Origin: an uncultured Gemmiger sp.
GTDB taxonomy: Bacteria > Bacillota > Clostridia > Oscillospirales > Ruminococcaceae
Reading direction: 5' to 3'
DNA: 64,000 bases
Assembly: GCA_944388245.1 (NCBI GenBank)
Contig: CALXIA010000001.1
Span: 36,474 to 100,473, forward strand
A model generated the notes under the pieces. The model had not been told where the DNA came from. It ran no database searches and saw nothing but the letters and a program-made list of their open reading frames with translations. Of this stretch, positions 1-64,000 are shown one piece after another (position 1 is the stretch's first letter; each line of letters begins with the position of its first letter). A program made the position numbers and the translations under genes.

Positions 1-65
1 ATCTCCACGCCGCAGGCCGTCAGCAGCAGCGCCAGCACCGCCGCCAGCGCCAGCATCCTCTTCAT
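1..65 (-). CDS. Lipoprotein, N-terminal fragment (cut by window edge)
   Basis: Only the first 21 codons are inside the window. They encode a classic lipoprotein signal peptide: Met-Lys-Arg, a Leu/Ala/Val-rich core and a lipobox Leu-Thr-Ala-Cys with the Cys at residue 18. This predicts export, lipidation and membrane anchoring. A sigma-A-like promoter lies just upstream (112-140, minus strand), so the gene appears to be its own transcription unit and not a continuation of the pilus operon. Its function cannot be read from this piece. Confidence 0.7.
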   Translation of the reverse strand, partial: MKRMLALAAVLALLLTACGVE

Positions 66-111
66 ACGCGTGTTCCCCCTTTTCGCCGGGCTGCCGCCCG
101 CCTTTTCTCCC

Positions 112-140
112 ATTATACCGCAATGCCCAATGCCCGTAAA
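112..140 (-). promoter_or_regulatory. Promoter for the edge lipoprotein
   Basis: On the minus strand there is TTTACG, a 17-nt spacer and a perfect TATAAT, about 47 nt before the lipoprotein ATG. The leader after it contains a GC-rich inverted repeat (gccgggctgccgcccgcc region). Confidence 0.55.
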
Positions 141-230
141 GCAGGGATGTTTCAACAGAATCCGCTTTGATGCGGAAACATGAGGCGCTCTTGGCAAGAG
201 GCTTTTGTAAAGATGGACGATTTGTTTTCA

Positions 231-1133
231 TCAAGAAGGTTCTGATGTGTTCCGATGCGGGTGTTCGGGGGAGCTATGCCTGCGTATACGACGCAAAAGC
301 ACAATGACTACGATTGCGGTAAGAGGAACATAAATGGACAGACAAAGGATAATGGCTTTTTGGTACTCCGTTTTCCATACGCTGAGTGCCGGGGAGGCAG
401 GTTCCTGTTCTTGGTGTTCCACCGCTTGCGCGTAGGGGATGCGGCTTCCCTGGACCAATAGCCGGTGCGTATTGATTCCATAGGGATGGCAGGTAACCAG
501 GGTGGCCGGATCCCTTCCTCGTTCCACCACCAGATGTTCCGTCTGATCAGGCTCTACAATATAGATCGCCTCCACTTGGTAGGCCAGCGTTTCCTCAAGA
601 GTATGCAGGTAGAATATATCCCCCACTTCCAGCAGGGAAAGGTCTGTGAACGAACGCTTTCCCGCCATCCCTGTGTGACCGGTAAGCACCGTGTGAGTGC
701 TGTCTCCGCCCACAGGCAGGGAAGTGTTTTGCAGATGTCCAATGCCTTGTTCCAGTACCTGCGCGGTAGTGCCGTGATAGATGGGAAGATTGACCGAAAT
801 TTTGGGGATTTCCACATAGCCCATGATGCCGTCGCCCTCCACATTCAACAGACTGGCGTAGGGCTCCACCGTGGGGTCCAGCACCAAATCCGGGTCAAAG
901 GGGTCGGTAAGAAAGGCTTCGCTCTCCAGCAGACTGCGGTTGTACTCCTGCGCCGCCTTCAGCTCCGCATCCAGCGCTTCCTGCGCCATTCGCTCAATCG
1001 TAGTATCGTATTGCGCGGTCACATAGGACTGGTTCTTTTCGTATAGCCGATTGCTCACCACAGGATATACCACCACGATGCTTCCTGTAAGAAACAGTAT
1101 GACAATCAATACGGGCATGAAAAATCGCTTCAT
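231..1133 (-). CDS. Class C (pilin-polymerising) sortase
   Basis: Membrane transpeptidase predicted to cleave LPxTG-type motifs and join pilin subunits. The protein is about 300 residues, with an N-terminal membrane segment, a lid-type Asp-Pro-Phe in the loop before the catalytic barrel, a catalytic His in the 'LTGHTGM' stretch, the class C signature TLVTCHPYGINTHRLLV with the active Cys, a downstream Arg in 'LLVQGSR', and a C-terminal membrane helix followed by basic residues. The lid plus the C-terminal helix are hallmarks of class C enzymes. It is the last gene of the pilus operon, 79 nt after the backbone pilin. I start at ATG 1133; an in-frame TTG at 1142 adds three residues and neither has a convincing Shine-Dalgarno. 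An inverted repeat lies in the gap just upstream (about 1150-1180). Confidence 0.88.
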   Translation of the reverse strand: MKRFFMPVLIVILFLTGSIVVVYPVVSNRLYEKNQSYVTAQYDTTIERMAQEALDAELKAAQEYNRSLLESEAFLTDPFDPDLVLDPTVEPYASLLNVEGDGIMGYVEIPKISVNLPIYHGTTAQVLEQGIGHLQNTSLPVGGDSTHTVLTGHTGMAGKRSFTDLSLLEVGDIFYLHTLEETLAYQVEAIYIVEPDQTEHLVVERGRDPATLVTCHPYGINTHRLLVQGSRIPYAQAVEHQEQEPASPALSVWKTEYQKAIILCLSIYVPLTAIVVIVLLRRIRRHSSPEHPHRNTSEPS

Positions 1134-1212
1134 AATCGCCAATGACCAAAAGAGGAGACTAGGGCCTTCTCTTTTGCATACTCCTTCGGATCAAAATGGA
1201 TCAGGGTGCCTG

Positions 1213-2865
1213 TCAACTCTTTTTGCGGTAGATCACCAGCAGAATGACAGCTGCGCAGAGCAGACCCAGACCGATCGCTGTGGCCAATAGAGTACCGGTG
1301 CCGCCGGTTTGGGGCAGGAGAAAGCCCGCTGAGATCTTTGTGTTTTCCACGGAGAGAGACACTATACCGTCCACAATCTCGGTACTGACGCCGTTGACGG
1401 TAGCGGTGCTACCATTGCTGTCGGCCAGAATGACGATGGTGATGGGCTCGGCCAACAGGGTGTAACCGCTCATGGTGGCGGTTTCTTTCAGATAATAGGT
1501 GCCCGGCTCAAGGCCATAGAGACTCAAATTGCCGTTGCTTCCAACAAACATCGTATCTGCATCGGCGGCATCATCGCTGGAACCGGTTGTGGGCGGTGTG
1601 GAAATGGCTGTCACCCAGTAGCCGCTGCGATCGTCCTTGACACAAACCGGATCGCTGAGCGTTCCGGAGGTGTTTGTTCTATACAGTTGAAAGGCAATGG
1701 CATCTGCGGAAATGCCGGTGGCGGGATTGTCCGACAGGGTTTTGGTCAGGCGAATACCAAAGGTATACAGGCGGACTGTAGCCAAGGCGGTCGTGGTCGT
1801 CACCCCGGAACGCTGATAGGTGACCTTTGCGGTGTTGGTGAGTTCGTTGGAAAAAGCGCCATTTGTGGCCGCCGTGGCGTCATACGTGACGGTAAGCGTT
1901 TGTGCTTGCGACAAAGAACCGTTCAGCGTTGCCAGCCCATTCTCCGTCAAGGTGATGGTGAGTGCCCCTGCTTCATACTTTGGCGTATGCTCAAGTAGCT
2001 GACTGCCCAGCTGGGCCTTGACGGTACTTTGGTCAATATTCAGTGTGCCGTCTGCATTGGCGTCGGTCACGACAAAGCGGGAAAAGTCGGTAGTTGCCGC
2101 TGGAATGGTGGCAGTGACCGTGTACTTCAAGGTCTGACCGGTATGGATGTAGGAATCGGAAGAGGAGTTGCCCTGCTCCGCCACCGTTTTGCTGACGGTA
2201 ATATCATCGGTGCGTATCTTTGGATAAGCGTAGACGTTGTTTTTCCATTGATTCTCCACATACATAGGCACAGACACAAGAAAGGGCGTCAGATCGGTAA
2301 TGGCGTTGGCGGGCAGAGCGTATTTGGCCAGCAGATAGAGGCCGGGGACCAGATTCTCAAAGCTGGCAACCCCGTTGTCCTGGGTCGTTCGCTGGATGGG
2401 CATGTTGTTGGCCAAGTAGGTTTCGATAGTAGTCGAAGCCTGCACACTCAAAGCATTTTGTACCACGGTAGGAGCATAATAATAGGTGTTGTCTTTCTGG
2501 GCGATGGCATTTGCCGGCGCCAGCCCCAGCAGGAGGCAGCGGGCTTCGTCCAGGCCGAAAGCCACCTGGGTGGAAACAGCGCCGGATGGATCGGTAGTGG
2601 TGACCTCTGCTATGGAACCAATGCGCAGGGCATTGATGCTTACGCCTGCCATGGGCGCGCTCATACCGTTGGTGATCGGAGCACCGGTGCCCGACGATCC
2701 TGGTCCTTGCTGGTAGACCGTGACGGTGAGGGTGCCCGAACCCTCGTTCTTTTCCTTTACGTCCATTGTCGTGCCGGACGCCAGCGTTCTGGCAAACAGC
2801 ATCCCTTCGCCCAAAGCCAGGGTCAGCATGGCGGCTAAAAGCCATCTGGTTAGTTTTATTTTCAT
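1213..2865 (-). CDS. Major (backbone) pilin, LPQTGG-anchored
   Basis: Surface pilus shaft subunit of about 550 residues. Visible parts: signal peptide (residues 1-30); a YPK pilin motif at about 214-216 in 'VYAYPKI', whose Lys is the expected isopeptide donor for polymerisation; a middle Ig-like domain; a C-terminal Cna-B-type domain with an E-box-like YYLKET stretch; LPQTGG at 517-522; a membrane helix and a terminal Arg-Lys-Lys. The start at 2865 follows GGAAATGAG-type ribosome-binding sequence; the frame is open further upstream but that part overlaps the preceding gene and lacks a signal peptide. It lies 37 nt after the giant tip pilin and upstream of a class C sortase, the usual order of a sortase-assembled pilus operon. 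Confidence 0.9.
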   Translation of the reverse strand: MKIKLTRWLLAAMLTLALGEGMLFARTLASGTTMDVKEKNEGSGTLTVTVYQQGPGSSGTGAPITNGMSAPMAGVSINALRIGSIAEVTTTDPSGAVSTQVAFGLDEARCLLLGLAPANAIAQKDNTYYYAPTVVQNALSVQASTTIETYLANNMPIQRTTQDNGVASFENLVPGLYLLAKYALPANAITDLTPFLVSVPMYVENQWKNNVYAYPKIRTDDITVSKTVAEQGNSSSDSYIHTGQTLKYTVTATIPAATTDFSRFVVTDANADGTLNIDQSTVKAQLGSQLLEHTPKYEAGALTITLTENGLATLNGSLSQAQTLTVTYDATAATNGAFSNELTNTAKVTYQRSGVTTTTALATVRLYTFGIRLTKTLSDNPATGISADAIAFQLYRTNTSGTLSDPVCVKDDRSGYWVTAISTPPTTGSSDDAADADTMFVGSNGNLSLYGLEPGTYYLKETATMSGYTLLAEPITIVILADSNGSTATVNGVSTEIVDGIVSLSVENTKISAGFLLPQTGGTGTLLATAIGLGLLCAAVILLVIYRKKS

Positions 2866-2902
2866 GGTTTTCTCATTTCCTTCAGTGCAATATAAGGGGT
2901 GT

Positions 2903-5900
2903 CTATTGCGGTGCGCGTGGCCCGACAGGTTGCGAAAACAGCCTTTTTCTTCGCCAGAACACGATTCCGCAACCAACGGCGGTGGCCATAAGCCCTATCC
3001 CGGCAAAAATGGTGGTATATACGCCGCCGAAAACCCCGGCGGCGGGCAGATAGGCAATGCCGGTGTTTACTACTGTGTAGGTAACGGAATAGTGGGTTTC
3101 TGCTTCGACGGTATAAGGGGTTGTGACATACAAAGGCTCTTCCAAACTGTTATACCCCTGGGGGGCCCGCAACTCGGTCAAGCGATACAGATACCCCTTT
3201 CCGTCTTCGAATATCCTGGCACCCAGGTTGTAAAACAATGCTTTTCCGTCTTCTTGGGAAATTGCTGTCACGGCGCCAAATTTTGTATCCAAAGCATAGC
3301 TTTTGCCGTTATAGATGATCGTTCCCTGGTCATCCTCCAGCAGTCGCTCCAACTGGAACTGTGCCCCCGCCAGCGGATGCCGGCTGGTGTCCACCTTCTG
3401 CACGATCAATTGGGCCGTGGCCAGATAGACCTCCACCTTTACACTGTCCGAAATCACCAGGCTGCTGCCGGTGGGAGACCAGCCGTCTACATAGTAGTCC
3501 AGATAAAATTGAGAGATCGTCGCTAGATCCAGTGTGTCGGCACCGGCCGCATCTACCGTGAAGCTGGTGGCTGTGCCGTTTTGCATCCGGGTGATGGTCA
3601 TGCCCTTGTACCGCTCATACAAAGCTGCCTGAGCGGGGTTGGTGCTGCCGGAATAGGTGCGGCAGGTCTGCGCCATCATCGCCAAATGATCGTAGGTGGA
3701 TGTCATATCCGTCAGCGAAACGATTTCGCTGAAAACAGCAGGAACCTGGCTGATCGTGATCGCGTTCTCTGGCGAATATCCGCCATTCGTCATCAGGTAG
3801 TAGGTGATGGAGTAGTTGGTCTGGGCGTTATCCCGGACATAGTAGAAGAAGATGTTGTTAGCGGATGCGTTGGTCTGCAACCGAAGCACCTGGCTCCAAT
3901 CTTCATAGACCGAGTAGCCGCTGATGGACGGGGCGTTTTCTACCACCAGTGTGGTCGGGAGATCGTCCACTTTTATCGACTTCTGCTCCTCACTCAGCAG
4001 ATAGGGAGCGGCAATATCCACCTGAAAGGACCGGTCAAAGGTATCCTGATAAGAGTCCAGTACGCCCTCCGCCACCGCCACCGACAGATCGATGGCATAG
4101 ACATTGTAAACCAGTTCATTTACGGGATGGTAGACAAAGAAAGCACAGTACAGGTAGCTGCCGTCCGGCATCTCGGTTCGATAGGTGTTTCCGGTCACCT
4201 CTGTCAGATCGCCGTCCGTGACCGTTTGAGTCCGGGCGTCGGCTTTCAGATCGATCGTGGCGTGAGCGGGCAACCATTTCCTTCCGGCGCTGTCTGCACA
4301 GTATTCCCACGCTGTCTGGGTATAGGTCTTTCCCGTGTATAAGCTGGCCAATTCGTCTTGAAACAGGATGAAATATTCCGTGCCGCCGATGGTGATGGTA
4401 GCAGTATGGTCGTTTACTACGATCGGCTTGCCATCCTTGGGGGTGAACTGGGTCTGACCCTCAAGCTCCGCCTTTTTCACCAGATGGTACACCAAGGCCT
4501 TTGAGTCCCCATCGGGCTCCCAGGCGGCGTAAAGTTTCAAGCCCTGAACGACAACGGAGGCATCGTTGGTGTAACTGAAGCGATAGCCGGTCTGCTCCGG
4601 GTAGTAGAACAACTCGCCGTTTTCATCCTCGTGCAGAAGAAAGGCGTCTTCCACATGATTGAGATACACATAACCCGCCGCATAGGAGGCCAGGCTCTGA
4701 TTTTCCGCCAGAACGTCCTTCAGATAGATCTTGGTTCCGGATGCGGGAACATCGTCAAAGTAGAACCACCGGGCAAAGGTGTATCCGGGACGGACAGGTT
4801 CCGCAGGCTCCTCCAGTACCGTATTGACCGTTGCGTTGATGGTCACATACTCGTTGTGGCTGTACGCGCCGTTGTCGCCCATATAGCAATAGTAGTGATC
4901 CACCAGACGAGTTCCCGTAAAGTCCTCCACACTGATCGCCAGCAGTTCCGCCAGGGAACCGATTTTTCCATTGCTTATATAGTGCTGGGACGCATCATCC
5001 CATTCGGCCACAGCGTCCAAATCACAGGAATACAGATTCTGTATGAACAGCCGGTCGTGTACCTTGGTCTGAAGATACCAATAAAAGCTGGCCTGTGAAT
5101 TCTCCGATACCCTTTGGTGGGGGTAGAACATAAAGATCGTTCCATCCGTTGGATCGGAGTAGGTGGAGAGGGTGTACTCAATCTCTTCCATCCAGATGCC
5201 GCCGTTGAGAACATACGATGTGGCGTACCGGGGGGGAAACCAACCAACATACAGCGCGCTGTCGCCCGCCATAGTCTGCATTTCTTTGTCGTTTGTCCAA
5301 TCAACCGGCATGGTTTGCATGGCGTTGCGGTACCACCGCCAGAAGTAGTATTGGCTTTCGCCGGGAGAATGATAGGGGTACTCCAGATCACCGCCAGTTT
5401 CTGATGTAAGCCAGGCAATGATCTCCTGCTCGGCCAGCGGTGTTAAATGGCCGCCAAAGCGGATGTCTACGAATCCCGTCGCGGTGACCGACTCCCAGCC
5501 CAACTGTTGCAGGGTGTGGACTCCCTCTCCGTAGCTGGGCAGGCAGTCGAAGTCGGTGGTCAGCAGAGCCTCTGGAATGGAATACTTGTCGTGGAGATTC
5601 TGGATGGCCAGCGTGTAAAGTTCTCTGGTGTAGAAGAAATAAATGTTGCCGCCTTTGGCCATGTCCTCTCCGTCGTATGCTGCGCCAGTGGATAGAAACC
5701 CTGGGCGCGACGGCTGGTTTTGCCCGGAACGGGTGGATGTGGAATATTGGATATCGTATGCCGTTGAGTATACATAGACCGTATCCGCCCAGGAAACATA
5801 CTGCCCGTCCGCATATGGAGAAAGGTCCGCTGTTTCGGGATCAAAAGCTTGTACATTGCTGTCGGTGGCCAAGATCGTGGTATCCAGCACCTGAAAAAAA

Positions 5901-8725
5901 TAGTAGTGATACTCGAAAGCGTTGTCGGCCCAATAGGCGACCATTTGATGGGCAGGGGTGCCATCTCCGTTGTCCGGCGCTGCGGTCCAGTTCTCTTCCT
6001 CGTCAACCGCCGCCACTATATTCATATCCATGGTTGAATAGGCGTTCAATGTGTTCTTCTGGCTGTTTCCTTGGGTAAACACATTGCGATAGTAGCTGTT
6101 TTGGTCGGTGCCCATGCTGATATAGTTGTAATGGTTATACGTTCCGGAGGTATTGCTCAATGTAGGCCAGAGGGCGGAGATATCCGCTTCAAAGCGGGCG
6201 GTGAGAGTGTAGACAAAGCAGGTATATGTTCCGGCGTCGTCCCCTTCGCTATCTGTGATCTGTTTTGTGCCGTAGCGTCCCACAGCGGAACGAGGGTCCT
6301 GATCCATGGCCTCTGTGATGCGGTAGATTTTCTGCACGTCTAATTCGCCATAGGTTTCGTGGGAAACCACAGTGGAAGTTACGTCGCCAGAAAAATCCTC
6401 AAAAACAAATTGGTCGACTGCTGTTTCGCTGGCGGACCATTCGCAATTGCTAAAGCCGCCCGGCGTATCTGCGGCTACGCTAAAGGTCTGGTCGTGTTGA
6501 TCCTGCCTTGCCAACACGAATTCCAGCGTGTATAGGTTGCGAGTGTAATAGATGTTGATGGTGGTTGTGCCGTTGCCGTTCACCTTCACGTTAAATGAGT
6601 CTTCGGTAATGGCGTCAGCGATCACGCCTCCGGAGCCTGTAAATCGCGCGTTGCTCACGTTGCCGACACTGATTCTGGTATTGGTCTCGCTATAGGAGAA
6701 GAACGCAGAATAGTCTCCGTCTGTTCCGTAGTGGCTGGCAACCAACGATTTGAATCCGTCGGATACCACGGTCTCGCCGTTGGTTTCGCTTGGCCATCCT
6801 TCCCCGCTGATGGTCACAGTTGATCCCTCCAACCGTACCTCCAACACGCTTTCGGTGGCCACATTGCTCACTGTGGTGGCATAGGCGTTCTGGAAGCTGG
6901 CGGCGTTCCGGCTCTCCACCCAATACAGCAGACGGATGGAGGTAGTGGCAGGACGCCACGTCACCACAGCATACAGATCGTGAGCGGGCATTTGGGGGGA
7001 GGTCTCGCCGTAGGGGCTCACGACTTGGACCAGATCTCCGTTTCCATTCAGTCGATACCAGGTGATGTTTTCCGTTGTTACGGGCTGATAACCGGTGCGG
7101 GTCAACTGCTTTATATAGCCTTCAAGAGAGGGCATCTGCGCGCCAAACAAGATCTTGACCGGGTCGATTTGCACCTCGGTGGTTCCAGTTTGAAAGTAGA
7201 CAAAGTAGCTGGCTCGATCGTAATCAACCCTGACGATAGCGTTCCCGTTCGGGTCGAATCGAACGTTTGGGGCCCCTTCCTGCAATACCACGCCTTCGCT
7301 GATGGCGGATCGCGAGGATGCGCTGATTTGAAATCCCGCAAAACTCACGTCATCTCCCAGCGAGGGAGCGTCCTTGATGGAAATCCTGCTGCCGTATTCA
7401 ATGCTTTGAACGCTGGTTGCTCCGACCTGGATATATCCTTCTTCCGCATTTACTGACTGCTGATAATACTCTACCGTATATGTGATCTGAGCCGGTTTAT
7501 AAATTACGGTCAAGGTCAGAAAGTGGGTAGTGGAGGTATCGTCCACGCCAAACACGGTGTCTACATCCACGGTCACCTTGCTGTCATGCCAGGTAACGCC
7601 GTCTTGAGAGGTGGGGCTCGCCGTGTAGTACGGGATGGAGGGAATCCGGACTGCAAAGGTCAGGAATCCGTTTTGCATGTCGGATTGGGTCTTGGTAACA
7701 GCGAGGGTGTCGCGCGCTTTGGTGCCGTTCTCATAATAGAAGTATATATTGAATACATAGGGCTCTTCCGCCTGGAATTGCGCGGCAAATACGGCATTGC
7801 CCGTTACGATAAAACCGTTTCCGCTGGACATTGGTTTCCAGCCGGCAAAATGCTGCCCGTCCTTTGCGGGGATGGGGCCTCCGTAGGTAAAGTATGGGAT
7901 GCGGTCAAGGGTAAAGGTATAATAGTATGGCGGAGAATCCGTGGCCGCCAGCGGGTGCCGGCTTACACATACGGCTTCGTGCGTTATGCCGTTCAGCGTA
8001 ATGGGCAAGGTGGCCGTGTCACCGGTCCAATCTACGGTGTCCGCCGTCCAGGGTGTGCTGGGATCTGTCCACAGTGTTGCCCCATAAGGCACCTCTACAG
8101 ACCAGAGTTCACCGGTACTTCCTTGAAAAGAAACGGTGTAGGCGGCGATTTGCCACTGGGCGAGAATTGTGGTATCGGCGGTGATGGTAATCGTCTGGCC
8201 ATCGGCGGCCCGGTATTCCGTCTCATCGATTTTCCAAGCGGTAAAGCTGTAGCCGGCTCGATAGGGCTGGTTCGGAAGCAGCCCACCCAGGGTGCTGTCC
8301 AGGGTCAGCAAGATGCCCTGACCCGCCTGTTCTTCAGCTACCGAGCGGGTCCACTGATAGGTGTCGGAGACGGACTGACGCCATCCGGCATTCTGCAAGT
8401 TGTTTGCCTGTCCGCCGTCCAGATTCAGCGTCAGGGTATAAGAAGCCGGTTGAGCAGGCGGCGCCGTATCTATGGAGGAATTGCTGGCCGCGGATGCGTC
8501 GCCCTGTTCGGCGGTGACCGGAGTGCCATCGGCATTCAAGGCGCCTGTACCTTCCCATTCAACATCCAGAGGGGAAGATCCCTTTTCAAATATATCTTCC
8601 TGGAATGTGTCAGGGGGCTGCGCGTCTGAAGGATCCGCCTGCGCCCAAACGCTGAAAGGCAACACCTGCAAAACAAAGCAAAAGGAAACCATAAGCGCCA
8701 AGCATCTATGGCACGTTCTTTTCAT
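2903..8725 (-). CDS. Giant LPxxG-anchored surface protein, probable tip/ancillary pilin
   Basis: Exported protein of 1940 residues: signal peptide (1-29, ending near VWAQA), then many beta-rich repeats resembling InlB B-repeats/Listeria-Bacteroides (Flg_new) modules (for example 'YTLTLNLDGGQ...GYSFTAWK' near residues 95-170, and several later Gly-Tyr-x-Phe-x-x-Trp copies), a C-terminal Cna-B/SpaA domain beginning 'LIVQKVDTSRHPLAGA' with an E-box-like LTELRAPQGY, then the sorting signal LPAAG, a membrane helix and RRKR. The sorting motif departs from LPxTG. Its start overlaps the stop of the upstream sortase by 20 nt, suggesting translational coupling. Probable role: pilus tip adhesin; the ligand is unknown. 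G+C is lower than in the housekeeping genes of the window. Confidence 0.85.
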   Translation of the reverse strand: MKRTCHRCLALMVSFCFVLQVLPFSVWAQADPSDAQPPDTFQEDIFEKGSSPLDVEWEGTGALNADGTPVTAEQGDASAASNSSIDTAPPAQPASYTLTLNLDGGQANNLQNAGWRQSVSDTYQWTRSVAEEQAGQGILLTLDSTLGGLLPNQPYRAGYSFTAWKIDETEYRAADGQTITITADTTILAQWQIAAYTVSFQGSTGELWSVEVPYGATLWTDPSTPWTADTVDWTGDTATLPITLNGITHEAVCVSRHPLAATDSPPYYYTFTLDRIPYFTYGGPIPAKDGQHFAGWKPMSSGNGFIVTGNAVFAAQFQAEEPYVFNIYFYYENGTKARDTLAVTKTQSDMQNGFLTFAVRIPSIPYYTASPTSQDGVTWHDSKVTVDVDTVFGVDDTSTTHFLTLTVIYKPAQITYTVEYYQQSVNAEEGYIQVGATSVQSIEYGSRISIKDAPSLGDDVSFAGFQISASSRSAISEGVVLQEGAPNVRFDPNGNAIVRVDYDRASYFVYFQTGTTEVQIDPVKILFGAQMPSLEGYIKQLTRTGYQPVTTENITWYRLNGNGDLVQVVSPYGETSPQMPAHDLYAVVTWRPATTSIRLLYWVESRNAASFQNAYATTVSNVATESVLEVRLEGSTVTISGEGWPSETNGETVVSDGFKSLVASHYGTDGDYSAFFSYSETNTRISVGNVSNARFTGSGGVIADAITEDSFNVKVNGNGTTTINIYYTRNLYTLEFVLARQDQHDQTFSVAADTPGGFSNCEWSASETAVDQFVFEDFSGDVTSTVVSHETYGELDVQKIYRITEAMDQDPRSAVGRYGTKQITDSEGDDAGTYTCFVYTLTARFEADISALWPTLSNTSGTYNHYNYISMGTDQNSYYRNVFTQGNSQKNTLNAYSTMDMNIVAAVDEEENWTAAPDNGDGTPAHQMVAYWADNAFEYHYYFFQVLDTTILATDSNVQAFDPETADLSPYADGQYVSWADTVYVYSTAYDIQYSTSTRSGQNQPSRPGFLSTGAAYDGEDMAKGGNIYFFYTRELYTLAIQNLHDKYSIPEALLTTDFDCLPSYGEGVHTLQQLGWESVTATGFVDIRFGGHLTPLAEQEIIAWLTSETGGDLEYPYHSPGESQYYFWRWYRNAMQTMPVDWTNDKEMQTMAGDSALYVGWFPPRYATSYVLNGGIWMEEIEYTLSTYSDPTDGTIFMFYPHQRVSENSQASFYWYLQTKVHDRLFIQNLYSCDLDAVAEWDDASQHYISNGKIGSLAELLAISVEDFTGTRLVDHYYCYMGDNGAYSHNEYVTINATVNTVLEEPAEPVRPGYTFARWFYFDDVPASGTKIYLKDVLAENQSLASYAAGYVYLNHVEDAFLLHEDENGELFYYPEQTGYRFSYTNDASVVVQGLKLYAAWEPDGDSKALVYHLVKKAELEGQTQFTPKDGKPIVVNDHTATITIGGTEYFILFQDELASLYTGKTYTQTAWEYCADSAGRKWLPAHATIDLKADARTQTVTDGDLTEVTGNTYRTEMPDGSYLYCAFFVYHPVNELVYNVYAIDLSVAVAEGVLDSYQDTFDRSFQVDIAAPYLLSEEQKSIKVDDLPTTLVVENAPSISGYSVYEDWSQVLRLQTNASANNIFFYYVRDNAQTNYSITYYLMTNGGYSPENAITISQVPAVFSEIVSLTDMTSTYDHLAMMAQTCRTYSGSTNPAQAALYERYKGMTITRMQNGTATSFTVDAAGADTLDLATISQFYLDYYVDGWSPTGSSLVISDSVKVEVYLATAQLIVQKVDTSRHPLAGAQFQLERLLEDDQGTIIYNGKSYALDTKFGAVTAISQEDGKALFYNLGARIFEDGKGYLYRLTELRAPQGYNSLEEPLYVTTPYTVEAETHYSVTYTVVNTGIAYLPAAGVFGGVYTTIFAGIGLMATAVGCGIVFWRRKRLFSQPVGPRAPQ

Positions 8726-9659
8726 GGTTTGTCATTCCTTCTTTCCCAACAGCTTTTTTCTTTTTGAAAGGCCAGATGAGAATTATAGCCGACAGAATGA
8801 TGAGGGGGATGGCCAGAAAGGGAAGCCACTGTTCCAGCTGAATCCTGCTTTGAGAGGATGCGCTTGGCTTTTGTGCCTGGGGGGAAGGGTCAGGGTTCGC
8901 CACATAAAACTCCCGGATGCCATCCGGGAACTCCTCTTTTGACGCTGTACCCTTTACTGCGGTGCAGTATACCACATAGCGATGGGTGCTGACGGCATAC
9001 GGATGACAGGTTATCAGGGTCAACAACTCTTTGCCGTCCTGAATCAACACAGCTTCAATGTCATTAGGGAGGATGATGGCAGTGCTTTCCACCTGATAGA
9101 CCCTCTCCTCCCAATATGTGGTCAAGTATATGAAGTCTCCCGGCTGCAGCCTTTCGATTTCTCGAAAAAAAGCTGTGCCGCTATATCCGCGATGACCAGC
9201 AATGACGCAGTTCGTGTTTGTACCGCTCACAGGCATGCTCGTTTGCCCCAAAACGGCAACGCCTTTTGCCAGATTTTCCTTTGTCGCCCCCAGGTAAACG
9301 GGGAACTCCTGTTCCATGACGGGAATGTGCAACACGGCCACGGCGTCAGCGGCCAATCCGTATTTGTCCAGATCGAAAGCCGGCTGCTCATAACTCCATG
9401 CGTCTGAAAGACCGATTTGCCCGCTTTCATAAAGGGTTCTGTTATACTTCTGCATATCTGTCAGCAAGCCGGAATAATTCTTCTCCGCCGCAGATTCTGT
9501 ACCTGGAAGTCCTTGAATATGCGCTTTCCCTTGTTCAAACTTAGCGATGCTCGCTCGCATCTGCGCTTGTGTTAGCCACCCGAAAACAGGATTGTACAGC
9601 AAGAAGGTGAGGCCCAAAATGAAACATAGGACAGCTGCGATCCCTGTTGTTTTTCGCAT
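8706..9659 (-). CDS. Second sortase of the pilus operon (class C-like)
   Basis: Sortase of 317 residues and first gene of the operon. An N-terminal membrane segment is followed by a lid-like region with Asp-Ala-Trp ('SDAWSYEQP'), a catalytic His in 'IAGHRGYSG', the signature TLITCHPYAVSTHRYVV with the active Cys, and a C-terminal membrane helix followed by a Lys run. The residues around the catalytic Arg differ from the partner sortase ('VVYCTAV' against 'LLVQGSR'), so the two enzymes probably recognise different sorting motifs, perhaps LPAAG and LPQTG. The start follows GAGGATGG at good spacing. The stop overlaps the giant pilin start by 20 nt. Confidence 0.85.
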   Translation of the reverse strand: MRKTTGIAAVLCFILGLTFLLYNPVFGWLTQAQMRASIAKFEQGKAHIQGLPGTESAAEKNYSGLLTDMQKYNRTLYESGQIGLSDAWSYEQPAFDLDKYGLAADAVAVLHIPVMEQEFPVYLGATKENLAKGVAVLGQTSMPVSGTNTNCVIAGHRGYSGTAFFREIERLQPGDFIYLTTYWEERVYQVESTAIILPNDIEAVLIQDGKELLTLITCHPYAVSTHRYVVYCTAVKGTASKEEFPDGIREFYVANPDPSPQAQKPSASSQSRIQLEQWLPFLAIPLIILSAIILIWPFKKKKAVGKEGMTNHEKNVP

Positions 9660-10292
9660 ATCAAACCATCCTCTTTATGAGCTTGACCGCGCTTTCTAAA
9701 AAGTCGGACATTTCCTCTTTTGTCAATATATCTTTTTTGCCTGTGTATCCTTTTTATAATAAGCAAAAAGTGGCTGGATTTTCTGTTGTGTTGTTTATTT
9801 GCGGTTTTTTGCGCTATATTTGATGTTTTTCCTCCGTTTCGGCTATATAATTTGAAACAAAAACAACCGGAAAATGTCGGTTGTGAATTGTAGCCTGATT
9901 GCCTTGCATACCGGTTCACATCCACAATATGAGGGCCTTGATAGCCCAGCGGAAATCGATTGGCCTTGGGGTATGCCTATGGGCGACGATTTGCCCAAAC
10001 ATGCAGAGTCGTTCATCCGCCTCGAGGTAGTAAACAGAATTTGTTTCTCTGTTTGCGTCGCAGCCAAGGCGTTCGACATTAAAGAACATATTCGATATTA
10101 TTACTATTATTATAAAAGAAAAGAAATGGGAAGTCTACAGTTTCTTAAGGAAAAAAGATGTCATTTTCTTACGCAGTTAGGGTGAAAATTTACGGTCGAG
10201 TCAAGCCCTAGAAGGGCATCGTACCGGCAATCCTCTCAAGAGGCACTGAAAAATCTGCCACTTGCATCACTTGCCCCTTTCGCTAAAGCATA
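9660..10292. other. AT-richer intergenic stretch, no convincing intact gene
   Basis: This stretch separates the pilus operon from the tRNA-Ala hairpin. It should contain the operon promoter; a TTGACA reading toward the sortase sits near 9720-9725, but the matching -10 is poor. A short minus-strand frame (9843-10079) contains 'PIGIPQGQSISAGLS', which resembles reverse-transcriptase motif PQGxxxSxxLS, with no intact domain around it. Otherwise I see nothing coding here. Confidence 0.5.
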
Positions 10293-10342
10293 CAACGGAA
10301 AGAGACCGCCCCGCGAAAACGCGGGGCGGTCTCTTTCCGTTG
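10293..10342. terminator. Long perfect hairpin downstream of tRNA-Ala
   Basis: A 22-23 bp perfect inverted repeat (10293-10314 with 10321-10342) closes on an AAAA loop. It lies 43 nt past the 3' end of the minus-strand tRNA-Ala and is probably its terminator, although no long U-run follows. Confidence 0.6.
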
Positions 10343-10385
10343 CATCCGACAAACCGCCAAGGTGCGGTTCGTCTAACGCTTCATA

Positions 10386-10461
10386 TGGTGGACCTGGAGG
10401 GATTCGAACCCTTGACCTCTGCGATGCGAACGCAGCGCTCTCCCAGCTGAGCTACAGGCCC
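10386..10461 (-). tRNA. tRNA-Ala(CGC)
   Basis: A 76-nt cloverleaf on the minus strand with encoded CCA (10386-10388). The acceptor pairs GGGCCTG with CAGGTCC, the anticodon arm is CTGCG-TTCGCAT-CGCAG giving anticodon CGC, and the T-loop is the standard GGTTCGAATCC. A strong promoter lies just upstream. Confidence 0.95.
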
Positions 10462-10474
10462 ACGGCACTTGAAT

Positions 10475-10503
10475 ACTATAAAACATTTGTTCTGAATTGT
10501 CAA
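10475..10503 (-). promoter_or_regulatory. tRNA-Ala promoter
   Basis: Minus strand TTGACA, 17-nt spacer, TATAGT, ending 14 nt before the tRNA 5' end. Confidence 0.75.
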
Positions 10504-10661
10504 GCCTTTTTTCCAAGATCGGCCAAAAAACTTTTTGAGCAATCCAAATTGCGGCCGTGACGAAAAATGACGATTTTTTCTCCTTGCAGTCAGGCGGTGC
10601 CGGGGGTATGCTCAAAAGAGGGAACTTTAGTAAAAAAATATGTGAGGCGGGGTTGTATTTG

Positions 10662-10940
10662 ATGAAACAAAAAGAAATCTGCCGGTTCGTGCACTCGTTT
10701 TCTGCGTTGGGGCACTTGCAGGCAGAGGGGAAGATGGTGTATGCTCTATATGAAGAAGGGCCTCAGAATTGGCGTATTTGCCTGGAGTACCAGCAAAAAA
10801 CGGGATGCTGGGAGGATTCCTGCGTGATCGGGCCGCTGGCCCGGCCGGCGGCTGTACAGCTGGTGCAATGCTTGTATGAAAACGCGGTCTTGCGGGAAAA
10901 CTGGCAGGATGTACTGCATGAGCTGATGCAAAAATTCTGA
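10662..10940 (+). CDS. Small DUF6514-like protein
   Basis: Soluble protein of 92 residues of unknown function. The C-terminal half, with 'LARPAAVQLVQCLYENAVL' and a 'DVLHELM' ending, resembles the DUF6514 pattern of small Clostridia proteins; this is pattern memory, not a search. The chosen ATG at 10662 follows GAGGCGGGG. It lies 21 nt upstream of the Spo0A-like gene on the same strand, so the two are probably co-transcribed, and it may belong to the same regulatory unit. Confidence 0.6.
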   Translation: MKQKEICRFVHSFSALGHLQAEGKMVYALYEEGPQNWRICLEYQQKTGCWEDSCVIGPLARPAAVQLVQCLYENAVLRENWQDVLHELMQKF

Positions 10941-10961
10941 TGGAAAGGCGGTGCGAACCGA

Positions 10962-11705
10962 ATGCGCGAAACCGACTGTCAGTGGCCCGTACTGAATCTG
11001 TATCTTGCGGAGAGCAATGTCCAACAGCTGACGTTGCTGACAGATTACTTTTCCATGCGCCCTGAATTTGCGGTTCGGGGCACATTTACCGAGGGGCGCG
11101 TGTTGCTGCGCGCGCTGCGGGAACGTCCGGTGGATCTGGTGATCACCTCACTGGAACTCAGGGGCGATATGGACGCCTATGAACTGTTGGTGGCTATGCG
11201 GGAAACGGGGCTGCCCCGTCTTCCCGGCGTGATCGTGGTGTTTGACGCGGAACTGCCCGCTTTGCAAAGCCGATGTTTGCGGGCCGGGGCGGCCTACTAT
11301 CTGGTCAAACCCTATACCTTGCGGCATCTGGCCGATCGGGCGCTGGACGTGGGCGGGAGTCTGGGCGCCGACGTGCGGGACCCGCTGGATATCTGGCTGG
11401 TGCGGGCCGGGCTGAAGCCGGACGACAGCTTCTATCCGTGCTTTCGCCGCTGCCTGCAGGCGGCGATGGCCTGCGGCCCGCACTTCGCGCTGCTCAAACA
11501 GGTTTACATACCCGCCGCCCAGGCCGGGAAGGTCAGCGTTTCTGCGGTGGATACCAGCATGCGGCGCGCGCTGAAAACCTTGGAGAGCCGGGATACCGGG
11601 TTGTACCGGCAGATGTGCGAGCGGTTCGAGCAGGAGCATCCCGGTAAGCGGATGACTAGCAAAACGGTATTGGAGTATATGGCAAATCTGGCGCGGGGCG
11701 GGTAA
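10962..11705 (+). CDS. Spo0A-like response regulator with degenerate receiver
   Basis: Protein of 247 residues. Residues about 10-125 have the receiver fold pattern, but the phospho-acceptor position reads Ser63 ('VDLVITSLEL', where a receiver has Asp), the acidic pair is Glu17-Ser18 and not Asp-Asp, and the switch Thr/Ser after beta-4 is not Thr/Ser. The conserved Lys116 ('YYLVKPY') remains. Residues about 135-245 resemble the Spo0A C-terminal DNA-binding domain ('VSVSAVDTSMRRALKTLE' parallels the helix-turn-helix of Spo0A, and there is a late 'KRMTSKTVLEYMANL'). It is likely a DNA-binding regulator that does not work by Asp phosphorylation. The next gene is a kinase-like protein that lacks its His. 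Confidence 0.75.
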   Translation: MRETDCQWPVLNLYLAESNVQQLTLLTDYFSMRPEFAVRGTFTEGRVLLRALRERPVDLVITSLELRGDMDAYELLVAMRETGLPRLPGVIVVFDAELPALQSRCLRAGAAYYLVKPYTLRHLADRALDVGGSLGADVRDPLDIWLVRAGLKPDDSFYPCFRRCLQAAMACGPHFALLKQVYIPAAQAGKVSVSAVDTSMRRALKTLESRDTGLYRQMCERFEQEHPGKRMTSKTVLEYMANLARGG

Positions 11706-11732
11706 AGCAGCTTATTTTGCGGAGGTATGAGT

Positions 11733-12542
11733 ATGGGTGACCCCAGGAATGTACAGGATCCGGAACAACACGCGCAGGCTTTTTTGAACAGCTTCTGCCA
11801 GGATATTGAGAGCCCGCTGAATGTGATCCTTACCGGCACGGAACTGCTGGCCGAGGCTGGCCGCCGCAGTCCCGGCTGCTATACCCCGCAGCAGGAGCGC
11901 GCGATCCAGAGCATCCAGGACAGCGCCGCTGTTCTGGGGCGGATGGCGGAAAATATTCTGGACGCCTACCAGTGCCGCGCCGGCGGTATGACCACCCGGC
12001 GGCAGGCGCTGGAACTGGTTTCGCATTTTTCCCAGCTGGCGGAGCTGGTGCGTCCCTGCGCCGCCCGCCAGGGGGTGGAGCTCTCCTTCCAGGCGCAGGC
12101 GGAAACGCTGGTCGTTATGACCGACCGGGTGCTGGCGGACCGGGTCGTGCTGAATCTGCTCTCCAACGCGGTATACCATGGCGGAGCCCGGGGCCATGTG
12201 TGGATCGAATTGAAACCGGACGGGGCACAGTGCCGCTTCCTGGTGCGGGACGACGGCCCCGGTCTGCCCGCGGCGATGGTCGCCCAGCTGAATGAGGACG
12301 CGCCGGCGCCGCCGCCCGCCACCCGCGGCGGCGGGTTGGGGCTGTATCTGTGCCGGGAGTTCTGTCTTCTATTGGGCTGGCGCATGCGCCTGCAGACCGG
12401 CCCGGAGGGCACGGCGGTGGAACTGACCATCCCCGCCGACTGGATGAACGCCGGGGGCGAGCTGCGCTCCACCCCGGTCAACGCCCTGCTGGAGGCGGAC
12501 GATATGCGCCGGATGGTCCGGCGGGAATTTTCTCAGCTGTAA
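11733..12542 (+). CDS. Histidine-kinase-like protein without the phospho-acceptor His
   Basis: Soluble protein of 269 residues with no membrane or obvious sensor domain. A DHp-like helix region (about 15-75) reads 'FCQDIESPLNVIL' where active kinases have S-H-E-x-R-x-P-L; the His is Gln23. The ATPase domain is well preserved: N box 'NLLSNAVYHGG', G1 'DDGPGLP', G2 'GGGLGLYLC'. It probably binds ATP but cannot autophosphorylate at the usual site. The start at 11733 has GGAGGT six nt upstream; the ATG at 11727 directly abuts that site and is less likely. It is 27 nt after the Spo0A-like gene and followed by a strong terminator. Confidence 0.75.
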   Translation: MGDPRNVQDPEQHAQAFLNSFCQDIESPLNVILTGTELLAEAGRRSPGCYTPQQERAIQSIQDSAAVLGRMAENILDAYQCRAGGMTTRRQALELVSHFSQLAELVRPCAARQGVELSFQAQAETLVVMTDRVLADRVVLNLLSNAVYHGGARGHVWIELKPDGAQCRFLVRDDGPGLPAAMVAQLNEDAPAPPPATRGGGLGLYLCREFCLLLGWRMRLQTGPEGTAVELTIPADWMNAGGELRSTPVNALLEADDMRRMVRREFSQL

Positions 12543-12585
12543 ACCGGGCCAGTCTCCTGCCAGACGGGAGGCCGGTCGCTTTTTT
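12543..12585 (+). terminator. Terminator after the kinase-like gene
   Basis: A GC-rich hairpin (ACCGG...CCGGT outer arms with an inner CTCC/GGAG pairing) is followed by a run of six T at about 12580-12585. Confidence 0.6.
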
Positions 12586-12589
12586 GCCA

Positions 12590-12628
12590 AAAACCGGGCG
12601 GGACATGGCCGCTGTCCCGCCCGGTTTT
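12590..12628. terminator. Second perfect hairpin
   Basis: A 16-bp perfect stem, AAAACCGGGCGGGACA with its complement (12590-12605 / 12613-12628). The A-run and T-run at the ends could terminate transcription in either direction. Confidence 0.6.
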
Positions 12629-12669
12629 GCTGTGCGCAGGGCAAACCGTTCCCTTGCCTGGTTTTGGTG

Positions 12670-12698
12670 TTTACTTTGGCGTGGGTTTATTGTAAAAT
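12670..12698 (+). promoter_or_regulatory. Candidate promoter of the pyrH cluster
   Basis: TTTACT, 17-nt spacer, TAAAAT, 41 nt before the pyrH ATG and after two terminator hairpins. Confidence 0.5.
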
Positions 12699-12738
12699 AA
12701 AAGAAATCACAATGCAAGGAAACGGTGGATGAACAAGT

Positions 12739-13446
12739 ATGGCGATACGATACAAGCGGATTCTACTCAAACTCAGCGGCGAAGCGCTGGCCGGCGACAA
12801 GGGCGTCGGCTTTGATGAACCCACCCTGGAGGCGATCTGCGGGGGGATCAAGCAGGCCCGGGATCTGGGCGCCCAGATCGGCATCGTGGTGGGCGGCGGC
12901 AACTTCTGGCGGGGCCGCTCCAGCGGCAAGATGGAGCGCACCTGCGCGGACAAGATCGGCATGCTGGCCACGGTCATGAACTGCCTGGCGGTGGCCGACG
13001 CGCTGGAGCAGCAGGGGATGGAGACCTGCGTGATGAGTTCGCTGGCCATGCCGCAGGTGGCGCAGCCCTTTACCCGCGGCGAGGCGGTGCGCTATCTGGA
13101 GGCCGGCCGCGTGGTGCTGTTCGGCGGCGGCACCGGCAACCCCTTCTTCTCCACCGACAGCGCCTCGGCGCTGCGGGCGGCGGAGATCGGTGCGGATGTG
13201 ATGTTCAAGGCCACCATGGTGGACGGCGTGTACAACAAGGATCCCAAGAAGTATCCCGACGCTGTCAAGTACGATACCCTGACCTTCAGCCGGGTGCTGG
13301 AAGAGAAGCTGGGCGTGATGGACGCTACCGCCGCCGCCCTGTGCCGGGAGACCCACATGCCGGTGCTGGTGTTCGATATGCGGGACCCGGCCAACATCGC
13401 CCGCGCCGTGCAGGGCGAAGCGATCGGCACCCTGGTGAGCGAGTAA
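12739..13446 (+). CDS. pyrH: UMP kinase
   Basis: Cytosolic hexameric kinase phosphorylating UMP to UDP in pyrimidine synthesis. It is 235 residues, the usual length. The N-terminus 'KRILLKLSGEAL' is the amino-acid-kinase phosphate-binding segment, followed by 'VVGGGNFWRG', 'FGGGTGNPFFSTDSASALRA' and 'VDGVYNKDPKK', all PyrH hallmarks. It opens the conserved pyrH-frr-uppS-cdsA-dxr-rseP-ispG-polC series. Confidence 0.97.
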   Translation: MAIRYKRILLKLSGEALAGDKGVGFDEPTLEAICGGIKQARDLGAQIGIVVGGGNFWRGRSSGKMERTCADKIGMLATVMNCLAVADALEQQGMETCVMSSLAMPQVAQPFTRGEAVRYLEAGRVVLFGGGTGNPFFSTDSASALRAAEIGADVMFKATMVDGVYNKDPKKYPDAVKYDTLTFSRVLEEKLGVMDATAAALCRETHMPVLVFDMRDPANIARAVQGEAIGTLVSE

Positions 13447-13516
13447 AAACCGGGCAGATTGCCCATACAAAAAAGAAAAACGCGCCACTGACTTTGATCA
13501 CAAAAGGAGAATCAAC

Positions 13517-14071
13517 ATGAGCGAAATGACCAAGGTTTACGAGGAGAAAATGACCCAGAGCATCCACCATCTGGAAAAGGAGCTGGCTGCCGTGCGCGCC
13601 GGCCGGGCGAATCCCGCCGTTCTGGACAAGGTGACGGTGGACTACTACGGCACCCCCACCCCCATTCAGCAGGTGGCGGCGGTGGCGGTGGCCGAGGCCC
13701 GCATCCTGACCATCAGCCCCTGGGACGCCTCGCTGCTGCGCGCGATCGAAAAGGCGATCCAGACCAGCGATATCGGCATCAACCCCACCAACGACGGCCG
13801 GGTGATCCGGCTGGTGTTCCCGGCCCCCACCGAGGAGCGGCGCAAGCAGCTGGCCAAGGACGTGCAGAAGATGGGCGAGGACGCCAAGGTGGCGGTGCGC
13901 AACATCCGCCGCGACGCGCTGGATAAGTTCAAGGCTACCAAGAAGGCGGGCGAGGTCACCGAGGACGACCTGAAGAAGCTGGAAGAGCAGATGCAGAAGG
14001 CCACCGACAAGGCGGTCAAGGCGATCGACAAGGTCTGCGAGGAGAAGAACCGGGAGATCATGGAGATCTGA
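13517..14071 (+). CDS. frr: Ribosome recycling factor
   Basis: Splits post-termination ribosomes together with EF-G. It is 184 residues, full length, with the canonical 'AVRAGRANPAVLDKVTVDYYGTPTP' region (residues about 25-50) and the C-terminal helix ending in 'AIDKVCEEKNREIMEI'. The start has AAAAGGAG eight nt upstream. It follows pyrH by 70 nt. Confidence 0.97.
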   Translation: MSEMTKVYEEKMTQSIHHLEKELAAVRAGRANPAVLDKVTVDYYGTPTPIQQVAAVAVAEARILTISPWDASLLRAIEKAIQTSDIGINPTNDGRVIRLVFPAPTEERRKQLAKDVQKMGEDAKVAVRNIRRDALDKFKATKKAGEVTEDDLKKLEEQMQKATDKAVKAIDKVCEEKNREIMEI

Positions 14072-14251
14072 TCGGCTTTTTGGCCGAACAGGGGCGCGGT
14101 CTTTACGGCCGAGCATGGAGGAGGACACCCGCCGGGCGCTGCGGTATACAAAGCCCGGTCCCGGGCGATACGGCGCGCGGCAAAGGCGCCTTCCTGCTTT
14201 GTGCTCGGCGCTTTTGTGTAAAGCCGCCCCGCATGGAAAGGAGCTGGCAGC

Positions 14252-14965
14252 ATGGAGCACGCGGCGGATTTTGCCCGCGGCCTGAGCATTGGCATTATTA
14301 TGGACGGGAACGGCCGCTGGGCCAAAAAGCGGGGCCTGCCCCGCACCGCCGGCCATAAGCGGGGCGCGGAGGTGTTTCAGGACATCACCCGCTACTGCAA
14401 CTCGCTGGGGGTCGCGTCGGTCTATTTTTACGCCTTTTCCACCGAAAACTGGCGCCGCCCCGCCGACGAGGTGGGGGCGATCCTGCGGCTGTTCGGGGAA
14501 TACCTGATCAAGGCCTTTGACTACGAGAAGGAGAACAACCGGGTGGTGTTTTTAGGGGACCGCACCGCCCTGTCCGCGGACTATCAGCGCAAGATGAACG
14601 AGATCGAGACCCGCACCGCCCACAACACCGGTATGGTGCTGAACGTGGCGGTCAACTACGGCGGGCGGCAGGAGATCACCCGGGCGGCCCGCCTGCTGGC
14701 GGAGGAGGTCCGTCAGGGGAAACTGGATCCGGACCAGATCACCGAGCAGCTGCTCAGCGACCGGATGTACACCGCCGGCCAGAAGGACCCGGATTTCATC
14801 CTGCGTCCCAGCGGGGAAAAGCGCCTGTCCAACTTCATGCTGTGGCAGGCGGCGTACTCGGAACTGGTGGAGATGGACGTGCTCTGGCCGGACTTCACCC
14901 GCCATGACCTGGACCTGGCCATAGAGGAGTTCAACCGGCGCTCCCGCCGGTTTGGAGGGGTCTAG
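14252..14965 (+). CDS. uppS: Undecaprenyl diphosphate synthase (isoprenyl transferase)
   Basis: Condenses IPP units onto FPP to make the C55 carrier lipid for wall polymers. It is 237 residues. Motif I 'IIMDGNGRWAKKRG' carries the catalytic Asp; 'YAFSTENWRRP' and the C-terminal 'SNFMLWQAAYSEL' region are intact. The usual RTSGE motif reads RPSGE here, one substitution at a conserved position. The ATG at 14252 follows AAAGGAG. It is preceded by a 180-nt gap containing GC-rich inverted repeats but no gene I can support, and followed by cdsA with 37 nt between. Confidence 0.95.
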   Translation: MEHAADFARGLSIGIIMDGNGRWAKKRGLPRTAGHKRGAEVFQDITRYCNSLGVASVYFYAFSTENWRRPADEVGAILRLFGEYLIKAFDYEKENNRVVFLGDRTALSADYQRKMNEIETRTAHNTGMVLNVAVNYGGRQEITRAARLLAEEVRQGKLDPDQITEQLLSDRMYTAGQKDPDFILRPSGEKRLSNFMLWQAAYSELVEMDVLWPDFTRHDLDLAIEEFNRRSRRFGGV

Positions 14966-15002
14966 TCCGGGAATACTACATACCGAAAGTGGGGGAGCCT
15001 AT

Positions 15003-15875
15003 TTGAAAACGCGAATCATCACCTCCGCCGTGGCGCTGGTCGTTCTGGCGCTGGTGTTGGTGTTGTTTGACAGCGTGTGGTTCAATCTGATCGTGGCCGC
15101 GGTCTGTTTGCTGGCGGAGTGGGAGATCTACCATGCCTTCGGCTTCGGCAAACGGCAGTGGATGGTGTTTGCGCCGCTGGTGCCCTACACCGCGCTGGTC
15201 ATGGTGTCCACCGTGCCGGCCGCCTGGGCGGTGCTGCTGCCCAGTTCGCTGCTGGTGGCGCTGTATCTGTGCGTCTGCCTGATCTGGCGGCACGCCGAGT
15301 TGGATTTTGCCCGGATGAGCGGCGTGGTCTGCTTTTCCGGCCTGGTGATCCTGTGCTTTTATTCCCTGGTCTATCTCAAGCATCTGCTGCCGATGGAACA
15401 GTACGGCAACGACGCCATCTACTTTATCCTGCTGATCCTGGGCATGGCCTGGGGTGGCGATTCGGCCGCCTATTTTACCGGCCGTTTTCTGGGCAAACAC
15501 AAGCTGGCCCCGGTGGTCAGCCCGAATAAAACGGTGGAGGGCGCCGTGGGCGGCGTGTTCGGCTCCATGCTGCTGGCGGTGCTCATCACCGCGGTCTACA
15601 AGCAGATCGGCGGCTTGTACAGCCTGATGTTCAGCGGCGTCGGGGTCACCTGGCAGACCTATGTGTTTATCGCCATCATGGGGGCGGTTGGCTCCGGGCT
15701 GGGGATCCTGGGGGATCTGTTCGCCTCGGTGGTCAAGCGCCAGCAGGGCATCAAGGACTACGGCAAGATTTTTCCCGGTCACGGCGGAATTTTGGACCGG
15801 TTTGACAGCGTAATGTTTATTGCTCCCTTTGTGACGCTGGCGGTCACGCTGGTGTTCTACCGGGTGACGCGGTGA
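15003..15875 (+). CDS. cdsA: Phosphatidate cytidylyltransferase
   Basis: Integral membrane enzyme making CDP-diacylglycerol from phosphatidate and CTP. The C-terminal signature 'IKDYGKIFPGHGGILDRFDS' is diagnostic, and 'WGGDSAAYFTGRFLGKHKLAP' precedes it. Six to eight hydrophobic segments are visible. I start at TTG 15003, preceded by GGGGGAG at about 6 nt; an earlier in-frame TTG at 14952 would overlap uppS and adds a non-hydrophobic leader. About 290 residues. Confidence 0.95.
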   Translation: MKTRIITSAVALVVLALVLVLFDSVWFNLIVAAVCLLAEWEIYHAFGFGKRQWMVFAPLVPYTALVMVSTVPAAWAVLLPSSLLVALYLCVCLIWRHAELDFARMSGVVCFSGLVILCFYSLVYLKHLLPMEQYGNDAIYFILLILGMAWGGDSAAYFTGRFLGKHKLAPVVSPNKTVEGAVGGVFGSMLLAVLITAVYKQIGGLYSLMFSGVGVTWQTYVFIAIMGAVGSGLGILGDLFASVVKRQQGIKDYGKIFPGHGGILDRFDSVMFIAPFVTLAVTLVFYRVTR

Positions 15876-15885
15876 GGTGCAGAGT

Positions 15886-17034
15886 ATGAGTAAAACGATC
15901 ACATTGCTGGGTTCCACCGGCTCCATCGGCACCCAGAGCCTGGATGTGATCCGGGCGCAAGGGTACCGGGTCCACGGCCTGGCGGCCCACTCCCGGGTGG
16001 ATCTTTTGCTGCAGCAGGTGCGGGAGTTCCGGCCTGACTGGGTGGCGGTGGTGGATCAGGCCGCTGCCGACAGGATGGAGAGCCTGTTGGCGGGCCTGCC
16101 TGCCCCGCCCCGGCTGCTGCGCGGGCCGGATGGTTTGATCGAGCTGGCACGCCACCCGGTGGACGCGGTGCTCAACGCCGTGGTGGGCATCGCGGGGCTG
16201 GGGGCTACCCTGGCCGCCATCGAGAGCGGCAACGACGTGGCCCTGGCCAACAAGGAGAGCCTGGTCACCGGCGGGCATCTGGTCACCGAGGCGGTGCGTA
16301 AAAACGGCGTGCATCTGCTGCCGGTGGACAGCGAACACTCCGCCATCTTCCAGTGCCTGCAGGATGCCCACTCGGCCAAGACCCTCACCAAGATCCTGCT
16401 CACCGCCTCCGGCGGGCCGTTCTTCGGGATGAAGCGGGACCAGCTGGCCGGCAAGACCCGGGCCGACGCCCTGAAACATCCCAACTGGAACATGGGGGCC
16501 AAGATCACCATCGACTCCGCCACCCTGATGAACAAGGGCCTGGAACTGATTGAGGCGGTGTGGCTGTTCGGCCTGCCGCCGGAGAAGATCCAGATCGTGG
16601 TGCAGCGCCAGAGCGTGATCCATTCCATGGTCCAGTTTGCCGACAATTCGGTGCTGGCCCAGCTGGGGGTGCCGGATATGCGCATCCCCATCCAGTACGC
16701 CCTCACCTGGCCGGAGCGTGTGCCCGGCCCGGCCCCGGAACTGGACTTCGCCACCCTCAAACAGCTGACCTTCGACGTGGCCGACGAGGAGACCTTCCGC
16801 TGCCTGGCCGCCTGCAAGAAGGCCATCGCCAAAGGCGGGCTGGCCCCCTGCGCGGCCAACGGCGCCAACGAGGAGGCGGTGCGGCTGTTTTTGGAGGATA
16901 AGATCGGCTTTCTGGATATCGGCCGCCTGGTGGAGGCCGTGGTGGACAGCGATTCCTTCGGAGGAACCTATTCGTTGCCGGACGTGTACGAGTGCGACCG
17001 GCAGGCCCGCCGTTTTGTGCAGGCCCATCTTTAA
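15886..17034 (+). CDS. dxr: 1-deoxy-D-xylulose-5-phosphate reductoisomerase
   Basis: Second committed enzyme of the MEP isoprenoid pathway, converting DXP to MEP with NADPH and a divalent metal. Visible: the NADPH-binding 'LLGSTGSIGTQSLDV' (residues 6-20), 'ALANKESLVTGG', the metal/substrate stretch 'LPVDSEHSAIFQCLQ', and 'NWNMGAKITIDSATLMNKGLELIEA'. About 382 residues, full length. ATG 15886 has GAGGTG upstream; a GTG nine nt earlier is possible. It lies 10 nt after cdsA. Confidence 0.97.
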   Translation: MSKTITLLGSTGSIGTQSLDVIRAQGYRVHGLAAHSRVDLLLQQVREFRPDWVAVVDQAAADRMESLLAGLPAPPRLLRGPDGLIELARHPVDAVLNAVVGIAGLGATLAAIESGNDVALANKESLVTGGHLVTEAVRKNGVHLLPVDSEHSAIFQCLQDAHSAKTLTKILLTASGGPFFGMKRDQLAGKTRADALKHPNWNMGAKITIDSATLMNKGLELIEAVWLFGLPPEKIQIVVQRQSVIHSMVQFADNSVLAQLGVPDMRIPIQYALTWPERVPGPAPELDFATLKQLTFDVADEETFRCLAACKKAIAKGGLAPCAANGANEEAVRLFLEDKIGFLDIGRLVEAVVDSDSFGGTYSLPDVYECDRQARRFVQAHL

Positions 17035-17083
17035 CAAAACGCCCGGTATTGCGGCTTCGGGGCGGGGAAAGTGAGAGTATGCC

Positions 17084-18157
17084 ATGTCCACATTGATAAC
17101 CCTGATCGCCGCCGTTGTGGTCTTCGGCCTGGTGATCGCCTTTCATGAGTTCGGCCACTTCATCACCGCCAAATGGTGCGGGATCCAGGTCAACGAGTTT
17201 TCCATCGGAATGGGCCCGGCGGTCTTCGCCCGCATCCGGGGCGGCACCCGGTACAGCATCCGGGCCCTGCCCATCGGCGGCTATGTGAGTATGGAAGGGG
17301 AGTTCAGCGACGAGGAAGACCCCCTTGCTGACGATGTGCCCGCCGAACTCAAGACCGGCAAACCCTTTGACCGGGTCAGCATCCCGCGCCGGGCGCTGGT
17401 GATGGCCGCGGGCGCGATCATGAACTTCATCCTGGGCTTCCTGGTGCTGGTGGTGCTGCTGAGCGGCCAGGAGTACCTGGTCACCCGCCAGGTGGCCCAG
17501 ATCACCGAGGGCTCCGGCGCCCAGCTGGCCGGGCTGCAGCTGGGGGATACGGTGTATTCCATCAACGGCCGGCGCTGCTTTGTGGCCACGGATATCGTCT
17601 ATGAACTGGAGCGCGCGATCGGCGGCACGGCGGATTTTGTGGTCCTGCGGGACGGCAAAAAAATCAGCCTGCCCGACGTGTCCCTGACCACCGTCACCGC
17701 CGAGGACGGCAGCACCTACAAGGATATGGGCTTCAAGGTGCTGGCCACCGAGAAAACGGTGGGCGGGGTGCTGTACCAGTCGGTGCAGTATACCGCCTAC
17801 TACGGGCGGCTGGTCTTCCGCACCCTGGTGGACCTGTTCACCGGCAACGCCAGCGTCAACGATCTGTCCGGCCCGGTGGGCATCGTAAGCGCCATCGGCC
17901 AGGCGGTGTCCATGGGGCTGACCGAACTGCTCAGCCTGCTGGCCCTGATCACCATCAACCTGGGCATCATGAATCTGCTGCCCGTCCCCGCGCTGGACGG
18001 CGGCCGTCTGCTGTTTCTGCTGGTGGAGGCGGTCATCCGCCGGCCCATCCCCGCCCGGTTCCAGATGTGGGTCAACCTGGCGGGCATGGCCTGCCTGCTG
18101 TTGCTGATCGCCTTCGCAACCTATAACGACATTGGCCGTCTGCTGTTTTCAGCCTGA
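17084..18157 (+). CDS. rseP: Site-2 intramembrane zinc metalloprotease (RseP/RasP family)
   Basis: Membrane protease of regulated intramembrane proteolysis. It is 357 residues. HExxH reads 'HEFGH' in the first membrane helix (residues about 21-25), a PDZ domain lies about 130-200 ('SGAQLAGLQLGDTVYSING'), and the second metal-ligand motif 'PVPALDGGRLLF' is in a late helix. It sits between dxr and ispG as usual in Firmicutes. Confidence 0.95.
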   Translation: MSTLITLIAAVVVFGLVIAFHEFGHFITAKWCGIQVNEFSIGMGPAVFARIRGGTRYSIRALPIGGYVSMEGEFSDEEDPLADDVPAELKTGKPFDRVSIPRRALVMAAGAIMNFILGFLVLVVLLSGQEYLVTRQVAQITEGSGAQLAGLQLGDTVYSINGRRCFVATDIVYELERAIGGTADFVVLRDGKKISLPDVSLTTVTAEDGSTYKDMGFKVLATEKTVGGVLYQSVQYTAYYGRLVFRTLVDLFTGNASVNDLSGPVGIVSAIGQAVSMGLTELLSLLALITINLGIMNLLPVPALDGGRLLFLLVEAVIRRPIPARFQMWVNLAGMACLLLLIAFATYNDIGRLLFSA

Positions 18158-18177
18158 CTGGCCGAGGAGGTAAAACA

Positions 18178-19224
18178 ATGGAACGAGTGCGCAAACGGGA
18201 AGTGCAGATCGGCAAGGTGCGCATCGGCGGGGACAATCCCATCGCCGTGCAGACCATGCTCAACGTGCCGGTGGCGGATATCGCCGGCAATGTGGCCCAG
18301 GCCAAACGGGTGGCCGAGGCGGGCTGCCAGATCCTGCGGGCCAGTGTGCCCACCCTGGAGGATGTGCGGATCGTGGACGCGGTCAAGAACGCGGTGGATA
18401 TCCCCTTTGTGGCGGACATTCATTTTGACTACCGCATCGCCCTGGCCTGCGTGGACGCGGGGGCGGACAAGATCCGCATCAATCCGGGCAACATCGGCGC
18501 GGATGACCGGGTCAAGGCGGTGGCCAACGCCTGCAACGCCAAAAACATCCCCATCCGCATCGGGGTGAACGCCGGCAGCCTGGAGAAGGAGATCCTGGCC
18601 AAATACGGCGCGCCCACCCCCCAGGCCCTGGTGGAGAGCGCGCTGTACCATGTGCGGCTTTTGGAAAAGCACGATTTCACCAACATCGTCATCTCCATCA
18701 AGTCCAGCAACGTGCCCACCATGATGGAGGCCTACCGGCTTCTCAGCGACGCCTGCGACTACCCGCTGCATGTGGGGGTCACCGAGGCGGGTACCTACCG
18801 GATGGGCCTGATCAAGTCCGGCATGGGCATCGGCGGGCTGCTGCTGCAGGGCATCGGGGATACCCTGCGGGTGTCTCTGACCGACGAGCCGGAAAAGGAG
18901 GTCCAGGCGGGCTACGATATCCTGCGGGCCGCGGGGTATCCCGTGGCCGGCCCGGAGATCATCAGCTGCCCCACCTGCGGGCGCACCAACATCCCGGTGG
19001 CGAAGATCGCCCAGGAGGTGGAGGAGCGGCTGCGGGGCTATCACAAGCCGGTCAAGGTGGCGGTGATGGGCTGCGTGGTCAACGGCCCGGGCGAGGCCCG
19101 GGAGGCGGACATCGGCATCGCCGGCGGCAAGGACGAGGCGCTTCTCTTCATCCGGGGCGAGAAGATCCGGATGCTGCGGGGCGACATCGTGGGCCAGCTG
19201 GTGGACGAGGTCTACAAACTGTAA
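18178..19224 (+). CDS. ispG: 4-hydroxy-3-methylbut-2-enyl diphosphate synthase
   Basis: Iron-sulfur enzyme of the MEP pathway converting MEcPP to HMBPP. It is 348 residues, the short bacterial form. The 4Fe-4S ligands are visible in 'SCPTCGRT' and 'VMGCVVNGPGE', and the TIM-barrel part has 'VADIHFDYRIAL' and 'KIRINPGNIG'. The start follows GAGGAGG at 6-8 nt, 20 nt after rseP. Confidence 0.97.
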   Translation: MERVRKREVQIGKVRIGGDNPIAVQTMLNVPVADIAGNVAQAKRVAEAGCQILRASVPTLEDVRIVDAVKNAVDIPFVADIHFDYRIALACVDAGADKIRINPGNIGADDRVKAVANACNAKNIPIRIGVNAGSLEKEILAKYGAPTPQALVESALYHVRLLEKHDFTNIVISIKSSNVPTMMEAYRLLSDACDYPLHVGVTEAGTYRMGLIKSGMGIGGLLLQGIGDTLRVSLTDEPEKEVQAGYDILRAAGYPVAGPEIISCPTCGRTNIPVAKIAQEVEERLRGYHKPVKVAVMGCVVNGPGEAREADIGIAGGKDEALLFIRGEKIRMLRGDIVGQLVDEVYKL

Positions 19225-19308
19225 GCGAATCACAAGATGTGCGCCGGACAAACGCCCCCCGCGGGCGGGTCGGGCGCACTTTTGGCCAAAGGAAAGGGGA
19301 GAGGTTTC

Positions 19309-22300
19309 GTGGAACGGCTTGTGTCGGAACTCTGGCCGCAGTTCGGGTCGGACGAGGAGTTTGCCCGCAGCTTTGCCGGGGTGGCGGTGCAGTCGGTGGA
19401 GTTGTTCCGTCCGCTGAACCGGGCGGTGGTGGACCTGCACAGCGCGGCCCCGGTGGAGCGCTCGCTCTGCGCCCGGCTGGGCGCGTCGCTGCAGCCGCTG
19501 TTTGCCGGCATGGAGGTGGAGTGTTGCTGCCATTTCCCCTTTGAGGCCATCACCCCGGCGGAGATCTGGGGCATGGTGGAGGACCTGAAGCGCCAGGACC
19601 TGCCGCTGAACGGGTTTCTGGACAAGGCGCAGATTTCCTGGGAAAACGATGCGATCCTGTTCAAGGTGCCCGCCGGCACCCTGTTTCTGGAATCCATCCA
19701 GTTCCCCAAACGCCTGGCCGAACTGATCGAGAAGCGCACCGGCTACCTGCCCGAGGTGCGCCTGGAGGGCGGGGCCACCGTCTCGGAAAAACAGTGGGAG
19801 GAGCACATCCGCCAGAAGATGCCCGAGCCCGCCTTCAAGGAGGACAAGAAGAAGCCGCCCCGCATCCCCGGCCTGGATCTGACCGACAAGCCGGTGCGGA
19901 TCTTCCACGGCAAGGAGTTCAAGCCCGCCCAGCTCACCCCGCTGATCCAGCTGGGGGGCGAGGGCGGCAAGACCATGGTCTGGGGCGATGTGTTCGCCAC
20001 CGAGGTCAAGGGCAACTACCGCAAGATCTACATCATCTCCATCACCGACTATACCGGTTCCATCAACCTGAAGGTTCGCGCCCGGGAGGGGGAGGACTGC
20101 AGCAAGTGGGAGGAACTGAAAAAGGGCACCACCCTGGTGATCAAGGGGGATTGCAGCTACGACAAGTACGAGCGGGACTATGTGCTCATCCCCTACGACG
20201 TGATGGTGGTGGAGCGCCGCAAGCGGGAGGATCACGCCCCCCACAAGCGGGTGGAACTGCATCTGCACACCAAACTCAGCAGCATGGACGGCTTCTGCGA
20301 CCCGGGCGAGATCGTGCGCACCGCCCACCGGATGGGACACAAGGCCATCGCCATCACCGACCACGGGGTGGTGCAGGGCTACCCGGAGGCCATGCTGGCC
20401 GCCGAGGCCATCCGGAAAACCGACCCGGACTTCAAGCTGATCTACGGCTTGGAAGCCTATTACGTCAACGATATGGTGCCGGTGGTCTACGGCGCGCAGG
20501 CGGCGGGCAGCCTGGACGGCAGCTTTGTGGTCTTTGACGTGGAGACCACCGGCCTGAACCCGTCGCAGGAACAGCTGACCGAGATCGGCGCGGTGCTGGT
20601 GGAAAACGGCCAGGTGGCCGCCCAGTTCGGCACCTTTGTCAACCCGGGCAAACCCATTCCGCCCCGGGTGGTGGAGCTCACCGGCATCACCGATTCCATG
20701 GTGGCCGACGCGCCCACCCCCGCCGAGGCCATCCGCCAGTTCGCCGCCTTTGCCGGCGACCGGATGCTGGTGGCCCACAACGGCCACCGGTTCGATATGC
20801 TCTACATGCGCAAGGCCGCCCAGGAGGCGGGCTTTGAACTGGAAAACCCCTACATCGACACCCTGCCCATGGCCCAGGCGCTCTATCCCGGGCTGCACAA
20901 CTACAAGTTGGACACGGTGAACAAATACCTGGAGATCGAACCCTTCAACCACCACCGGGCGGTGGACGACGCGGCCGCGCTGGCCCGCATCTTCTGCCGG
21001 ATGCTGGCGGACATGAAGGAAAAGGGCGTCACCGACGTGCGCCAGATCAACACCGAACTGGGCGGCAACGGGGATGTGCTCAAGAAGAAATACAACCACC
21101 TGATCCTGCTGGTGCAGACCTCCCAGGGGTTGCGCAACCTGTACAAGATCATCAGCGAGGCCCATGTGAAGTATTTCTTCAAGCGGCCCCGGGTGCCCCG
21201 CAGCCTGATCAACCGGTACCGGGAAGGGTTGCTGGTGGGGTCCGCCTGCGAAGCGGGCGAACTCTACCGGGCGGTGGTGGAAGGCCAGAGTTTCGAGGAA
21301 CTGTGCAACATCGCGGAGTTCTACGATTTTCTGGAGATCCAGCCTTTGGGCAACAACGAGTATATGGTGCGGGAACACGCGGTGGACTCCATCGAGAAGA
21401 TCCAGGAGTTCAACAAGACCATCATCCGCATCGGGGAGGCGCTGCACAAACCGGTGATCGCCACCGGCGACGTGCATTTCCAGGACCCGGAGGACGCCAC
21501 CTACCGGGCCATCCTGCAGGCGGGCAACGGTTTCAAGGACGCGGACAACCAGGCGCCCTTGTTCTATCGCACCACCGAGGACATGCTGGACCAGTTTTCC
21601 TATCTGCCTCGGAAAAAGGCGTACGAGATCGTGGTCACCAACCCCAACAAGATCGCGGACAGCATCGACGGCAGCATCCGGGCCATCCCCAAAGGCACCT
21701 ATCCGCCCTCCATCGAGGGCGCGGAGGAACAGCTGCGCACCGCCACCTGGACCCACGCCAAGGAAAAATACGGCGACCCGCTGCCCGAACTGGTGGAAAA
21801 ACGGCTGCAAAAGGAACTGGATTCCATCTGCGGCCACGGTTACGCGGTGTTGTATGTGATCGCGGTCAAGCTGGTGGCCTACTCCAATGAACATGGCTAC
21901 CAGGTGGGCAGCCGTGGTTCGGTGGGTTCCTCCGCCGTGGCCCACTTCTCCGGCATCTCGGAGGTGAACAGCCTGCCGCCCCACTACCTGTGCCCCAAGT
22001 GCAAGCACAGCGAGTTTGTCACCGACGGCAGCGTAGCCGACGGCTTCGATCTGCCGGACAAAAACTGCCCGGTCTGCGGCGCCCCCATGGAGGTGGACGG
22101 CCACGATATCCCCTTCGAGACCTTCCTGGGCTTCTACGGCGACAAGGAGCCGGATATCGACCTGAACTTCTCCGGCGAGTACCAGAGCCATGTACACCGG
22201 TATACCGAGGAGTTGTTCGGCAAGGAGTTCGTGTTCAAGGCGGGCACCGTGTCCGGCCTGCAGGACAAAACCGCCTACGGCTATGTGCGCAAGTATCTGG

Positions 22301-23589
22301 AGGAGCGGGGCCGCATCGTGAACCACGCGGAGGAGAACCGCCTGACCCAGGGCTGCACCGGGGTCAAGCGCACCACCGGCCAGCATCCCGGCGGCATGGT
22401 GGTGGTGCCCTCCGACTACGAGATCTACGATTTCTGCCCCATCCAGCACCCGGCGGACGACAAGGAGAAGGGGGTGCTCACCACCCACTTCGAATTCAAG
22501 TACCTGCACGACACCCTGCTCAAGCTGGACGAGCTGGGCCACGATGTGCCCACCATGTACAAGTATTTCGAGGACATGACCGGCATCACCATGGACAAGG
22601 TGCCCATGAACGATCCCCGGGTCATCAGCCTGCTCACCTCCACCGAGGCGCTGGGGGTCACGCCGGAACAGATCGACAGCCAGACCGGCACCTTCGGCAT
22701 CCCGGAACTGGGCACCTCCTTTGTGCGGCAGATGCTGCTGGAGGCCCAGCCCAAGAACTTCAGCGACCTGATCCAGATCTCCGGCCTGTCCCACGGAACC
22801 GACGTGTGGAACGGCAACGCCCAGGACCTGATCAAGAACGGGGTGTGTACCATCTCCGACGTGATCGGCTGCCGGGACAGCATCATGACCTACCTGCTCC
22901 ACAAGGGGCTGGAGCCCAAGCTGGCTTTCAACATCATGGAGCTGACCCGTAAAGGCAAGGTGGCCAAGAACGGTTTCCCGGAGGGCGCGGAGGAGAAGAT
23001 GCGGGAGTGCGGCGTGCCGGACTGGTACATGGACTCCTGCCGCAAGATCCAGTATATGTTCCCCAAGGCCCACGCGGTGGCCTACCTGATCGCGGCCATC
23101 CGGCTGATGTGGTTCAAGGTCTACCACCCGGCGGCGTTCTACGCGGTCTACTTTACCGTTCGGGGGGACGATATCGACTACGAGGCCGCCATCGGCGGCC
23201 AGAAGGTGGCCTGGCAGCATCTGCAGCAGGTGGGCGCTCGGCTGCGGGAGGAGAAAAAGGCCAAGGACGAGGATATCCAGGTGTCCCTCCAGCTGGTCAA
23301 CGAGATGCTGGCCCGGGGCTGCGAGTTCCTGCCCATCCAGCTGGGCAAAAGCCGCGCCAAGCTGTACACCCTGGAGGACGGCAAGGTGCGCCTGCCCTTC
23401 ATGGCCCTGAAAGGGGTGGGGGAGTCGGCGGCCATGGCGCTGGAAAACGCCACCATCCATGGAGAAGAGTATGTCTCCGCCCAGGAACTGCAGCAGGCTT
23501 GCGGCGTTTCCACCGCCGTGATGGAGGCGCTGAAATCGGTGGGCGCCCTGGGCGATCTGCCGGACACAAACCAGCTCAGTTTCTTGTAA
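19309..23589 (+). CDS. polC: DNA polymerase III alpha subunit, PolC type
   Basis: Replicative polymerase with proofreading exonuclease of low-GC Gram-positives, about 1426 residues. Order: N-terminal domain, OB fold ('KPVRIFHGKEF'), PHP domain ('VELHLHTKLSSMDGFCD'), DEDD exonuclease ('FVVFDVETTGLNPSQEQ', with later 'HNGHRFDMLYM' and 'HHRAVDDAAALARI'), then the C-family palm with catalytic 'DKEPDIDLNFSGEYQ' and a Cys4 zinc motif ('CPKCKHSEF...CPVCG'). I choose GTG 19309 with GGAAAGGGGAGAGG upstream; the frame is open back to 19237, but that part overlaps a GTGCGCC/GGGCGCAC inverted repeat that looks like an attenuator after ispG. Confidence 0.96.
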   Translation: MERLVSELWPQFGSDEEFARSFAGVAVQSVELFRPLNRAVVDLHSAAPVERSLCARLGASLQPLFAGMEVECCCHFPFEAITPAEIWGMVEDLKRQDLPLNGFLDKAQISWENDAILFKVPAGTLFLESIQFPKRLAELIEKRTGYLPEVRLEGGATVSEKQWEEHIRQKMPEPAFKEDKKKPPRIPGLDLTDKPVRIFHGKEFKPAQLTPLIQLGGEGGKTMVWGDVFATEVKGNYRKIYIISITDYTGSINLKVRAREGEDCSKWEELKKGTTLVIKGDCSYDKYERDYVLIPYDVMVVERRKREDHAPHKRVELHLHTKLSSMDGFCDPGEIVRTAHRMGHKAIAITDHGVVQGYPEAMLAAEAIRKTDPDFKLIYGLEAYYVNDMVPVVYGAQAAGSLDGSFVVFDVETTGLNPSQEQLTEIGAVLVENGQVAAQFGTFVNPGKPIPPRVVELTGITDSMVADAPTPAEAIRQFAAFAGDRMLVAHNGHRFDMLYMRKAAQEAGFELENPYIDTLPMAQALYPGLHNYKLDTVNKYLEIEPFNHHRAVDDAAALARIFCRMLADMKEKGVTDVRQINTELGGNGDVLKKKYNHLILLVQTSQGLRNLYKIISEAHVKYFFKRPRVPRSLINRYREGLLVGSACEAGELYRAVVEGQSFEELCNIAEFYDFLEIQPLGNNEYMVREHAVDSIEKIQEFNKTIIRIGEALHKPVIATGDVHFQDPEDATYRAILQAGNGFKDADNQAPLFYRTTEDMLDQFSYLPRKKAYEIVVTNPNKIADSIDGSIRAIPKGTYPPSIEGAEEQLRTATWTHAKEKYGDPLPELVEKRLQKELDSICGHGYAVLYVIAVKLVAYSNEHGYQVGSRGSVGSSAVAHFSGISEVNSLPPHYLCPKCKHSEFVTDGSVADGFDLPDKNCPVCGAPMEVDGHDIPFETFLGFYGDKEPDIDLNFSGEYQSHVHRYTEELFGKEFVFKAGTVSGLQDKTAYGYVRKYLEERGRIVNHAEENRLTQGCTGVKRTTGQHPGGMVVVPSDYEIYDFCPIQHPADDKEKGVLTTHFEFKYLHDTLLKLDELGHDVPTMYKYFEDMTGITMDKVPMNDPRVISLLTSTEALGVTPEQIDSQTGTFGIPELGTSFVRQMLLEAQPKNFSDLIQISGLSHGTDVWNGNAQDLIKNGVCTISDVIGCRDSIMTYLLHKGLEPKLAFNIMELTRKGKVAKNGFPEGAEEKMRECGVPDWYMDSCRKIQYMFPKAHAVAYLIAAIRLMWFKVYHPAAFYAVYFTVRGDDIDYEAAIGGQKVAWQHLQQVGARLREEKKAKDEDIQVSLQLVNEMLARGCEFLPIQLGKSRAKLYTLEDGKVRLPFMALKGVGESAAMALENATIHGEEYVSAQELQQACGVSTAVMEALKSVGALGDLPDTNQLSFL

Positions 23590-23602
23590 TAGAGATCGGC
23601 AA

Positions 23603-23631
23603 AAGGCCCGGACGGAAACCGTCCGGGCCTT
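23603..23631. terminator. Convergent terminator between polC and mscS-like gene
   Basis: A 13-bp perfect hairpin (AAGGCCCGGACGG with its complement, loop AAA) lies between two genes that run toward each other. Confidence 0.8.
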
Positions 23632-23636
23632 GTCGT

Positions 23637-24755
23637 TTACTCCTGCTTCATGTACACCGTCTGGGACGGGAAGGCGAACTCCGCGCCCTGCCGCTGCATG
23701 ATGTCCAGGATCTCCAGATTGATCTGTTCCTGCACAGCCAAAAACTCCGCTAGGTCTGGCCTTTTCACCGCGCATTGCACCAGAATGTCGATGCTGCTGG
23801 CGGAGAAGGCGGTCAGCCGCACCCGCACAGTGGCCGCGTCCACCTCTTCCCGGGCAGCCAGCATGGCCCGCAGTTCGGCCATCAGGCTCTCGATGGTGGC
23901 GCGGGGGGTGTCGTAGGTCACCCCCAGGGTGAACCGCAGCATCCGCAGCGAGCGCTGGGTGGCGTTCACGATATTGTCGGCACAGAGCAGGCTGTTGGGT
24001 ACCGTCACCAGCGAGCCGTCCAGGGTGCGCACCCGGGTGGAGCGAAATCCGATGTCCTCCACCGCGCCCTCCACCGTGCCGGTCTGGATCCAGTCCCCCA
24101 GGGAAAAGGGTTTTTCGGTGATCAGGATCAGCCCGCTGAACAGGTTTGTGGCGCTCTCCTTGGCGGCCAGGGAGATGGTCAGACCGGCAAGCCCGAAGCC
24201 GGCCAGCAGCCCGTTCACGTCAAAGTTCAACTCGCCCAGCACCATCACCACGGCAAAGCAGATCACCACGATCTTCAGGATCTTGTTGATGAAGGTGGCG
24301 GCGGTTTTGTCCACCTCCACGTCCAGCTTGCCCTGTACGTTCTGCATCATCAGCGGCGCGATATCACTGGAGCCGATCAGCCCCCAGGCCAGCAGCCCGA
24401 TCAGCGCGATCCGCAGCAGCCGCAGGGCCCAGCGCAGCAGTGCGTCCAGCCAGACGTCCGGCAGCGGCAGAAAGAACATCGCCGCGTACAGCCCCAGCGC
24501 CCAGATCAGCACCGGCAGCGGCTTGGAAAACCCTTTCAGCAAAATCCCAGGCAGCCGGTGTTTGCGCCGGTCCACCCGGCGCTGCGCCCACGGCAGGATC
24601 TTGTGCCGCACCAGACGGCTGATCAGATAGACAACGGCAAACAGGATCGCCGCGCCGCCCAGCCGCAGCAGCGACCCCGGATTTTCCGCCCAGTAGGTCC
24701 GTAAGGTATCGAACAAAAGAAACACCTGCCTTGCCGAATCTGTGTATTCTTCCAC
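23637..24755 (-). CDS. Small-conductance mechanosensitive channel (MscS family)
   Basis: Membrane channel opening on osmotic down-shock. It is 372 residues with four or more hydrophobic segments. The pore helix and following loop 'NGLLAGFGLAGLTISLAAKESATNLFSG' and the beta domain start 'KPFSLGDWIQTGTVEGAVEDIGFRSTRVRTLDGS' are typical MscS. A sigma-A-like promoter (TTGCAA, 17 nt, TATAAT, minus strand, about 24760-24785) ends only a few nt before the GTG at 24755, so the transcript would be nearly leaderless. An in-frame TTG at about 24716 preceded by AAGGCAGG is an alternative start. Confidence 0.92.
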   Translation of the reverse strand: MEEYTDSARQVFLLFDTLRTYWAENPGSLLRLGGAAILFAVVYLISRLVRHKILPWAQRRVDRRKHRLPGILLKGFSKPLPVLIWALGLYAAMFFLPLPDVWLDALLRWALRLLRIALIGLLAWGLIGSSDIAPLMMQNVQGKLDVEVDKTAATFINKILKIVVICFAVVMVLGELNFDVNGLLAGFGLAGLTISLAAKESATNLFSGLILITEKPFSLGDWIQTGTVEGAVEDIGFRSTRVRTLDGSLVTVPNSLLCADNIVNATQRSLRMLRFTLGVTYDTPRATIESLMAELRAMLAAREEVDAATVRVRLTAFSASSIDILVQCAVKRPDLAEFLAVQEQINLEILDIMQRQGAEFAFPSQTVYMKQE

Positions 24756-24794
24756 GATTATACCAGACCTTTCCGCCTATTGCAAAAATAGTTG

Positions 24795-24823
24795 TTGCAA
24801 TTTCTATGCGAAACGCATATAAT
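24795..24823 (+). promoter_or_regulatory. Promoter for the FMN riboswitch/ribU
   Basis: TTGCAA, 17-nt spacer, TATAAT, ending 16 nt before the start of the RFN element. Confidence 0.75.
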
Positions 24824-24838
24824 ACTATGCAGAAAGTC

Positions 24839-24950
24839 TGTTTCAGGGCGGGGTGCGATTCCCCACCGGCGGTATAGCCCGCGAACATCCTTGTGGATGC
24901 CGATCTGGTGTGATTCCAGAGCCGACGGTATAGTCCGGATGAAAGAAACG
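24839..24950 (+). promoter_or_regulatory. FMN riboswitch (RFN element)
   Basis: Conserved RFN blocks in order: TTTCAGGGCGGGGTG, ATTCCCCACCGGCGGTATAG, CCCGCGAAC, GCCGATCTGGTG, ATTCCAGAGCCGACGGTATA and GTCCGGATGAAAGAAA. It binds flavin mononucleotide. The downstream hairpin with a U-run (24972-25012) fits a transcription-termination mechanism that shuts off riboflavin uptake when FMN is plentiful. Confidence 0.96.
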
Positions 24951-24971
24951 GCAGGGTCTTTGTACAGGTGC

Positions 24972-25012
24972 CGCGCCCTTTTGCAAACGGTTTGCAAAAG
25001 GGCGCGTTTTTT
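24972..25012 (+). terminator. Riboswitch expression-platform terminator
   Basis: CGCGCCCTTTTGCAAAC pairs with GTTTGCAAAAGGGCGCG, followed by six T (25007-25012). It ends 82 nt before the ribU start. Confidence 0.9.
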
Positions 25013-25094
25013 GTCCTCTCCCTGCCCTCATCACGTTGGGGCAGCCTTTCGCAAAATCAAACAGGGCGCAAACCGCCCGGGAGGAGACTGTATT

Positions 25095-25697
25095 ATGACC
25101 ACCACCCGTTCTTCTGCGAGAATCCGCAACAGCGTCGTCACCGCCATGCTGGCGGCCATCGCCACCGTGCTGATGTTTTTGGACTTCAGCCTGCCCATCA
25201 TCCCGTCCTTTGTCAAGATGGACGTGTCCGAACTGCCGGCTTTGCTGGCCTCCTTCAGCCTGGGGCCGGTGTCCGGCATTGTGGTCTGCCTGCTGAAAAA
25301 CTTGTTCAACCTGCTGTTCCGGGGCAGCACCGGCGGCATCGGGGAGGTCTGCAACTTTCTGCTGGGCGCCTCCTTTGTGGGTGTGGCCGGCCTGATCTAC
25401 AAATATAAAAAGAGCCGCCTGGGCGCGGTGATCGGCGCGCTGGTCGGCGCGGCGGTCATGGCGGTGATCTCCATCCCGGTCAACTACTTCATCAGCTACC
25501 CGGTCTACGCCGCCATGTTCGGCGGTATGGACAAGATCCTGGCCGCCTACAACGCCATCCGCCCCGGCTCGGACGGCCTGCTGGAGTGCCTGCTGGTCTT
25601 CAACGCGCCCTTCACCCTGGCCAAGGGCCTGATCGACGCGGCGCTGACCTTCCTGATCTACAAACCGCTGAGCCCGGTGCTGCACGGCCATTATTGA
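25095..25697 (+). CDS. ribU: Riboflavin ECF transporter, substrate-binding S component
   Basis: Membrane S component that binds riboflavin and works with a shared ECF energising module encoded elsewhere. It is 200 residues with about six hydrophobic segments and the RibU-type 'DFSLPIIPSFVKMDVSELPALLASF' and 'LLKNLFNLLFRGSTGGIGEVCNFL' stretches. ATG 25095 has GGAGGAG upstream; the frame is open further up but runs through the riboswitch. FMN control is the strongest functional evidence. Confidence 0.95.
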   Translation: MTTTRSSARIRNSVVTAMLAAIATVLMFLDFSLPIIPSFVKMDVSELPALLASFSLGPVSGIVVCLLKNLFNLLFRGSTGGIGEVCNFLLGASFVGVAGLIYKYKKSRLGAVIGALVGAAVMAVISIPVNYFISYPVYAAMFGGMDKILAAYNAIRPGSDGLLECLLVFNAPFTLAKGLIDAALTFLIYKPLSPVLHGHY

Positions 25698-25768
25698 GGC
25701 CCTGTGCCGCCGCGCGGACACTACAAGGGGCCGAACGGGCGTTTTTTTGCGGATTTTTCGTTTTTCGG

Positions 25769-25797
25769 TTGCATTTGCGCGCCGGATATGCTACAGT
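25769..25797 (+). promoter_or_regulatory. Candidate promoter of secG-rnr
   Basis: TTGCAT, 17-nt spacer, TACAGT, 44 nt before the secG ATG. Confidence 0.45.
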
Positions 25798-25841
25798 TAT
25801 TCCTGTATCAAACTGCGTATTTGTAAAAGGAGCGTCCATTC

Positions 25842-26093
25842 ATGAATGTTTTTGAGATCATCAGCGGCGTTATTCTGATTATCGCCGCCGTTGCCATCAT
25901 CGTCTTCACCATGATGCAGGAGCCCAAGGGCCGCGGTCTGTCCAGCGTCATCATGGGCGGTGACGGCCAGGCGGAAGCTGGTCGCGGCCGTGGCCGTGAC
26001 GCCAATCTGGCCCGGGCGACCAAGATCGCCGGCGCGGTGTTTGTTGTGGTCACCATCCTGGTCGGCGTGCTGAGCGCTCGACTGGGTGCTTGA
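25842..26093 (+). CDS. secG: Preprotein translocase subunit SecG
   Basis: Small subunit of the SecYEG protein-export channel. It is 83 residues: an N-terminal membrane helix, the conserved loop 'TMMQEPKGRGLSSVIMGG' (SecG consensus QxxKxxGLSxxxxGG), and a second helix at 60-80. The start has AAAGGAG upstream. It precedes rnr, as in many Firmicutes, though a terminator-like hairpin lies between. Confidence 0.94.
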   Translation: MNVFEIISGVILIIAAVAIIVFTMMQEPKGRGLSSVIMGGDGQAEAGRGRGRDANLARATKIAGAVFVVVTILVGVLSARLGA

Positions 26094-26116
26094 TCGGTAC
26101 AGGAAATGAGGAATGG

Positions 26117-26143
26117 AAGGGTCCGCCGTTCGCGGGCCCTTTT
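26117..26143 (+). terminator. Hairpin between secG and rnr
   Basis: AAGGGTCCGC pairs with GCGGGCCCTT (one G-T) and runs into TTTT. It may reduce read-through from secG into rnr. Confidence 0.6.
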
Positions 26144-26202
26144 GTTCGTGCCGGGCGGCAGGGGCCGTTCGGCTGGGAAAGAATGAGAAAGGGTAAAATT
26201 GT

Positions 26203-28305
26203 ATGTCACTGCAAACCAAGATCCTGAAAGAGATCGAAAAGCGGCCCTGCCGCCTGAAAGAACTAAAAAAACGGCTGGGCAACGATAAGAAGGTCCAGCG
26301 CACGGTGGAGGACCTGGTGCGCCAGGGGATGCTCTGCGAAAAGGACGGGGCCTATTTCCTCACCCGCACCGGCGACGCCGACAAGGCGTTCCCCTGCCGT
26401 CTGGTCAAGCTGGGCCGGCGGTTCGGTTTTGCGGCCCGCTTGGATGGAGAAGGGGACATCTTCGTTCCTGGCCGCAGCCTGTTGGGCGCGATGCCCGGCG
26501 ACCAGGTGCTGGTGCGTCTGTTCGACAATCCCCGGGTAGCTGGTTCCCAGGAGGGCGAGGTGGTCAGCATCCTGGAGCCGCACAACACCTTTGTGGGCGA
26601 GATCGTGGAGGCGGAGGGCCGTCTGGCTCTGAAGCCGGACGTGAGCCCGGACAACCTGCTCTATATTAAAAAGAGCGCTGACGGCGGTGCGCGGCCAGGC
26701 GAAAAGGCGGCGGTGGAGATTTTGGAACGGGGGGACCACCACGCCGATCACCGGGCCGGTGTGGCCATGCGCTTTGGCAGCGCGGACCAGGCCAGCCACT
26801 GCATCGAGGCGCTTCTCTACGCGGCCGGGCTGCACCGGCGTTTCCCGGAAAAGGTCAAGGCGGAAGCCCGGAAACTGGAAGGGGCCACGGTGCGCCCCAG
26901 CCAGATGCAGGGCCGGCTGGATCTGCGCAACCAGCCCATCTTCACCATTGACTCCGCCTCCACCAAGGATATCGACGACGCGGTCAGCATCGAGCGCACC
27001 GCGGACGGCTACCGGCTGGGGGTGCACATCGCGGATGTGAGCGAATACGTCAAGCCGGGCACCGCGCTGGACGACGAGGCGTTCCAGCGGGGCACCTCGG
27101 TGTATTTTGGCGAGAGCGTACTGCCCATGCTGCCCCGGCAGCTGTCCAACGGGATCTGCAGCCTGAATCCCCAGGAGGACCGCATGGCCTTCTCCTGCCT
27201 GATCGAACTGGACGGGCGGGGCGAGATCACTGGGTATCGGTTTGTCAAAACGGTGATCCGCAGCCGGGTCAAGGGGGTATACGACGAGATCAACGCCCTG
27301 CTGGCCGGCCAGGGCGATGGCGCTCTGGCGGAAAAGTATGCGCGGGTCTCCGCGCAGCTGCCCCTGCTGGACGAGCTGTACCGGCTGCGGGCAGCACTGC
27401 GCAAGCAGCGGGGCGGCCTGGAGATCGAGAGCGACGAGGCCAAGATCGTGCTGGACGAGCAGGGCCGCTGTGTGGACGTGATCTGCCGGGACCGGGGCCG
27501 CAGCGAGATGATCATCGAGGAGTGCATGCTGCTGGCCAACCAGTGCGCCGCCAAAGCGGCCCGCAAGGCCAAGGCGCCCTTTGTCTACCGGGTGCATGAA
27601 AAGCCTGACGCCGACCGGCTGGAACGGCTCAAGACCCTGTTGACCGCCTGCAATGTGAATGTAGACTTCCCGCCGGAAGGCCCCAGCCCCCGCAACTTTG
27701 CGGATCTGCTGGACGCCACCCGGGGCACCCCGCTGGAGCGGGCTATCCACACCGGCGTGCTGCGCTGCATGTCCAAGGCCTGCTACGACACCGTGCCCAA
27801 GGGCCACTTCGGCCTGGCGCTGGAGGATTACGCCCATTTCACCAGCCCCATCCGGCGGTATCCTGACCTGGCCATCCACCGCATCCTGACCGACCTGATC
27901 GCGGGTGTCAGCGAGAGCGCGCTGCAGGAGAGATACAGCGAGTTTGTCCGGTCGGCGGCGGATCAGTCCAGCGCCCGGGAGGTGCTGGCCATGCAGATCG
28001 AGCGCAGCGCCACCAGCTGCTACAAGGCCGAGTATATGCAGGCCCGCCTGGGGCAGGAGTTCGAGGGCGTGGTCAGCGGCGTGGCCGCCCACGGGGTCTA
28101 TGTGGAACTGCCCAACACGGTGGAGGGCATGCTGCGCACCGCCGAGATCTGCAAGGGCGAACCGGTCCTCACCGACGGGGTGCGGGTCTCCGATCCCATC
28201 TCCGGCAAGAGCTGGGCGCTGGGCGACACCGTCCGCGTCAAGGTCACCCGGGTGGATATCGCGCTGGGCAACGTGGATTTCGCCCTGGCCGAGCCGGCCG
28301 AGTAA
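26203..28305 (+). CDS. rnr: Ribonuclease R (RNB-family 3'-5' exoribonuclease)
   Basis: Processive exonuclease that degrades structured RNA. It is 700 residues: an N-terminal winged-helix region (1-60), cold-shock/OB domains, the RNB catalytic core with 'TIDSASTKDIDDAVSIE' (metal-binding Asp residues retained, although the first half departs from the usual TIDPxxAKDFDDA), 'YFGESVLPMLPRQLSNGICSLNP' and 'YAHFTSPIRRYPDLAIHR', then an S1 domain near 620-695. It is followed by a weak hairpin at about 28317-28341. Confidence 0.95.
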   Translation: MSLQTKILKEIEKRPCRLKELKKRLGNDKKVQRTVEDLVRQGMLCEKDGAYFLTRTGDADKAFPCRLVKLGRRFGFAARLDGEGDIFVPGRSLLGAMPGDQVLVRLFDNPRVAGSQEGEVVSILEPHNTFVGEIVEAEGRLALKPDVSPDNLLYIKKSADGGARPGEKAAVEILERGDHHADHRAGVAMRFGSADQASHCIEALLYAAGLHRRFPEKVKAEARKLEGATVRPSQMQGRLDLRNQPIFTIDSASTKDIDDAVSIERTADGYRLGVHIADVSEYVKPGTALDDEAFQRGTSVYFGESVLPMLPRQLSNGICSLNPQEDRMAFSCLIELDGRGEITGYRFVKTVIRSRVKGVYDEINALLAGQGDGALAEKYARVSAQLPLLDELYRLRAALRKQRGGLEIESDEAKIVLDEQGRCVDVICRDRGRSEMIIEECMLLANQCAAKAARKAKAPFVYRVHEKPDADRLERLKTLLTACNVNVDFPPEGPSPRNFADLLDATRGTPLERAIHTGVLRCMSKACYDTVPKGHFGLALEDYAHFTSPIRRYPDLAIHRILTDLIAGVSESALQERYSEFVRSAADQSSAREVLAMQIERSATSCYKAEYMQARLGQEFEGVVSGVAAHGVYVELPNTVEGMLRTAEICKGEPVLTDGVRVSDPISGKSWALGDTVRVKVTRVDIALGNVDFALAEPAE

Positions 28306-28351
28306 GCGAAAGATCCTGGCAAAAATTCCGCGTTTTTTGCCGCGTTCCGGC

Positions 28352-28380
28352 TTGACAGGGGCCGGGGCGTTTGGTATAAT
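28352..28380 (+). promoter_or_regulatory. Consensus promoter of rpsF-ssb-rpsR
   Basis: TTGACA, a 17-nt spacer and TATAAT, a perfect sigma-A consensus, about 97 nt before rpsF. Confidence 0.9.
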
Positions 28381-28385
28381 AAATT

Positions 28386-28470
28386 GCTGCCTTGTGAACA
28401 GGGCAGCGGCGGCGCGCTTTGCGCCGCATCCTTGCCCCGAAAGGGGCCATACGTCCAAAAGGAGGTGTAC
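28386..28470 (+). promoter_or_regulatory. Structured rpsF leader, possible S6:S18 autoregulatory RNA
   Basis: The leader contains three hairpins (GCTGCC/GGCAGC, GGCGGCGCG/CGCGCCGC-type, CCCC-GAAA-GGGG) before the GGAGG site. rpsF leaders in many bacteria carry an S6:S18-binding element; position and structure fit, but I could not verify the conserved core residues. Confidence 0.35.
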
Positions 28471-28476
28471 AGAGAA

Positions 28477-28761
28477 ATGGCTAAGTACGAAACCATGCTG
28501 GTTACCAGCGCCGCTCTGGATGAGGAGGCTTCCGCCGCTCTGGTGGGCAAGTTCAAGACCCTCATCGAGGCGAACGGCACCATCGATTCTGTCGACGAGT
28601 GGGGCAAGCGCCGTCTGGCGTATCCCATCAACGACGAGGTCGAAGGCGTTTACACGGTGATTCAGTTCACAAGCGAGCCCAGCTTCCCCGCTGAGCTGGA
28701 GCGTATCTACAAGATCACCGACGGTGTTCTGCGCTTTTTGACCACCGCTGTCGAGGCGTAA
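28477..28761 (+). CDS. rpsF: 30S ribosomal protein S6
   Basis: Small-subunit protein that pairs with S18 on the platform. It is 94 residues with the S6 fold pattern: 'KYETMLVTSAALDEE', 'DEWGKRRLAYPINDEVEGVY' and 'RIYKITDGVLRFLTT'. ATG 28477 has GGAGG 10 nt upstream. First gene of rpsF-ssb-rpsR. Confidence 0.97.
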   Translation: MAKYETMLVTSAALDEEASAALVGKFKTLIEANGTIDSVDEWGKRRLAYPINDEVEGVYTVIQFTSEPSFPAELERIYKITDGVLRFLTTAVEA

Positions 28762-28772
28762 GGAGGCAAATC

Positions 28773-29237
28773 ATGCTGAATGTTGTTGCGATCATGGGCC
28801 GGCTGGTGTCCGACCCGCAGCTGCGTCAGACCAATACCGGCAAGAGCGTAGCGTCCCTTCGCATTGCTTGCGACCGGGGCCGGCGCGACGCCAACGGCCA
28901 GATGCAGGCCGATTTCTTCGACGTGACCGCCTGGGACCGCACCGCGGAGTTTATCTGCCGGTACTTCCACAAGGGCGAGATGATCGCCGTGGACGGCCGC
29001 CTGCAGTCCCGCAACTATCAGGACAAGAACGGCAATAACCGCACTGCCATCGAGATCGTGGCCAACAACGCCAATTTCGTGGGCAGCAAGGGGTCCGGCA
29101 ACAGCGGCAGCAGCAGCCCCGCGCCCCAGCAGGAATACGCCCGGCCGGCCGCCGTGGAAGCGGCCCCCAGCTATTCCGCCGGCAGCAATGAAGATTTCTC
29201 GGTGATCGATGCCGACAGCGAGGATCTTCCGTTCTAA
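28773..29237 (+). CDS. ssb: Single-stranded DNA-binding protein
   Basis: OB-fold protein coating ssDNA in replication and repair. It is 154 residues: OB domain (1-105, 'MLNVVAIMGRLVSDPQLRQT', 'FFDVTAWDRTAEFICRYF'), a Ser/Gly/Ala linker, and the acidic C-terminal tip DSEDLPF that recruits partner proteins. It lies 11 nt after rpsF. Confidence 0.97.
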   Translation: MLNVVAIMGRLVSDPQLRQTNTGKSVASLRIACDRGRRDANGQMQADFFDVTAWDRTAEFICRYFHKGEMIAVDGRLQSRNYQDKNGNNRTAIEIVANNANFVGSKGSGNSGSSSPAPQQEYARPAAVEAAPSYSAGSNEDFSVIDADSEDLPF

Positions 29238-29298
29238 GGCCGGACCTACACGGCCCGAACACAGAGTTCGACAGTATTCTGACAGGAGGTAACAAGCC

Positions 29299-29556
29299 AT
29301 GGCTTTTGAGAAGACCGAAGGTGCCCGTCCCGCTCGTCCCGTGCGGCGCGGCCGCAAGAAGGTATGCAGCTTCTGCGTGGATCGCGTGGAGCATATCGAC
29401 TACAAGGATGTCGCCCGTCTGCGCAAGTATGTGAGCGAGCGCGCCAAGATCATTCCCCGTCGTGTCACCGGCACCTGCGCGTTCCATCAGCGTGAGCTGA
29501 CCGTCGCCATCAAGCGTGCCCGTCACGTGGCCCTGATGCCCTACGTGAGCGACTGA
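29299..29556 (+). CDS. rpsR: 30S ribosomal protein S18
   Basis: It is 85 residues: a basic N-terminus, then '[56 protein letters not shown]', the S18 core. The two Cys-x-x-Cys-type half sites (Cys-Ser-Phe-Cys and Thr-Gly-Thr-Cys) are typical of zinc-type S18. Start preceded by AGGAGG. End of the operon. Confidence 0.97.
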
Positions 29557-29575
29557 TCGCGTATCTCAACGATTG

Positions 29576-29610
29576 AAAACGGCCGAAAGCAGCGCTTTCG
29601 GCCGTTTTTT
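29576..29610 (+). terminator. Terminator of rpsF-ssb-rpsR
   Basis: A 15-bp perfect stem (AAAACGGCCGAAAGC with its complement) ends in TTTTTT. Confidence 0.92.
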
Positions 29611-29684
29611 GTCCGGCTTTTTTATGGTATAATGGCAGCGGGAAAAAACTGCGCCGATCTGGATGAAAAAGGAGGCTGCCGCAG

Positions 29685-30185
29685 GTGGCAAAGCATACAA
29701 ACAGGGACCGTGTCCCCGCGCTGGTACTGGTGGTGGGGCTGGTGGCGATCGGGGCGTTCTGCCTGCTGCTGCGGGCGGAATTGCGCCTGGCCCGGCCGAT
29801 CGACCCGTCCGGGCTGGATATCCTGCCCGCCGGCAGCTACGCCTGTGCCTTCTACCCGGCGCAGGACGCGCAAAACGGGGACGTGGGCCTTACCGGCTGG
29901 GCTGTGCCGGAGCGGCAGCGGTACGAGCAGGTGCGCCAGTGGGTGGCGGTATACGACAGCCAGACCGGTCGTTATACCCGGCTGCCCACCGTGATGGAGG
30001 AGAATACCGAACCCATGGAGGTGCTGGAGGATCCCCAGAACGCGCTGTTCGGCGGATTCTACGCGCTGGTTCCGCAGCGGTTTGTGGCCAGCGCCGCCCA
30101 GTGTGAACTCTGCATTTTGGACCGGTCCAATCTGCGGCGCAATCTGGTACATACCGGCGTGATGCTCAGCGAGGTGCTGGCATGA
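29685..30185 (+). CDS. Uncharacterised membrane-anchored protein
   Basis: Protein of 166 residues, not assigned to a family. A hydrophobic segment at about 10-30 looks like a signal anchor, with the rest outside. The outer part begins 'LRLARPIDPSGLDILPAGSYACAFYPA' and has a 'GWAVPERQRYEQVRQWVAVYD' stretch. GTG start at 29685 with AAAGGAGG nine nt upstream; an extended -10 (TGGTATAAT, about 29631-29639) precedes it. The stop overlaps the next start by 4 nt (ATGA), so it is co-expressed with the large membrane protein that follows. Confidence 0.7.
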   Translation: MAKHTNRDRVPALVLVVGLVAIGAFCLLLRAELRLARPIDPSGLDILPAGSYACAFYPAQDAQNGDVGLTGWAVPERQRYEQVRQWVAVYDSQTGRYTRLPTVMEENTEPMEVLEDPQNALFGGFYALVPQRFVASAAQCELCILDRSNLRRNLVHTGVMLSEVLA

Positions 30186-31531
30186 GGGCGGCGCGCGTCC
30201 GCCGGCTATGGCTGGCCGGGATCTTCGGCGTGTTCTTTCTGGCGGTGCTGCTCTACCATCTGCCGCTGGCCGCCAGCAACGACGATCTGTACTACGCCGG
30301 CGTGCTCAACGGGGAGACCTGGACCCAGTTTCTGCTGCGGCATTACCGGGTCTGGTCGGCTCGCCTGATCCTGGACGGGTTTATGGCCTGGTTTGCCCGC
30401 CTGCCGTATGGGGTGTGGAAGGTGCTGGACAGCCTGATCCTGGCCAGCCTGCCGTGGCTTCTCTGCCGGGTGACCCGGCTGGAGGGGCGCCCCTGGGCCG
30501 CTGCGACCGCCTGCGGCGTGCTGGCGTTCTATCCCTGGCACCACATCTCAAGCGCGGGCTGGATGGTCACCACCGTGTTCTATCTCTGGACCGGCGCGGC
30601 GGCATTGGCGGCGTTCGGGCTGCTGGTGCGCGAGCTGCACGGGGCGCCGGCCCGTGCCTGGCAGACGGCGCTGGCGCTGGTGGGGATGGCCTTTGCCTGC
30701 AACATGGAATCGGTGGCGGTGTTCTGCGCTCTCTGTATGGTGCCGTTCACCCTGTGGCGGCTGCTCCGCCGCCGCCCGGTGCGTGTACTGCAAGTGGGCA
30801 TGACCCTCATCCCGCTGCTGATGCTGGCCTTTGCGGCCCTGTCGCCCGGCCTTGCCAGCCGCACCGGCGGCGAGACCGCCTCCTATTGGGTGGATATGCC
30901 CATGCGGGGGCTGGCGCAGCGGCTGGAACTGGGGCTGGTGTTCAGTCTGGAACCGCTGTTCTTTGAGCGGAACTGGGTGTTCCTGATCTTCTGTGTGCTG
31001 CTGGCGCGGGCTGCCTGGCGCTGCGCCCGCCGTCCGCTGCCGCTGGTCTGCGCGGGAATCCCGCTGCTGGCCAGCCTGGCCTTCGGCTGGGCAGGGAAGT
31101 GGGTTTTCCGGCTGGTTCCCGCCCTGTCGGCGTTCCGGCCCACCGACTACGAGGAGGGCAGCGTGGTGCTGCGCACCAGCGGAAGCTGGCTGACCTACCT
31201 GCCCCTGGCAACCTGCTGCGTGCTGTTTCTGCTGCTCTGCGTGGCGCTGCTGGCGGTGCTGAGCCCCGGGATCCGGGGCTGGATCGGCATGTGGGTGCTG
31301 GCCGCCGGGCTCTGCACCCAGGGGATGCTGGGCTTTTCGCCCACTATCTGGATCTCCGGCACCCGCACCGAGTTCTTCTTCGTCCTGTCCATCATGGCGC
31401 TGTGCCTGCTGCTGGTGCGCCGCTGCCCGCCCCGCGGCCGGGTGGACCGGCTGGGTTTCGGCGGCTTTTCGGTGCTGAGCCTGCTGATGCTGGCCCGGCT
31501 GGCCTGGCAGGGCGTGAGCGCGCTTCTGTAA
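30182..31531 (+). CDS. Polytopic membrane protein, DUF6056/GT-C glycosyltransferase-like
   Basis: Protein of 449 residues with about ten hydrophobic segments. The first extracytoplasmic loop has 'ASNDDLYYAG' and then 'RHYRVWSARLILDGF', which fits the acidic-loop plus W-S-x-R pattern of DUF6056-type proteins resembling GT-C glycosyltransferases. The family call is from memory of that pattern. Translationally coupled to the preceding anchored protein, so the two may act together on an envelope glycan or lipid-linked substrate; this is inference. Confidence 0.6.
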   Translation: MRAARVRRLWLAGIFGVFFLAVLLYHLPLAASNDDLYYAGVLNGETWTQFLLRHYRVWSARLILDGFMAWFARLPYGVWKVLDSLILASLPWLLCRVTRLEGRPWAAATACGVLAFYPWHHISSAGWMVTTVFYLWTGAAALAAFGLLVRELHGAPARAWQTALALVGMAFACNMESVAVFCALCMVPFTLWRLLRRRPVRVLQVGMTLIPLLMLAFAALSPGLASRTGGETASYWVDMPMRGLAQRLELGLVFSLEPLFFERNWVFLIFCVLLARAAWRCARRPLPLVCAGIPLLASLAFGWAGKWVFRLVPALSAFRPTDYEEGSVVLRTSGSWLTYLPLATCCVLFLLLCVALLAVLSPGIRGWIGMWVLAAGLCTQGMLGFSPTIWISGTRTEFFFVLSIMALCLLLVRRCPPRGRVDRLGFGGFSVLSLLMLARLAWQGVSALL

Positions 31532-31536
31532 ACAAT

Positions 31537-31571
31537 AGCACGGGCCTTTCCGATGGGGAAAGGCCCGTGCT
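31537..31571. terminator. Convergent terminator
   Basis: A 15-bp hairpin (AGCACGGGCCTTTCC with its complement) lies between convergent genes. Confidence 0.85.
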
Positions 31572-31574
31572 TGT

Positions 31575-32762
31575 TTATTCTTCTTCAGAAGCCGGTGGCT
31601 GTGTCTCCGGGTCCGGCGGAGTATCCTGTGGCGGCAGGGGCTGGCCGTATTCGTCCACCCCGCGCAGCTTGAGCGCCAGGGCCAGCCCGTCGCTGACCAG
31701 GGAGTAGAGCACCGCGAAGGTGGGCACCCCCAGCACCATGCCGGCGAAACCGAACAGCCCGCCGCCCACGATGATGGCCACCAGCACCCACAGAGCCGAC
31801 AGCCCGGTGGAATCCCCCAGGATCTTGGGCCCCAGGATGTTGCCGTCAAACTGCTGCAGCACCAGCACAAAGATCGCGAATTCCAGCGCCTTGATGGGAT
31901 CGAAGATCAGCAGGATCATGATGCTGGGGATCGCGCCGATAAATGGCCCGAAGAAGGGGATCACGTTGGTCACGCCGATCACCGTGCTGATCAGCATGGT
32001 CAGCGGCATCCGGAACAGGGTCATGCCGATGAAACAGATGATGCCGATGATCAGGCTGTCCAGCAGCTTGCCGTTGATAAAGCCGCTGAACACCTCGTTG
32101 GCGTGACGGCAGATATCCAGCACCTTGCGGCTGCGCCGCAGCGGCAGCATCGCGTAGACCACCTTATGCATCTGATGGATCAGTTTGTCCTTTTCCAGCA
32201 GCATATACAGCGCCGAGATGATGGCGGTGATGGCGGTGACCAGCCCGTTGCCGATGGCCACGCCGTAGCCCAGCAGTTTGGGCAGCACCAGCGTGGTGAT
32301 CAGGGAACTGGCCTGGCTTACCAGTTCGCTGTAGGAGGACAGCACCCGGTCCAGTTCGGAACTGTCCAGCCCGAATTCCGAGGAGATGTTCTGGATCCAG
32401 AGCCGCAGCTGGACCAGGTAGCCGGGCACCCCGGCAGCCAGGGTGGTAAGGCTCTGCACCACCTGGGGAATCACCAGCCCCAGCAATACGCTCACCAGGA
32501 CCAGCGCGCAGACAAAGGAGAGCGCCACCGACGGCCCGCGTTTGCCGCGGAACAGCTTTTTCTGGAAATACCGGGCCGGGCCGTCCAGCAGATAGGCGAT
32601 GGCGATACCGATGAAGAAGGGGGAGAGCAGGGAAAAAACCTGCCCGGCAACCGCCTTTACCTGCCCGAAGTTGGACAGGGCCAGATAAAACAGGATGCCG
32701 GAAAACACCACGATCAGGTGGGAGGCCACATTCTGGGTGACCTGCCATTTGTTGTTCTTCAT
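31575..32762 (-). CDS. AI-2E family (PerM/YtvI-like) membrane transporter
   Basis: Polytopic protein of 395 residues with seven or eight hydrophobic segments. Typical features: 'PFFIGIAIAYLLDGPARYFQKKLF' near the N-terminus, a long amphipathic middle, 'TNVIPFFGPFIGAIPSIMILL' and 'QQFDGNILGPKILGDSTGLSALWVL', the AI-2E family core. The C-terminus is Pro/Glu-rich. Family members export varied small molecules or ions; the substrate cannot be inferred. A TATAAT on the minus strand lies about 55 nt upstream. Confidence 0.88.
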   Translation of the reverse strand: MKNNKWQVTQNVASHLIVVFSGILFYLALSNFGQVKAVAGQVFSLLSPFFIGIAIAYLLDGPARYFQKKLFRGKRGPSVALSFVCALVLVSVLLGLVIPQVVQSLTTLAAGVPGYLVQLRLWIQNISSEFGLDSSELDRVLSSYSELVSQASSLITTLVLPKLLGYGVAIGNGLVTAITAIISALYMLLEKDKLIHQMHKVVYAMLPLRRSRKVLDICRHANEVFSGFINGKLLDSLIIGIICFIGMTLFRMPLTMLISTVIGVTNVIPFFGPFIGAIPSIMILLIFDPIKALEFAIFVLVLQQFDGNILGPKILGDSTGLSALWVLVAIIVGGGLFGFAGMVLGVPTFAVLYSLVSDGLALALKLRGVDEYGQPLPPQDTPPDPETQPPASEEE

Positions 32763-32889
32763 CGTTCACGCTCCCCGCCGCGGGTCAGCGCGGCGTTTTT
32801 TGGTTTCTACTTGTATTATACCGTAGCGGCGGATAAAATTCCAGATGTTTGCGCCCGCCAGCAAGGGGAAAGCCCCTCACACGGCAACA

Positions 32890-32913
32890 CCCCCGCGGCC
32901 GCCGGCCGCGGGG
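32890..32913. terminator. GC-rich hairpin downstream of glmS
   Basis: CCCCCGCGGCCG with its complement, a near-perfect palindrome 20 nt past the glmS stop. The U-run on the minus side is poor. Confidence 0.5.
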
Positions 32914-32932
32914 GCGCGCAGGGCATGGCGGC

Positions 32933-34753
32933 TTATTCCACCGTCACGCTCTTGGCCAGGTTGCGGGGTTTATCCACATCGCAGCCGCGCAGCACGCTCA
33001 TGTAGTAGGCGAACAGCTGCAGCGGCACGATCAGCTGCAGCGGCATCAGAAGATCCGGGCAGTCCGGCAGGCGCAGCAGATGGTCGGCCGCGTCGTCCGG
33101 CACAGCGGTGTCCTCCCGGCAGAGCAGGATCACCCGCGCCCCCCGGCTGCGGGCCTCCCGCACGTTGGACAGGGTCTTTGTGCTCACCGCCCGCTGGGTG
33201 GCAAGGGCCACCACCGGCGTTCCTGTGACCACCAGCGAGATGGTGCCGTGCTTGAGTTCGCCCGCCGCGTAGGCGTCCGAGTGGATGTAGCTGATCTCCT
33301 TGAGCTTCAGCGAGGCCTCCAGGCTCAGGGCGTAATCCAGCCCCCGGCCCATAAAGAACAGGTCCTCGCTGTTCATGAACTGGCTGGCCAGATACTGCAC
33401 CCGGTCACAGTGCTCCAGCAGCGCCTGCTGGCGCTCGCCCATCTTCTGCAGTTCGGCGGTCAGATCCCGCACCTCCTGCTCGGAGCGGGTGCCCCGGGCC
33501 AGCGCCATCCGCAGCGCCAGCAGATACATAGCGCACAGCTGCACGCTGTAGGCCTTGGTGGAGGCCACCGCGATCTCCGGCCCGGCGTAGGTGTAGAGCA
33601 CCTCGTCCGCCTCCCGGGCGATGGAGGAGCCCACCACATTCACCACCGCCAGCACCCGAGCGCCCTTCTGACGGGCCAGCCGCAGGGCGGCCAGGGTGTC
33701 GCTGGTCTCGCCGCTCTGGCTGATAATGACCACCAGATCCTCCGGCCCCACGATCGGGTCCCGGTAACGGAACTCGCTGGCGATATCCACCACAGCGGGC
33801 ACCCGCGCCAGCTGCTCCACCAAGGCCCGGCCCACCATGCCGGCGTGCATGGCGGTGCCGCAGGCCACAAACTGCACCGAGCGCACACCGCGCAGGTAGT
33901 CGTCGGTGATGGCCTCAAGCCCCAGGCAGGGCAGGCCGTCCTGCACCCGGGGATTGACGGTGGCGGCGATGGCCCGGGGCTGCTCGTGGATCTCCTTGAG
34001 CATGAAATGGGGATAGCCGCCCTTTTCCGCGGCCTCCAGATCCCAGTCCACCGTCAGGCGTTCCTTCTGGATCACGTGGTCGAACTCGTTGTACACGCAG
34101 ACGCCGCCGGGCTGCAGCACCGCCACCTCGCCCTCGTCCAGCACGCTGTACTGGCGGGTGTACCGCAGCAGCGCCGGGATGTCGGAGGCCACAAAGTTCT
34201 CGCCCTGGCCGTAGCCCACGATCAGCGGGCTCTCCTTGCGCACGGCGAACACCGTGTCGGGCAGGTCCCGGAACAGCACCGCCAGCGCGTAGCTGCCCCG
34301 CACCCGGCTGGCCATCTCGTGCAGCGCCGCCAGCGGGTCATCCTTATAGCAGCTGTCCAGCAGTTTGGCCAGCACCTCGGTGTCGGTGTCGCTCTCAAAG
34401 GTGTACCCCTTGCGCGCCAGGTTTTCTTTCAGATGCGCGTAATTTTCAATGATGCCGTTGTGTACGATGCACACCCGGCCGCCGCTGTGGGGATGGCTGT
34501 TCACGTCGCTGGGCGCGCCGTGGGTAGCCCAGCGGGTATGCCCGATCCCGCAGCCGCAGGCGGGCAGGGGATGGTCGGCCAGCTTCTGGCGCAGCGCGTC
34601 CAGCCGGCCCATGGCCTTTTCCACCTGGATCTGGCCGCGCTCATTGACGGCAATGCCCGCTGAGTCGTACCCCCGGTACTCCAGCTTGCTCAGCCCTTCC
34701 AACAAAACTTCCACCGCGTTACGGTAGCCGGTATATCCTACGATTCCACACAT
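32933..34753 (-). CDS. glmS: Glutamine-fructose-6-phosphate aminotransferase
   Basis: Makes glucosamine-6-phosphate, the first step to UDP-GlcNAc and peptidoglycan. It is 606 residues, full length. Cys2 (after Met removal) is the amidotransferase nucleophile in 'MCGIVGYTGYRNA', followed by 'HTRWATHG' and 'HNGIIENY'; two SIS domains follow ('VACGTAMHAGM...SEFRYRDP', 'ISQSGETSDTLAALR'), and the C-terminus ends 'DKPRNLAKSVTVE'. The frame stays open to 35326, but the start must be 34753 because the catalytic Cys has to be N-terminal. Regulated by the glmS ribozyme far upstream (35220-35372). Confidence 0.98.
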   Translation of the reverse strand: MCGIVGYTGYRNAVEVLLEGLSKLEYRGYDSAGIAVNERGQIQVEKAMGRLDALRQKLADHPLPACGCGIGHTRWATHGAPSDVNSHPHSGGRVCIVHNGIIENYAHLKENLARKGYTFESDTDTEVLAKLLDSCYKDDPLAALHEMASRVRGSYALAVLFRDLPDTVFAVRKESPLIVGYGQGENFVASDIPALLRYTRQYSVLDEGEVAVLQPGGVCVYNEFDHVIQKERLTVDWDLEAAEKGGYPHFMLKEIHEQPRAIAATVNPRVQDGLPCLGLEAITDDYLRGVRSVQFVACGTAMHAGMVGRALVEQLARVPAVVDIASEFRYRDPIVGPEDLVVIISQSGETSDTLAALRLARQKGARVLAVVNVVGSSIAREADEVLYTYAGPEIAVASTKAYSVQLCAMYLLALRMALARGTRSEQEVRDLTAELQKMGERQQALLEHCDRVQYLASQFMNSEDLFFMGRGLDYALSLEASLKLKEISYIHSDAYAAGELKHGTISLVVTGTPVVALATQRAVSTKTLSNVREARSRGARVILLCREDTAVPDDAADHLLRLPDCPDLLMPLQLIVPLQLFAYYMSVLRGCDVDKPRNLAKSVTVE

Positions 34754-35219
34754 AATTCCCTGTTTCTCCCTTGATTGGGCCGGAAACGGCCGCACAAAAC
34801 CAGGCCCGGCAGGCCATTGCCCGGCCCGGGTCGGTTTGGGGACGCACAAAACCAGGGGGCGCGCCGCACAACGCTGTGCGGTGAGGGCTCCGCAGCCCCG
34901 CGCTCCGATCGTTTCAAATGAAACTCCCGCCGTTTTCCGGCAAATGTGTATGCGGGCGGCGTCCGGCTGTGCAGACAGGCGGAACGCGCCCTTCGGATCG
35001 AACGGTCTGCCGCCAAAACGAACGCGCGGCAAACCAGAACCGCTGCGAAGCTCCCACAGCGATCCCGCCGGGGCAAAGCCCGGCCATGTAAGATGTATCA
35101 GCAGAACCGTTTGCGGCATCGCAGGGGCACGCCGGACCGCGTGGTGTCCGGGGGCGCTGTGCGCGCCTTGCTGCCTGGCGCGGAAGATACCGCGCGCACG
35201 CTGCGATACAACTTGTTGA
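34754..35219 (-). other. Long GC-rich leader between glmS ribozyme and glmS
   Basis: About 470 nt between the ribozyme core and the glmS start, with no gene I can support on either strand. It contains several strong inverted repeats, for example CCGCACA/TGTGCGG near 34866-34886, and two copies of CTGGTTTTGTGCG (minus strand, about 34793-34806 and 34841-34854). The minus frame in phase with glmS has no stop through the whole leader. Immediately before glmS is AGGGAGAAACAGGGAATT. Confidence 0.6.
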
Positions 35220-35372
35220 CAGCGGCCTCTGTGTTCCGGCATTGCTGCCGGGTTTTGCTCCGCTGCTGATGACTGTGCGGTCCACAGCCAGAGGGTCACC
35301 CGCCGAATCTTTCGATAAACCCTCACCTCGTCACCCTCACGGCCTTACGGCCGTGTGGCCCGGCGCTCTCCC
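35220..35372 (-). ncRNA. glmS ribozyme
   Basis: Self-cleaving RNA activated by glucosamine-6-phosphate. Reading the minus strand, the cleavage site GGGAGA|GCGCC places the cut between 35367 and 35366. It is followed by the conserved core TGACGAGG, GGGTTTATCGA, ATTCGGCGGGTGACCC and CTGGCTGTGG, and a P4-type hairpin CCGGCAGCAATGCCGG with ACAGAGG after it. These match the glmS ribozyme consensus closely. Cleavage exposes a 5'-OH that marks the downstream glmS mRNA for decay when GlcN6P is abundant. Confidence 0.92.
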
Positions 35373-35423
35373 ATACCTGCCGAGAGGCCCCGCCTCCTTT
35401 CCATCTTTTCCAAACAGCGCCGC

Positions 35424-35969
35424 CTACCGCCGCCGCGGCAGCAGCGGGCGGATGCGCACCAGATACAGACGCGCCACACTGACCAGTGCCCGGTCGTAGA
35501 TCCAAAGGGTCAGATTCCCCAGCACCAGCAGCGCGGCCAGCATCCAGGACTGATACGCGCGCAGTTCTTCTATAATATATGCCAGGCGGAAGAGCTGCGT
35601 GAGGGTGCCGTACATGGCAGCGATCGCGCCGTTCCATACCGCCAGCTTTACCCCCCAGCGCAGCACGGCGGGCCGGATCCGGTCCAGCCGTACCTTTAAC
35701 AGGGGGTAATAGCCCAACAAAAAGAGAAAAGCAAACGCCATCTCCGGATCCGGCACCGTCAGCACACAGATCAGAGACACCGCCAGCCAGGTAAGCCAGG
35801 CCGCCCGGGCGCCGCACTCGATCAGCACCGGCACTAGCAGCGCGCCGCTCAGCGCCGGCGCGCAGAAGGTGGCCAGCGGCAGCACGCTGCCGCCCAGCAT
35901 CACCGCCACACACAGCCCGGCCACAATGCCGCAGAAGGCGATCGGCCAGCTGTTTGTCTGACGGCGCAT
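35424..35969 (-). CDS. Uncharacterised multi-spanning membrane protein
   Basis: Protein of 181 residues with about five hydrophobic segments and a basic C-terminus (RIRPLLPRRR). I do not recognise a family; the layout (short, all-helical, 'GYYPLLKVRLDRIRP' loop) resembles small ECF- or DUF2232-like membrane proteins but no diagnostic motif is seen. It starts one nt after the stop of the J-domain gene, so it is translationally coupled to it, and lies upstream of the glmS ribozyme. An RNA processing or promoter point must lie between them. Confidence 0.7.
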   Translation of the reverse strand: MRRQTNSWPIAFCGIVAGLCVAVMLGGSVLPLATFCAPALSGALLVPVLIECGARAAWLTWLAVSLICVLTVPDPEMAFAFLFLLGYYPLLKVRLDRIRPAVLRWGVKLAVWNGAIAAMYGTLTQLFRLAYIIEELRAYQSWMLAALLVLGNLTLWIYDRALVSVARLYLVRIRPLLPRRR

Positions 35970-35970
35970 C

Positions 35971-36579
35971 TCAGCAGCCTCGTCCGCAACCGCAGCACAT
36001 GTCCATACACATCATGGCCATGCACATATCGCAGCAACTGCATCCCATGGCCCCGTCCTGGGGCATGCCATAGGGGGCGTTGTAGGGGTTGCCGGGCATC
36101 TGCCCGCCCGCGCTGTTTTTCAGGTTGCGGTAGGCGGCGGCGTATTCCCGGTTAGAGGGGGCCATCCGGCAGGCCTGCTCAAAGTACGCCTGCGCTTCGC
36201 CCAGCCAGCCTTTATAATAGTAGGCGCTGCCCATGAGGAAATTCCACTCGGCGCTGGCCTGCCCGTTGGGCACCCGCTGCAGGGCGGCCAGCGCGTCGTC
36301 CGCCCGCCCTTCGCTGATCATGGCCCGGATCTGGGGATAGCCGGTGGGGCCGCTGGTGGTGCCGCCCGGTTCGCTCCCGGGGGCACGGCCGGTGCGCAGC
36401 TGGCCCATGATCTCGTCAAAGGCCGCGTCGATCTGCTGCATCTTTTCCCGGGCCTGGTCCCGCAGAGGGCCGGCTTCGTAGTTGTCCGGGTTGTAGGTCT
36501 GCGCCAACCGCCGGTAGGCAGCCCGCACCTCCTCTTCGGATGCGCCGGGCGTCAGCCCCAGAATCTGATACGGATCCAT
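35971..36579 (-). CDS. J-domain protein with NPD in place of HPD and a Cys-rich tail
   Basis: Protein of 202 residues. Residues 1-60 are a J domain ('DPYQILGLTPGASEEEVRAAYRRLAQ'), but the Hsp70-stimulating HPD motif reads Asn30-Pro-Asp. A low-complexity Gly/Thr linker follows, then a TPR-like helical part ('AEWNFLMGSAYYYKGWLGEAQAYFEQA'). The last 24 residues hold nine Cys interspersed with Met, suggesting metal or cluster binding. Start at 36579 with AGGAGG upstream, 12 nt after the DUF5685 gene; a co-transcribed membrane protein follows. Confidence 0.8.
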   Translation of the reverse strand: MDPYQILGLTPGASEEEVRAAYRRLAQTYNPDNYEAGPLRDQAREKMQQIDAAFDEIMGQLRTGRAPGSEPGGTTSGPTGYPQIRAMISEGRADDALAALQRVPNGQASAEWNFLMGSAYYYKGWLGEAQAYFEQACRMAPSNREYAAAYRNLKNSAGGQMPGNPYNAPYGMPQDGAMGCSCCDMCMAMMCMDMCCGCGRGC

Positions 36580-36591
36580 AGAAAATCCTCC

Positions 36592-37464
36592 TTATCGTTC
36601 AGGGCGCCGGCTTTTCCGCGCGGCCGGCTGTCCGGCGCGCTGGATGCTCTGGGCCAGCCCCAGGAAGATGATGTTGTCCAGAATGGTCTTGCTGTGCCGC
36701 CAGGGCAGCAGATTGTAGCACAGCGCGATCTCGCCCGCTGCCATGCGGCAGAGTTCCTGCGCCCGGGCCACCGCCTGCTCGTGGGTCATGCCCTGCAGCA
36801 AAAACACATTGTAGCGGCCCCGCTGCCGGTCCTGTTCCAGGTCCTCGGCGGCGTCCAGCCAGTACAGGATCTTGCCCAAAAACAGCCCCAGCCGCTCCAG
36901 CGCGGGCCGGTCGGCGGGGGAGGGGGCGCACTGGCGCAGGATCGCGGCGCACATGCGGCCGGTGGGCTCGGCGGCCTGGTCGGGGCTCTTGGCCTGATCG
37001 GCCTCCAGCCGCTGCTGGGCCAGGGTCTGCGCGGCCAGTTCCGCGTCCAGTTCCGGCTGCGCGGCCTTGGCCTTGCGCCAGGCGGGCCGCAGCAAAAGCC
37101 GCAGCGCGCCCGCCGCCAGGGCGCGGGGCCCCTTCTCGTCGGCCCGGTCATCCGCCAGCTTGTACCAGCACAATAGCACCATCGCCGCGGCGGCCAGCCG
37201 CAGGCCCTGGGTGCTCTGCAGGATACAGTGCTTGCGCACCGGGCTCGCGATACACCGGCTGCGGCACACGCCGCCCATCTCGCCGGCCAGGCTGTCCGCC
37301 ATCAGGGCCACCAGCACCAGGTCATAGTTCAGAAACATCCGGGCCACAAACCCGTAGTCCTGGCCCAGCTGCCCGCACAGACCGCAGTAGGTGGCCCGGT
37401 AGCTTTCCCATTCCCGCACGCGAAGTTCCGGTTTGCAGGGGGTCACATAGCCAAACATCCCCAC
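36592..37464 (-). CDS. DUF5685 family protein
   Basis: Protein of 290 residues. The N-terminus 'MFGYVTPCKPELRVREWESYRATYCGLCGQLGQDYGFVAR' matches the DUF5685 pattern, with conserved Cys in 'YCGLC', 'CRSRC' and 'KHCIL' that could bind metal. The helical remainder includes 'WLDAAEDLEQDRQRGRYN', an acidic motif reminiscent of helical prenyl-type folds, and ends 'NIIFLGLAQSI'. Function unknown. It is first of a three-gene minus-strand set with the J-domain protein and the membrane protein. Confidence 0.8.
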   Translation of the reverse strand: MGMFGYVTPCKPELRVREWESYRATYCGLCGQLGQDYGFVARMFLNYDLVLVALMADSLAGEMGGVCRSRCIASPVRKHCILQSTQGLRLAAAAMVLLCWYKLADDRADEKGPRALAAGALRLLLRPAWRKAKAAQPELDAELAAQTLAQQRLEADQAKSPDQAAEPTGRMCAAILRQCAPSPADRPALERLGLFLGKILYWLDAAEDLEQDRQRGRYNVFLLQGMTHEQAVARAQELCRMAAGEIALCYNLLPWRHSKTILDNIIFLGLAQSIQRAGQPAARKSRRPER

Positions 37465-37589
37465 AGTTCCCCCTTCCCGGCGCAGTGCATGTTTGTATCA
37501 TACACCATTCCCGCGCATTTTACAATTCACGGAGGGTCTTGTTCGGGAAAAGTTTACAAATGTGAAGAGAAAAATCCGCCCAAACGCAC

Positions 37590-37619
37590 AAAAAAGCCGC
37601 TTCGATGGTGCGAAGCGGC
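37590..37619 (-). terminator. Terminator of the deacetylase gene
   Basis: GCCGCTTCG pairs with CGAAGCGGC, and on the minus strand the stem is followed by TTTTTT. Confidence 0.9.
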
Positions 37620-37625
37620 AGCGGC

Positions 37626-38426
37626 TTATTGGGGCAGATCCTCCACGGTGCAGAAAGAAAATCCGTTTTCCTTGAACCAGCTGATGATATCCGGCAGCGC
37701 TTCCACGGTGGAATCGGTCGCCTTGGTGTCGTGCATGAGCACCACGCAGACGTCCCGTTCCTTGGCGTCCTTGACGATGTTGCGCAGGATGGTCGCAGCG
37801 CCGGGATGTCCGCCGGCCGCGTCCTCGGCGCTCACGTTCCAGTCGATGGTGTGGTAGCCGCGCTCCGCCGCCTGTTCCTTGAGCCGGGTCATGATCCGGC
37901 TGCCGCCATACCGGTGGCTGATGGTGTTGGTGCTGCCGCCGATGAACCGCAGCCAGGTCAGCGCTTCCGGGTCGGGCACATAGGGGGCCAGCCGTTCCTT
38001 CAGCGCCTTGATGTCAGCCCAGAAATCGGTGGTGCTGCTGTATACCTTGCTGTATTCGTGGGTACAGCTGTGCAGCCCGATCTGGTGCCCCTCCGCCTGG
38101 ATGCGTTCCAGCAGCGGCAGATATTCCTCGTTGTTCTCGGCGGTCACCACAAAAAAGGTGGCGGGCACCTGCTGCTGGGCCAGAATGTCCAGAATGGGTT
38201 CGGTGTTGCGGCTGGGGCCGTCGTCAAAGGTCAGCGCCACCCACTTTTTGCCGTCCGCCTCGGCGGTCTGCGCCCGGGGCAGGAACCCCGCGTCATCGGG
38301 AATGTCGGTCAGGTCGCTCTCCCGGCAGACCGCGCCCGGTCCGCTCAGCCGCAGCAGCACGGCGGCGCAGGCCAGCGCCAGGATACCGCCCGCCAGCAGC
38401 CGGCGGGCGAAAAGGGTCAGCTGCAT
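37626..38426 (-). CDS. Polysaccharide deacetylase (NodB domain)
   Basis: Exported or membrane-anchored metal-dependent deacetylase, probably acting on peptidoglycan or another glycan. About 266 residues: N-terminal signal anchor (residues 8-28), then motif 1 'VALTFDDGPSRNT' with the catalytic Asp and metal Asp, motif 2 'GHQIGLHSCTHEYS' with the His ligands, motif 3 'LRFIGGSTNTIS' and late motifs 'TIDWNVSAEDA' and 'VVLMHDTKAT'. In motif 3 the usual R-x-P-x-G is replaced by R-F-I-G-G. I start at ATG 38426 and not at an earlier in-frame codon (38489) because of the signal anchor and the GAGGCGAGAG before it. Divergent from rmuC. Confidence 0.9.
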   Translation of the reverse strand: MQLTLFARRLLAGGILALACAAVLLRLSGPGAVCRESDLTDIPDDAGFLPRAQTAEADGKKWVALTFDDGPSRNTEPILDILAQQQVPATFFVVTAENNEEYLPLLERIQAEGHQIGLHSCTHEYSKVYSSTTDFWADIKALKERLAPYVPDPEALTWLRFIGGSTNTISHRYGGSRIMTRLKEQAAERGYHTIDWNVSAEDAAGGHPGAATILRNIVKDAKERDVCVVLMHDTKATDSTVEALPDIISWFKENGFSFCTVEDLPQ

Positions 38427-38444
38427 CTCTCTCGCCTCTTTTTC

Positions 38445-38473
38445 TTGATTTGGTTTGCGAAAGCTTTTATACT
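38445..38473 (+). promoter_or_regulatory. rmuC promoter
   Basis: TTGATT, 17-nt spacer, TATACT, 53 nt before the rmuC ATG. Confidence 0.6.
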
Positions 38474-38525
38474 TATACCTATGACGCAACAGCCCGGGTT
38501 ATCCCGAGAACATAAGGAGAAAAAG

Positions 38526-39794
38526 ATGGAAATTGTGACATTGCTCGCGGCGGTGCTGGCCTGTGTGTTTTCCCTGGCGGCGCTTTTGCGGGGACGGGAT
38601 GCCGGCGGTCTGCAGGGGGAGGACCTGGAAAAGGTGCGCCAGGACCTGCTGGCGGAACTGCGCCAGACCCGCAAGGAACTGGCAGACGCCCAGAGCCGCG
38701 CCTCCCAGACCCAGGACACCCATCTGCGGGAGGGGCTGCAGCACCTGGCGCAACAGCAGAATGCCCTGCAGCGCACGGTGACCGATCAGCTGCTGCTGGT
38801 GAACGAGCAGCTCAAGGGCACCGGGATGCAGAGCGAGCAGAAACTGGAGAACATCCGCCAGACGGTGGAGCAGCGGCTGACCAGCCTGCAGGCGGACAAC
38901 AACCAGCAGCTGGCCCAGATGCGCCAGACGGTGGGCGAGAAGCTGCAAAAGACCCTGGACGACAAGCTGCGCCAGAGTTTTGAACTGGTGAGCAGCCGCC
39001 TGGAGGCGGTATACAAGGGCCTGGGCGAGATGCAGACGCTGGCGGCCGGGGTCGGGGACCTGAAAAAGGTGTTGAGCAATGTGAAGACTCGGGGCATCCT
39101 GGGGGAGGTGCAGCTGGGCGCGATCCTGGAACAGCTGCTGGCCCCGGCCCAGTACGCGGCCAACGTGGCCACCGTGCCCGGCAGCAGCGAGCGGGTGGAG
39201 TACGCCCTGCGGCTGCCCGGGGACGGGGAAGAGACGATCTGGATGCCCATTGACGCCAAGTTCCCGCTGGACGCCTACAACGCGCTGCTGGCCGCCTACG
39301 ACGCCGCCGACCCGGCCGCGGTGGAAGCGGCCGCCCGGGAACTGGACAAGCGGCTGCGCGCCTTTGCCAAGGATATCCACGACAAGTACCTGGCCCCGCC
39401 CCACACCACCGAGTTCGGGGTGATGTTCCTGCCGGTGGAAGGGCTGTACGCCGAGGCGGTGCGCCGGGGCATCACCGAGCGGCTCCAGCGGGAGTATAAG
39501 GTGGTGGCCGCCGGCCCCACCACCATGGCGGCGCTGCTCAACAGCTTGCAGATGGGCTTCCGCACCCTGGCCATCCAGAAGCGCTCGGGAGAGGTCTGGC
39601 AGGTGCTGGGCAGCGTGAAAGGGGAGTTTGCCCGGTTCGGTCAGGCCCTGGCTCAGACCCAGGCCCGCCTGGAACAGGCCAGCCGGGACCTGGAAAACCT
39701 GGTGGGGGTGCGCACCCGCCAGATGCAGCGCCGTCTTGAGGCGCTGGACAAGCTGGAGAGCAGCGACGAGCCGACCAGTTTCCCCAAGCTGTGA
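38526..39794 (+). CDS. rmuC: RmuC-family DNA recombination protein
   Basis: Family limits DNA inversions/rearrangements in E. coli; the nuclease-like core is of the PD-(D/E)XK kind. It is 422 residues: an N-terminal membrane segment (5-22), a long coiled coil (about 35-150), then the RmuC core 'VLSNVKTRGILGEVQLGAILEQLLAPAQYAAN' and 'WMPIDAKFPLDAYNALL', and 'FGVMFLPVEGLYAEAVRR'. AAGGAGAAAAAG precedes the ATG. The frame is open upstream but runs through the promoter. Confidence 0.93.
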   Translation: MEIVTLLAAVLACVFSLAALLRGRDAGGLQGEDLEKVRQDLLAELRQTRKELADAQSRASQTQDTHLREGLQHLAQQQNALQRTVTDQLLLVNEQLKGTGMQSEQKLENIRQTVEQRLTSLQADNNQQLAQMRQTVGEKLQKTLDDKLRQSFELVSSRLEAVYKGLGEMQTLAAGVGDLKKVLSNVKTRGILGEVQLGAILEQLLAPAQYAANVATVPGSSERVEYALRLPGDGEETIWMPIDAKFPLDAYNALLAAYDAADPAAVEAAARELDKRLRAFAKDIHDKYLAPPHTTEFGVMFLPVEGLYAEAVRRGITERLQREYKVVAAGPTTMAALLNSLQMGFRTLAIQKRSGEVWQVLGSVKGEFARFGQALAQTQARLEQASRDLENLVGVRTRQMQRRLEALDKLESSDEPTSFPKL

Positions 39795-39875
39795 TGCGGG
39801 TTGCGGCGAAAAGAACAGGGCCGATGCTGCCGATTTGATTTTGTCCCGGGCCCCAGCGCCCCGGCAACAAAAGAC

Positions 39876-39905
39876 TTGACGCGGCCGGACGATGTATGCT
39901 AAAAT
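39876..39905 (+). promoter_or_regulatory. tRNA-Leu promoter
   Basis: TTGACG, 18-nt spacer, TAAAAT, 34 nt before the tRNA. Confidence 0.6.
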
Positions 39906-39939
39906 ATCCCTTGCAGTAGTTGTTGACTGCTGCCGATAA

Positions 39940-40023
39940 GCGGAAGTGCTGGAATCGGCAGACAGGCACGTTTGAGGTGCGTGTGTCCATGACGTGTGGG
40001 TTCAAGTCCCATCTTCCGCACCA
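39940..40023 (+). tRNA. tRNA-Leu(GAG)
   Basis: An 84-nt class II tRNA with encoded CCA. The acceptor pairs GCGGAAG with CTTCCGC, the anticodon arm is CACGT-TTGAGGT-GCGTG (closing T-G) giving anticodon GAG, the variable arm is long, and the T-arm is TGGGTTCAAGTCCCA. Confidence 0.95.
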
Positions 40024-40025
40024 AA

Positions 40026-40061
40026 AAAATCGACAAGTCCTTTGCGGGCTTGTCGATTTTT
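40026..40061 (+). terminator. tRNA-Leu terminator
   Basis: AAAATCGACAAGTCC pairs with GGGCTTGTCGATTTT, followed by a T-rich run, directly after the CCA. Confidence 0.9.
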
Positions 40062-40120
40062 CTTTACTGTATGCAAAACTTCTCCGCAAGGATGACCGGC
40101 CGTCTGCGGCACGTTCCTAT

Positions 40121-40153
40121 AAAAAGGCCCCGGCCGGGATAACCGGCCGGAGC
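40121..40153 (-). terminator. Terminator of the hemerythrin-domain gene
   Basis: On the minus strand GCTCCGGCCGG pairs with CCGGCCGGGGC and is followed by CTTTTT. Confidence 0.8.
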
Positions 40154-40179
40154 ATGTTGCGAGAAAATGGGGGCCACAC

Positions 40180-41217
40180 TCAGGAACACAGAGCGACGGC
40201 AGCCTGCCGCTGCCGAGAGGCCAGCAGCTGATCGTCGGTGGCGATAAAGAATTTGCCCTTGTCCGACCCGAACAGCACCGATACGGTGGGCTGCTGGGCG
40301 TCAAACAGGCTCCGCACCTGCTTCTGGGTCAGGAACCGGCCTTCCCGGTAATCGGCCAGCTGTTCCGGGTTGGCCAGCCGCTCGCCCAGGGTGCGCCAGA
40401 AATTGGCCCCGAAAATCTCCAGGGAGGACAAAACTAGCGCGTCCGCGTCGGACAGATCTTCCTCGGTGTAAACGCTCTGCGCCACGTTGACAAGGAACTG
40501 CTTCTCAATGCCGGCAATCACATTCAGCTTCTGCCCCTCGCGCTCGTAGACGAACTTCTGATACACCGCCTCACCGAAATTCTCCCCGGCGTAATCCCGG
40601 CTCAGGATTCCGGCGTTCACGTCCATGTTCAGGGTGGCGATGAACATCCGGTTCACTTCCTCCACAACGGCCTGGTCGTTGATCTCCTCCACGGCAGGCT
40701 GGCACAACACGCCCTTGCCCACAATGGCCATGTCGGCAGTGGAGATGTGCTCCAGCAGCCAGCCGATCCCGGCGCCGATAAAATCAAATACCTCATCCCG
40801 GGTGCAGGTGCCCCGCTCGGTGATCTGCTCAAAGCGGGCCAGCTGATCCCGCTGGAATTCGTCGTGCAGCCGCTTGTGCGCCGCGTAATCCTTGTAGTGG
40901 ATCTGGCGCATATAGGCTTCTTCCCGGGCCGCGTGCTCGGCAAAATAATTTTTCATGTATTTAACGCCCTCCCGCACGACGAAGATCCGGGTCCGTTCGT
41001 CCGTGCCCTGGGGATCGTTGACGGCGTTCACGATCTTCTCCGCGATCTGAAACAGGCGCTTGTGGTCGTTGTCCAGCATGGCCAATCCCATCATGGACTG
41101 TTCATTCCAGTTGATTTTTATCTTAAATTGTATCCCCCTGTTGAATATGGTGTGTGTTCTTCGGATGTGGTGTGCTCTCTTTGAAACGCTCTTTCTAATA
41201 ATACAATGAGGGAACAC
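40180..41217 (-). CDS. Bacteriohemerythrin with extra C-terminal (CheX-like?) domain
   Basis: The first half is a hemerythrin: 'KINWNEQSMMGLAMLDNDHKRLF', 'FAEHAAREEAYMRQIHYKDYAAHKRLHDEF' and 'WLLEHISTAD' supply the His/Glu/Asp di-iron ligands, so it should bind O2 reversibly. About 190 residues follow that are not hemerythrin; 'IAGIEKQFLVNVAQSV' and 'ADALVLSSLEIFGANFWRTLGERL' resemble the CheX/CheC layout, so an O2-linked signalling role is possible (inference). The expected start (Met-Lys-Ile-x-Trp) falls on an ATA codon at about 41121; the only upstream in-frame standard start is GTG 41217 without a clear ribosome-binding site, and the next ATG (41094) is inside the domain. The interval given is the whole open frame. 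Confidence 0.75.
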   Translation of the reverse strand: MFPHCIIRKSVSKRAHHIRRTHTIFNRGIQFKIKINWNEQSMMGLAMLDNDHKRLFQIAEKIVNAVNDPQGTDERTRIFVVREGVKYMKNYFAEHAAREEAYMRQIHYKDYAAHKRLHDEFQRDQLARFEQITERGTCTRDEVFDFIGAGIGWLLEHISTADMAIVGKGVLCQPAVEEINDQAVVEEVNRMFIATLNMDVNAGILSRDYAGENFGEAVYQKFVYEREGQKLNVIAGIEKQFLVNVAQSVYTEEDLSDADALVLSSLEIFGANFWRTLGERLANPEQLADYREGRFLTQKQVRSLFDAQQPTVSVLFGSDKGKFFIATDDQLLASRQRQAAVALCS

Positions 41218-41311
41218 AAAAATTTATTGCACGCGCAACAAAAAAATTTTATTTTGGGCTAAAATTGTGAAAATCTCGCTGGACCCTCCTGCCGCCGATC
41301 GTCGGCAGGCC

Positions 41312-41341
41312 TTGACAAAAACGCCTGTTTCGGTATACAAT
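41312..41341 (+). promoter_or_regulatory. gltBD promoter
   Basis: TTGACA, 18-nt spacer, TACAAT, about 102 nt before the gltB ATG. Confidence 0.75.
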
Positions 41342-41343
41342 AG

Positions 41344-41422
41344 GCGCCATACAGTGGACAACGGCGTCCACAGTCCTGGTGCTGCTGTACCCAAGGGCTG
41401 TGGGCGCTGTCTTTTTTGTCCG
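41344..41422 (+). promoter_or_regulatory. Structured gltB leader ending in a U-run
   Basis: Between promoter and gltB the leader can form TGGAC-AACGGC-GTCCA, then a 10-bp hairpin ACAGTCCTGG with CCAAGGGCTGT (one bulge), with an outer GCGCC/GGCGC pairing, followed by CTGTCTTTTTT. This could be a transcription attenuator. No known riboswitch is recognised. Confidence 0.4.
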
Positions 41423-41443
41423 CCATAAGAGGGGGAACGGGAT

Positions 41444-44400
41444 ATGAACCGAAAGGAAAATCTGTACGATCCGCGCTTTGAGCATGACGCCTGCGGGATC
41501 GGGGCCGTGGTGAGTATCGACGGCCGGAAGTCCCACGATACGGTGGACGATGCGCTTCGTATCGTGGAAAAACTGGAACACCGGGCCGGCAAAGACGCCA
41601 CAGGCGAGACCGGTGACGGCGTGGGAATTCTGCTTCAGATTCCGCACGCTTTCTTTCAGCGCGCCGCCGCGGAGTGCGGCATCACGCTGGGCGAGGCGGG
41701 CAGCTATGGCGTAGGGATGTTCTTCTTCCCGCAGGACCGGTTGCGCACCAGCCAGGCCCGCAAGATGGTGGAGATCATTGCCGAAAAAGAGGGCGTGCCG
41801 GTGCTGGGCTGGCGTACCGTGCCGGTACATAAAGAGATTTTGGGCAAACGGGCGGCGGACTGCATGCCCTGCATCATGCAGTGCTTTCTGCAAAAGCCCG
41901 AGGATGTGGAGCCGGGCCTGCCCTTTGACCAGCGGCTGTACCTGATCCGCCGTACCTTTGAGCAGAGCAGCGTGGATACCTATGTAGTGTCCATGTCCTC
42001 CCGCACGATCGTATATAAGGGTATGTTCCTGGTGCAGCAGCTGCGCGGATTCTACCCGGATCTGTCCAGCCCCGATTGCGAGAGCGCCATCGCGCTGGTG
42101 CACTCCCGCTTCTCCACCAACACCAATCCCAGCTGGGAGCGGGCCCATCCCAACCGGATGATCCTGCACAACGGCGAGATCAATACCATCCGGGGCAACG
42201 CCGACCGGATGCTGGCCCGGGAAGAGACCATGTCCAGCCCCTTTATCCGGCAGGAGCGGGAAAAGGTGTTCCCCGTGATCAACGGCGAGGGTTCCGACTC
42301 CGCCATGCTGGACAACGTGCTGGAATTTCTGGTCATGAACGGGGTGGAACTGCCGCTGGCGGTGATGATCACCATCCCCGAGCCCTGGCGCAACGACAAC
42401 ACCATCAGCCGGGAAAAGCGGGATTTCTACCAGTACTACTCCACCATGATGGAGCCTTGGGACGGCCCCGCCGCCATCCTGTTCTCGGACGGCGACGTGG
42501 TGGGCGCGGTGCTGGACCGGAACGGTCTGCGCCCCTCCCGCTACTACATCACCGACGACAACCGCCTGATCCTCTCCTCGGAGGTGGGCGTGCTGGATAT
42601 CCCGCCGGAGCACATCGTGAAGAAGGACCGGCTTCGTCCGGGCCGGATGCTGCTGGTGGATACCCGCGCCGGCCGCCTGATCTCGGACGAGGAGTGCAAG
42701 GCCCGGTACGCTTCCCGCAGCCCCTACGGCGAGTGGCTGGATATGCACCTGGTCCAGCTCAGCGAGCTGCCGGTGCCCAACAAGCGGCCGGAGCATCACA
42801 CCCAGCAGCAGCGGGACCGGCTGTACAAGGCTTTCGGCTATACCTATGAGGATGTGAAGAACGCCATCCTTCCCATGGCCCGCACCGGCGGGGAAGCCAC
42901 CGCCTCCATGGGCGTGGACATCCCGCTGGCGGTCCTCAGCGACCACCATCCGCTGCTGTTCAACTACTTCAAGCAGCAGTTCGCCCAGGTCACCAACCCG
43001 CCCATCGACGCGATCCGGGAACAGGTGGTCACCGATACCCATGTATATGTGGGCTCCGACGGCAACCTGCTGGAGGAAAAACCCGAAAACTGCCGGGTGC
43101 TGCAGATCGAAAACCCGATCCTGACCGCGGTGGATCTGATGAAGATCCGCGCCATGAAGAAGGAGGGCTTCTGCACCGTCACCGTTTCGCTGCTCTATTA
43201 TAAGAATACACCGCTCAAGCGGGCGCTGGATATGCTGTTTGTCAACTGCGACCGGGCCTACCGCAGCGGCGCCAACATCCTGATCCTGTCCGACCGGGGT
43301 GTGGATGAGAACCACCTGGCCATTCCGTCCCTGTTGGCGGTGTCGGCCATGGAGCAGTACCTGGTGCGCACCAAAAAGCGCACCGCCGTCTCCATCATCC
43401 TGGAGAGCGGCGAGCCCCGGGATGTGCATCAGTTTGCCACCCTGCTGGGATACGGCGCCCGGGCCATCCATCCCTATCTGGCCCACGAGTGCATCGAGGA
43501 ACTGGTGGACCGGGGGATGCTGGACAAGGACGTGTCCATCGCCATCCACGATTACAACAGCGCCATTCTGCACGGCATCGTCAAGATCGCTGCCAAGATG
43601 GGCGTTTCCACCCTGCAGTCCTACCAGTCCTCCCAGATCTTTGAGGCCATCGGCATCCGCAAGGATGTGATCGACGCTTACTTCACCAACACGGTCAGCC
43701 GTGTTGGCGGCATCGGCCTGGAGGAGATCGGCCAGGATGTGGAATACCGCCACAGCCACGCTTTCGACCCGCTGGGCCTGGGGGTGGATACCACCCTGGA
43801 CAGCGTGGGCCAGCACAAGCTGCGCTCCGGCGCCGACACCGAGGACCACCTGTATGACCCGCAGACCATCGTGGCGCTGCGGGAGGCTACCCAGCAGGGG
43901 GACTACAAGCGATTCAAGGAGTACACCGCCCGGGTGGACGACGAGAAGCGGCCCCACACCCTGCGGGGCCTGCTGGAGTTCGCCATGCCGGCGGACGGCG
44001 GCATTCCCCTGGAAGAGGTGGAGCCGGAGACCGAGATCGTCAAGCGGTTCAAGACCGGCGCTATGTCCTACGGTTCCATCTCGGAGGAGGCCCACGAGTG
44101 CATGGCCATGGCCATGAACAAGCTGGGCGGCAAATCCAACTCGGGCGAGGGCGGCGAGAAGCCGGAGCGCCTGGGTACCGAGCGCAACAGCGCCATCAAG
44201 CAGGTGGCGTCCGGCCGGTTCGGCGTGACCAGCGAATACCTGGTCAGCGCCAAGGAGATCCAGATCAAGATGGCCCAGGGCGCCAAGCCCGGCGAGGGCG
44301 GACATCTGCCCGGCAAAAAGGTCTATCCCTGGATCGCCCACACCCGGTACTCCACCCCCGGCGTGTCCCTGATCTCGCCGCCGCCGCACCACGACATCTA

Positions 44401-45961
44401 CTCCATCGAGGACCTGGCCCAGCTGATCTACGATCTGAAGAACGCCAACCGGGCGGCTCGGATCTCGGTCAAGCTGGTGAGCGAGGCCGGCGTGGGCACG
44501 GTTGCGGCCGGCGTGGCCAAGGCCGGCGCCCAGGTGGTGCTGATCTCTGGCTATGACGGCGGCACCGGCGCGGCGCCCCAGAGCTCCATCCACAACGCGG
44601 GCCTGCCCTGGGAACTGGGCCTGGCCGAAGCGCATCAGACCCTGATCCAGAACGGTCTGCGCTCCCGCGTGATCCTGGAGACCGACGGCAAGCTCATGAG
44701 CGGCCGGGATGTGGCCATCGCCGCCATCCTGGGCGCGGAGGAGTTCGGCTTTGCCACCGCGCCGCTGGTCACCATGGGCTGCGTGATGATGCGTGTGTGC
44801 AATCTGGACACCTGCCCCTGCGGCGTTGCCACCCAGAACCCCAAGCTGCGCGCCTGCTTCAAGGGCAAGCCAGAGTATGTGATGAACTTCATGCTCTTTA
44901 TTGCCCGGGAACTGCGGGAGATCATGGCGAAGCTGGGCGTGCGCACCGTGGAAGAACTGGTGGGCCGCACCGATTTGCTCCGCGTGCGCACCGAGACCAC
45001 CGGCCGCGGCGGCGAGGTGGACCTGAGCGGCGTGCTGGCCAACCATACCCAGAGCGGCGCCGCCTGCCACTTCCGTCAGCAGGACGTGTTTGATTTCAAG
45101 CTGCGCAACACCCTGGACGAGCGGGTGCTGCTGCCGGCCTTTGACAAGGCCCAGCAGGGCGGGCCGCACCGGGTGAAGGTGCAGGTTTCCAGCACCGACC
45201 GGGCCTTCGGCACCATCCTGGGCAGCGAGATCACCCGTCGCCTGGGCCACGATGCCCCGGCGGACACCTTCACGGTGGACTGCACCGGCGGCGGCGGCCA
45301 GTCCTTCGGCGCCTTCATCCCCAAGGGCCTGACCCTGCGGCTGGAGGGCGATTCCAACGACTACTTCGGCAAGGGCCTGTCCGGCGGCAGCCTGGTGGTG
45401 TATCCGCCCAAGGGCAGCCGGTTTGAGGCGGGCAGCAACGTGATCATCGGCAACGTGGCCCTGTACGGCGCCACCTCCGGTACCGCCTTTATCGCGGGCG
45501 TGGCCGGCGAGCGGTTCTGCGTGCGCAACTCCGGCGCCTCCGCGGTGGTGGAGGGCGTGGGCGACCACGGCTGTGAGTACATGACCGGCGGCCGTGTGGT
45601 CGTGCTGGGTACCACCGGCAAAAACTTCGCCGCCGGCATGAGCGGCGGCATCGCCTACGTGCTGGACGAAAAGCACGATTTCTACCTGCGGCTTAACAAA
45701 GAACTGGTCACCATGAGCACCGTTACCGAAAAGCACGACGCGGAGGAACTGCGCGCGCTGATCCAGGCCCATGTGGACGCCACCGGCTCGGCCCGCGGCG
45801 CCGCGATCCTGGCGGATTTCGATCATTGGCTGCCCCTGTTCAAAAAGGTCCTGCCCAACGACTACCGCAACATGCTGGCTGCTATCGGCCACTTTGAGGA
45901 GAAGGGCCTGAACCGGAAACAGGCGGAACTGGAAGCATTCTACGCCGTGAGCGGCCAATGA
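41444..45961 (+). CDS. gltB: Glutamate synthase, large subunit
   Basis: Transfers the glutamine amide to 2-oxoglutarate, giving two glutamates. It is 1505 residues. A short propeptide precedes the class II amidotransferase Cys ('[14 protein letters not shown]', Cys about 17), then '[29 protein letters not shown]'. The synthase domain has the FMN site ('[25 protein letters not shown]'), the 3Fe-4S ligands '[15 protein letters not shown]', and the C-terminal beta-helix ('[10 protein letters not shown]', '[11 protein letters not shown]'). ATG 41444 with AGAGGGGG upstream. gltD follows 16 nt later. Confidence 0.98.
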   Translation: [1505 protein letters not shown]

Positions 45962-45977
45962 GAGGAGAGGGTGAAAA

Positions 45978-47456
45978 ATGGGAAAGGCAACAGGTTTTAT
46001 GGAATTTGCGCGGTGCAATACCACCTCGCAGGACCCGCTGGAGCGTATCCGGCACTTTAATGAGTTCCACCCGCCCCTCTCGGAAGAGAAACGGCGGGAA
46101 CAGGGCGCCCGCTGCATGAACTGCGGCGTGCCCTTCTGCCAGTCCGGCATGGTGTTGAACGGGATGGCCACCGGCTGCCCGCTGCACAACCTGATCCCGG
46201 AGTGGAACGACGAGATCTATTCCGGCAACTGGGACCACGCGCTGTCCCGGCTGCTCAAGACCAATGATTTCCCCGAGTTCACCGGCCGGGTCTGCCCGGC
46301 GCTGTGTGAAGCGGCCTGCACCTGCGGGCTCAACGGGGATCCGGTCACCGTGCGGGAGAATGAGCTGGCGCTGATCGAATACGGTTTTTCCGCCGGTCTG
46401 ATGCAGCCCAAGCCGCCCGCCGTGCGCAGCGGCCGCCGGGTGGCGGTGGTAGGCAGCGGCCCGTCGGGCCTTGCCTGCGCCGATCGTCTGAACCACCGGG
46501 GCCATCAGGTCACCGTGCTGGAAAAAGCGGACCGCCCGGGCGGGCTGCTGATGTACGGTATCCCCAATATGAAGCTGGATAAATCGGTGGTGGAGCGCCG
46601 CATCCGTCTGATGGAGGCGGAAGGGGTGATCTTCCGCACCGGCGTGGAGGTGGGCGTCAATCTGCCCGCCCAGCAGCTGCTGGAGGAATACGACGCGGTG
46701 GTGCTCTGCGCCGGCGCGGGCAAGCCCCGGGATCTGTCTTTGCCGGGCCGGGACGCCAAGGGGGTCCATTTTGCGGTGGACTTCCTCACCGAAGCCACCA
46801 AGGCGGTGCTGGCCGGCGGCGAATCCACCATCTCGGCCCGCGGCAAGCGGGTGGTGGTGGTCGGCGGCGGCGACACCGGCAACGACTGCGTGGGCACCTG
46901 CCTGCGCCAGGACTGCAAGTCGGTGATCCAGCTGGAGATGATGCCCAAGCTGCCGGACAGCCGCGCCCCCGGCAACGAGTGGCCCCAGTGGCCCCGCGTC
47001 TGCAAGACAGACTACGGCCAGCAGGAAGCGATCGCCGTCTTTGGCAGCGATCCGCGCCTGTATCAGACCACGGTGCAGCAGTTTGTGCCGGACGCCAAGG
47101 GCAAGCTGAAGGAGATCGTCACCCTCAAGCTGCAGCCGGAAAAGGACGAGGCCACCGGGCGCACCCGCATGGTGCCGGTGGAGGGCAGCGAGACCACCCT
47201 CAAGACCGATCTGGTGCTGATCGCTGCGGGCTTTTTGGGCCCGGCGGATACCATTGCCGACGCGTTCGGCACCGCCCGCACCCCGCGCAGCACGGTGGCT
47301 ACCGCTGCCGGCAGCTACGCCACCAATGTGGAAAAGGTGTTCTGTGCCGGCGATATGCACCGGGGCCAGTCGCTGGTGGTGCACGCCATCAACGAGGGTC
47401 GGTGCGCCGCCCGGGAAGTGGACCGCTTCCTGATGGGCTACACCAACATGCTGTAA
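45978..47456 (+). CDS. gltD: Glutamate synthase, small subunit
   Basis: FAD/NAD(P)H subunit feeding electrons to GltB. It is 492 residues: N-terminal Fe-S ligands ('[14 protein letters not shown]', '[12 protein letters not shown]', '[12 protein letters not shown]'), the FAD-binding '[22 protein letters not shown]' (about 155-175), the NAD(P)H-binding '[16 protein letters not shown]', and the C-terminal '[22 protein letters not shown]'. Together with gltB it assimilates ammonia with glutamine synthetase. Confidence 0.98.
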
Positions 47457-47470
47457 ACCGAAAGAAAACA

Positions 47471-47498
47471 CAAGGGCGTGACCGCGGTCACGCCCTTG
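47471..47498. terminator. Convergent terminator after gltD
   Basis: A perfect 28-nt palindrome (CAAGGGCGTGACCG with its complement), flanked by A-rich and T-rich sequence. Confidence 0.85.
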
Positions 47499-47505
47499 CG
47501 CTTGT

Positions 47506-47850
47506 TTATTCCCAGTTCTGCCAGACCTCCGGGCAGTAACCCACGGTGGCCTGCCGGCCGTTGCGCACGATGGGGGTGCGCAGAAGCTGTTGGTTCTCGA
47601 ACAGCTTGTCGGCCTTGGCGTCGTCGTCCGCCAGATACCGCAGCAAGGTCAGGGTCGCCTGGTCCTTGGCCTTGGGGTCGGCCAGCGGTTCCCAGCCGCC
47701 CAGCGCCCGGCAGACGTTGTCAAACTCGCCCCGGCTCATGGGCTTGCGCTTCAGGTTGATCAGCTGGAACCGGATACCCCGCTCCTTGAACCAGCGCTGG
47801 GCTTTCTGGGTATCAAAGCCCTTGTTTGTGCCAAAAATCTGAATGTTCAT
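47506..47850 (-). CDS. ArsC/Spx-like thioredoxin-fold protein lacking the N-terminal Cys
   Basis: Protein of 114 residues with the ArsC/Spx fold pattern: 'IQIFGTNKGFDTQKAQRWFKERGIRFQLINL', then 'MSRGEFDNVCRALGG', and the cis-Pro region 'NQQLLRTPIVRNGRQATVGYCPEVWQ'. In arsenate reductases and Spx the loop after beta-1 carries the reactive Cys (Cys-x-x-Cys or Cys-x-x-x-Arg); here it reads Asn-Lys-Gly-Phe-Asp with no Cys. An arsenate reductase role is therefore unlikely. Start at 47850, where the preceding GGAGGCGCC supplies the ribosome-binding site. Confidence 0.8.
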   Translation of the reverse strand: MNIQIFGTNKGFDTQKAQRWFKERGIRFQLINLKRKPMSRGEFDNVCRALGGWEPLADPKAKDQATLTLLRYLADDDAKADKLFENQQLLRTPIVRNGRQATVGYCPEVWQNWE

Positions 47851-47927
47851 GGGGCGCCTCCCGCTTGTGTGTTTTCTGTCAGTATACCGCGCCAAGCCGG
47901 GCCGGGCAAGGATTTTTTTCTGGTTTC

Positions 47928-47956
47928 TTGACAAGTTTCGGCGGTTTTTGTATAGT
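47928..47956 (+). promoter_or_regulatory. potABCD promoter
   Basis: TTGACA, 17-nt spacer, TATAGT, about 100 nt before potA. Confidence 0.8.
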
Positions 47957-47982
47957 ATCCTTAATAAATATACATGGGCTAT

Positions 47983-48010
47983 GGGGGCGGTTGCTGGCCC
48001 CCGCTTTTTT
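47983..48010 (+). terminator. Early terminator (attenuator) in the potA leader
   Basis: GGGGGC pairs with GCCCCC (loop of 8) and is followed by TTTTTT. It lies between the promoter and potA, ending about 47 nt before the ATG, so it can only act on transcripts heading for potABCD. Confidence 0.65.
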
Positions 48011-48057
48011 GTGTTGCATCGCAGCGCAGAAAGCCCGGTTGTGGGGGCGTGTGCAGA

Positions 48058-49101
48058 ATGGAGCATCCGATCGTAGTTTCCTTGCAGGATATCATGGTGG
48101 ATTTTGACGGGGAACCGGTGCTGACCGGCCTTTCCCTGGACATTCACGACAAGGAATTTGTGACCTTCCTGGGGCCGTCCGGCTGCGGCAAAACCACGAC
48201 CCTGCGGGTGATCGGCGGGTTTGTGCAGCCCAAAAGCGGGCGGGTGCTGTTTGACGGGCAGGATATCACCAACCTGCCCCCCTATAAGCGGCATGTGAAC
48301 ACGGTGTTCCAGAAATACGCCCTCTTTCCGCATCTGAACGTGTTCGAAAACGTGGCGTTCGGGCTGCGGCTCAAGAGCCGGGACGAGAAGGCGATCCGCA
48401 GCCAGGTGCTGCAGATGCTGGAAACGGTGGGCCTCAAGGGCTTTGAGCGCCGGCGGGTCACCACCCTGTCCGGCGGCCAGCAGCAGCGGGTGGCGATCGC
48501 CCGCGGGCTGGTCAACCGGCCCCGGGTGCTGCTGCTGGACGAGCCGCTGGGCGCGCTGGACCTGAAGCTGCGCAAGGAGATGCAGCTGGAACTCAAGCGG
48601 CTGCAGCAGGCGCTGGAGATCACCTTTATCTATGTGACCCACGACCAGGAGGAAGCGCTGACCATGTCCGACACGGTGGTGGTCATGAACGAGGGCCATA
48701 TCCAGCAGATCGGCAGCCCGGAGGATATCTACAACGAGCCCACCAACGCTTTTGTGGCGGACTTTATCGGGGAGAGCAACATTCTGAACGGCGTGATGCA
48801 CCGGGATTTTCTGGTGGAGTTCGCCGGGCGCAGCTTCACCTGTGTGGACAAGGGCTTTGCCCCCAACCAGCTGGTGCAGGTGGTGGTGCGCCCGGAGGAT
48901 ATCCAGGTGGTGCCCGCCATCCAGGGCCAGCTTACCGGCGTGGTGCGGGACGTGATCTTCAAAGGGGTGCATTTTGAGATGCACGTGGAGCAGGGGGATT
49001 TTGAGTGGATCATTCACTCCACCCGCGCCAGCCAGCCCGGCGAGATGATCGGCATGTGCATCGGGCCGGACGAGATCCACATTATGCCCCGGGAGGAATG
49101 A
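48058..49101 (+). CDS. potA: Spermidine/putrescine ABC transporter ATPase
   Basis: Energises polyamine import. It is 347 residues: Walker A 'GPSGCGKTTTL' (about 40-50), Q-loop 'NTVFQKYALFPHL', signature 'LSGGQQQRVAIARGL', Walker B 'RVLLLDEPLGALDLKLR', H-loop 'YVTHDQEEA', then the C-terminal TOBE/OB domain ('QVVVRPEDIQVV'). ATG 48058 chosen because the earlier open part runs through the leader terminator. First of potA-potB-potC-potD. Confidence 0.95.
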   Translation: MEHPIVVSLQDIMVDFDGEPVLTGLSLDIHDKEFVTFLGPSGCGKTTTLRVIGGFVQPKSGRVLFDGQDITNLPPYKRHVNTVFQKYALFPHLNVFENVAFGLRLKSRDEKAIRSQVLQMLETVGLKGFERRRVTTLSGGQQQRVAIARGLVNRPRVLLLDEPLGALDLKLRKEMQLELKRLQQALEITFIYVTHDQEEALTMSDTVVVMNEGHIQQIGSPEDIYNEPTNAFVADFIGESNILNGVMHRDFLVEFAGRSFTCVDKGFAPNQLVQVVVRPEDIQVVPAIQGQLTGVVRDVIFKGVHFEMHVEQGDFEWIIHSTRASQPGEMIGMCIGPDEIHIMPREE

Positions 49102-49104
49102 GCC

Positions 49105-49977
49105 ATGCGCCGAGATACACGTCTGGCCTATCCGTATGTGGTGTGGATGGTGATCTTCATCGCCGTGCCGCTGCTGATCGTGGCCTATTTTGCCTTTACC
49201 AACAAAGCCGGGCAGTTCACCCTGGAGAACCTGCGCCAGATCGGGGAATATGCCCCGGTCTTTCTGCGCAGCCTGCTGCTGGCCGCCCGCGCCACCGTCA
49301 TCTGCCTGGTGCTGGCCTTCCCGGCGGCCTGGTGGCTCAGCCGGCTGCGGGTGCGCCACCAGCGGATCATGCTGATGCTGGTGATGCTGCCCATGTGGAT
49401 GAACTTTCTGCTGCGCACCTACGCCTGGATGACCCTGCTGGAGAACAACGGCCTGCTCAACCGGCTGTTCGGGGCGATGCACCTGTTTGACCTGGTCAAC
49501 GGGATCAACGGGCTGCTGGGCGCGTCGCTGCCCACCAATATCACCTATTTTCCCATGATCAACACCGCCGGCGCGGTGGTGCTGGGCATGGTGTACAACT
49601 ACCTGCCCTATATGATCCTGCCGCTCTACACCATCATGGTCAAGATCGAGCCCTCCGAGATCGAGGCCGCCCAGGACCTGGGGGCCAACACCCGCCAGAT
49701 CCTGACCCGGGTGCTGATCCCGCTGTCCATGCCGGGCATCTCCACCGGCATCACCATGGTGTTCGTGCCCAGCGTGTCCACCTTCATCATCAGCCGGATG
49801 CTGGGCGGCGGCGGCAATATGCTGGTGGGCGATTTGATCGAACTGCAGTTCCTGGGCAACAGCTACAACTACAATCTGGGCAGCGCCATGAGCCTGGTGC
49901 TCATGGTGATCGTCCTGCTCTGCATGGGGGTCACCAATACCTCCGGCGGGGAAGACGGCATTGAGGGGGTGGTCTGA
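49105..49977 (+). CDS. potB: Spermidine/putrescine ABC transporter permease
   Basis: Membrane channel subunit of 290 residues with six hydrophobic helices. The EAA loop reads 'EIEAAQDLGANTRQILTRVLIPLSMPGI', as in PotB. It starts 3 nt after potA and overlaps potC by one nt (TGATG). Confidence 0.95.
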   Translation: MRRDTRLAYPYVVWMVIFIAVPLLIVAYFAFTNKAGQFTLENLRQIGEYAPVFLRSLLLAARATVICLVLAFPAAWWLSRLRVRHQRIMLMLVMLPMWMNFLLRTYAWMTLLENNGLLNRLFGAMHLFDLVNGINGLLGASLPTNITYFPMINTAGAVVLGMVYNYLPYMILPLYTIMVKIEPSEIEAAQDLGANTRQILTRVLIPLSMPGISTGITMVFVPSVSTFIISRMLGGGGNMLVGDLIELQFLGNSYNYNLGSAMSLVLMVIVLLCMGVTNTSGGEDGIEGVV

Positions 49978-50840
49978 TGGGCAAACCGCGTGGCAGCGCG
50001 CTCATGCGCGCCTATCTGGTGGTGCTGTTCAGCTTTTTCTATCTCCCCATCGTGGTGCTGATGGTCTACAGCTTCAACGAGAGCAAGAGCCGCAGCAACT
50101 TCACTGGCTTCACCTTCAAATGGTACGAGAGCCTGTTCCACAACGATATGATCCTCAGCGCCCTCTGGCTCAGTTTGGCGCTGGCGCTGATCAGCGCCGT
50201 GATCGCCACCGTGGTGGGCACCATGGCGGCCATCGGGATCAGCGGCATGGGCCGCAAGAGCCGCACCGTCATCAACAACGTCAGCTACATCCCGGTGGTC
50301 AACCCGGAGATCATCACCGGTGTGTCCCTGATGCTGCTCTTTGTGGCCTGGAGCGGCGCGGCCGCCTGGTGGAACCAGCACGCCGCGGCCTTCCTGGCCT
50401 TTTTCCCGGAGGACGTGATCGGGTTTCCCAGCCTGCTCATCGCCCACATCTCCTTCTGCCTGCCCTACGTGATCTTTAACGTGGCGCCCAAGCTGCGCCA
50501 GATGGACGTGCGACTGTATGAGGCCGCGCTGGATCTGGGCTGCAACCACCGGCAGGCGTTCTTCAAGGTGGTGCTGCCGGAACTGGCCCCGGCCATCTTC
50601 TCGGCCTTCCTGATCAGCCTGACCTACTCCATCGACGATTTCATCATCTCCTACTTTACCTGCGGCACCCTGCAAACCCTGCCCATCGCCATCTATAGCA
50701 TGACCCGCAAGAAGGTCAGCCCGGAGATCAACGCCTTGTCCACCATCATGTTCCTGGTGATCCTGGCGATCATCCTGCTGTCCAATCTGGCGGACAGCCG
50801 GCGCAACCGGTACAAAGCGGGAAAGAAGGTGGAGGTATGA
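49977..50840 (+). CDS. potC: Spermidine/putrescine ABC transporter permease
   Basis: Second channel subunit, 287 residues, six hydrophobic helices. Typical PotC start 'FFYLPIVVLMVYSFNESKSRSNFTGFTFKWYESLF' and EAA loop 'LYEAALDLGCNHRQAFFKVVLPELAPAI', then 'YSIDDFIISYFTCG'. Overlaps potD by 4 nt (ATGA). Confidence 0.95.
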   Translation: MGKPRGSALMRAYLVVLFSFFYLPIVVLMVYSFNESKSRSNFTGFTFKWYESLFHNDMILSALWLSLALALISAVIATVVGTMAAIGISGMGRKSRTVINNVSYIPVVNPEIITGVSLMLLFVAWSGAAAWWNQHAAAFLAFFPEDVIGFPSLLIAHISFCLPYVIFNVAPKLRQMDVRLYEAALDLGCNHRQAFFKVVLPELAPAIFSAFLISLTYSIDDFIISYFTCGTLQTLPIAIYSMTRKKVSPEINALSTIMFLVILAIILLSNLADSRRNRYKAGKKVEV

Positions 50841-52078
50841 GAAAACGAGTTGCCGCGGCGGCGCTGGCGGTGCTGCTGGCGGGCCTGTGCCTGCCGGTTC
50901 CCGCGGGAGCGGCCGGGGAGGATACCATCCCGGTCACCGAGGATATCTCGGTGTCGGCGGACTACGACTGGGACCGTTTGGCGGATCAGAGCATCACCCT
51001 GAACGTATACAACTGGGGCCAGTACATCGCGGACGGCACCGACGACAGCGTGGACGTGGTCAGCGCTTTTGAGGAGCTGACCGGGATCCATCTGAACTAC
51101 ACCACCTTCGACACCAACGAGAGCCTGTACGCCAAGATCAAGAGCGGCGGCGCCCGGTACGACGTGATCTTCCCCAGCGACTACATGGTGGGGAAGATGA
51201 TCGCCGAGGATATGCTGGAGCCGCTGGATTTTGCCAACATCCCCAACGCGGCGGACATTGGCGACGCCTATCGGAACCTGAGTTATGACCCGGACAACGC
51301 CTACTCGGTGCCCTATGCCTGGGGTCTGGTGGGCCTGGTCTACAACACCACCATGGTGGAGGGGGTGCCCGACAGCTGGGACGCGCTGTGGGACCAGGCC
51401 TATTCCGGCCAGATCCTGATGTTCAACAACAGCCGGGACGCGTTCGCCATCGCGGCGCGGCGGCTGGGCATGAGCCTGAACCCCACCTCCATAGAGGAGG
51501 TGGAGCAGATCGCCCAGGAACTCAAGGCCCAGAAGCCGCTGGTGCAGGCGTACGTCATGGACGAGATCTTCGATAAGATGGAGGGCGGTGAAGCGGCGTT
51601 CGCCCCCTACTATGCCGGGGACGCGCTCACTATGATGGACGAAAACCCGGACCTGGGCTTTGTGATCCCGAAAGAGGGCACCAACCGGTTTGTGGACGCG
51701 ATCTGCATCCCCAAGGGCAGCGCCAACAAAGAGGCCGCCGAGATCTTCATCAACTATCTCTGTGAGCCGGACGTGGGGCTGGCCAACATCGACTATCTGG
51801 GCTATTCCACTCCGCTGGACACGGTGTGGGAGCGGCTGGACGACGAGTTGAAGTACAGCCCGGTGGCCTATCCGGACGAGAGCGTGCTGGCCAACACCGA
51901 GACCTTTGAGGTGCTGCCGGACGAGATCAACACCGCCATGGACAAAGAGTGGAGCAGCATGAAAAGCTACAGCGAGGACAGCGGGGAGTCCATTCCCACC
52001 CTGCTGGCGCTGATGGTGCTGGCCCTGATCTGGATCGCCTGGCGCCGCAGTGTGCGCCGCCGCCGGGACGACTATTGA
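50837..52078 (+). CDS. potD: Polyamine-binding protein with C-terminal membrane anchor
   Basis: Extracellular substrate-binding subunit. It is 413 residues: signal peptide ending near 'PAGAAG' with no lipobox Cys, then the PotD core ('ITLNVYNWGQYI', 'YDVIFPSDYMVGKMI', 'PYAWGLVGLVYNTTMVEG', 'FVIPKEGTNRFVDAICIPKGSANKEAAEIFINYL'). The last 30 residues form a membrane helix followed by RRSVRRRR. So the protein seems held by a C-terminal transmembrane anchor and not by lipidation, the usual Gram-positive solution. Confidence 0.93.
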   Translation: MRKRVAAAALAVLLAGLCLPVPAGAAGEDTIPVTEDISVSADYDWDRLADQSITLNVYNWGQYIADGTDDSVDVVSAFEELTGIHLNYTTFDTNESLYAKIKSGGARYDVIFPSDYMVGKMIAEDMLEPLDFANIPNAADIGDAYRNLSYDPDNAYSVPYAWGLVGLVYNTTMVEGVPDSWDALWDQAYSGQILMFNNSRDAFAIAARRLGMSLNPTSIEEVEQIAQELKAQKPLVQAYVMDEIFDKMEGGEAAFAPYYAGDALTMMDENPDLGFVIPKEGTNRFVDAICIPKGSANKEAAEIFINYLCEPDVGLANIDYLGYSTPLDTVWERLDDELKYSPVAYPDESVLANTETFEVLPDEINTAMDKEWSSMKSYSEDSGESIPTLLALMVLALIWIAWRRSVRRRRDDY

Positions 52079-52116
52079 GCCTGACGGCCGCGCGGGCCGG
52101 AAAGGAGTATTTTGTT

Positions 52117-52848
52117 GTGGAGTTTCTTTCGGATTTTGCCCGATCGTTTTTTGTGTTTCGCCATGAGGCGGATTTCCAGGGGCGGATGCTGCCCGGGGCT
52201 CTGCTGCGGTTTGCCCAGCAGGTAGCCACCGACCACTGCAACGCCATGGGGGTCAACGACGAACTGTACGCCCGCACCCATACGGCCTTTTTGCTGGTGC
52301 GGCAGACGCTGGAGTTCCATCGGATCCCCCATGTGGATGAGACCCTGCGGTTTGTGACCACCTCCCAGATGCCGCAGCGGGCCGCCTACAAGCGGATCAC
52401 CCTGGTCACCGATGAGGCCGGCCAGGAGGTGGCCTGTGTGGACAGCCGCTGGGTCCTGGTGGATACCGAGCGCCGCCACATCCTGCGCAAAGCGCCGCCG
52501 GAACTGCAGCTGCCGTGGCCGGAACGGGTGGACCGGGAACTGGACGTCTCCCTGCCGGCCCGCCCGGAGAACATGGAGCCCGCCGTGGAGATCCATGCCC
52601 GCTATACCCAGTGCGATATGAACGGCCATCTCAACAACACCCGGTACGCCGATCTGGCCTGCGACCTGGTGCCGGTGGAGGAGCTGCGGTCGGCGGCGGT
52701 GCGCCGCATGACCATCCACTACCACAAGGAGATCCCGATGGGGCAGACCGCCGCCATGACCCGCGCGAAAGGGGAGGACGGCAGCTGGTGGATCACCGGC
52801 TGGCGGGAGGACAAACCCTGCTTTGACGTGCGGCTCTGGCTGGGCTGA
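52117..52848 (+). CDS. Acyl-ACP thioesterase (FatA/FatB type)
   Basis: Releases fatty acids from acyl carrier protein; cytosolic double-hotdog enzyme. About 243 residues. The first hotdog has 'GALLRFAQQVATDHCNAMG' and 'RQTLEFHRIPHVDETLRFVT'; the second has the active-site stretch 'HARYTQCDMNGHLNNTRYADLA' (D-x-N-x-H-x-N-N). GTG start at 52117 with AAAGGAG nine nt upstream. It follows potD by 38 nt and is closed by a terminator. Confidence 0.88.
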   Translation: MEFLSDFARSFFVFRHEADFQGRMLPGALLRFAQQVATDHCNAMGVNDELYARTHTAFLLVRQTLEFHRIPHVDETLRFVTTSQMPQRAAYKRITLVTDEAGQEVACVDSRWVLVDTERRHILRKAPPELQLPWPERVDRELDVSLPARPENMEPAVEIHARYTQCDMNGHLNNTRYADLACDLVPVEELRSAAVRRMTIHYHKEIPMGQTAAMTRAKGEDGSWWITGWREDKPCFDVRLWLG

Positions 52849-52870
52849 CCTGGTGCCGATTCAAACCAAA

Positions 52871-52920
52871 GGGGCGTTATTCCGCGGTTTTTGCCGCCGG
52901 AAAACGCCCCAAAATTTTTT
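52871..52920 (+). terminator. Terminator of the pot/thioesterase unit
   Basis: GGGGCGTT and an inner TTCCG-type stem pair with CGGAA and AACGCCCC, followed by AAAATTTTTT. Confidence 0.85.
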
Positions 52921-52942
52921 GTAACTTTTTTGAAATAACCTA

Positions 52943-52971
52943 TTGACAAATGGTATCAAAAGGGTTACAAT
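52943..52971 (+). promoter_or_regulatory. Promoter of the candidate ncRNA
   Basis: TTGACA, 17-nt spacer, TACAAT. The 7-mer GTTACAA overlaps the -10 and recurs about 20 nt downstream; its inverse TTGTAAC lies at 52919-52925. This suggests an operator. Confidence 0.75.
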
Positions 52972-52976
52972 TTAAT

Positions 52977-53133
52977 TGCAAGAAAGTTACAACCTTTTTC
53001 ATGTGTTCTGAGACGTCTGGTGTGCTCCTCCTCCTGCCGCACCCCCTGCGGTTTTTAAGCACACGGTTTCACGGGCGTCTCGCCAATCTCTCTTTGCACA
53101 AAAACCCCCGCCGTCCCTCCGGCGGGGGTTTTT
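52977..53133 (+). ncRNA. Candidate 6S-like non-coding RNA
   Basis: About 155 nt between a near-consensus promoter and a strong terminator with no credible reading frame. The interior folds as a long interrupted rod: TGCAAG with CTTTGCA at the base, GAGACG with CGTCTC, GGTGTGCT with AGCACAC, and an apical CCGCA-CCCCC-TGCGG hairpin, with unpaired C/U-rich bubbles between. Size, isolated promoter and rod with internal bubble fit 6S RNA (ssrS), which binds sigma-A RNA polymerase. No sequence-level consensus was checked, so another small RNA is possible. Confidence 0.5.
53105..53133 (+). terminator. Terminator of the candidate ncRNA
   Basis: CCCCCGCC pairs with GGCGGGGG, followed by TTTTT; A-run on the other side, so it may also serve the minus-strand gene that ends at 53164. 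Confidence 0.9.
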
Positions 53134-53163
53134 GTTTGTAGGGGTTGCCGGGCAAAGAAGGGG

Positions 53164-53415
53164 TCAGCCCTTCAGCCCCCGGGCCTGCCGGTCCATATCC
53201 TCGATGACGATGTCGTAGATCTCCCCCAGGGAAGCGCAGTATTCCAGCACCTCCCAGGGCTTGTTGGTGTGAAAATGGATCTTGATCAGGTCCTCGTCGC
53301 CCACCGCCAGCAGGCAGTCCCCGGCAAAATGTTCGGTGAAATAGTCGTGGATCGCGTCTTCGTCCAGGCCGTGGCCTTCGATCAGAAGCTGTGTGTCGTA
53401 TCGGAATTCCAGCAT
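53164..53415 (-). CDS. Small protein resembling the C-terminal segment of DAK-domain (FakA/YloV-type) proteins
   Basis: Protein of 83 residues. 'YDTQLLIEGHGLDEDAIHDYF', 'GDCLLAVGDEDLIKIHFHTNKPWEVLEYCASLGEIYDIVIEDMDRQ' matches the segment of FakA/YloV-like proteins that follows the DAK2 kinase domain (GDSLxVVxDxxxxKVHVHTNxPG). No kinase domain is present, so this is either a stand-alone domain protein or a remnant. It has its own AAAGGAG site and an intact frame, which argues against simple decay. Confidence 0.7.
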   Translation of the reverse strand: MLEFRYDTQLLIEGHGLDEDAIHDYFTEHFAGDCLLAVGDEDLIKIHFHTNKPWEVLEYCASLGEIYDIVIEDMDRQARGLKG

Positions 53416-53724
53416 GGTGAATCTCCTTTCCTTTGTGTACGGATGGCCCGCGGGTCGTCCGTGGCTTTATTATACCAGCTTTTGGTGTTCCAGCAACCGA
53501 TTTCGCAAAAAAGTATGACTGTTGCGGGCTTTGCCGGGCGAAATGTACGCTTTTGCCATTTGGCCGGAAAAAAAGTTTGTGCCGGACGCATTTTGCAATT
53601 CTGCGCGAAATATGGTATACTCGTACAAATATCGAAACAGACGTTACCGCGCGGCCCGGAAAACCTCTCCGTGCCGTTTTCTGTTCTCCGCGCGGCCATG
53701 GAGTAGTAGAAAAGGAGAAAGAAT
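53416..53724. other. Intergenic region with guaB promoter and leader
   Basis: 309 nt with no gene. It holds the guaB promoter (53593-53621) and a leader in which CCGCGCGG occurs twice (about 53648 and 53688), allowing a hairpin around a C/U-rich loop before AAAAGGAG. Confidence 0.6.
53593..53621 (+). promoter_or_regulatory. guaB promoter
   Basis: TTGCAA, 17-nt spacer, TATACT with an upstream TGG (extended -10), 104 nt before the start codon. Confidence 0.7.
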
Positions 53725-55227
53725 ATGGCGTATTATTTTGAAGAGCCCTCCCGCACCTTTGGCGAATATCTGCTGGTGCCCGGCTATTCCTCGGCCGAGT
53801 GCGTGCCCGATGCCGTCAGTCTCAAGACCCCGCTGGTCAAGTTCCGCAAGGGGCAGGAGGAATGCCCCCTCACCATGAACATCCCCATGACCAGCGCCAT
53901 CATGCAGTCGGTATCGGGGGAGAAGCTGGCCATCGCGCTGGCCCGTCAGGGCGGTATCTCCTTCATCTACGGCTCCCAGAGCATCGAGAGCGAAGCGGCG
54001 ATGATCGAGCATGTGAAAAGCTATAAGCGCGGCTTTGTTACCAGCGACTCCAACCTGAGCCCGGACGCTACCCTGGCGGACGTGCTGGCGCTGAAGCAGA
54101 AGACCGGCCACTCCACCGTGGCCATCACCGACGACGGCACCCCGAACGGCAAGCTGCTGGGCATTGTAGCCAGCCGGGACTACCGGGTCAGCCGTATGTC
54201 CACCGACGTGTGTGTGCGCGATTTCATGACCCCGCTGGACAAGCTGGTCACCGCGCCGGACACCACCACTCTGAAGGAAGCCAACGACATTATCTGGGAC
54301 AACAAGATCAACAGCCTGCCCCTGATCGACGCCGAAGGCCATCTGAAATATATGGTGTTCCGCAAGGACTATGACAGCCACAAGGAAAATGTGAACGAGC
54401 TGCTGGATGCCGGCAAGAGCTATGTGGTGGGCGCCGGCATCAACACCCGCGACTACGCCGAGCGTGTGCCCGCCCTGGTGAACGCCGGTGTGGACGTGCT
54501 CTGCATCGATTCCTCCGAGGGCTTCTCCGCCTGGCAGGCCCAGACCCTGGCCTGGATCCGGGAGAAGTACGGCGATACCGTCAAGGTGGGCGCCGGCAAC
54601 GTGGTGGACCGGGACGGGTTCCGGTTCCTGGCCGAGGCCGGGGCGGACTTCGTCAAGGTAGGCATCGGCGGCGGCTCCATCTGCATCACCCGCGAGACCA
54701 AGGGCATCGGCCGTGGCCAGGCGACCGCCGTGATCGAGGTGGCCAAGGCCCGGGATGAGTACTTTGAAGAGACCGGCATCTATGTGCCCATCTGCTCCGA
54801 CGGCGGCATCGTGCACGATTACCATATCACCCTGGCGCTGGCCATGGGCGCGGATTTCGTCATGCTGGGCCGGTACTTTGCCCGCTTTGACGAGAGCCCC
54901 ACCAATAAGGTGCGGATCAATGGCAGCTACATGAAGGAGTACTGGGGCGAGGGTTCCAACCGGGCCCGCAACTGGCAGCGGTACGACCTGGGCGGCGCTG
55001 CCAAGCTGAGCTTTGAGGAGGGCGTGGACAGCTATGTGCCCTACGCCGGCTCGCTGGCGGACGGCGTCACCACCACCCTGTACAAGGTGCGCAGCACCAT
55101 GTGCAACTGCGGCGCGCTCACCATTCCGGAACTGCAGCAGAAGGCCCGCCTGACCGTGGTTTCCTCCACCAGCATCGTGGAGGGCGGCAGCCACGACGTG
55201 CTGCTCAAGAATAACCCCAACCCCTGA
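53725..55227 (+). CDS. guaB: IMP dehydrogenase
   Basis: NAD-dependent oxidation of IMP to XMP, the committed step to GMP. It is 500 residues: TIM barrel split by two CBS domains (about 95-215, '[15 protein letters not shown]'), catalytic loop '[21 protein letters not shown]' with the active Cys, '[32 protein letters not shown]', and the mobile-flap region '[12 protein letters not shown]'. The flap lacks the common Arg-Tyr pair and the N-terminus is of the divergent form often seen in Clostridia. Start preceded by AAAAGGAG. Confidence 0.95.
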
Positions 55228-55245
55228 ATCAGACCCTGACAGTAT

Positions 55246-55271
55246 GGCCTCCCGGCGAAAGCTGGGAGGCC
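55246..55271 (+). terminator. guaB terminator
   Basis: GGCCTCCC pairs with GGGAGGCC, then a T-rich stretch. Confidence 0.75.
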
Positions 55272-55362
55272 TGCTTCTTTTGGGTTCGGTATACAGAAAA
55301 ACGGGAATGTGACAGGCGCTGGCCGCTTTCAATCCTGAAGAGAGCCGGCCTGCAGCCAAGCA

Positions 55363-55408
55363 AAATACCCCCTTCCGCCGTGCGTAATGCGGCAGAAGGG
55401 GGTGTTTT
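55363..55408. terminator. Terminator of the YitT-family gene
   Basis: CCCCCTTCCGCCG pairs with GCGGCAGAAGGGGG (one mismatch); on the minus strand it runs into a TATTTT tract. Confidence 0.8.
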
Positions 55409-55430
55409 GGGTATATAAGTAAGGCTGGGA

Positions 55431-56294
55431 TCAGCGCTCGATGAATCCCTCACCCAACACTTCGTGGGAGGAGAGGATGATGATGAAGGACTGGGGTTCC
55501 ACCTTGCGCACCACCCGTTCCACCTCGATCATCTGCTTGTTGCTGCAGGCACACATGACCACCGATTTGTCCTCGTCGGTGTAGCCGCCGCGCCCTTTCA
55601 GCAGGGTCACGCCCCGGTCGCAGGCCTCCTGGATCGCCTGGCTGACCTTGGCGCCGCTTTCCGGGGCTGTGACCACCAGGGCCAGTTTCCCGGCGTTCAT
55701 GCCGTACATGAGCTTATCCACCGCGATGGAGTAGATATAGCTGATGATAAACCCGTATACGATGCCGTCCATATCCCGGAAAATGATGCCGCCCAGCAGT
55801 ACAATGGACATATCCAGCGCAATGATGATCAGCCCCAGGGAGAGGTGGGGCCGCACCGCCTTGACCGCCATGGTGATGAAATCCGATCCGCCGGTGGAGG
55901 AGCCGCGCACATAGATCAGCGCGTACCCGAAACCACCCAGTACGCCGGTGCAGATGGCGGCCAGCAGCCGGTCGCCCTCGTATACCGGGAACAGTGGCGC
56001 CAGATAGTCCACCATCAGGCTGCTGATGACCATGCAGCGTATAGAGCGCAGAAAAAACGCCCGCCCCAGCAGCTTGTAGCACAGCAGCGCGACCGGGATA
56101 TTCATGACGATGGTGGTGATACCGATGGGAAGGTCAAACAGGCGGTATAGAATCAGGGCCAGGCCGGAGAACCCCGTCATGGGAAACTCCGCCTGTGCCG
56201 CGAAGTTGTACAGCGCGATGCTCACCATAAAACTGCCGATGAGCTCCATCAGAAGGGTGATCCCTTCCTCTTTCCAGTCGAATCGTTTCTGCAT
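55431..56294 (-). CDS. YitT/DUF161-DUF2179 family membrane protein
   Basis: Protein of 287 residues. Five to six membrane helices (15-200) carry YitT marks: 'ALYNFAAQAEFPMTGFSGLALILYRLF', 'RGSSTGGSDFITM' and 'DKLMYGMNAGKLALVVT'. The cytoplasmic C-terminal DUF2179 domain has 'DRGVTLLKGRGGYTDEDKSVVMCACSNKQMIEV'. Function is unproven in this family; ligand-regulated transport is often assumed. It has its own promoter (56375-56404). Confidence 0.9.
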   Translation of the reverse strand: MQKRFDWKEEGITLLMELIGSFMVSIALYNFAAQAEFPMTGFSGLALILYRLFDLPIGITTIVMNIPVALLCYKLLGRAFFLRSIRCMVISSLMVDYLAPLFPVYEGDRLLAAICTGVLGGFGYALIYVRGSSTGGSDFITMAVKAVRPHLSLGLIIIALDMSIVLLGGIIFRDMDGIVYGFIISYIYSIAVDKLMYGMNAGKLALVVTAPESGAKVSQAIQEACDRGVTLLKGRGGYTDEDKSVVMCACSNKQMIEVERVVRKVEPQSFIIILSSHEVLGEGFIER

Positions 56295-56374
56295 TCCCTG
56301 TCCTCAAATCTCAGTCAGTGTGCGGGCATGCGCAGCCGCGCTGCGGCGGATACGTCGGTTTTTCGGCACTTGTT

Positions 56375-56404
56375 ATTATAATATGGGGGCCGGTTACCCG
56401 TCAA
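56375..56404 (-). promoter_or_regulatory. Promoter of the YitT-family gene
   Basis: Minus strand TTGACG, 18-nt spacer, TATAAT, about 80 nt before the start codon; divergent from the lrgAB promoter. Confidence 0.7.
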
Positions 56405-56453
56405 CCGACGGGGCAAAATCCCGACAATTTTTGCAAAGCGGGAACAGTGCCCA

Positions 56454-56482
56454 TTGACAACCGCCCGCCGGCAGAGTATAAT
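56454..56482 (+). promoter_or_regulatory. lrgAB promoter
   Basis: TTGACA, 17-nt spacer, TATAAT, a perfect consensus, 56 nt before lrgA. Confidence 0.9.
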
Positions 56483-56491
56483 GCAAACGCT

Positions 56492-56508
56492 AACTGGTCC
56501 TACCAGTT
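56492..56508 (+). promoter_or_regulatory. GntR (FadR-type) operator over the lrgAB start site
   Basis: Perfect palindrome AACTGGTCCTACCAGTT. TGGTnnnACCA is the half-site pattern of FadR-subfamily GntR repressors. It begins 10 nt after the -10, where a repressor would block initiation, and the operon ends with a FadR-type gene. Confidence 0.8.
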
Positions 56509-56538
56509 GAATCTGCAAAACCAAAGTGTGGGGGAACT

Positions 56539-56898
56539 ATGAATCTGTTGAAACAATTTTCCCGGATCCTTCTGGTGTCCTTGCTGGGAGAGATCCTGAA
56601 AGCGGTGCTTCCGCTGCCGATCCCGGCCAGCGTATACGGGCTGGTGCTGATGCTGGTGTTTCTGCGTACCGGCCTGCTCAAGGTGGGGCAGGTGCGGCAG
56701 GCGGCGCTGTTCCTGATCGAGATCATGCCGGTCATGTTTATTCCGGCGGCGGTGGGCCTGACCGAGGCCTGGTCCAGCCTGGCCCCGGTGCTGCTGCCGG
56801 TGGCTGTGACCACCCTGTTCACCACGGTGCTGGTCATGGCGGTCACCGGTACGGCGACCCAGTTTGTGATTCGCCGCACGAAAGGAGATGCAAAATGA
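56539..56898 (+). CDS. lrgA: LrgA/CidA family protein
   Basis: Small membrane protein of 119 residues with four hydrophobic helices; 'LPIPASVYGLVLMLVFLRTGLLKVGQVRQAALFLIEIMPVMFIPAAVGL' is the CidA/LrgA core. With LrgB it forms a pair linked to murein hydrolase control and, in several bacteria, pyruvate or organic-acid movement. GTGGGGG site upstream. Overlaps lrgB by 4 nt. Confidence 0.93.
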   Translation: MNLLKQFSRILLVSLLGEILKAVLPLPIPASVYGLVLMLVFLRTGLLKVGQVRQAALFLIEIMPVMFIPAAVGLTEAWSSLAPVLLPVAVTTLFTTVLVMAVTGTATQFVIRRTKGDAK

Positions 56899-57587
56899 AG
56901 GACGTGTGGGGAAATTCGCTGTTTTTCGGCGCGGTAGTCAGTCTGCTGGCATACGAAGTGGGCCTTTTGCTCAAGCGCCGGTTCCGGTGGGCGATTCTGA
57001 ATCCGCTGCTGATCGCGGTGATCTGCGTGATCGGGGTCAACGCGGCCATGAAGGTAGACTACCAGACCTACAACGAGGGCGGGCAGTACCTGTCCTACCT
57101 GCTCACCCCGGCTACCGTCTGTCTGGCGGTGCCACTGTACGAACAGCTGGAACTTCTGAAGAAGCATCTGGTGGCCGTGGTCTGCGGGATCGTGGCGGGG
57201 GTGCTGTCCAGCATGGTGGGGGTGCTGCTCTGCGCGATCGTATTCGGCCTGCAGCATGAGTTGTACGTGACCCTGCTGCCCAAGTCCATCACCACCGCCA
57301 TTGGCATGGGCGTGTCGGAAGAGTTGGACGGTATCGTCACCATCACGGTGGCCACCATCATCGTCACCGGCATCCTGGGCAGTGTTATCGCTGACGGCGT
57401 ATTTGCGCTGTTCCACATCGAGGAGCCGGTGGCCCGTGGATTGGCGCTGGGCAATGCCTCGCACGCCATCGGCACCTCCAAAGCTATGGAATTGGGCCAG
57501 GTCGAGGGCGCCATGAGCGGCCTGGCCGTGGCTGTGGCGGGCCTGTTGACCGTACTTACCGCTTCGGTGTTCGCGCAGTTCTTGTGA
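56895..57587 (+). CDS. lrgB: LrgB/CidB family protein
   Basis: Membrane partner of LrgA, 230 residues, with six or more helices and the family signature 'LLPKSITTAIGMGVSEELDGIVTITV' and 'ARGLALGNASHAIGTSKAMELG'. ATG 56895 has AAAGGAG upstream and overlaps the lrgA stop (ATGA). Confidence 0.95.
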   Translation: MKDVWGNSLFFGAVVSLLAYEVGLLLKRRFRWAILNPLLIAVICVIGVNAAMKVDYQTYNEGGQYLSYLLTPATVCLAVPLYEQLELLKKHLVAVVCGIVAGVLSSMVGVLLCAIVFGLQHELYVTLLPKSITTAIGMGVSEELDGIVTITVATIIVTGILGSVIADGVFALFHIEEPVARGLALGNASHAIGTSKAMELGQVEGAMSGLAVAVAGLLTVLTASVFAQFL

Positions 57588-57598
57588 GGAGGAAACCC

Positions 57599-58282
57599 AT
57601 GGAGACAAGCCAAACCGCACCTGCGGCCGAGGGCCGCGCCTACGATCTGGTCCTGGAGTTCCTGAAAGGGGAGATCGCCGCCGGCGCGCTGAAACTGGGG
57701 GATAAGCTGCCCAGTGAGCGGGCCATGATGGCCCGGCTTGGGCTGGGGCGCAACTCGGTGCGGGAGGCGCTGCGTCAGCTGGAGAACACCGGCTTTGTCC
57801 GCAGTGTGCACGGGCAGGGGAGTTTCCTGGTAAACGAGGCCGGCCGGGGATTTTCGGCGGTGTTTTCCATGCTGCTGCTGCTGCACCAGACCGACTGGAG
57901 CGAGTTCTGGCAGCTGCGCCGCAGCCTGGAGACCGCCGCCCTCACCGCGGCGGCCGCCGCCCCCGATCCGGATGCGCTAGGCCGGATGGAGCAGGCGGTG
58001 GAGACCATGGAACGGGCTGCCACGATGGAAGAACTGGAACAGGCCGAGGAGGCATTTCACCAGGCGCTGCTCACCGGCAGCGGCAACCGGCTGTTCCGTT
58101 TGATCCAGGAGGCGATGGCGGATCTGAGCCGGGCCTATCGCCACCAGACCCTGACCGGTCTGGACGAAACGGTGCGCGCTCCTCTGTGCGCGACCCACCG
58201 GCGCATTCTGCAAGCGCTGCGCACCGGCGACCACGCGTTGGGGCTGGCCGCTCTGGAAGAACATTTCCGCCTGATCCGGTAA
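57599..58282 (+). CDS. FadR-subfamily GntR transcriptional regulator
   Basis: Protein of 227 residues: winged helix-turn-helix (about 18-80, 'LPSERAMMARLGLGRNSVREALRQLENTGFVRSVHGQGSFL') and an all-helical FCD ligand domain (about 95-225, with 'EEAFHQALLTGSGNRLF' and 'THRRILQALRTGD', carrying the metal-binding His/Asp pattern). FCD regulators usually sense small organic acids. It is 11 nt after lrgB, with the fitting operator at the operon start, so it very likely autoregulates lrgAB and itself. ATG 57599 has GAGGAGG upstream. Confidence 0.92.
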   Translation: METSQTAPAAEGRAYDLVLEFLKGEIAAGALKLGDKLPSERAMMARLGLGRNSVREALRQLENTGFVRSVHGQGSFLVNEAGRGFSAVFSMLLLLHQTDWSEFWQLRRSLETAALTAAAAAPDPDALGRMEQAVETMERAATMEELEQAEEAFHQALLTGSGNRLFRLIQEAMADLSRAYRHQTLTGLDETVRAPLCATHRRILQALRTGDHALGLAALEEHFRLIR

Positions 58283-58291
58283 AGAGATAAC

Positions 58292-58337
58292 AAAACTCCG
58301 CCCGGTCTGCCATTTGGCAGACCGGGCGGAGTTTTTT
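58292..58337 (+). terminator. lrgAB-gntR terminator
   Basis: A 21-bp perfect stem (58292-58312 with 58315-58335) running into TTTTTT; may also act on the minus-strand ROK gene. Confidence 0.92.
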
Positions 58338-58368
58338 GCAGGCGGATCGTCATCGTGTGGATTCGGTA

Positions 58369-59406
58369 TCATAGCCGGTTGGCAAAGGTTGCGGTCAGTA
58401 CCGATGCCGGCTCTGGCTGTAAGAGCTTGCCCATGATATACAAACTGCAGCCTTGAATGGCATTTGTTGTGGACATGTCTTCGTATAGAACTGTCCCGTT
58501 CAGGTGAGCGGTCTCGATCCGGCGGTTCAGCTGTTCTACGAGAAGAGGATTGTTCTCAAACAGCTTTCCGCTGATAATCAAAATTTTTGCGGGGGCAAGC
58601 ATAGAGATCAGCTTGATCAGCATGAAAAGAGCGTTGGCGGCCCGGTCAAACAGGGTGATAGCCCACTCGTCGTTGTAATGATTGGCATACTGGATGATTT
58701 CCTGAAGGGATACCTTTTCGCCATCGGCGTTACTGTTTTTCAGCGCATGCTGGCGATATTTGCGCTCGATATACGCAGCGCCCAGATCGGTGATCAGGCA
58801 ACCGTGATTCCCGCAAGCGCATTCATCATCCGACAGATTCAAATCCCAGTGTTCCACCGAAGAAAACTGCATCATACTGGGTTCAATTAGTACACCGTTC
58901 CGGATGAAACTGAGACCGATGCCGATGCTTAGATTGAAAAAGGTCATATCGTTCGTCACGTTTTTATACTTTGCATGGAACAAGTATACCGTATTGCTGT
59001 TCCCCACATCAATCGGGTATACCGGGGCCTGTACCGTTTGGGCGATGCGTTCCACAAAATTGATCTCAAACCATTCCGGAAGCATGAATTCATTCGGGAT
59101 CAGGTGCCCTTTGGTCCAGTTGATGCCGGTAGTGAATCCGCAGCAATGTAGCCGCGCTCGGTAGGTCGGATTGGAAAGGCAGATCGCATAAAAGTCCGTC
59201 AGACGCGAAAAGAAGTGTTCCACTTGCGGGGATTCGCGCAGAGAGTACAGGGAAGACTTGAGAATGATATTTCCGTAAATATCGGAAAGAGCAAATCCAT
59301 ACTCGGCTTTTGTCAGGTACACATGAAAGATATAGAGGATATCTTGCGGAATATATAGCGAGTCGGCGGGCCGGCCGGGGGCGTTTTCGATCACTTTCTG
59401 GCGCAT
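58369..59406 (-). pseudogene. ROK-family protein, 5'-truncated (no DNA-binding domain)
   Basis: The actin-like ROK fold is present: 'GFALSDIYGNIILKSS', 'VYPIDVGNSNTVYLFHAKY', 'FFNLSIGIGLSFIRNGVLIEPS' and the zinc-type 'CACGNHGCLI'. The recognisable part begins at 'ENAPGRPADSLYIPQ', which corresponds to the G-R-P linker that normally follows a winged-helix domain of about 70 residues. That domain is missing: upstream of about 59395 the DNA encodes the epimerase on the other strand. I give the first ATG (59406) in frame. The gene may be dead or may give a regulator without DNA binding. See the adjacent epimerase fragment. Confidence 0.65.
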
Positions 59407-59409
59407 GGA

Positions 59410-60033
59410 GTGGCCCGTTGGGAGACCTTCGCCGTGGAAAGCCACACGGCAACGGAACTGATCCTTTCCCTTACGAGCAACGAAGAAACCATGCAGCGGT
59501 ATCCCTATCCCTTCAAACTCCGTTTGTGTTACACGCTGGAACAAAAAAAGTATACGCTGCGATATGAGGTTTCCAGCCTGACGGATGAACGGATCCCTTA
59601 CCAGATCGGCGCCCATGCCGGGTTTTCCACAGGCGGGGATGAGGTCGTGGTGGAGTTTGATAATGCGCCGCCGATCTACCAGTATCCCTATGATGGATTT
59701 GTGCAGTATCCTGCAAAGTTGCTGGCCGAGAACGGTCGTCTTGTTTTGAACAGCCGCGTGTACGACAGGGAGAAGTCGCTGGTGCTCCCAACCGATCAAA
59801 TGACCGGATGTGTGGTGTCGCGGGCGGATGGGATTAAACTGCATTATACATGGAAGGACGCCACGACTTTGACTATTTGGGGCTTCGCTCAAGGAGGGCA
59901 GTTCCTTTGTGTCGAGCCCTGGTGGGGCATTTGCGAAAGCCGGAATACTGCCCGGGAGATCACAGCCAAGGAGCAGATCTTTTTTGCAGGCAAAGAAAAA
60001 AGAATTCATACCTATAGTTGCGAAGTGGTGTAA
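59410..60033 (+). pseudogene. Aldose 1-epimerase (galactose mutarotase-like), 5'-truncated
   Basis: About 207 residues from GTG 59410. Coding similarity begins at 'AHGVARWETFAV' (codons from about 59401), the H-G-x-A-R motif that lies about 80 residues into LacX/GalM-like proteins, then 'YPYPFKLRLCYTLEQ', 'IPYQIGAHAGFSTGG' with the conserved His, and 'CVEPWWGI' with the catalytic-type Glu. The first third of the sandwich is absent, and in frame a stop (TAG about 59356) blocks any extension. The gene probably lost its 5' end in the same event as the divergent ROK gene. No ribosome-binding site is seen. Confidence 0.65.
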
Positions 60034-60063
60034 AACGGCAGATCGGTCGGGAAAGGGCACGGC

Positions 60064-61113
60064 ATGATCCGAATTGGATTTTGGGGAACCGGAGCGGCCA
60101 CCGGTGTGGCGGATTGGCATGCGGCCGCTTTCGGTCAAGACGGCCGGGCACGGCTGACAGCGGTGTTTAACCGAACGTTGATCCGCAGCGAGCGGTGGGC
60201 CAGCCGGTATGGCGATGCGATCCGCGTTTGCACAAGTGAGCAGGAACTCTGGGAAAACTGCGATGCGGTGGTGGTTTGTACGCCCAACGCATTGCATCCA
60301 ACGCAAACGGAAGCTGCGATTCGTGCTGGTCGGCATCTGTTGATGGAAAAACCTCTCTGCGCTGGCGCATGCCAGGCAAAGACCTTGCAGGAACTGGCTG
60401 CGCGCAACGGGGTTGTAGCCGCGGTGGGGTACGTTTACCGCTTTGCGGCCCCGGTGATGCAGATGCGCCGACTTGTGAAAGAGGAGTTCAGCCACCTGTA
60501 CAGCATACGAAGCCAGATGGGCGGAGTGCGCCTGGCGGATCCTCGCGTGCCTATGGAGTGGCGGATGCACCAGGCATTGGCGCTGGCAGGCGCTCTGTAT
60601 GACATGGGAAGCCATCTGGTTGATACGGCAAGTTTTATCAGCGGTGAACGGATTTCAGAGGTTTACTGCCGAACACAAACCTGTCTGGACAGGCGGCAAG
60701 GCGCCAGAGGCTGGGAGAATGTGGAGACGGATGACGGCGCCTGTATGATTGCAAGCGGGGAAAATACCCTCTATGACCTTTCCGTGACCCGCGTTGGGCC
60801 GGGCCCTTTGCAGCTGACGGTAACAGGGGATGGAGGTATGCTGGATTTGCGGATCGGTGCGGCGGAACCGCTGCTCTTTTGGAAAAAAGACAAGCAGGGA
60901 GGATATGCTACCCGCGCGCAGGCGGTGCCGAACAGCAACAGCCCGCAGCAGGAATGGTTTTGTCGGCAGGCCAAAGCTTTTCTGGACAGGATCGAGGGAA
61001 ACGATACTGAGATCAGCAGTTTGGCGGAAAGCGGCTATGTGGACGAAGTCTTGCTTGCAGCAGTGCGTTCGGCGCATACGAAGCGTACGGAAACGGTAGG
61101 GGCGGGCCGATAA
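60064..61113 (+). CDS. Gfo/Idh/MocA family oxidoreductase
   Basis: NAD(P)-dependent sugar or polyol dehydrogenase-like protein of 349 residues. Rossmann start 'IRIGFWGTGAATGVADWHAAAF' and the family-defining 'HLLMEKPLCAGACQA' (Glu-Lys-Pro, about 94-96), then 'VGYVYRF'; the second half is the alpha/beta domain, with 'YDMGSHLVDTASFI' supplying the catalytic-type Asp/His. It lies 30 nt after the epimerase fragment on the same strand, so the two were probably one sugar-catabolic operon. Substrate not deducible. Confidence 0.88.
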   Translation: MIRIGFWGTGAATGVADWHAAAFGQDGRARLTAVFNRTLIRSERWASRYGDAIRVCTSEQELWENCDAVVVCTPNALHPTQTEAAIRAGRHLLMEKPLCAGACQAKTLQELAARNGVVAAVGYVYRFAAPVMQMRRLVKEEFSHLYSIRSQMGGVRLADPRVPMEWRMHQALALAGALYDMGSHLVDTASFISGERISEVYCRTQTCLDRRQGARGWENVETDDGACMIASGENTLYDLSVTRVGPGPLQLTVTGDGGMLDLRIGAAEPLLFWKKDKQGGYATRAQAVPNSNSPQQEWFCRQAKAFLDRIEGNDTEISSLAESGYVDEVLLAAVRSAHTKRTETVGAGR

Positions 61114-61155
61114 CAACGGCCTGTTTATAAGCAATATTAAACAAAGAACAGGAGG

Positions 61156-61689
61156 ATGCTGTGCGCCATTCCCATGGGCTTTTTGATGGGATGGTATAAA
61201 ACATTCCGCACGCTGGCAGAGCCGTGGATGCAGTTCTTCCGCACGATTCCGCCGATCGCCACTATCCCCATCATGGTGGTAGCGTTTGGCGTAGGCGAGA
61301 ATTCCAAAATCGCGATCATCTTTGTATGTACATTTCTTTCCAGTTCCATTACCATCTATCAGGGCATCAAAGAGACGGACAAGATTTTGATCAAAGCAGC
61401 GTACACCTTCGGCGCAGGTGACAAGGACCTGTTCCTGAATGTGACTTTGCCAGCGGCGTTTCCGTATATTCTGGTAGCGGCGCGCCATGCACTGGCCGGC
61501 TCTTTTACGACCCTGATCGCGGCCGAAATGACCGGGGCAACAATTGGTTTGGGCGCCCGTATTCAGATTGCCAGCGGCGCGGCACGAATTGATATCGTCA
61601 TGATGGGTATCATCGTGATCGGTGTTTTGGGCTTTTTCTGTGATCGGGTGCTGCTGATTGTGGAAAAGCGCCTTACCCGCTGGAAGTAA
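61156..61689 (+). pseudogene. ABC transporter permease (SsuC/TauC type), apparently 5'-truncated
   Basis: 177 residues, where this family has about 250-260. It begins inside the core ('AIPMGFLMGWYKTFRTLAEPWMQFFRTIPPIATIPIMVVAFGVGENSKI'), then the EAA loop 'IKAAYTFGAGDKDLFLNVTLPAAFPYILVAARHAL' and the last helices. The first membrane segment and the S-L-x-R-V region are missing; an in-frame stop lies 18 nt upstream (61138-61140). An AGGAGG directly abuts the ATG, too close for good initiation. It may still be expressed as a shortened form, but looks damaged. Confidence 0.6.
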
Positions 61690-61702
61690 GGAGGAAACGG
61701 AT

Positions 61703-62554
61703 ATGGGCGAAACAGTTTTTGAAATCAAGGATGTGCAAAAAATCTATAAGGTCCCCGGCGGAAATGATGTACATGCGCTGGATGGCGTGAGCCTTACCGT
61801 CAAGGAAAACGAGTTCGTATGTGTGGTTGGGCCTTCCGGTTGCGGAAAGACCACGATGTTGAACATTGTGGCTGGGTTGGAGCCATACGATTCGGGAAGT
61901 GTGACGATCCACGGCCAGCCGGTTATCGGACCCGGACCCGATCGTGCGGTGATTTTTCAGCAGTATGCGCTGTATCCCTGGATGACGGTGCAGAAGAATG
62001 TGGAATTTGCGCTGAAGTTCCGCACACACGACAAGGTCGTGGAGAAACGGGATCCCCGAACCGGCGAAGTTCGCAAGGAGATCCGTCAGGTAAAGTACAC
62101 AAAGCAAGAACGCCGGGAGATGGCCCGGCATTACATTGAAATGGTCAACCTGACGGGGTTTGAAAACTCCTATCCCTCCGGCTTGTCCGGAGGCATGAAG
62201 CAGCGCGTGGCCCTGGCGCGTGGGTATTCCACAGCATCGGATGTTCTGTTGATGGACGAACCTTTCGGTGCGTTGGATGCCCAGACCCGCGCCCAATTGC
62301 AGGAGGATCTTTTGAAAAGCTGGGCACAGGAGAAAAAGACCTGTATGTTTATCACCCACGATGTGGAAGAAGCCGTTCTGCTGGCGACCAAAATTGTGAT
62401 CATGAGCGCACGTCCAGGGCGCATCAAGTCGGTAATCGATATTGACCTTCCTTATCCGCGCAACCAGGCAACCAAGTTGGACGAAAAGTTTATTGCCTAC
62501 AAAAATGCCATTTGGGAATCGGTTTATAAAGACTATCTGGCAATCCAGAAATAA
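61703..62554 (+). CDS. ABC transporter ATPase (SsuB/TauB type)
   Basis: ATPase of 283 residues: Walker A 'GPSGCGKTTMLNIVAGL' (about 44-60), Q-loop 'AVIFQQYALYPWMTVQKNVEFAL', signature 'LSGGMKQRVALARGY', Walker B 'VLLMDEPFGALDAQTR', H-loop 'FITHDVEEAVLLATKI'. Between the Q-loop and the signature is an insertion of about 25 charged residues ('KVVEKRDPRTGEVRKEIRQ') not usual in the family. ATG 61703 follows GGAGG and lies 13 nt after the permease stop. Confidence 0.92.
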   Translation: MGETVFEIKDVQKIYKVPGGNDVHALDGVSLTVKENEFVCVVGPSGCGKTTMLNIVAGLEPYDSGSVTIHGQPVIGPGPDRAVIFQQYALYPWMTVQKNVEFALKFRTHDKVVEKRDPRTGEVRKEIRQVKYTKQERREMARHYIEMVNLTGFENSYPSGLSGGMKQRVALARGYSTASDVLLMDEPFGALDAQTRAQLQEDLLKSWAQEKKTCMFITHDVEEAVLLATKIVIMSARPGRIKSVIDIDLPYPRNQATKLDEKFIAYKNAIWESVYKDYLAIQK

Positions 62555-62581
62555 AGGAAACAATCGGAAAGGAGTATTCAC

Positions 62582-63721
62582 ATGAAAAAGTTTGTAGCTT
62601 TTGCCCTTGCCATGACCTTTGCGCTGATGCTGCTCGTCGGTTGCGGCGGTACACCGACTTCCTCGGCGGTGCCTGTTGGCGGCTCAGAAGGTACGGACAC
62701 TCCCGCGGAGCCATTGGGGACGGTCCGCTACGCCATGCACCCGGGATCTTCTGCCACCGGCCCGGGGTTTCTTATGCAGGAACTGAACCTGGATGATAAG
62801 TACAATTTTATTGGTGAAATGACTGTTACTACCGGGCCCAATGTGTATGCAGCGCTTGCCGCTGGCGACTTGGATATCGGTTATCTCGGCAACGGCATGG
62901 GTTGGCACTACTTTGAGGATGATGCAAAAATTGCGGTGATCACCATTGACAACCTGACGAACGATGACCGACTGATCGTAAGAACAACATCGGATATCGG
63001 CGCCAACGAACCCATGGAAGGGCTGTATGAAAAGTTGCCCGGCAAAACGATTGCTTGCGATCTGACTACTACGCCGGGAACCTTTTTAAAGAGCCTGGTA
63101 AACGCGATGAATAAGGACCGTGATGATGCGGATAAAATCTGGTATGAGGATGTGGAGGGCGCGTACCCGCTGAAGGGGTCCCCGGACAAGGAAATCATTA
63201 TTTTGAATACCACAAACGCCAATGTAACGGCTTCTATGCAGGATACCGCGATTGATGGAGCAATTTGCTTTGGCAATGTGCGTGCTGCGCTGGAGCGAGA
63301 TACGGAGAATTTTAACACAGCTGCGACTACTTTTACCCATCTGGCTGACACCGTTACCCCCAGTACTTGGGCGGTGAACAAGGATTTCGCTTCTGCGCAT
63401 CCCGAATTGGTTCAGGCCTTCACAAACGCTTTGGTGGAGGCTATGGACTTCCGCGCTGATGAATCCAACTGGGAACAGTGCGTTGAGATGGCCATTCCTT
63501 TTGATCAACTGTCTGCGGAAGATTACGACCGTGATGCGGCGTACTGGCCTTCTAAGGAAGATCTGCGCAGCTATTGGGAAACCGATGATTCGATTGGGTT
63601 TACCTACCTGGAACAGATTCGGAATTCGCACATGGGTAGCAACGGTCTGGATGCTGCAACAGCGCCTGCGGCCAAGGACATTATTCTGGTGGATTTTATC
63701 CGCAACGCAACTCAGAATTAA
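62582..63721 (+). CDS. ABC transporter substrate-binding lipoprotein (NMT1/TauA-like)
   Basis: Protein of 379 residues. Lipoprotein signal peptide with lipobox 'LLVGCGG' (Cys about 21), then a Ser/Pro/Gly linker and the binding-protein core: 'TVRYAMHPGSSATGPGFLMQELNL', 'VYAALAAGDLDIGYLGNGMGWHYF', 'LYEKLPGKTIACDLTTTPGTFLKSLV' and 'PSTWAVNKDFASAHPELVQAFTNALVEA'. The layout matches binding proteins for taurine, sulfonates, nitrate or pyrimidine precursors; the ligand cannot be assigned. Last gene of the permease-ATPase-binding protein set. GGAAAGGAG precedes the ATG. Confidence 0.9.
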   Translation: MKKFVAFALAMTFALMLLVGCGGTPTSSAVPVGGSEGTDTPAEPLGTVRYAMHPGSSATGPGFLMQELNLDDKYNFIGEMTVTTGPNVYAALAAGDLDIGYLGNGMGWHYFEDDAKIAVITIDNLTNDDRLIVRTTSDIGANEPMEGLYEKLPGKTIACDLTTTPGTFLKSLVNAMNKDRDDADKIWYEDVEGAYPLKGSPDKEIIILNTTNANVTASMQDTAIDGAICFGNVRAALERDTENFNTAATTFTHLADTVTPSTWAVNKDFASAHPELVQAFTNALVEAMDFRADESNWEQCVEMAIPFDQLSAEDYDRDAAYWPSKEDLRSYWETDDSIGFTYLEQIRNSHMGSNGLDAATAPAAKDIILVDFIRNATQN

Positions 63722-63753
63722 CAGAGAACATTGGGGGATACACCTATACACAT

Positions 63754-63787
63754 TGCAAGGCAGCGCCTTTTTGGGCGCTGCCTTGCA
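63754..63787. terminator. Hairpin after the ABC operon
   Basis: A 14-bp perfect stem (TGCAAGGCAGCGCC with its complement) with a TTTTT loop; no U-run after it. Confidence 0.6.
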
Positions 63788-63870
63788 GCGTTCGGGTGAA
63801 AAATGCCCGGATGTTATGCTATGTGTGCTGGATATAGCATTGACAAAACGCAAAAATTATCAAAAAAGTG

Positions 63871-63899
63871 TTGACAAAACCCTCTTGGCTCGATATAAT
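63871..63899 (+). promoter_or_regulatory. tRNA-Pro promoter
   Basis: TTGACA, 17-nt spacer, TATAAT, perfect consensus, 24 nt before the tRNA. Confidence 0.9.
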
Positions 63900-63923
63900 A
63901 TTATCTGTCGCCAAGAGTGACGT

Positions 63924-64000
63924 CCGGGTGTAGCGCAGTTTGGTAGCGCGCTTGAATGGGGTTCAAGAGGCCGTGAGTTCGACTCTCGCCACTCGGACCA
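63924..64000 (+). tRNA. tRNA-Pro(GGG)
   Basis: 77 nt with encoded CCA ending at the window edge. The acceptor pairs CCGGGTG with CACTCGG, the anticodon arm is CTTGA-ATGGGGT-TCAAG giving anticodon GGG, and the T-arm has GTTCGACTC. Confidence 0.94.

Follow-up and report, generated by a model that had tools for sequence, protein, structure and literature searches.

A conserved operon of gut Ruminococcaceae joining a Spo0A paralogue to a kinase-like protein, with phosphotransfer residues intact, half lost or fully lost

Described systems and the operon in the window

Among the closest described systems is the repurposed pseudo-histidine kinase of Caulobacter, presumably DivL. According to the passages of the two papers cited here, the histidine kinase fold of this protein serves to sense a response regulator and not as a kinase, and what it senses is the phosphorylation state of that regulator (PMC4211667, PMC5361649). 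Asp-less receivers (ALRs), such as those of ChxR and RitR, form the second point of comparison, as they lack the phospho-Asp and keep a DNA-binding domain; Ser has been reported, in the part of the source drawn on, among the common phospho-Asp substitutes in ALR response regulators (PMC4395418). Asp-less receivers and pseudo-histidine kinases are thus each already known (PMC4395418, PMC12632262, as excerpted), and the switching of pseudo-receivers has been termed a mystery in an excerpt of the latter source. Among the matches listed from the open-licence literature, a scope with subscription papers mostly outside it, there was no report of the operon described below or of the accompanying Spo0A substitutions. 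What appears to be new, among those same matches, is a conserved operon that pairs an Asp-less receiver with a pseudo-kinase, has canonical relatives and a DUF6514-like partner, and is preceded by a conserved operator-like element.

The DNA analysed is a 64,000-nucleotide stretch from an uncultured Gemmiger sp. (GCA_944388245.1, contig CALXIA010000001.1, positions 36,474 to 100,473), hereafter the window. The operon lies on its forward strand and has a conserved order: a gene for a DUF6514-like small protein (SM, 10662-10940), a Spo0A-paralogue response regulator (RR, 10962-11705), a histidine-kinase-like gene (HK, 11733-12542) and then, usually, pyrH. A first-pass annotation of the window had described the RR and the HK; the SM gene and the operator and promoter region were absent from it.

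The RR is a protein of 247 aa encoded by an open frame. Its receiver (ITSLELRGDMDA) had been annotated as having Ser at the phospho-acceptor position and Glu-Ser for the acidic pair, which the alignment confirms: Ser63 falls in the phospho-Asp column and E17-S18 in the columns of the acidic pair, V93 occupies the Thr/Ser column, and K116 is retained. The phospho-Asp and acidic pair of a functional two-component system are therefore not found in this protein (S63; E17-S18), which is a pseudo-receiver in the sense of a PF00072 match without the D (Response_reg, 2.3e-9 in a Pfam scan). The AF2 model reached a mean pLDDT of 84.7, and chains of the Spo0A receiver 1qmp were among its best 20 Foldseek matches (TM-score 0.89-0.91, target length), the best 50 comprising receivers and other full-length regulators.

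The case for a Spo0A_C domain comes from profiles and not from the fold search. For the window RR alone, Pfam returned no Spo0A_C match; across the modules defined below, 27 of 35 RRs matched at E<=0.1 (best 1.4e-22). Profile-profile comparison of the C-terminal domain with Spo0A_C gave 87% for the nearest six RRs, 98% for the window's group of 22 and 99.5% for four canonical modules, with the receiver, used as negative control, at 0.2%. Judged by these profiles, the C-terminal domain of the window RR is of the Spo0A_C-like DNA-binding type, which places the protein in the Spo0A superfamily as a paralogue. The Spo0A equivalog model TIGR02875, for which more than 200 bits over the whole model are expected, gave it 40.6 bits over the receiver half only. 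Module RRs resemble Spo0A (TIGR02875) in their receiver fold, in the Spo0A_C-type domain by profile and in tandem TGNCGAA-like sites, but they stand on a separate side of the tree and their recognition helix has diverged; moreover, the window RR has lost the phospho-Asp, the second acid and the Thr, and is linked to kinase-like and DUF6514-like genes.

The HK is encoded by an open frame and has neither a sensor region nor the H-box His. Gln stands at the His column of its H-box (FCQDIESPLN), as Gln23 counted from Met 11733, the start in most congeners' HK, or as Gln25 from a possible longer start, ATG 11727. The first-pass annotation had combined Gln23 with an intact ATP site, and both parts stood: by sequence motif, the N-box (LLSNA), G1 (DDGPG) and G2 (GGGLGLY) are all in place, so that of the marks of a functional two-component kinase the ATP box is present and the H-box His is missing. 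A Pfam scan gave HATPase_c at 2e-17 and HisKA at 1.4e-5 (25.5 bits, with a cut-off of 26.9), and the protein corresponds to a pseudo-histidine kinase, defined by the kinase fold without a phosphorylatable His. With the residues present, Gln23 and Ser63, His-to-Asp phosphotransfer within the pair is not possible, in agreement with the earlier annotation. In the excerpt available from a published survey, 0.9% of HisKA domains lacked the His and 2.0% of receivers the Asp (PMC12632262), base rates that put the missing residues of the window pair beyond chance. The HK differs from the Caulobacter pseudo-kinase in being short and without a sensor, and in having as partner a receiver whose usual phosphorylation site is missing. 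What sets the RR apart from ChxR and RitR is the pseudo-kinase encoded next to it in a conserved operon, together with intact relatives in which stages of the loss can be seen.

The SM gene stops 21 bases 5' of the RR gene and encodes 92 aa with a predicted beta4-alpha2 fold. Its length and C-terminal motif are similar to those of DUF6514 (PF20124), and a single hhalign comparison of the two gave 95.7% (E 9.5e-9). The Pfam cut-off for DUF6514 was not passed (best E 0.24, in one of the six SM members scanned), and SM is a remote relative of DUF6514 only. The AF2 model of SM (pLDDT 90.1) found no fold match in Foldseek at E<=0.001, and a sequence search for solved structures gave no relative at E<=10. 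The genomic setting is different as well, since SM sits in an RR-HK operon, whereas neither RR nor HK was found in the flanks (up to about 1.5 kb per side) of 30 DUF6514 loci.

The module family and the loss of His and Asp

The SM profile matched 36 places, distributed over 34 of the family's 294 genomes and 15 of its 126 genera. At 34 of these places the gene was accompanied by an RR resembling Spo0A and by an HK-like gene. Together with L101, an RR-HK pair without a called SM, this gives 35 modules in the family; counts for RR and HK therefore refer to n=35 and those for the operator to n=34. Because module collection relied on open ORFs, in genomes of which several are incomplete drafts, an interrupted RR or HK could have been missed. 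The SM alignment, from which long and short ORFs were excluded, covers 25 of the 34 proteins. Relatives of the window's module include those of three Gemmiger congeners (among them Gemmiger sp. An120), of Faecalibacterium sp. UBA7177 and of an Oscillospiraceae bacterium. The conserved downstream neighbour pyrH (UMP kinase; 12739-13446, forward strand, in the window), which we do not count as a module component, follows the module on the same strand in 26 of the 35 regions; it is 2.3 kb off in L071, and some regions end too early for it to be seen.

Two SM-family genes, L073 (G081) and L095 (G171), had no adjacent RR called and were excluded from the module count. One of the 36 SM matches, at 3965-4171 of L089 (G119), carries an in-frame TAG in an otherwise canonical module. 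At the level of the order, the SM profile was found in nine of 394 genomes, three of them outside the family; loci L145, L146 and L147 from this search were excluded from all counts. L145 (5163-6272; G614, another family of the order) holds SM and an Asp-keeping Spo0A-like RR, with no HK found in the 10 kb region, and is possibly an orphan or an ancestral arrangement.

When the 35 modules were sorted by residue, nine kept both Asp and His, 17 kept the Asp and had lost the His, eight had lost both, and one (L096) had lost the Asp with the His present. In total, the His was lost in 25 and the Asp in nine, which indicates sequential rather than simultaneous loss; the losses, which the first-pass annotation had read as suggesting co-evolution of one adjacent pair, are not strictly paired. 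In a module tree built without the catalytic columns, the window's group of 22 was separated from the other 13 with support of 100/99. Twenty-one of the 22 are without the His and all nine Asp losses fall inside this group, while the other 13 all have the Asp and nine of them the His. Bona fide Spo0As fell on the side of the 13 in the RR tree (SH-aLRT 86), so that the group of 22 is a clade if Spo0A is taken as outgroup. Residues N-terminal to the H-box, taken from the longest ORF, numbered 157-350 in seven of the nine modules with Asp and His and 20-91 in 24 of the 25 His-less ones. The His column of His-less HKs is occupied by Q, A, N, E, G, S, Y, C, M, K or R, with one deletion. Some HK-like partners may have lost ATP binding besides the His, judging from degenerate motifs: L075 and L078 are affected in the N-box as well as in G1, L077 and L067 in G1.

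The minimum number of changes on the tree was four for the His, four for the Asp and five for the second acid, and with four changes each for His and Asp the independence of the losses is only weakly tested. Tree-aware paired tests were not significant for His against Asp or for His against the second acid (three usable pairs each on supported branches, four on all branches), nor for the second acid against the Asp (four and five pairs), which speaks against a strong claim of coupled loss. A Fisher test, which ignores relatedness, gave p=0.015 for His against the acid at position 18 (D/E counted as acid) and p=0.23 for His against Asp. The first-pass annotation had also asked whether Ser63 and Gln23 are fixed together. 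Within the genus Ser63 was found in four of four orthologues and Gln in three (the window and two of the three congeners); G202 (L096/L110) has His with Ser63, and joint fixation is rejected by this genome. By parsimony the His of L096, congeneric with three His-less modules, is a reversal, its codon being CAT where the others have CAG.

Within the family, a single adjacent pair can thus be followed from intact through half-lost to fully lost forms, together with a candidate operator, which makes both the order of the losses and the control that replaced phosphotransfer directly testable. On balance we consider it probable that the window pair belongs to a module that regulates itself, works without phosphotransfer and is controlled through protein binding. 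The module would descend from an ordinary two-component system, of which the kinase, in the window's lineage, would have shed its N-terminal sensor region and the His, and the receiver its second Mg-binding acid and finally the phospho-Asp; the probable order is sensor, then His, then Asp. The proteins, the DNA-binding domain and the tandem operator would have been retained through these losses. The RR would bind two 0A-box-like repeats just 5' of the -35, probably as a dimer, and control its own operon, and the ATP-binding pseudo-kinase and/or SM would bind the RR and set its activity, so that the signal would travel through protein-protein contact, possibly nucleotide-gated, instead of phosphate. 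Dimer binding, the protein contacts, ATP gating and the direction of control are all inferred here. ATP gating is plausible in the window module; it would not be general, because of the degenerate motifs of L075, L078, L077 and L067.

The main rival to the phosphate-free reading of the window is a possible substitute acceptor at D69. Residues 69-72 of the RR (DMDA, window 11166-11177) include this clade-specific Asp beside the lost phospho-Asp, and D69 is found in all nine Asp-less module RRs and in 20 of 35 overall. The RR would then still be controlled by phosphate, received at D69 or D71, or at Ser63 from a Ser/Thr kinase, and the HK-like protein would act as phosphatase or adaptor. The retention of K116 in the window, in a column with Lys in 29 of the 35 RRs, fits such displaced phosphorylation, as does the description of Ser, in the cited part of the source, as a common and possibly modified Asp substitute (PMC4395418). 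However, 11 modules that retain Asp63 have D69 too, so that it is not a replacement that arose with the loss of the Asp; the window RR is without the second Mg-binding acid and the Thr, and the neighbouring kinase is without its His in 25 of 35 modules. We regard continued control by phosphate as unlikely.

A candidate operator and the bona fide Spo0A

Upstream of the operon, a putative tandem 0A-box-like operator was identified at 10558-10574 (forward strand), consisting of box 1 (TGACGAA, 10558-10564) and box 2 (TGACGAT, 10568-10574), 10 bp apart. It is followed by a predicted sigma-A-type promoter at 10584-10612 (forward strand), with a -35 of TTGCAG (10584-10589), a 17-bp spacer and a -10 of TATGCT (10607-10612). 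Box 2 starts 16 bp before the -35, with 9 bp between its end and TTGCAG. When the upstream regions of the genus's four genomes are aligned, the operator and promoter block is kept in all four amid diverging DNA, the -10 being TATGCT or TATCCT. The 0A box has been given, in the cited extract, as TGNCGAA (PMC7643835), which box 1 matches exactly; box 2 has one mismatch, and AGACGAT, found in two congeners, has two.

A composite pattern was scored in 34 modules, its box following the literature and its spacing the Gemmiger alignment; the other modules had been viewed before scoring, which makes the test not fully blind. The window scored 17/18. Eleven of the 34 modules, namely the four of the genus and seven of the 30 others, scored at least 15/18 with the same spacing, against a Markov null with a mean of 0.03 and a maximum of 1 in 200 simulations, 0/34 on the minus strand and 0/2,262 other tiles. 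The latter control excludes module promoters; a tile control that includes them gave 10/2,080. Upstream regions were set to the aligned SM start, and ORF or trimmed starts gave the same 11/34. At a score of at least 14/18 there were 17 modules, against a null mean of 0.2, and the remaining 17 of 34 lay below it. When promoter spacing was left out, a scan of both strands for tandem boxes picked out 10 of the 34 modules (null mean 0.68); on the coding strand it gave 10 modules against 0.94, with two on the minus strand, and some of these matches are probably chance.

At the corresponding place, several other modules carry 10-bp direct repeats of their own, such as CGACGGAAAACGACGGA in L071, L072 and L076, and the repeats vary by module clade (GACGAA, GACGCA, CGACGG, (A/G)TCG). 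The exact tandem site of the window, TGNCGAANNNTGNCGA, occurs once in the window's 75%-complete genome, before the operon itself. The Spo0A-type regulon proposed in the first-pass annotation was sought through the tandem pattern with at most one mismatch: 21 genome matches (one exact, 20 with one mismatch) stood against 23 in the reversed control, so that only the exact match is meaningful. A narrower pattern gave three matches against two in the control.

A bona fide Spo0A above the family cut-off was present in 31 of the 34 module-bearing genomes, the window's included; the counts that follow use one per genome and leave out that of G031 (n=30). A quick tree, in which several branches are long, separates the 35 module RRs from these 30 Spo0As by a single branch with SH-aLRT 100. 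The canonical module RR of L089 (G119) also passes the Spo0A cut-off (213.9 bits), so that the canonical modules stand close to Spo0A, the line between paralogue and Spo0A being thin at L089. In the window's genome, Spo0A was located at G000:C20:20610-21278 (L138 1486-2250; L148 4596-5360, on the minus strand in both).

Since a separate Spo0A exists and the exact tandem site is found, in the 75%-complete genome, only before the operon, autoregulation of the operon is suggested, as far as sequence goes, as the operator's likeliest use. The operon could instead be a target of the bona fide Spo0A, with the module acting downstream, for example through heterodimers with Spo0A. The boxes do resemble TGNCGAA, Spo0A accompanies the module in 31 of the 34 genomes, and its recognition stretch (SRVERAIRHAIEVAW) is unchanged in all 30 Spo0As compared. 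Yet this same stretch is invariant while the repeats differ by module clade, which makes the module RR the likelier binder, and a target of Spo0A is also at odds with the absence of the exact tandem pattern from the rest of the window's 75%-complete genome. We hold control by Spo0A to be distinctly unlikely, and infer that the module RR binds the operator.

Unexpectedly, the bona fide Spo0A of the genus itself reads Glu in place of the phospho-Asp (VLLEAFMPGLDA) and is without the second acid, in four of four genomes. Glu at this position was found in seven of the 30 Spo0As, including those of G018, G130 and G073, with four changes on a quick tree. Only three of the 30 have D or E at the position of the second acid. 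Asp-to-Glu alone often fails to activate receivers, with Spo0A among the examples in the cited passage (PMC4395418), so that the Glu of the genus's Spo0A should not simply be read as "always on". The window's genome is among the 33 of 34 module-bearing genomes in which SpoIVA was found (31 over the cut-off); a Spo0A with Glu where SpoIVA is kept bears on Spo0A-type control in gut Ruminococcaceae. Extending protein-binding control from the window pair to the family, we propose, tentatively and as the less probable statement, that a Spo0A-derived module of gut Ruminococcaceae may have been converted repeatedly from His-Asp phosphotransfer to an autoregulated, binding-gated switch, in which a pseudo-kinase and a DUF6514-like protein act on an Asp-less paralogue. 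The conversions would lie within a wider abandonment of Spo0A phosphorylation in carriers of sporulation genes, the paralogue having taken Ser and Spo0A Glu in the window's genus.

Selection in the genus and neighbouring observations

SM, RR and HK are open frames without stops in all four genomes of the genus. Values of dN/dS in these four genomes were 0.08-0.13 for SM, 0.07-0.19 for RR and 0.16-0.30 for HK, the fastest-evolving of the three module genes, compared with 0.05-0.07 for pyrH. Because the frames are open and dN/dS lies at 0.07-0.30, the module is under purifying selection in the genus and not in decay, and for the genus the first-pass annotation was right to set random decay aside. 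It had named intact relatives together with frameshifts as the sign of decay: none is frameshifted within the genus, and one congener has the His. Simple decay, that is relaxed selection on a redundant two-component system heading for loss, would fit the drift of the His column to many residues, the presence of the SM profile in few of the family's genomes, the faster HK and the one SM match with an in-frame stop, but it is rejected for the genus by the open frames and by dN/dS well below 1, is opposed by a gene order and an operator-like element conserved across divergent genera, and seems to us very improbable. Seen in the sequences, a phosphate-passing switch appears to have survived the stepwise loss of its phosphate-carrying residues, with its genes and candidate operator conserved.

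Two further observations were made. In L147 (4537-5362; G532), a DUF6514/SM-like gene lies directly 5' of an nrdR-like gene, identified as such by eye from its translation. In the window, positions 2903-9659 (minus strand) encode a secreted protein of 1,940 aa with repeats and, at its C-terminus, a membrane anchor, followed by a sortase-like ORF (8706-9659); from a by-eye reading of the translation, this is probably a surface protein accompanied by a sortase of its own.
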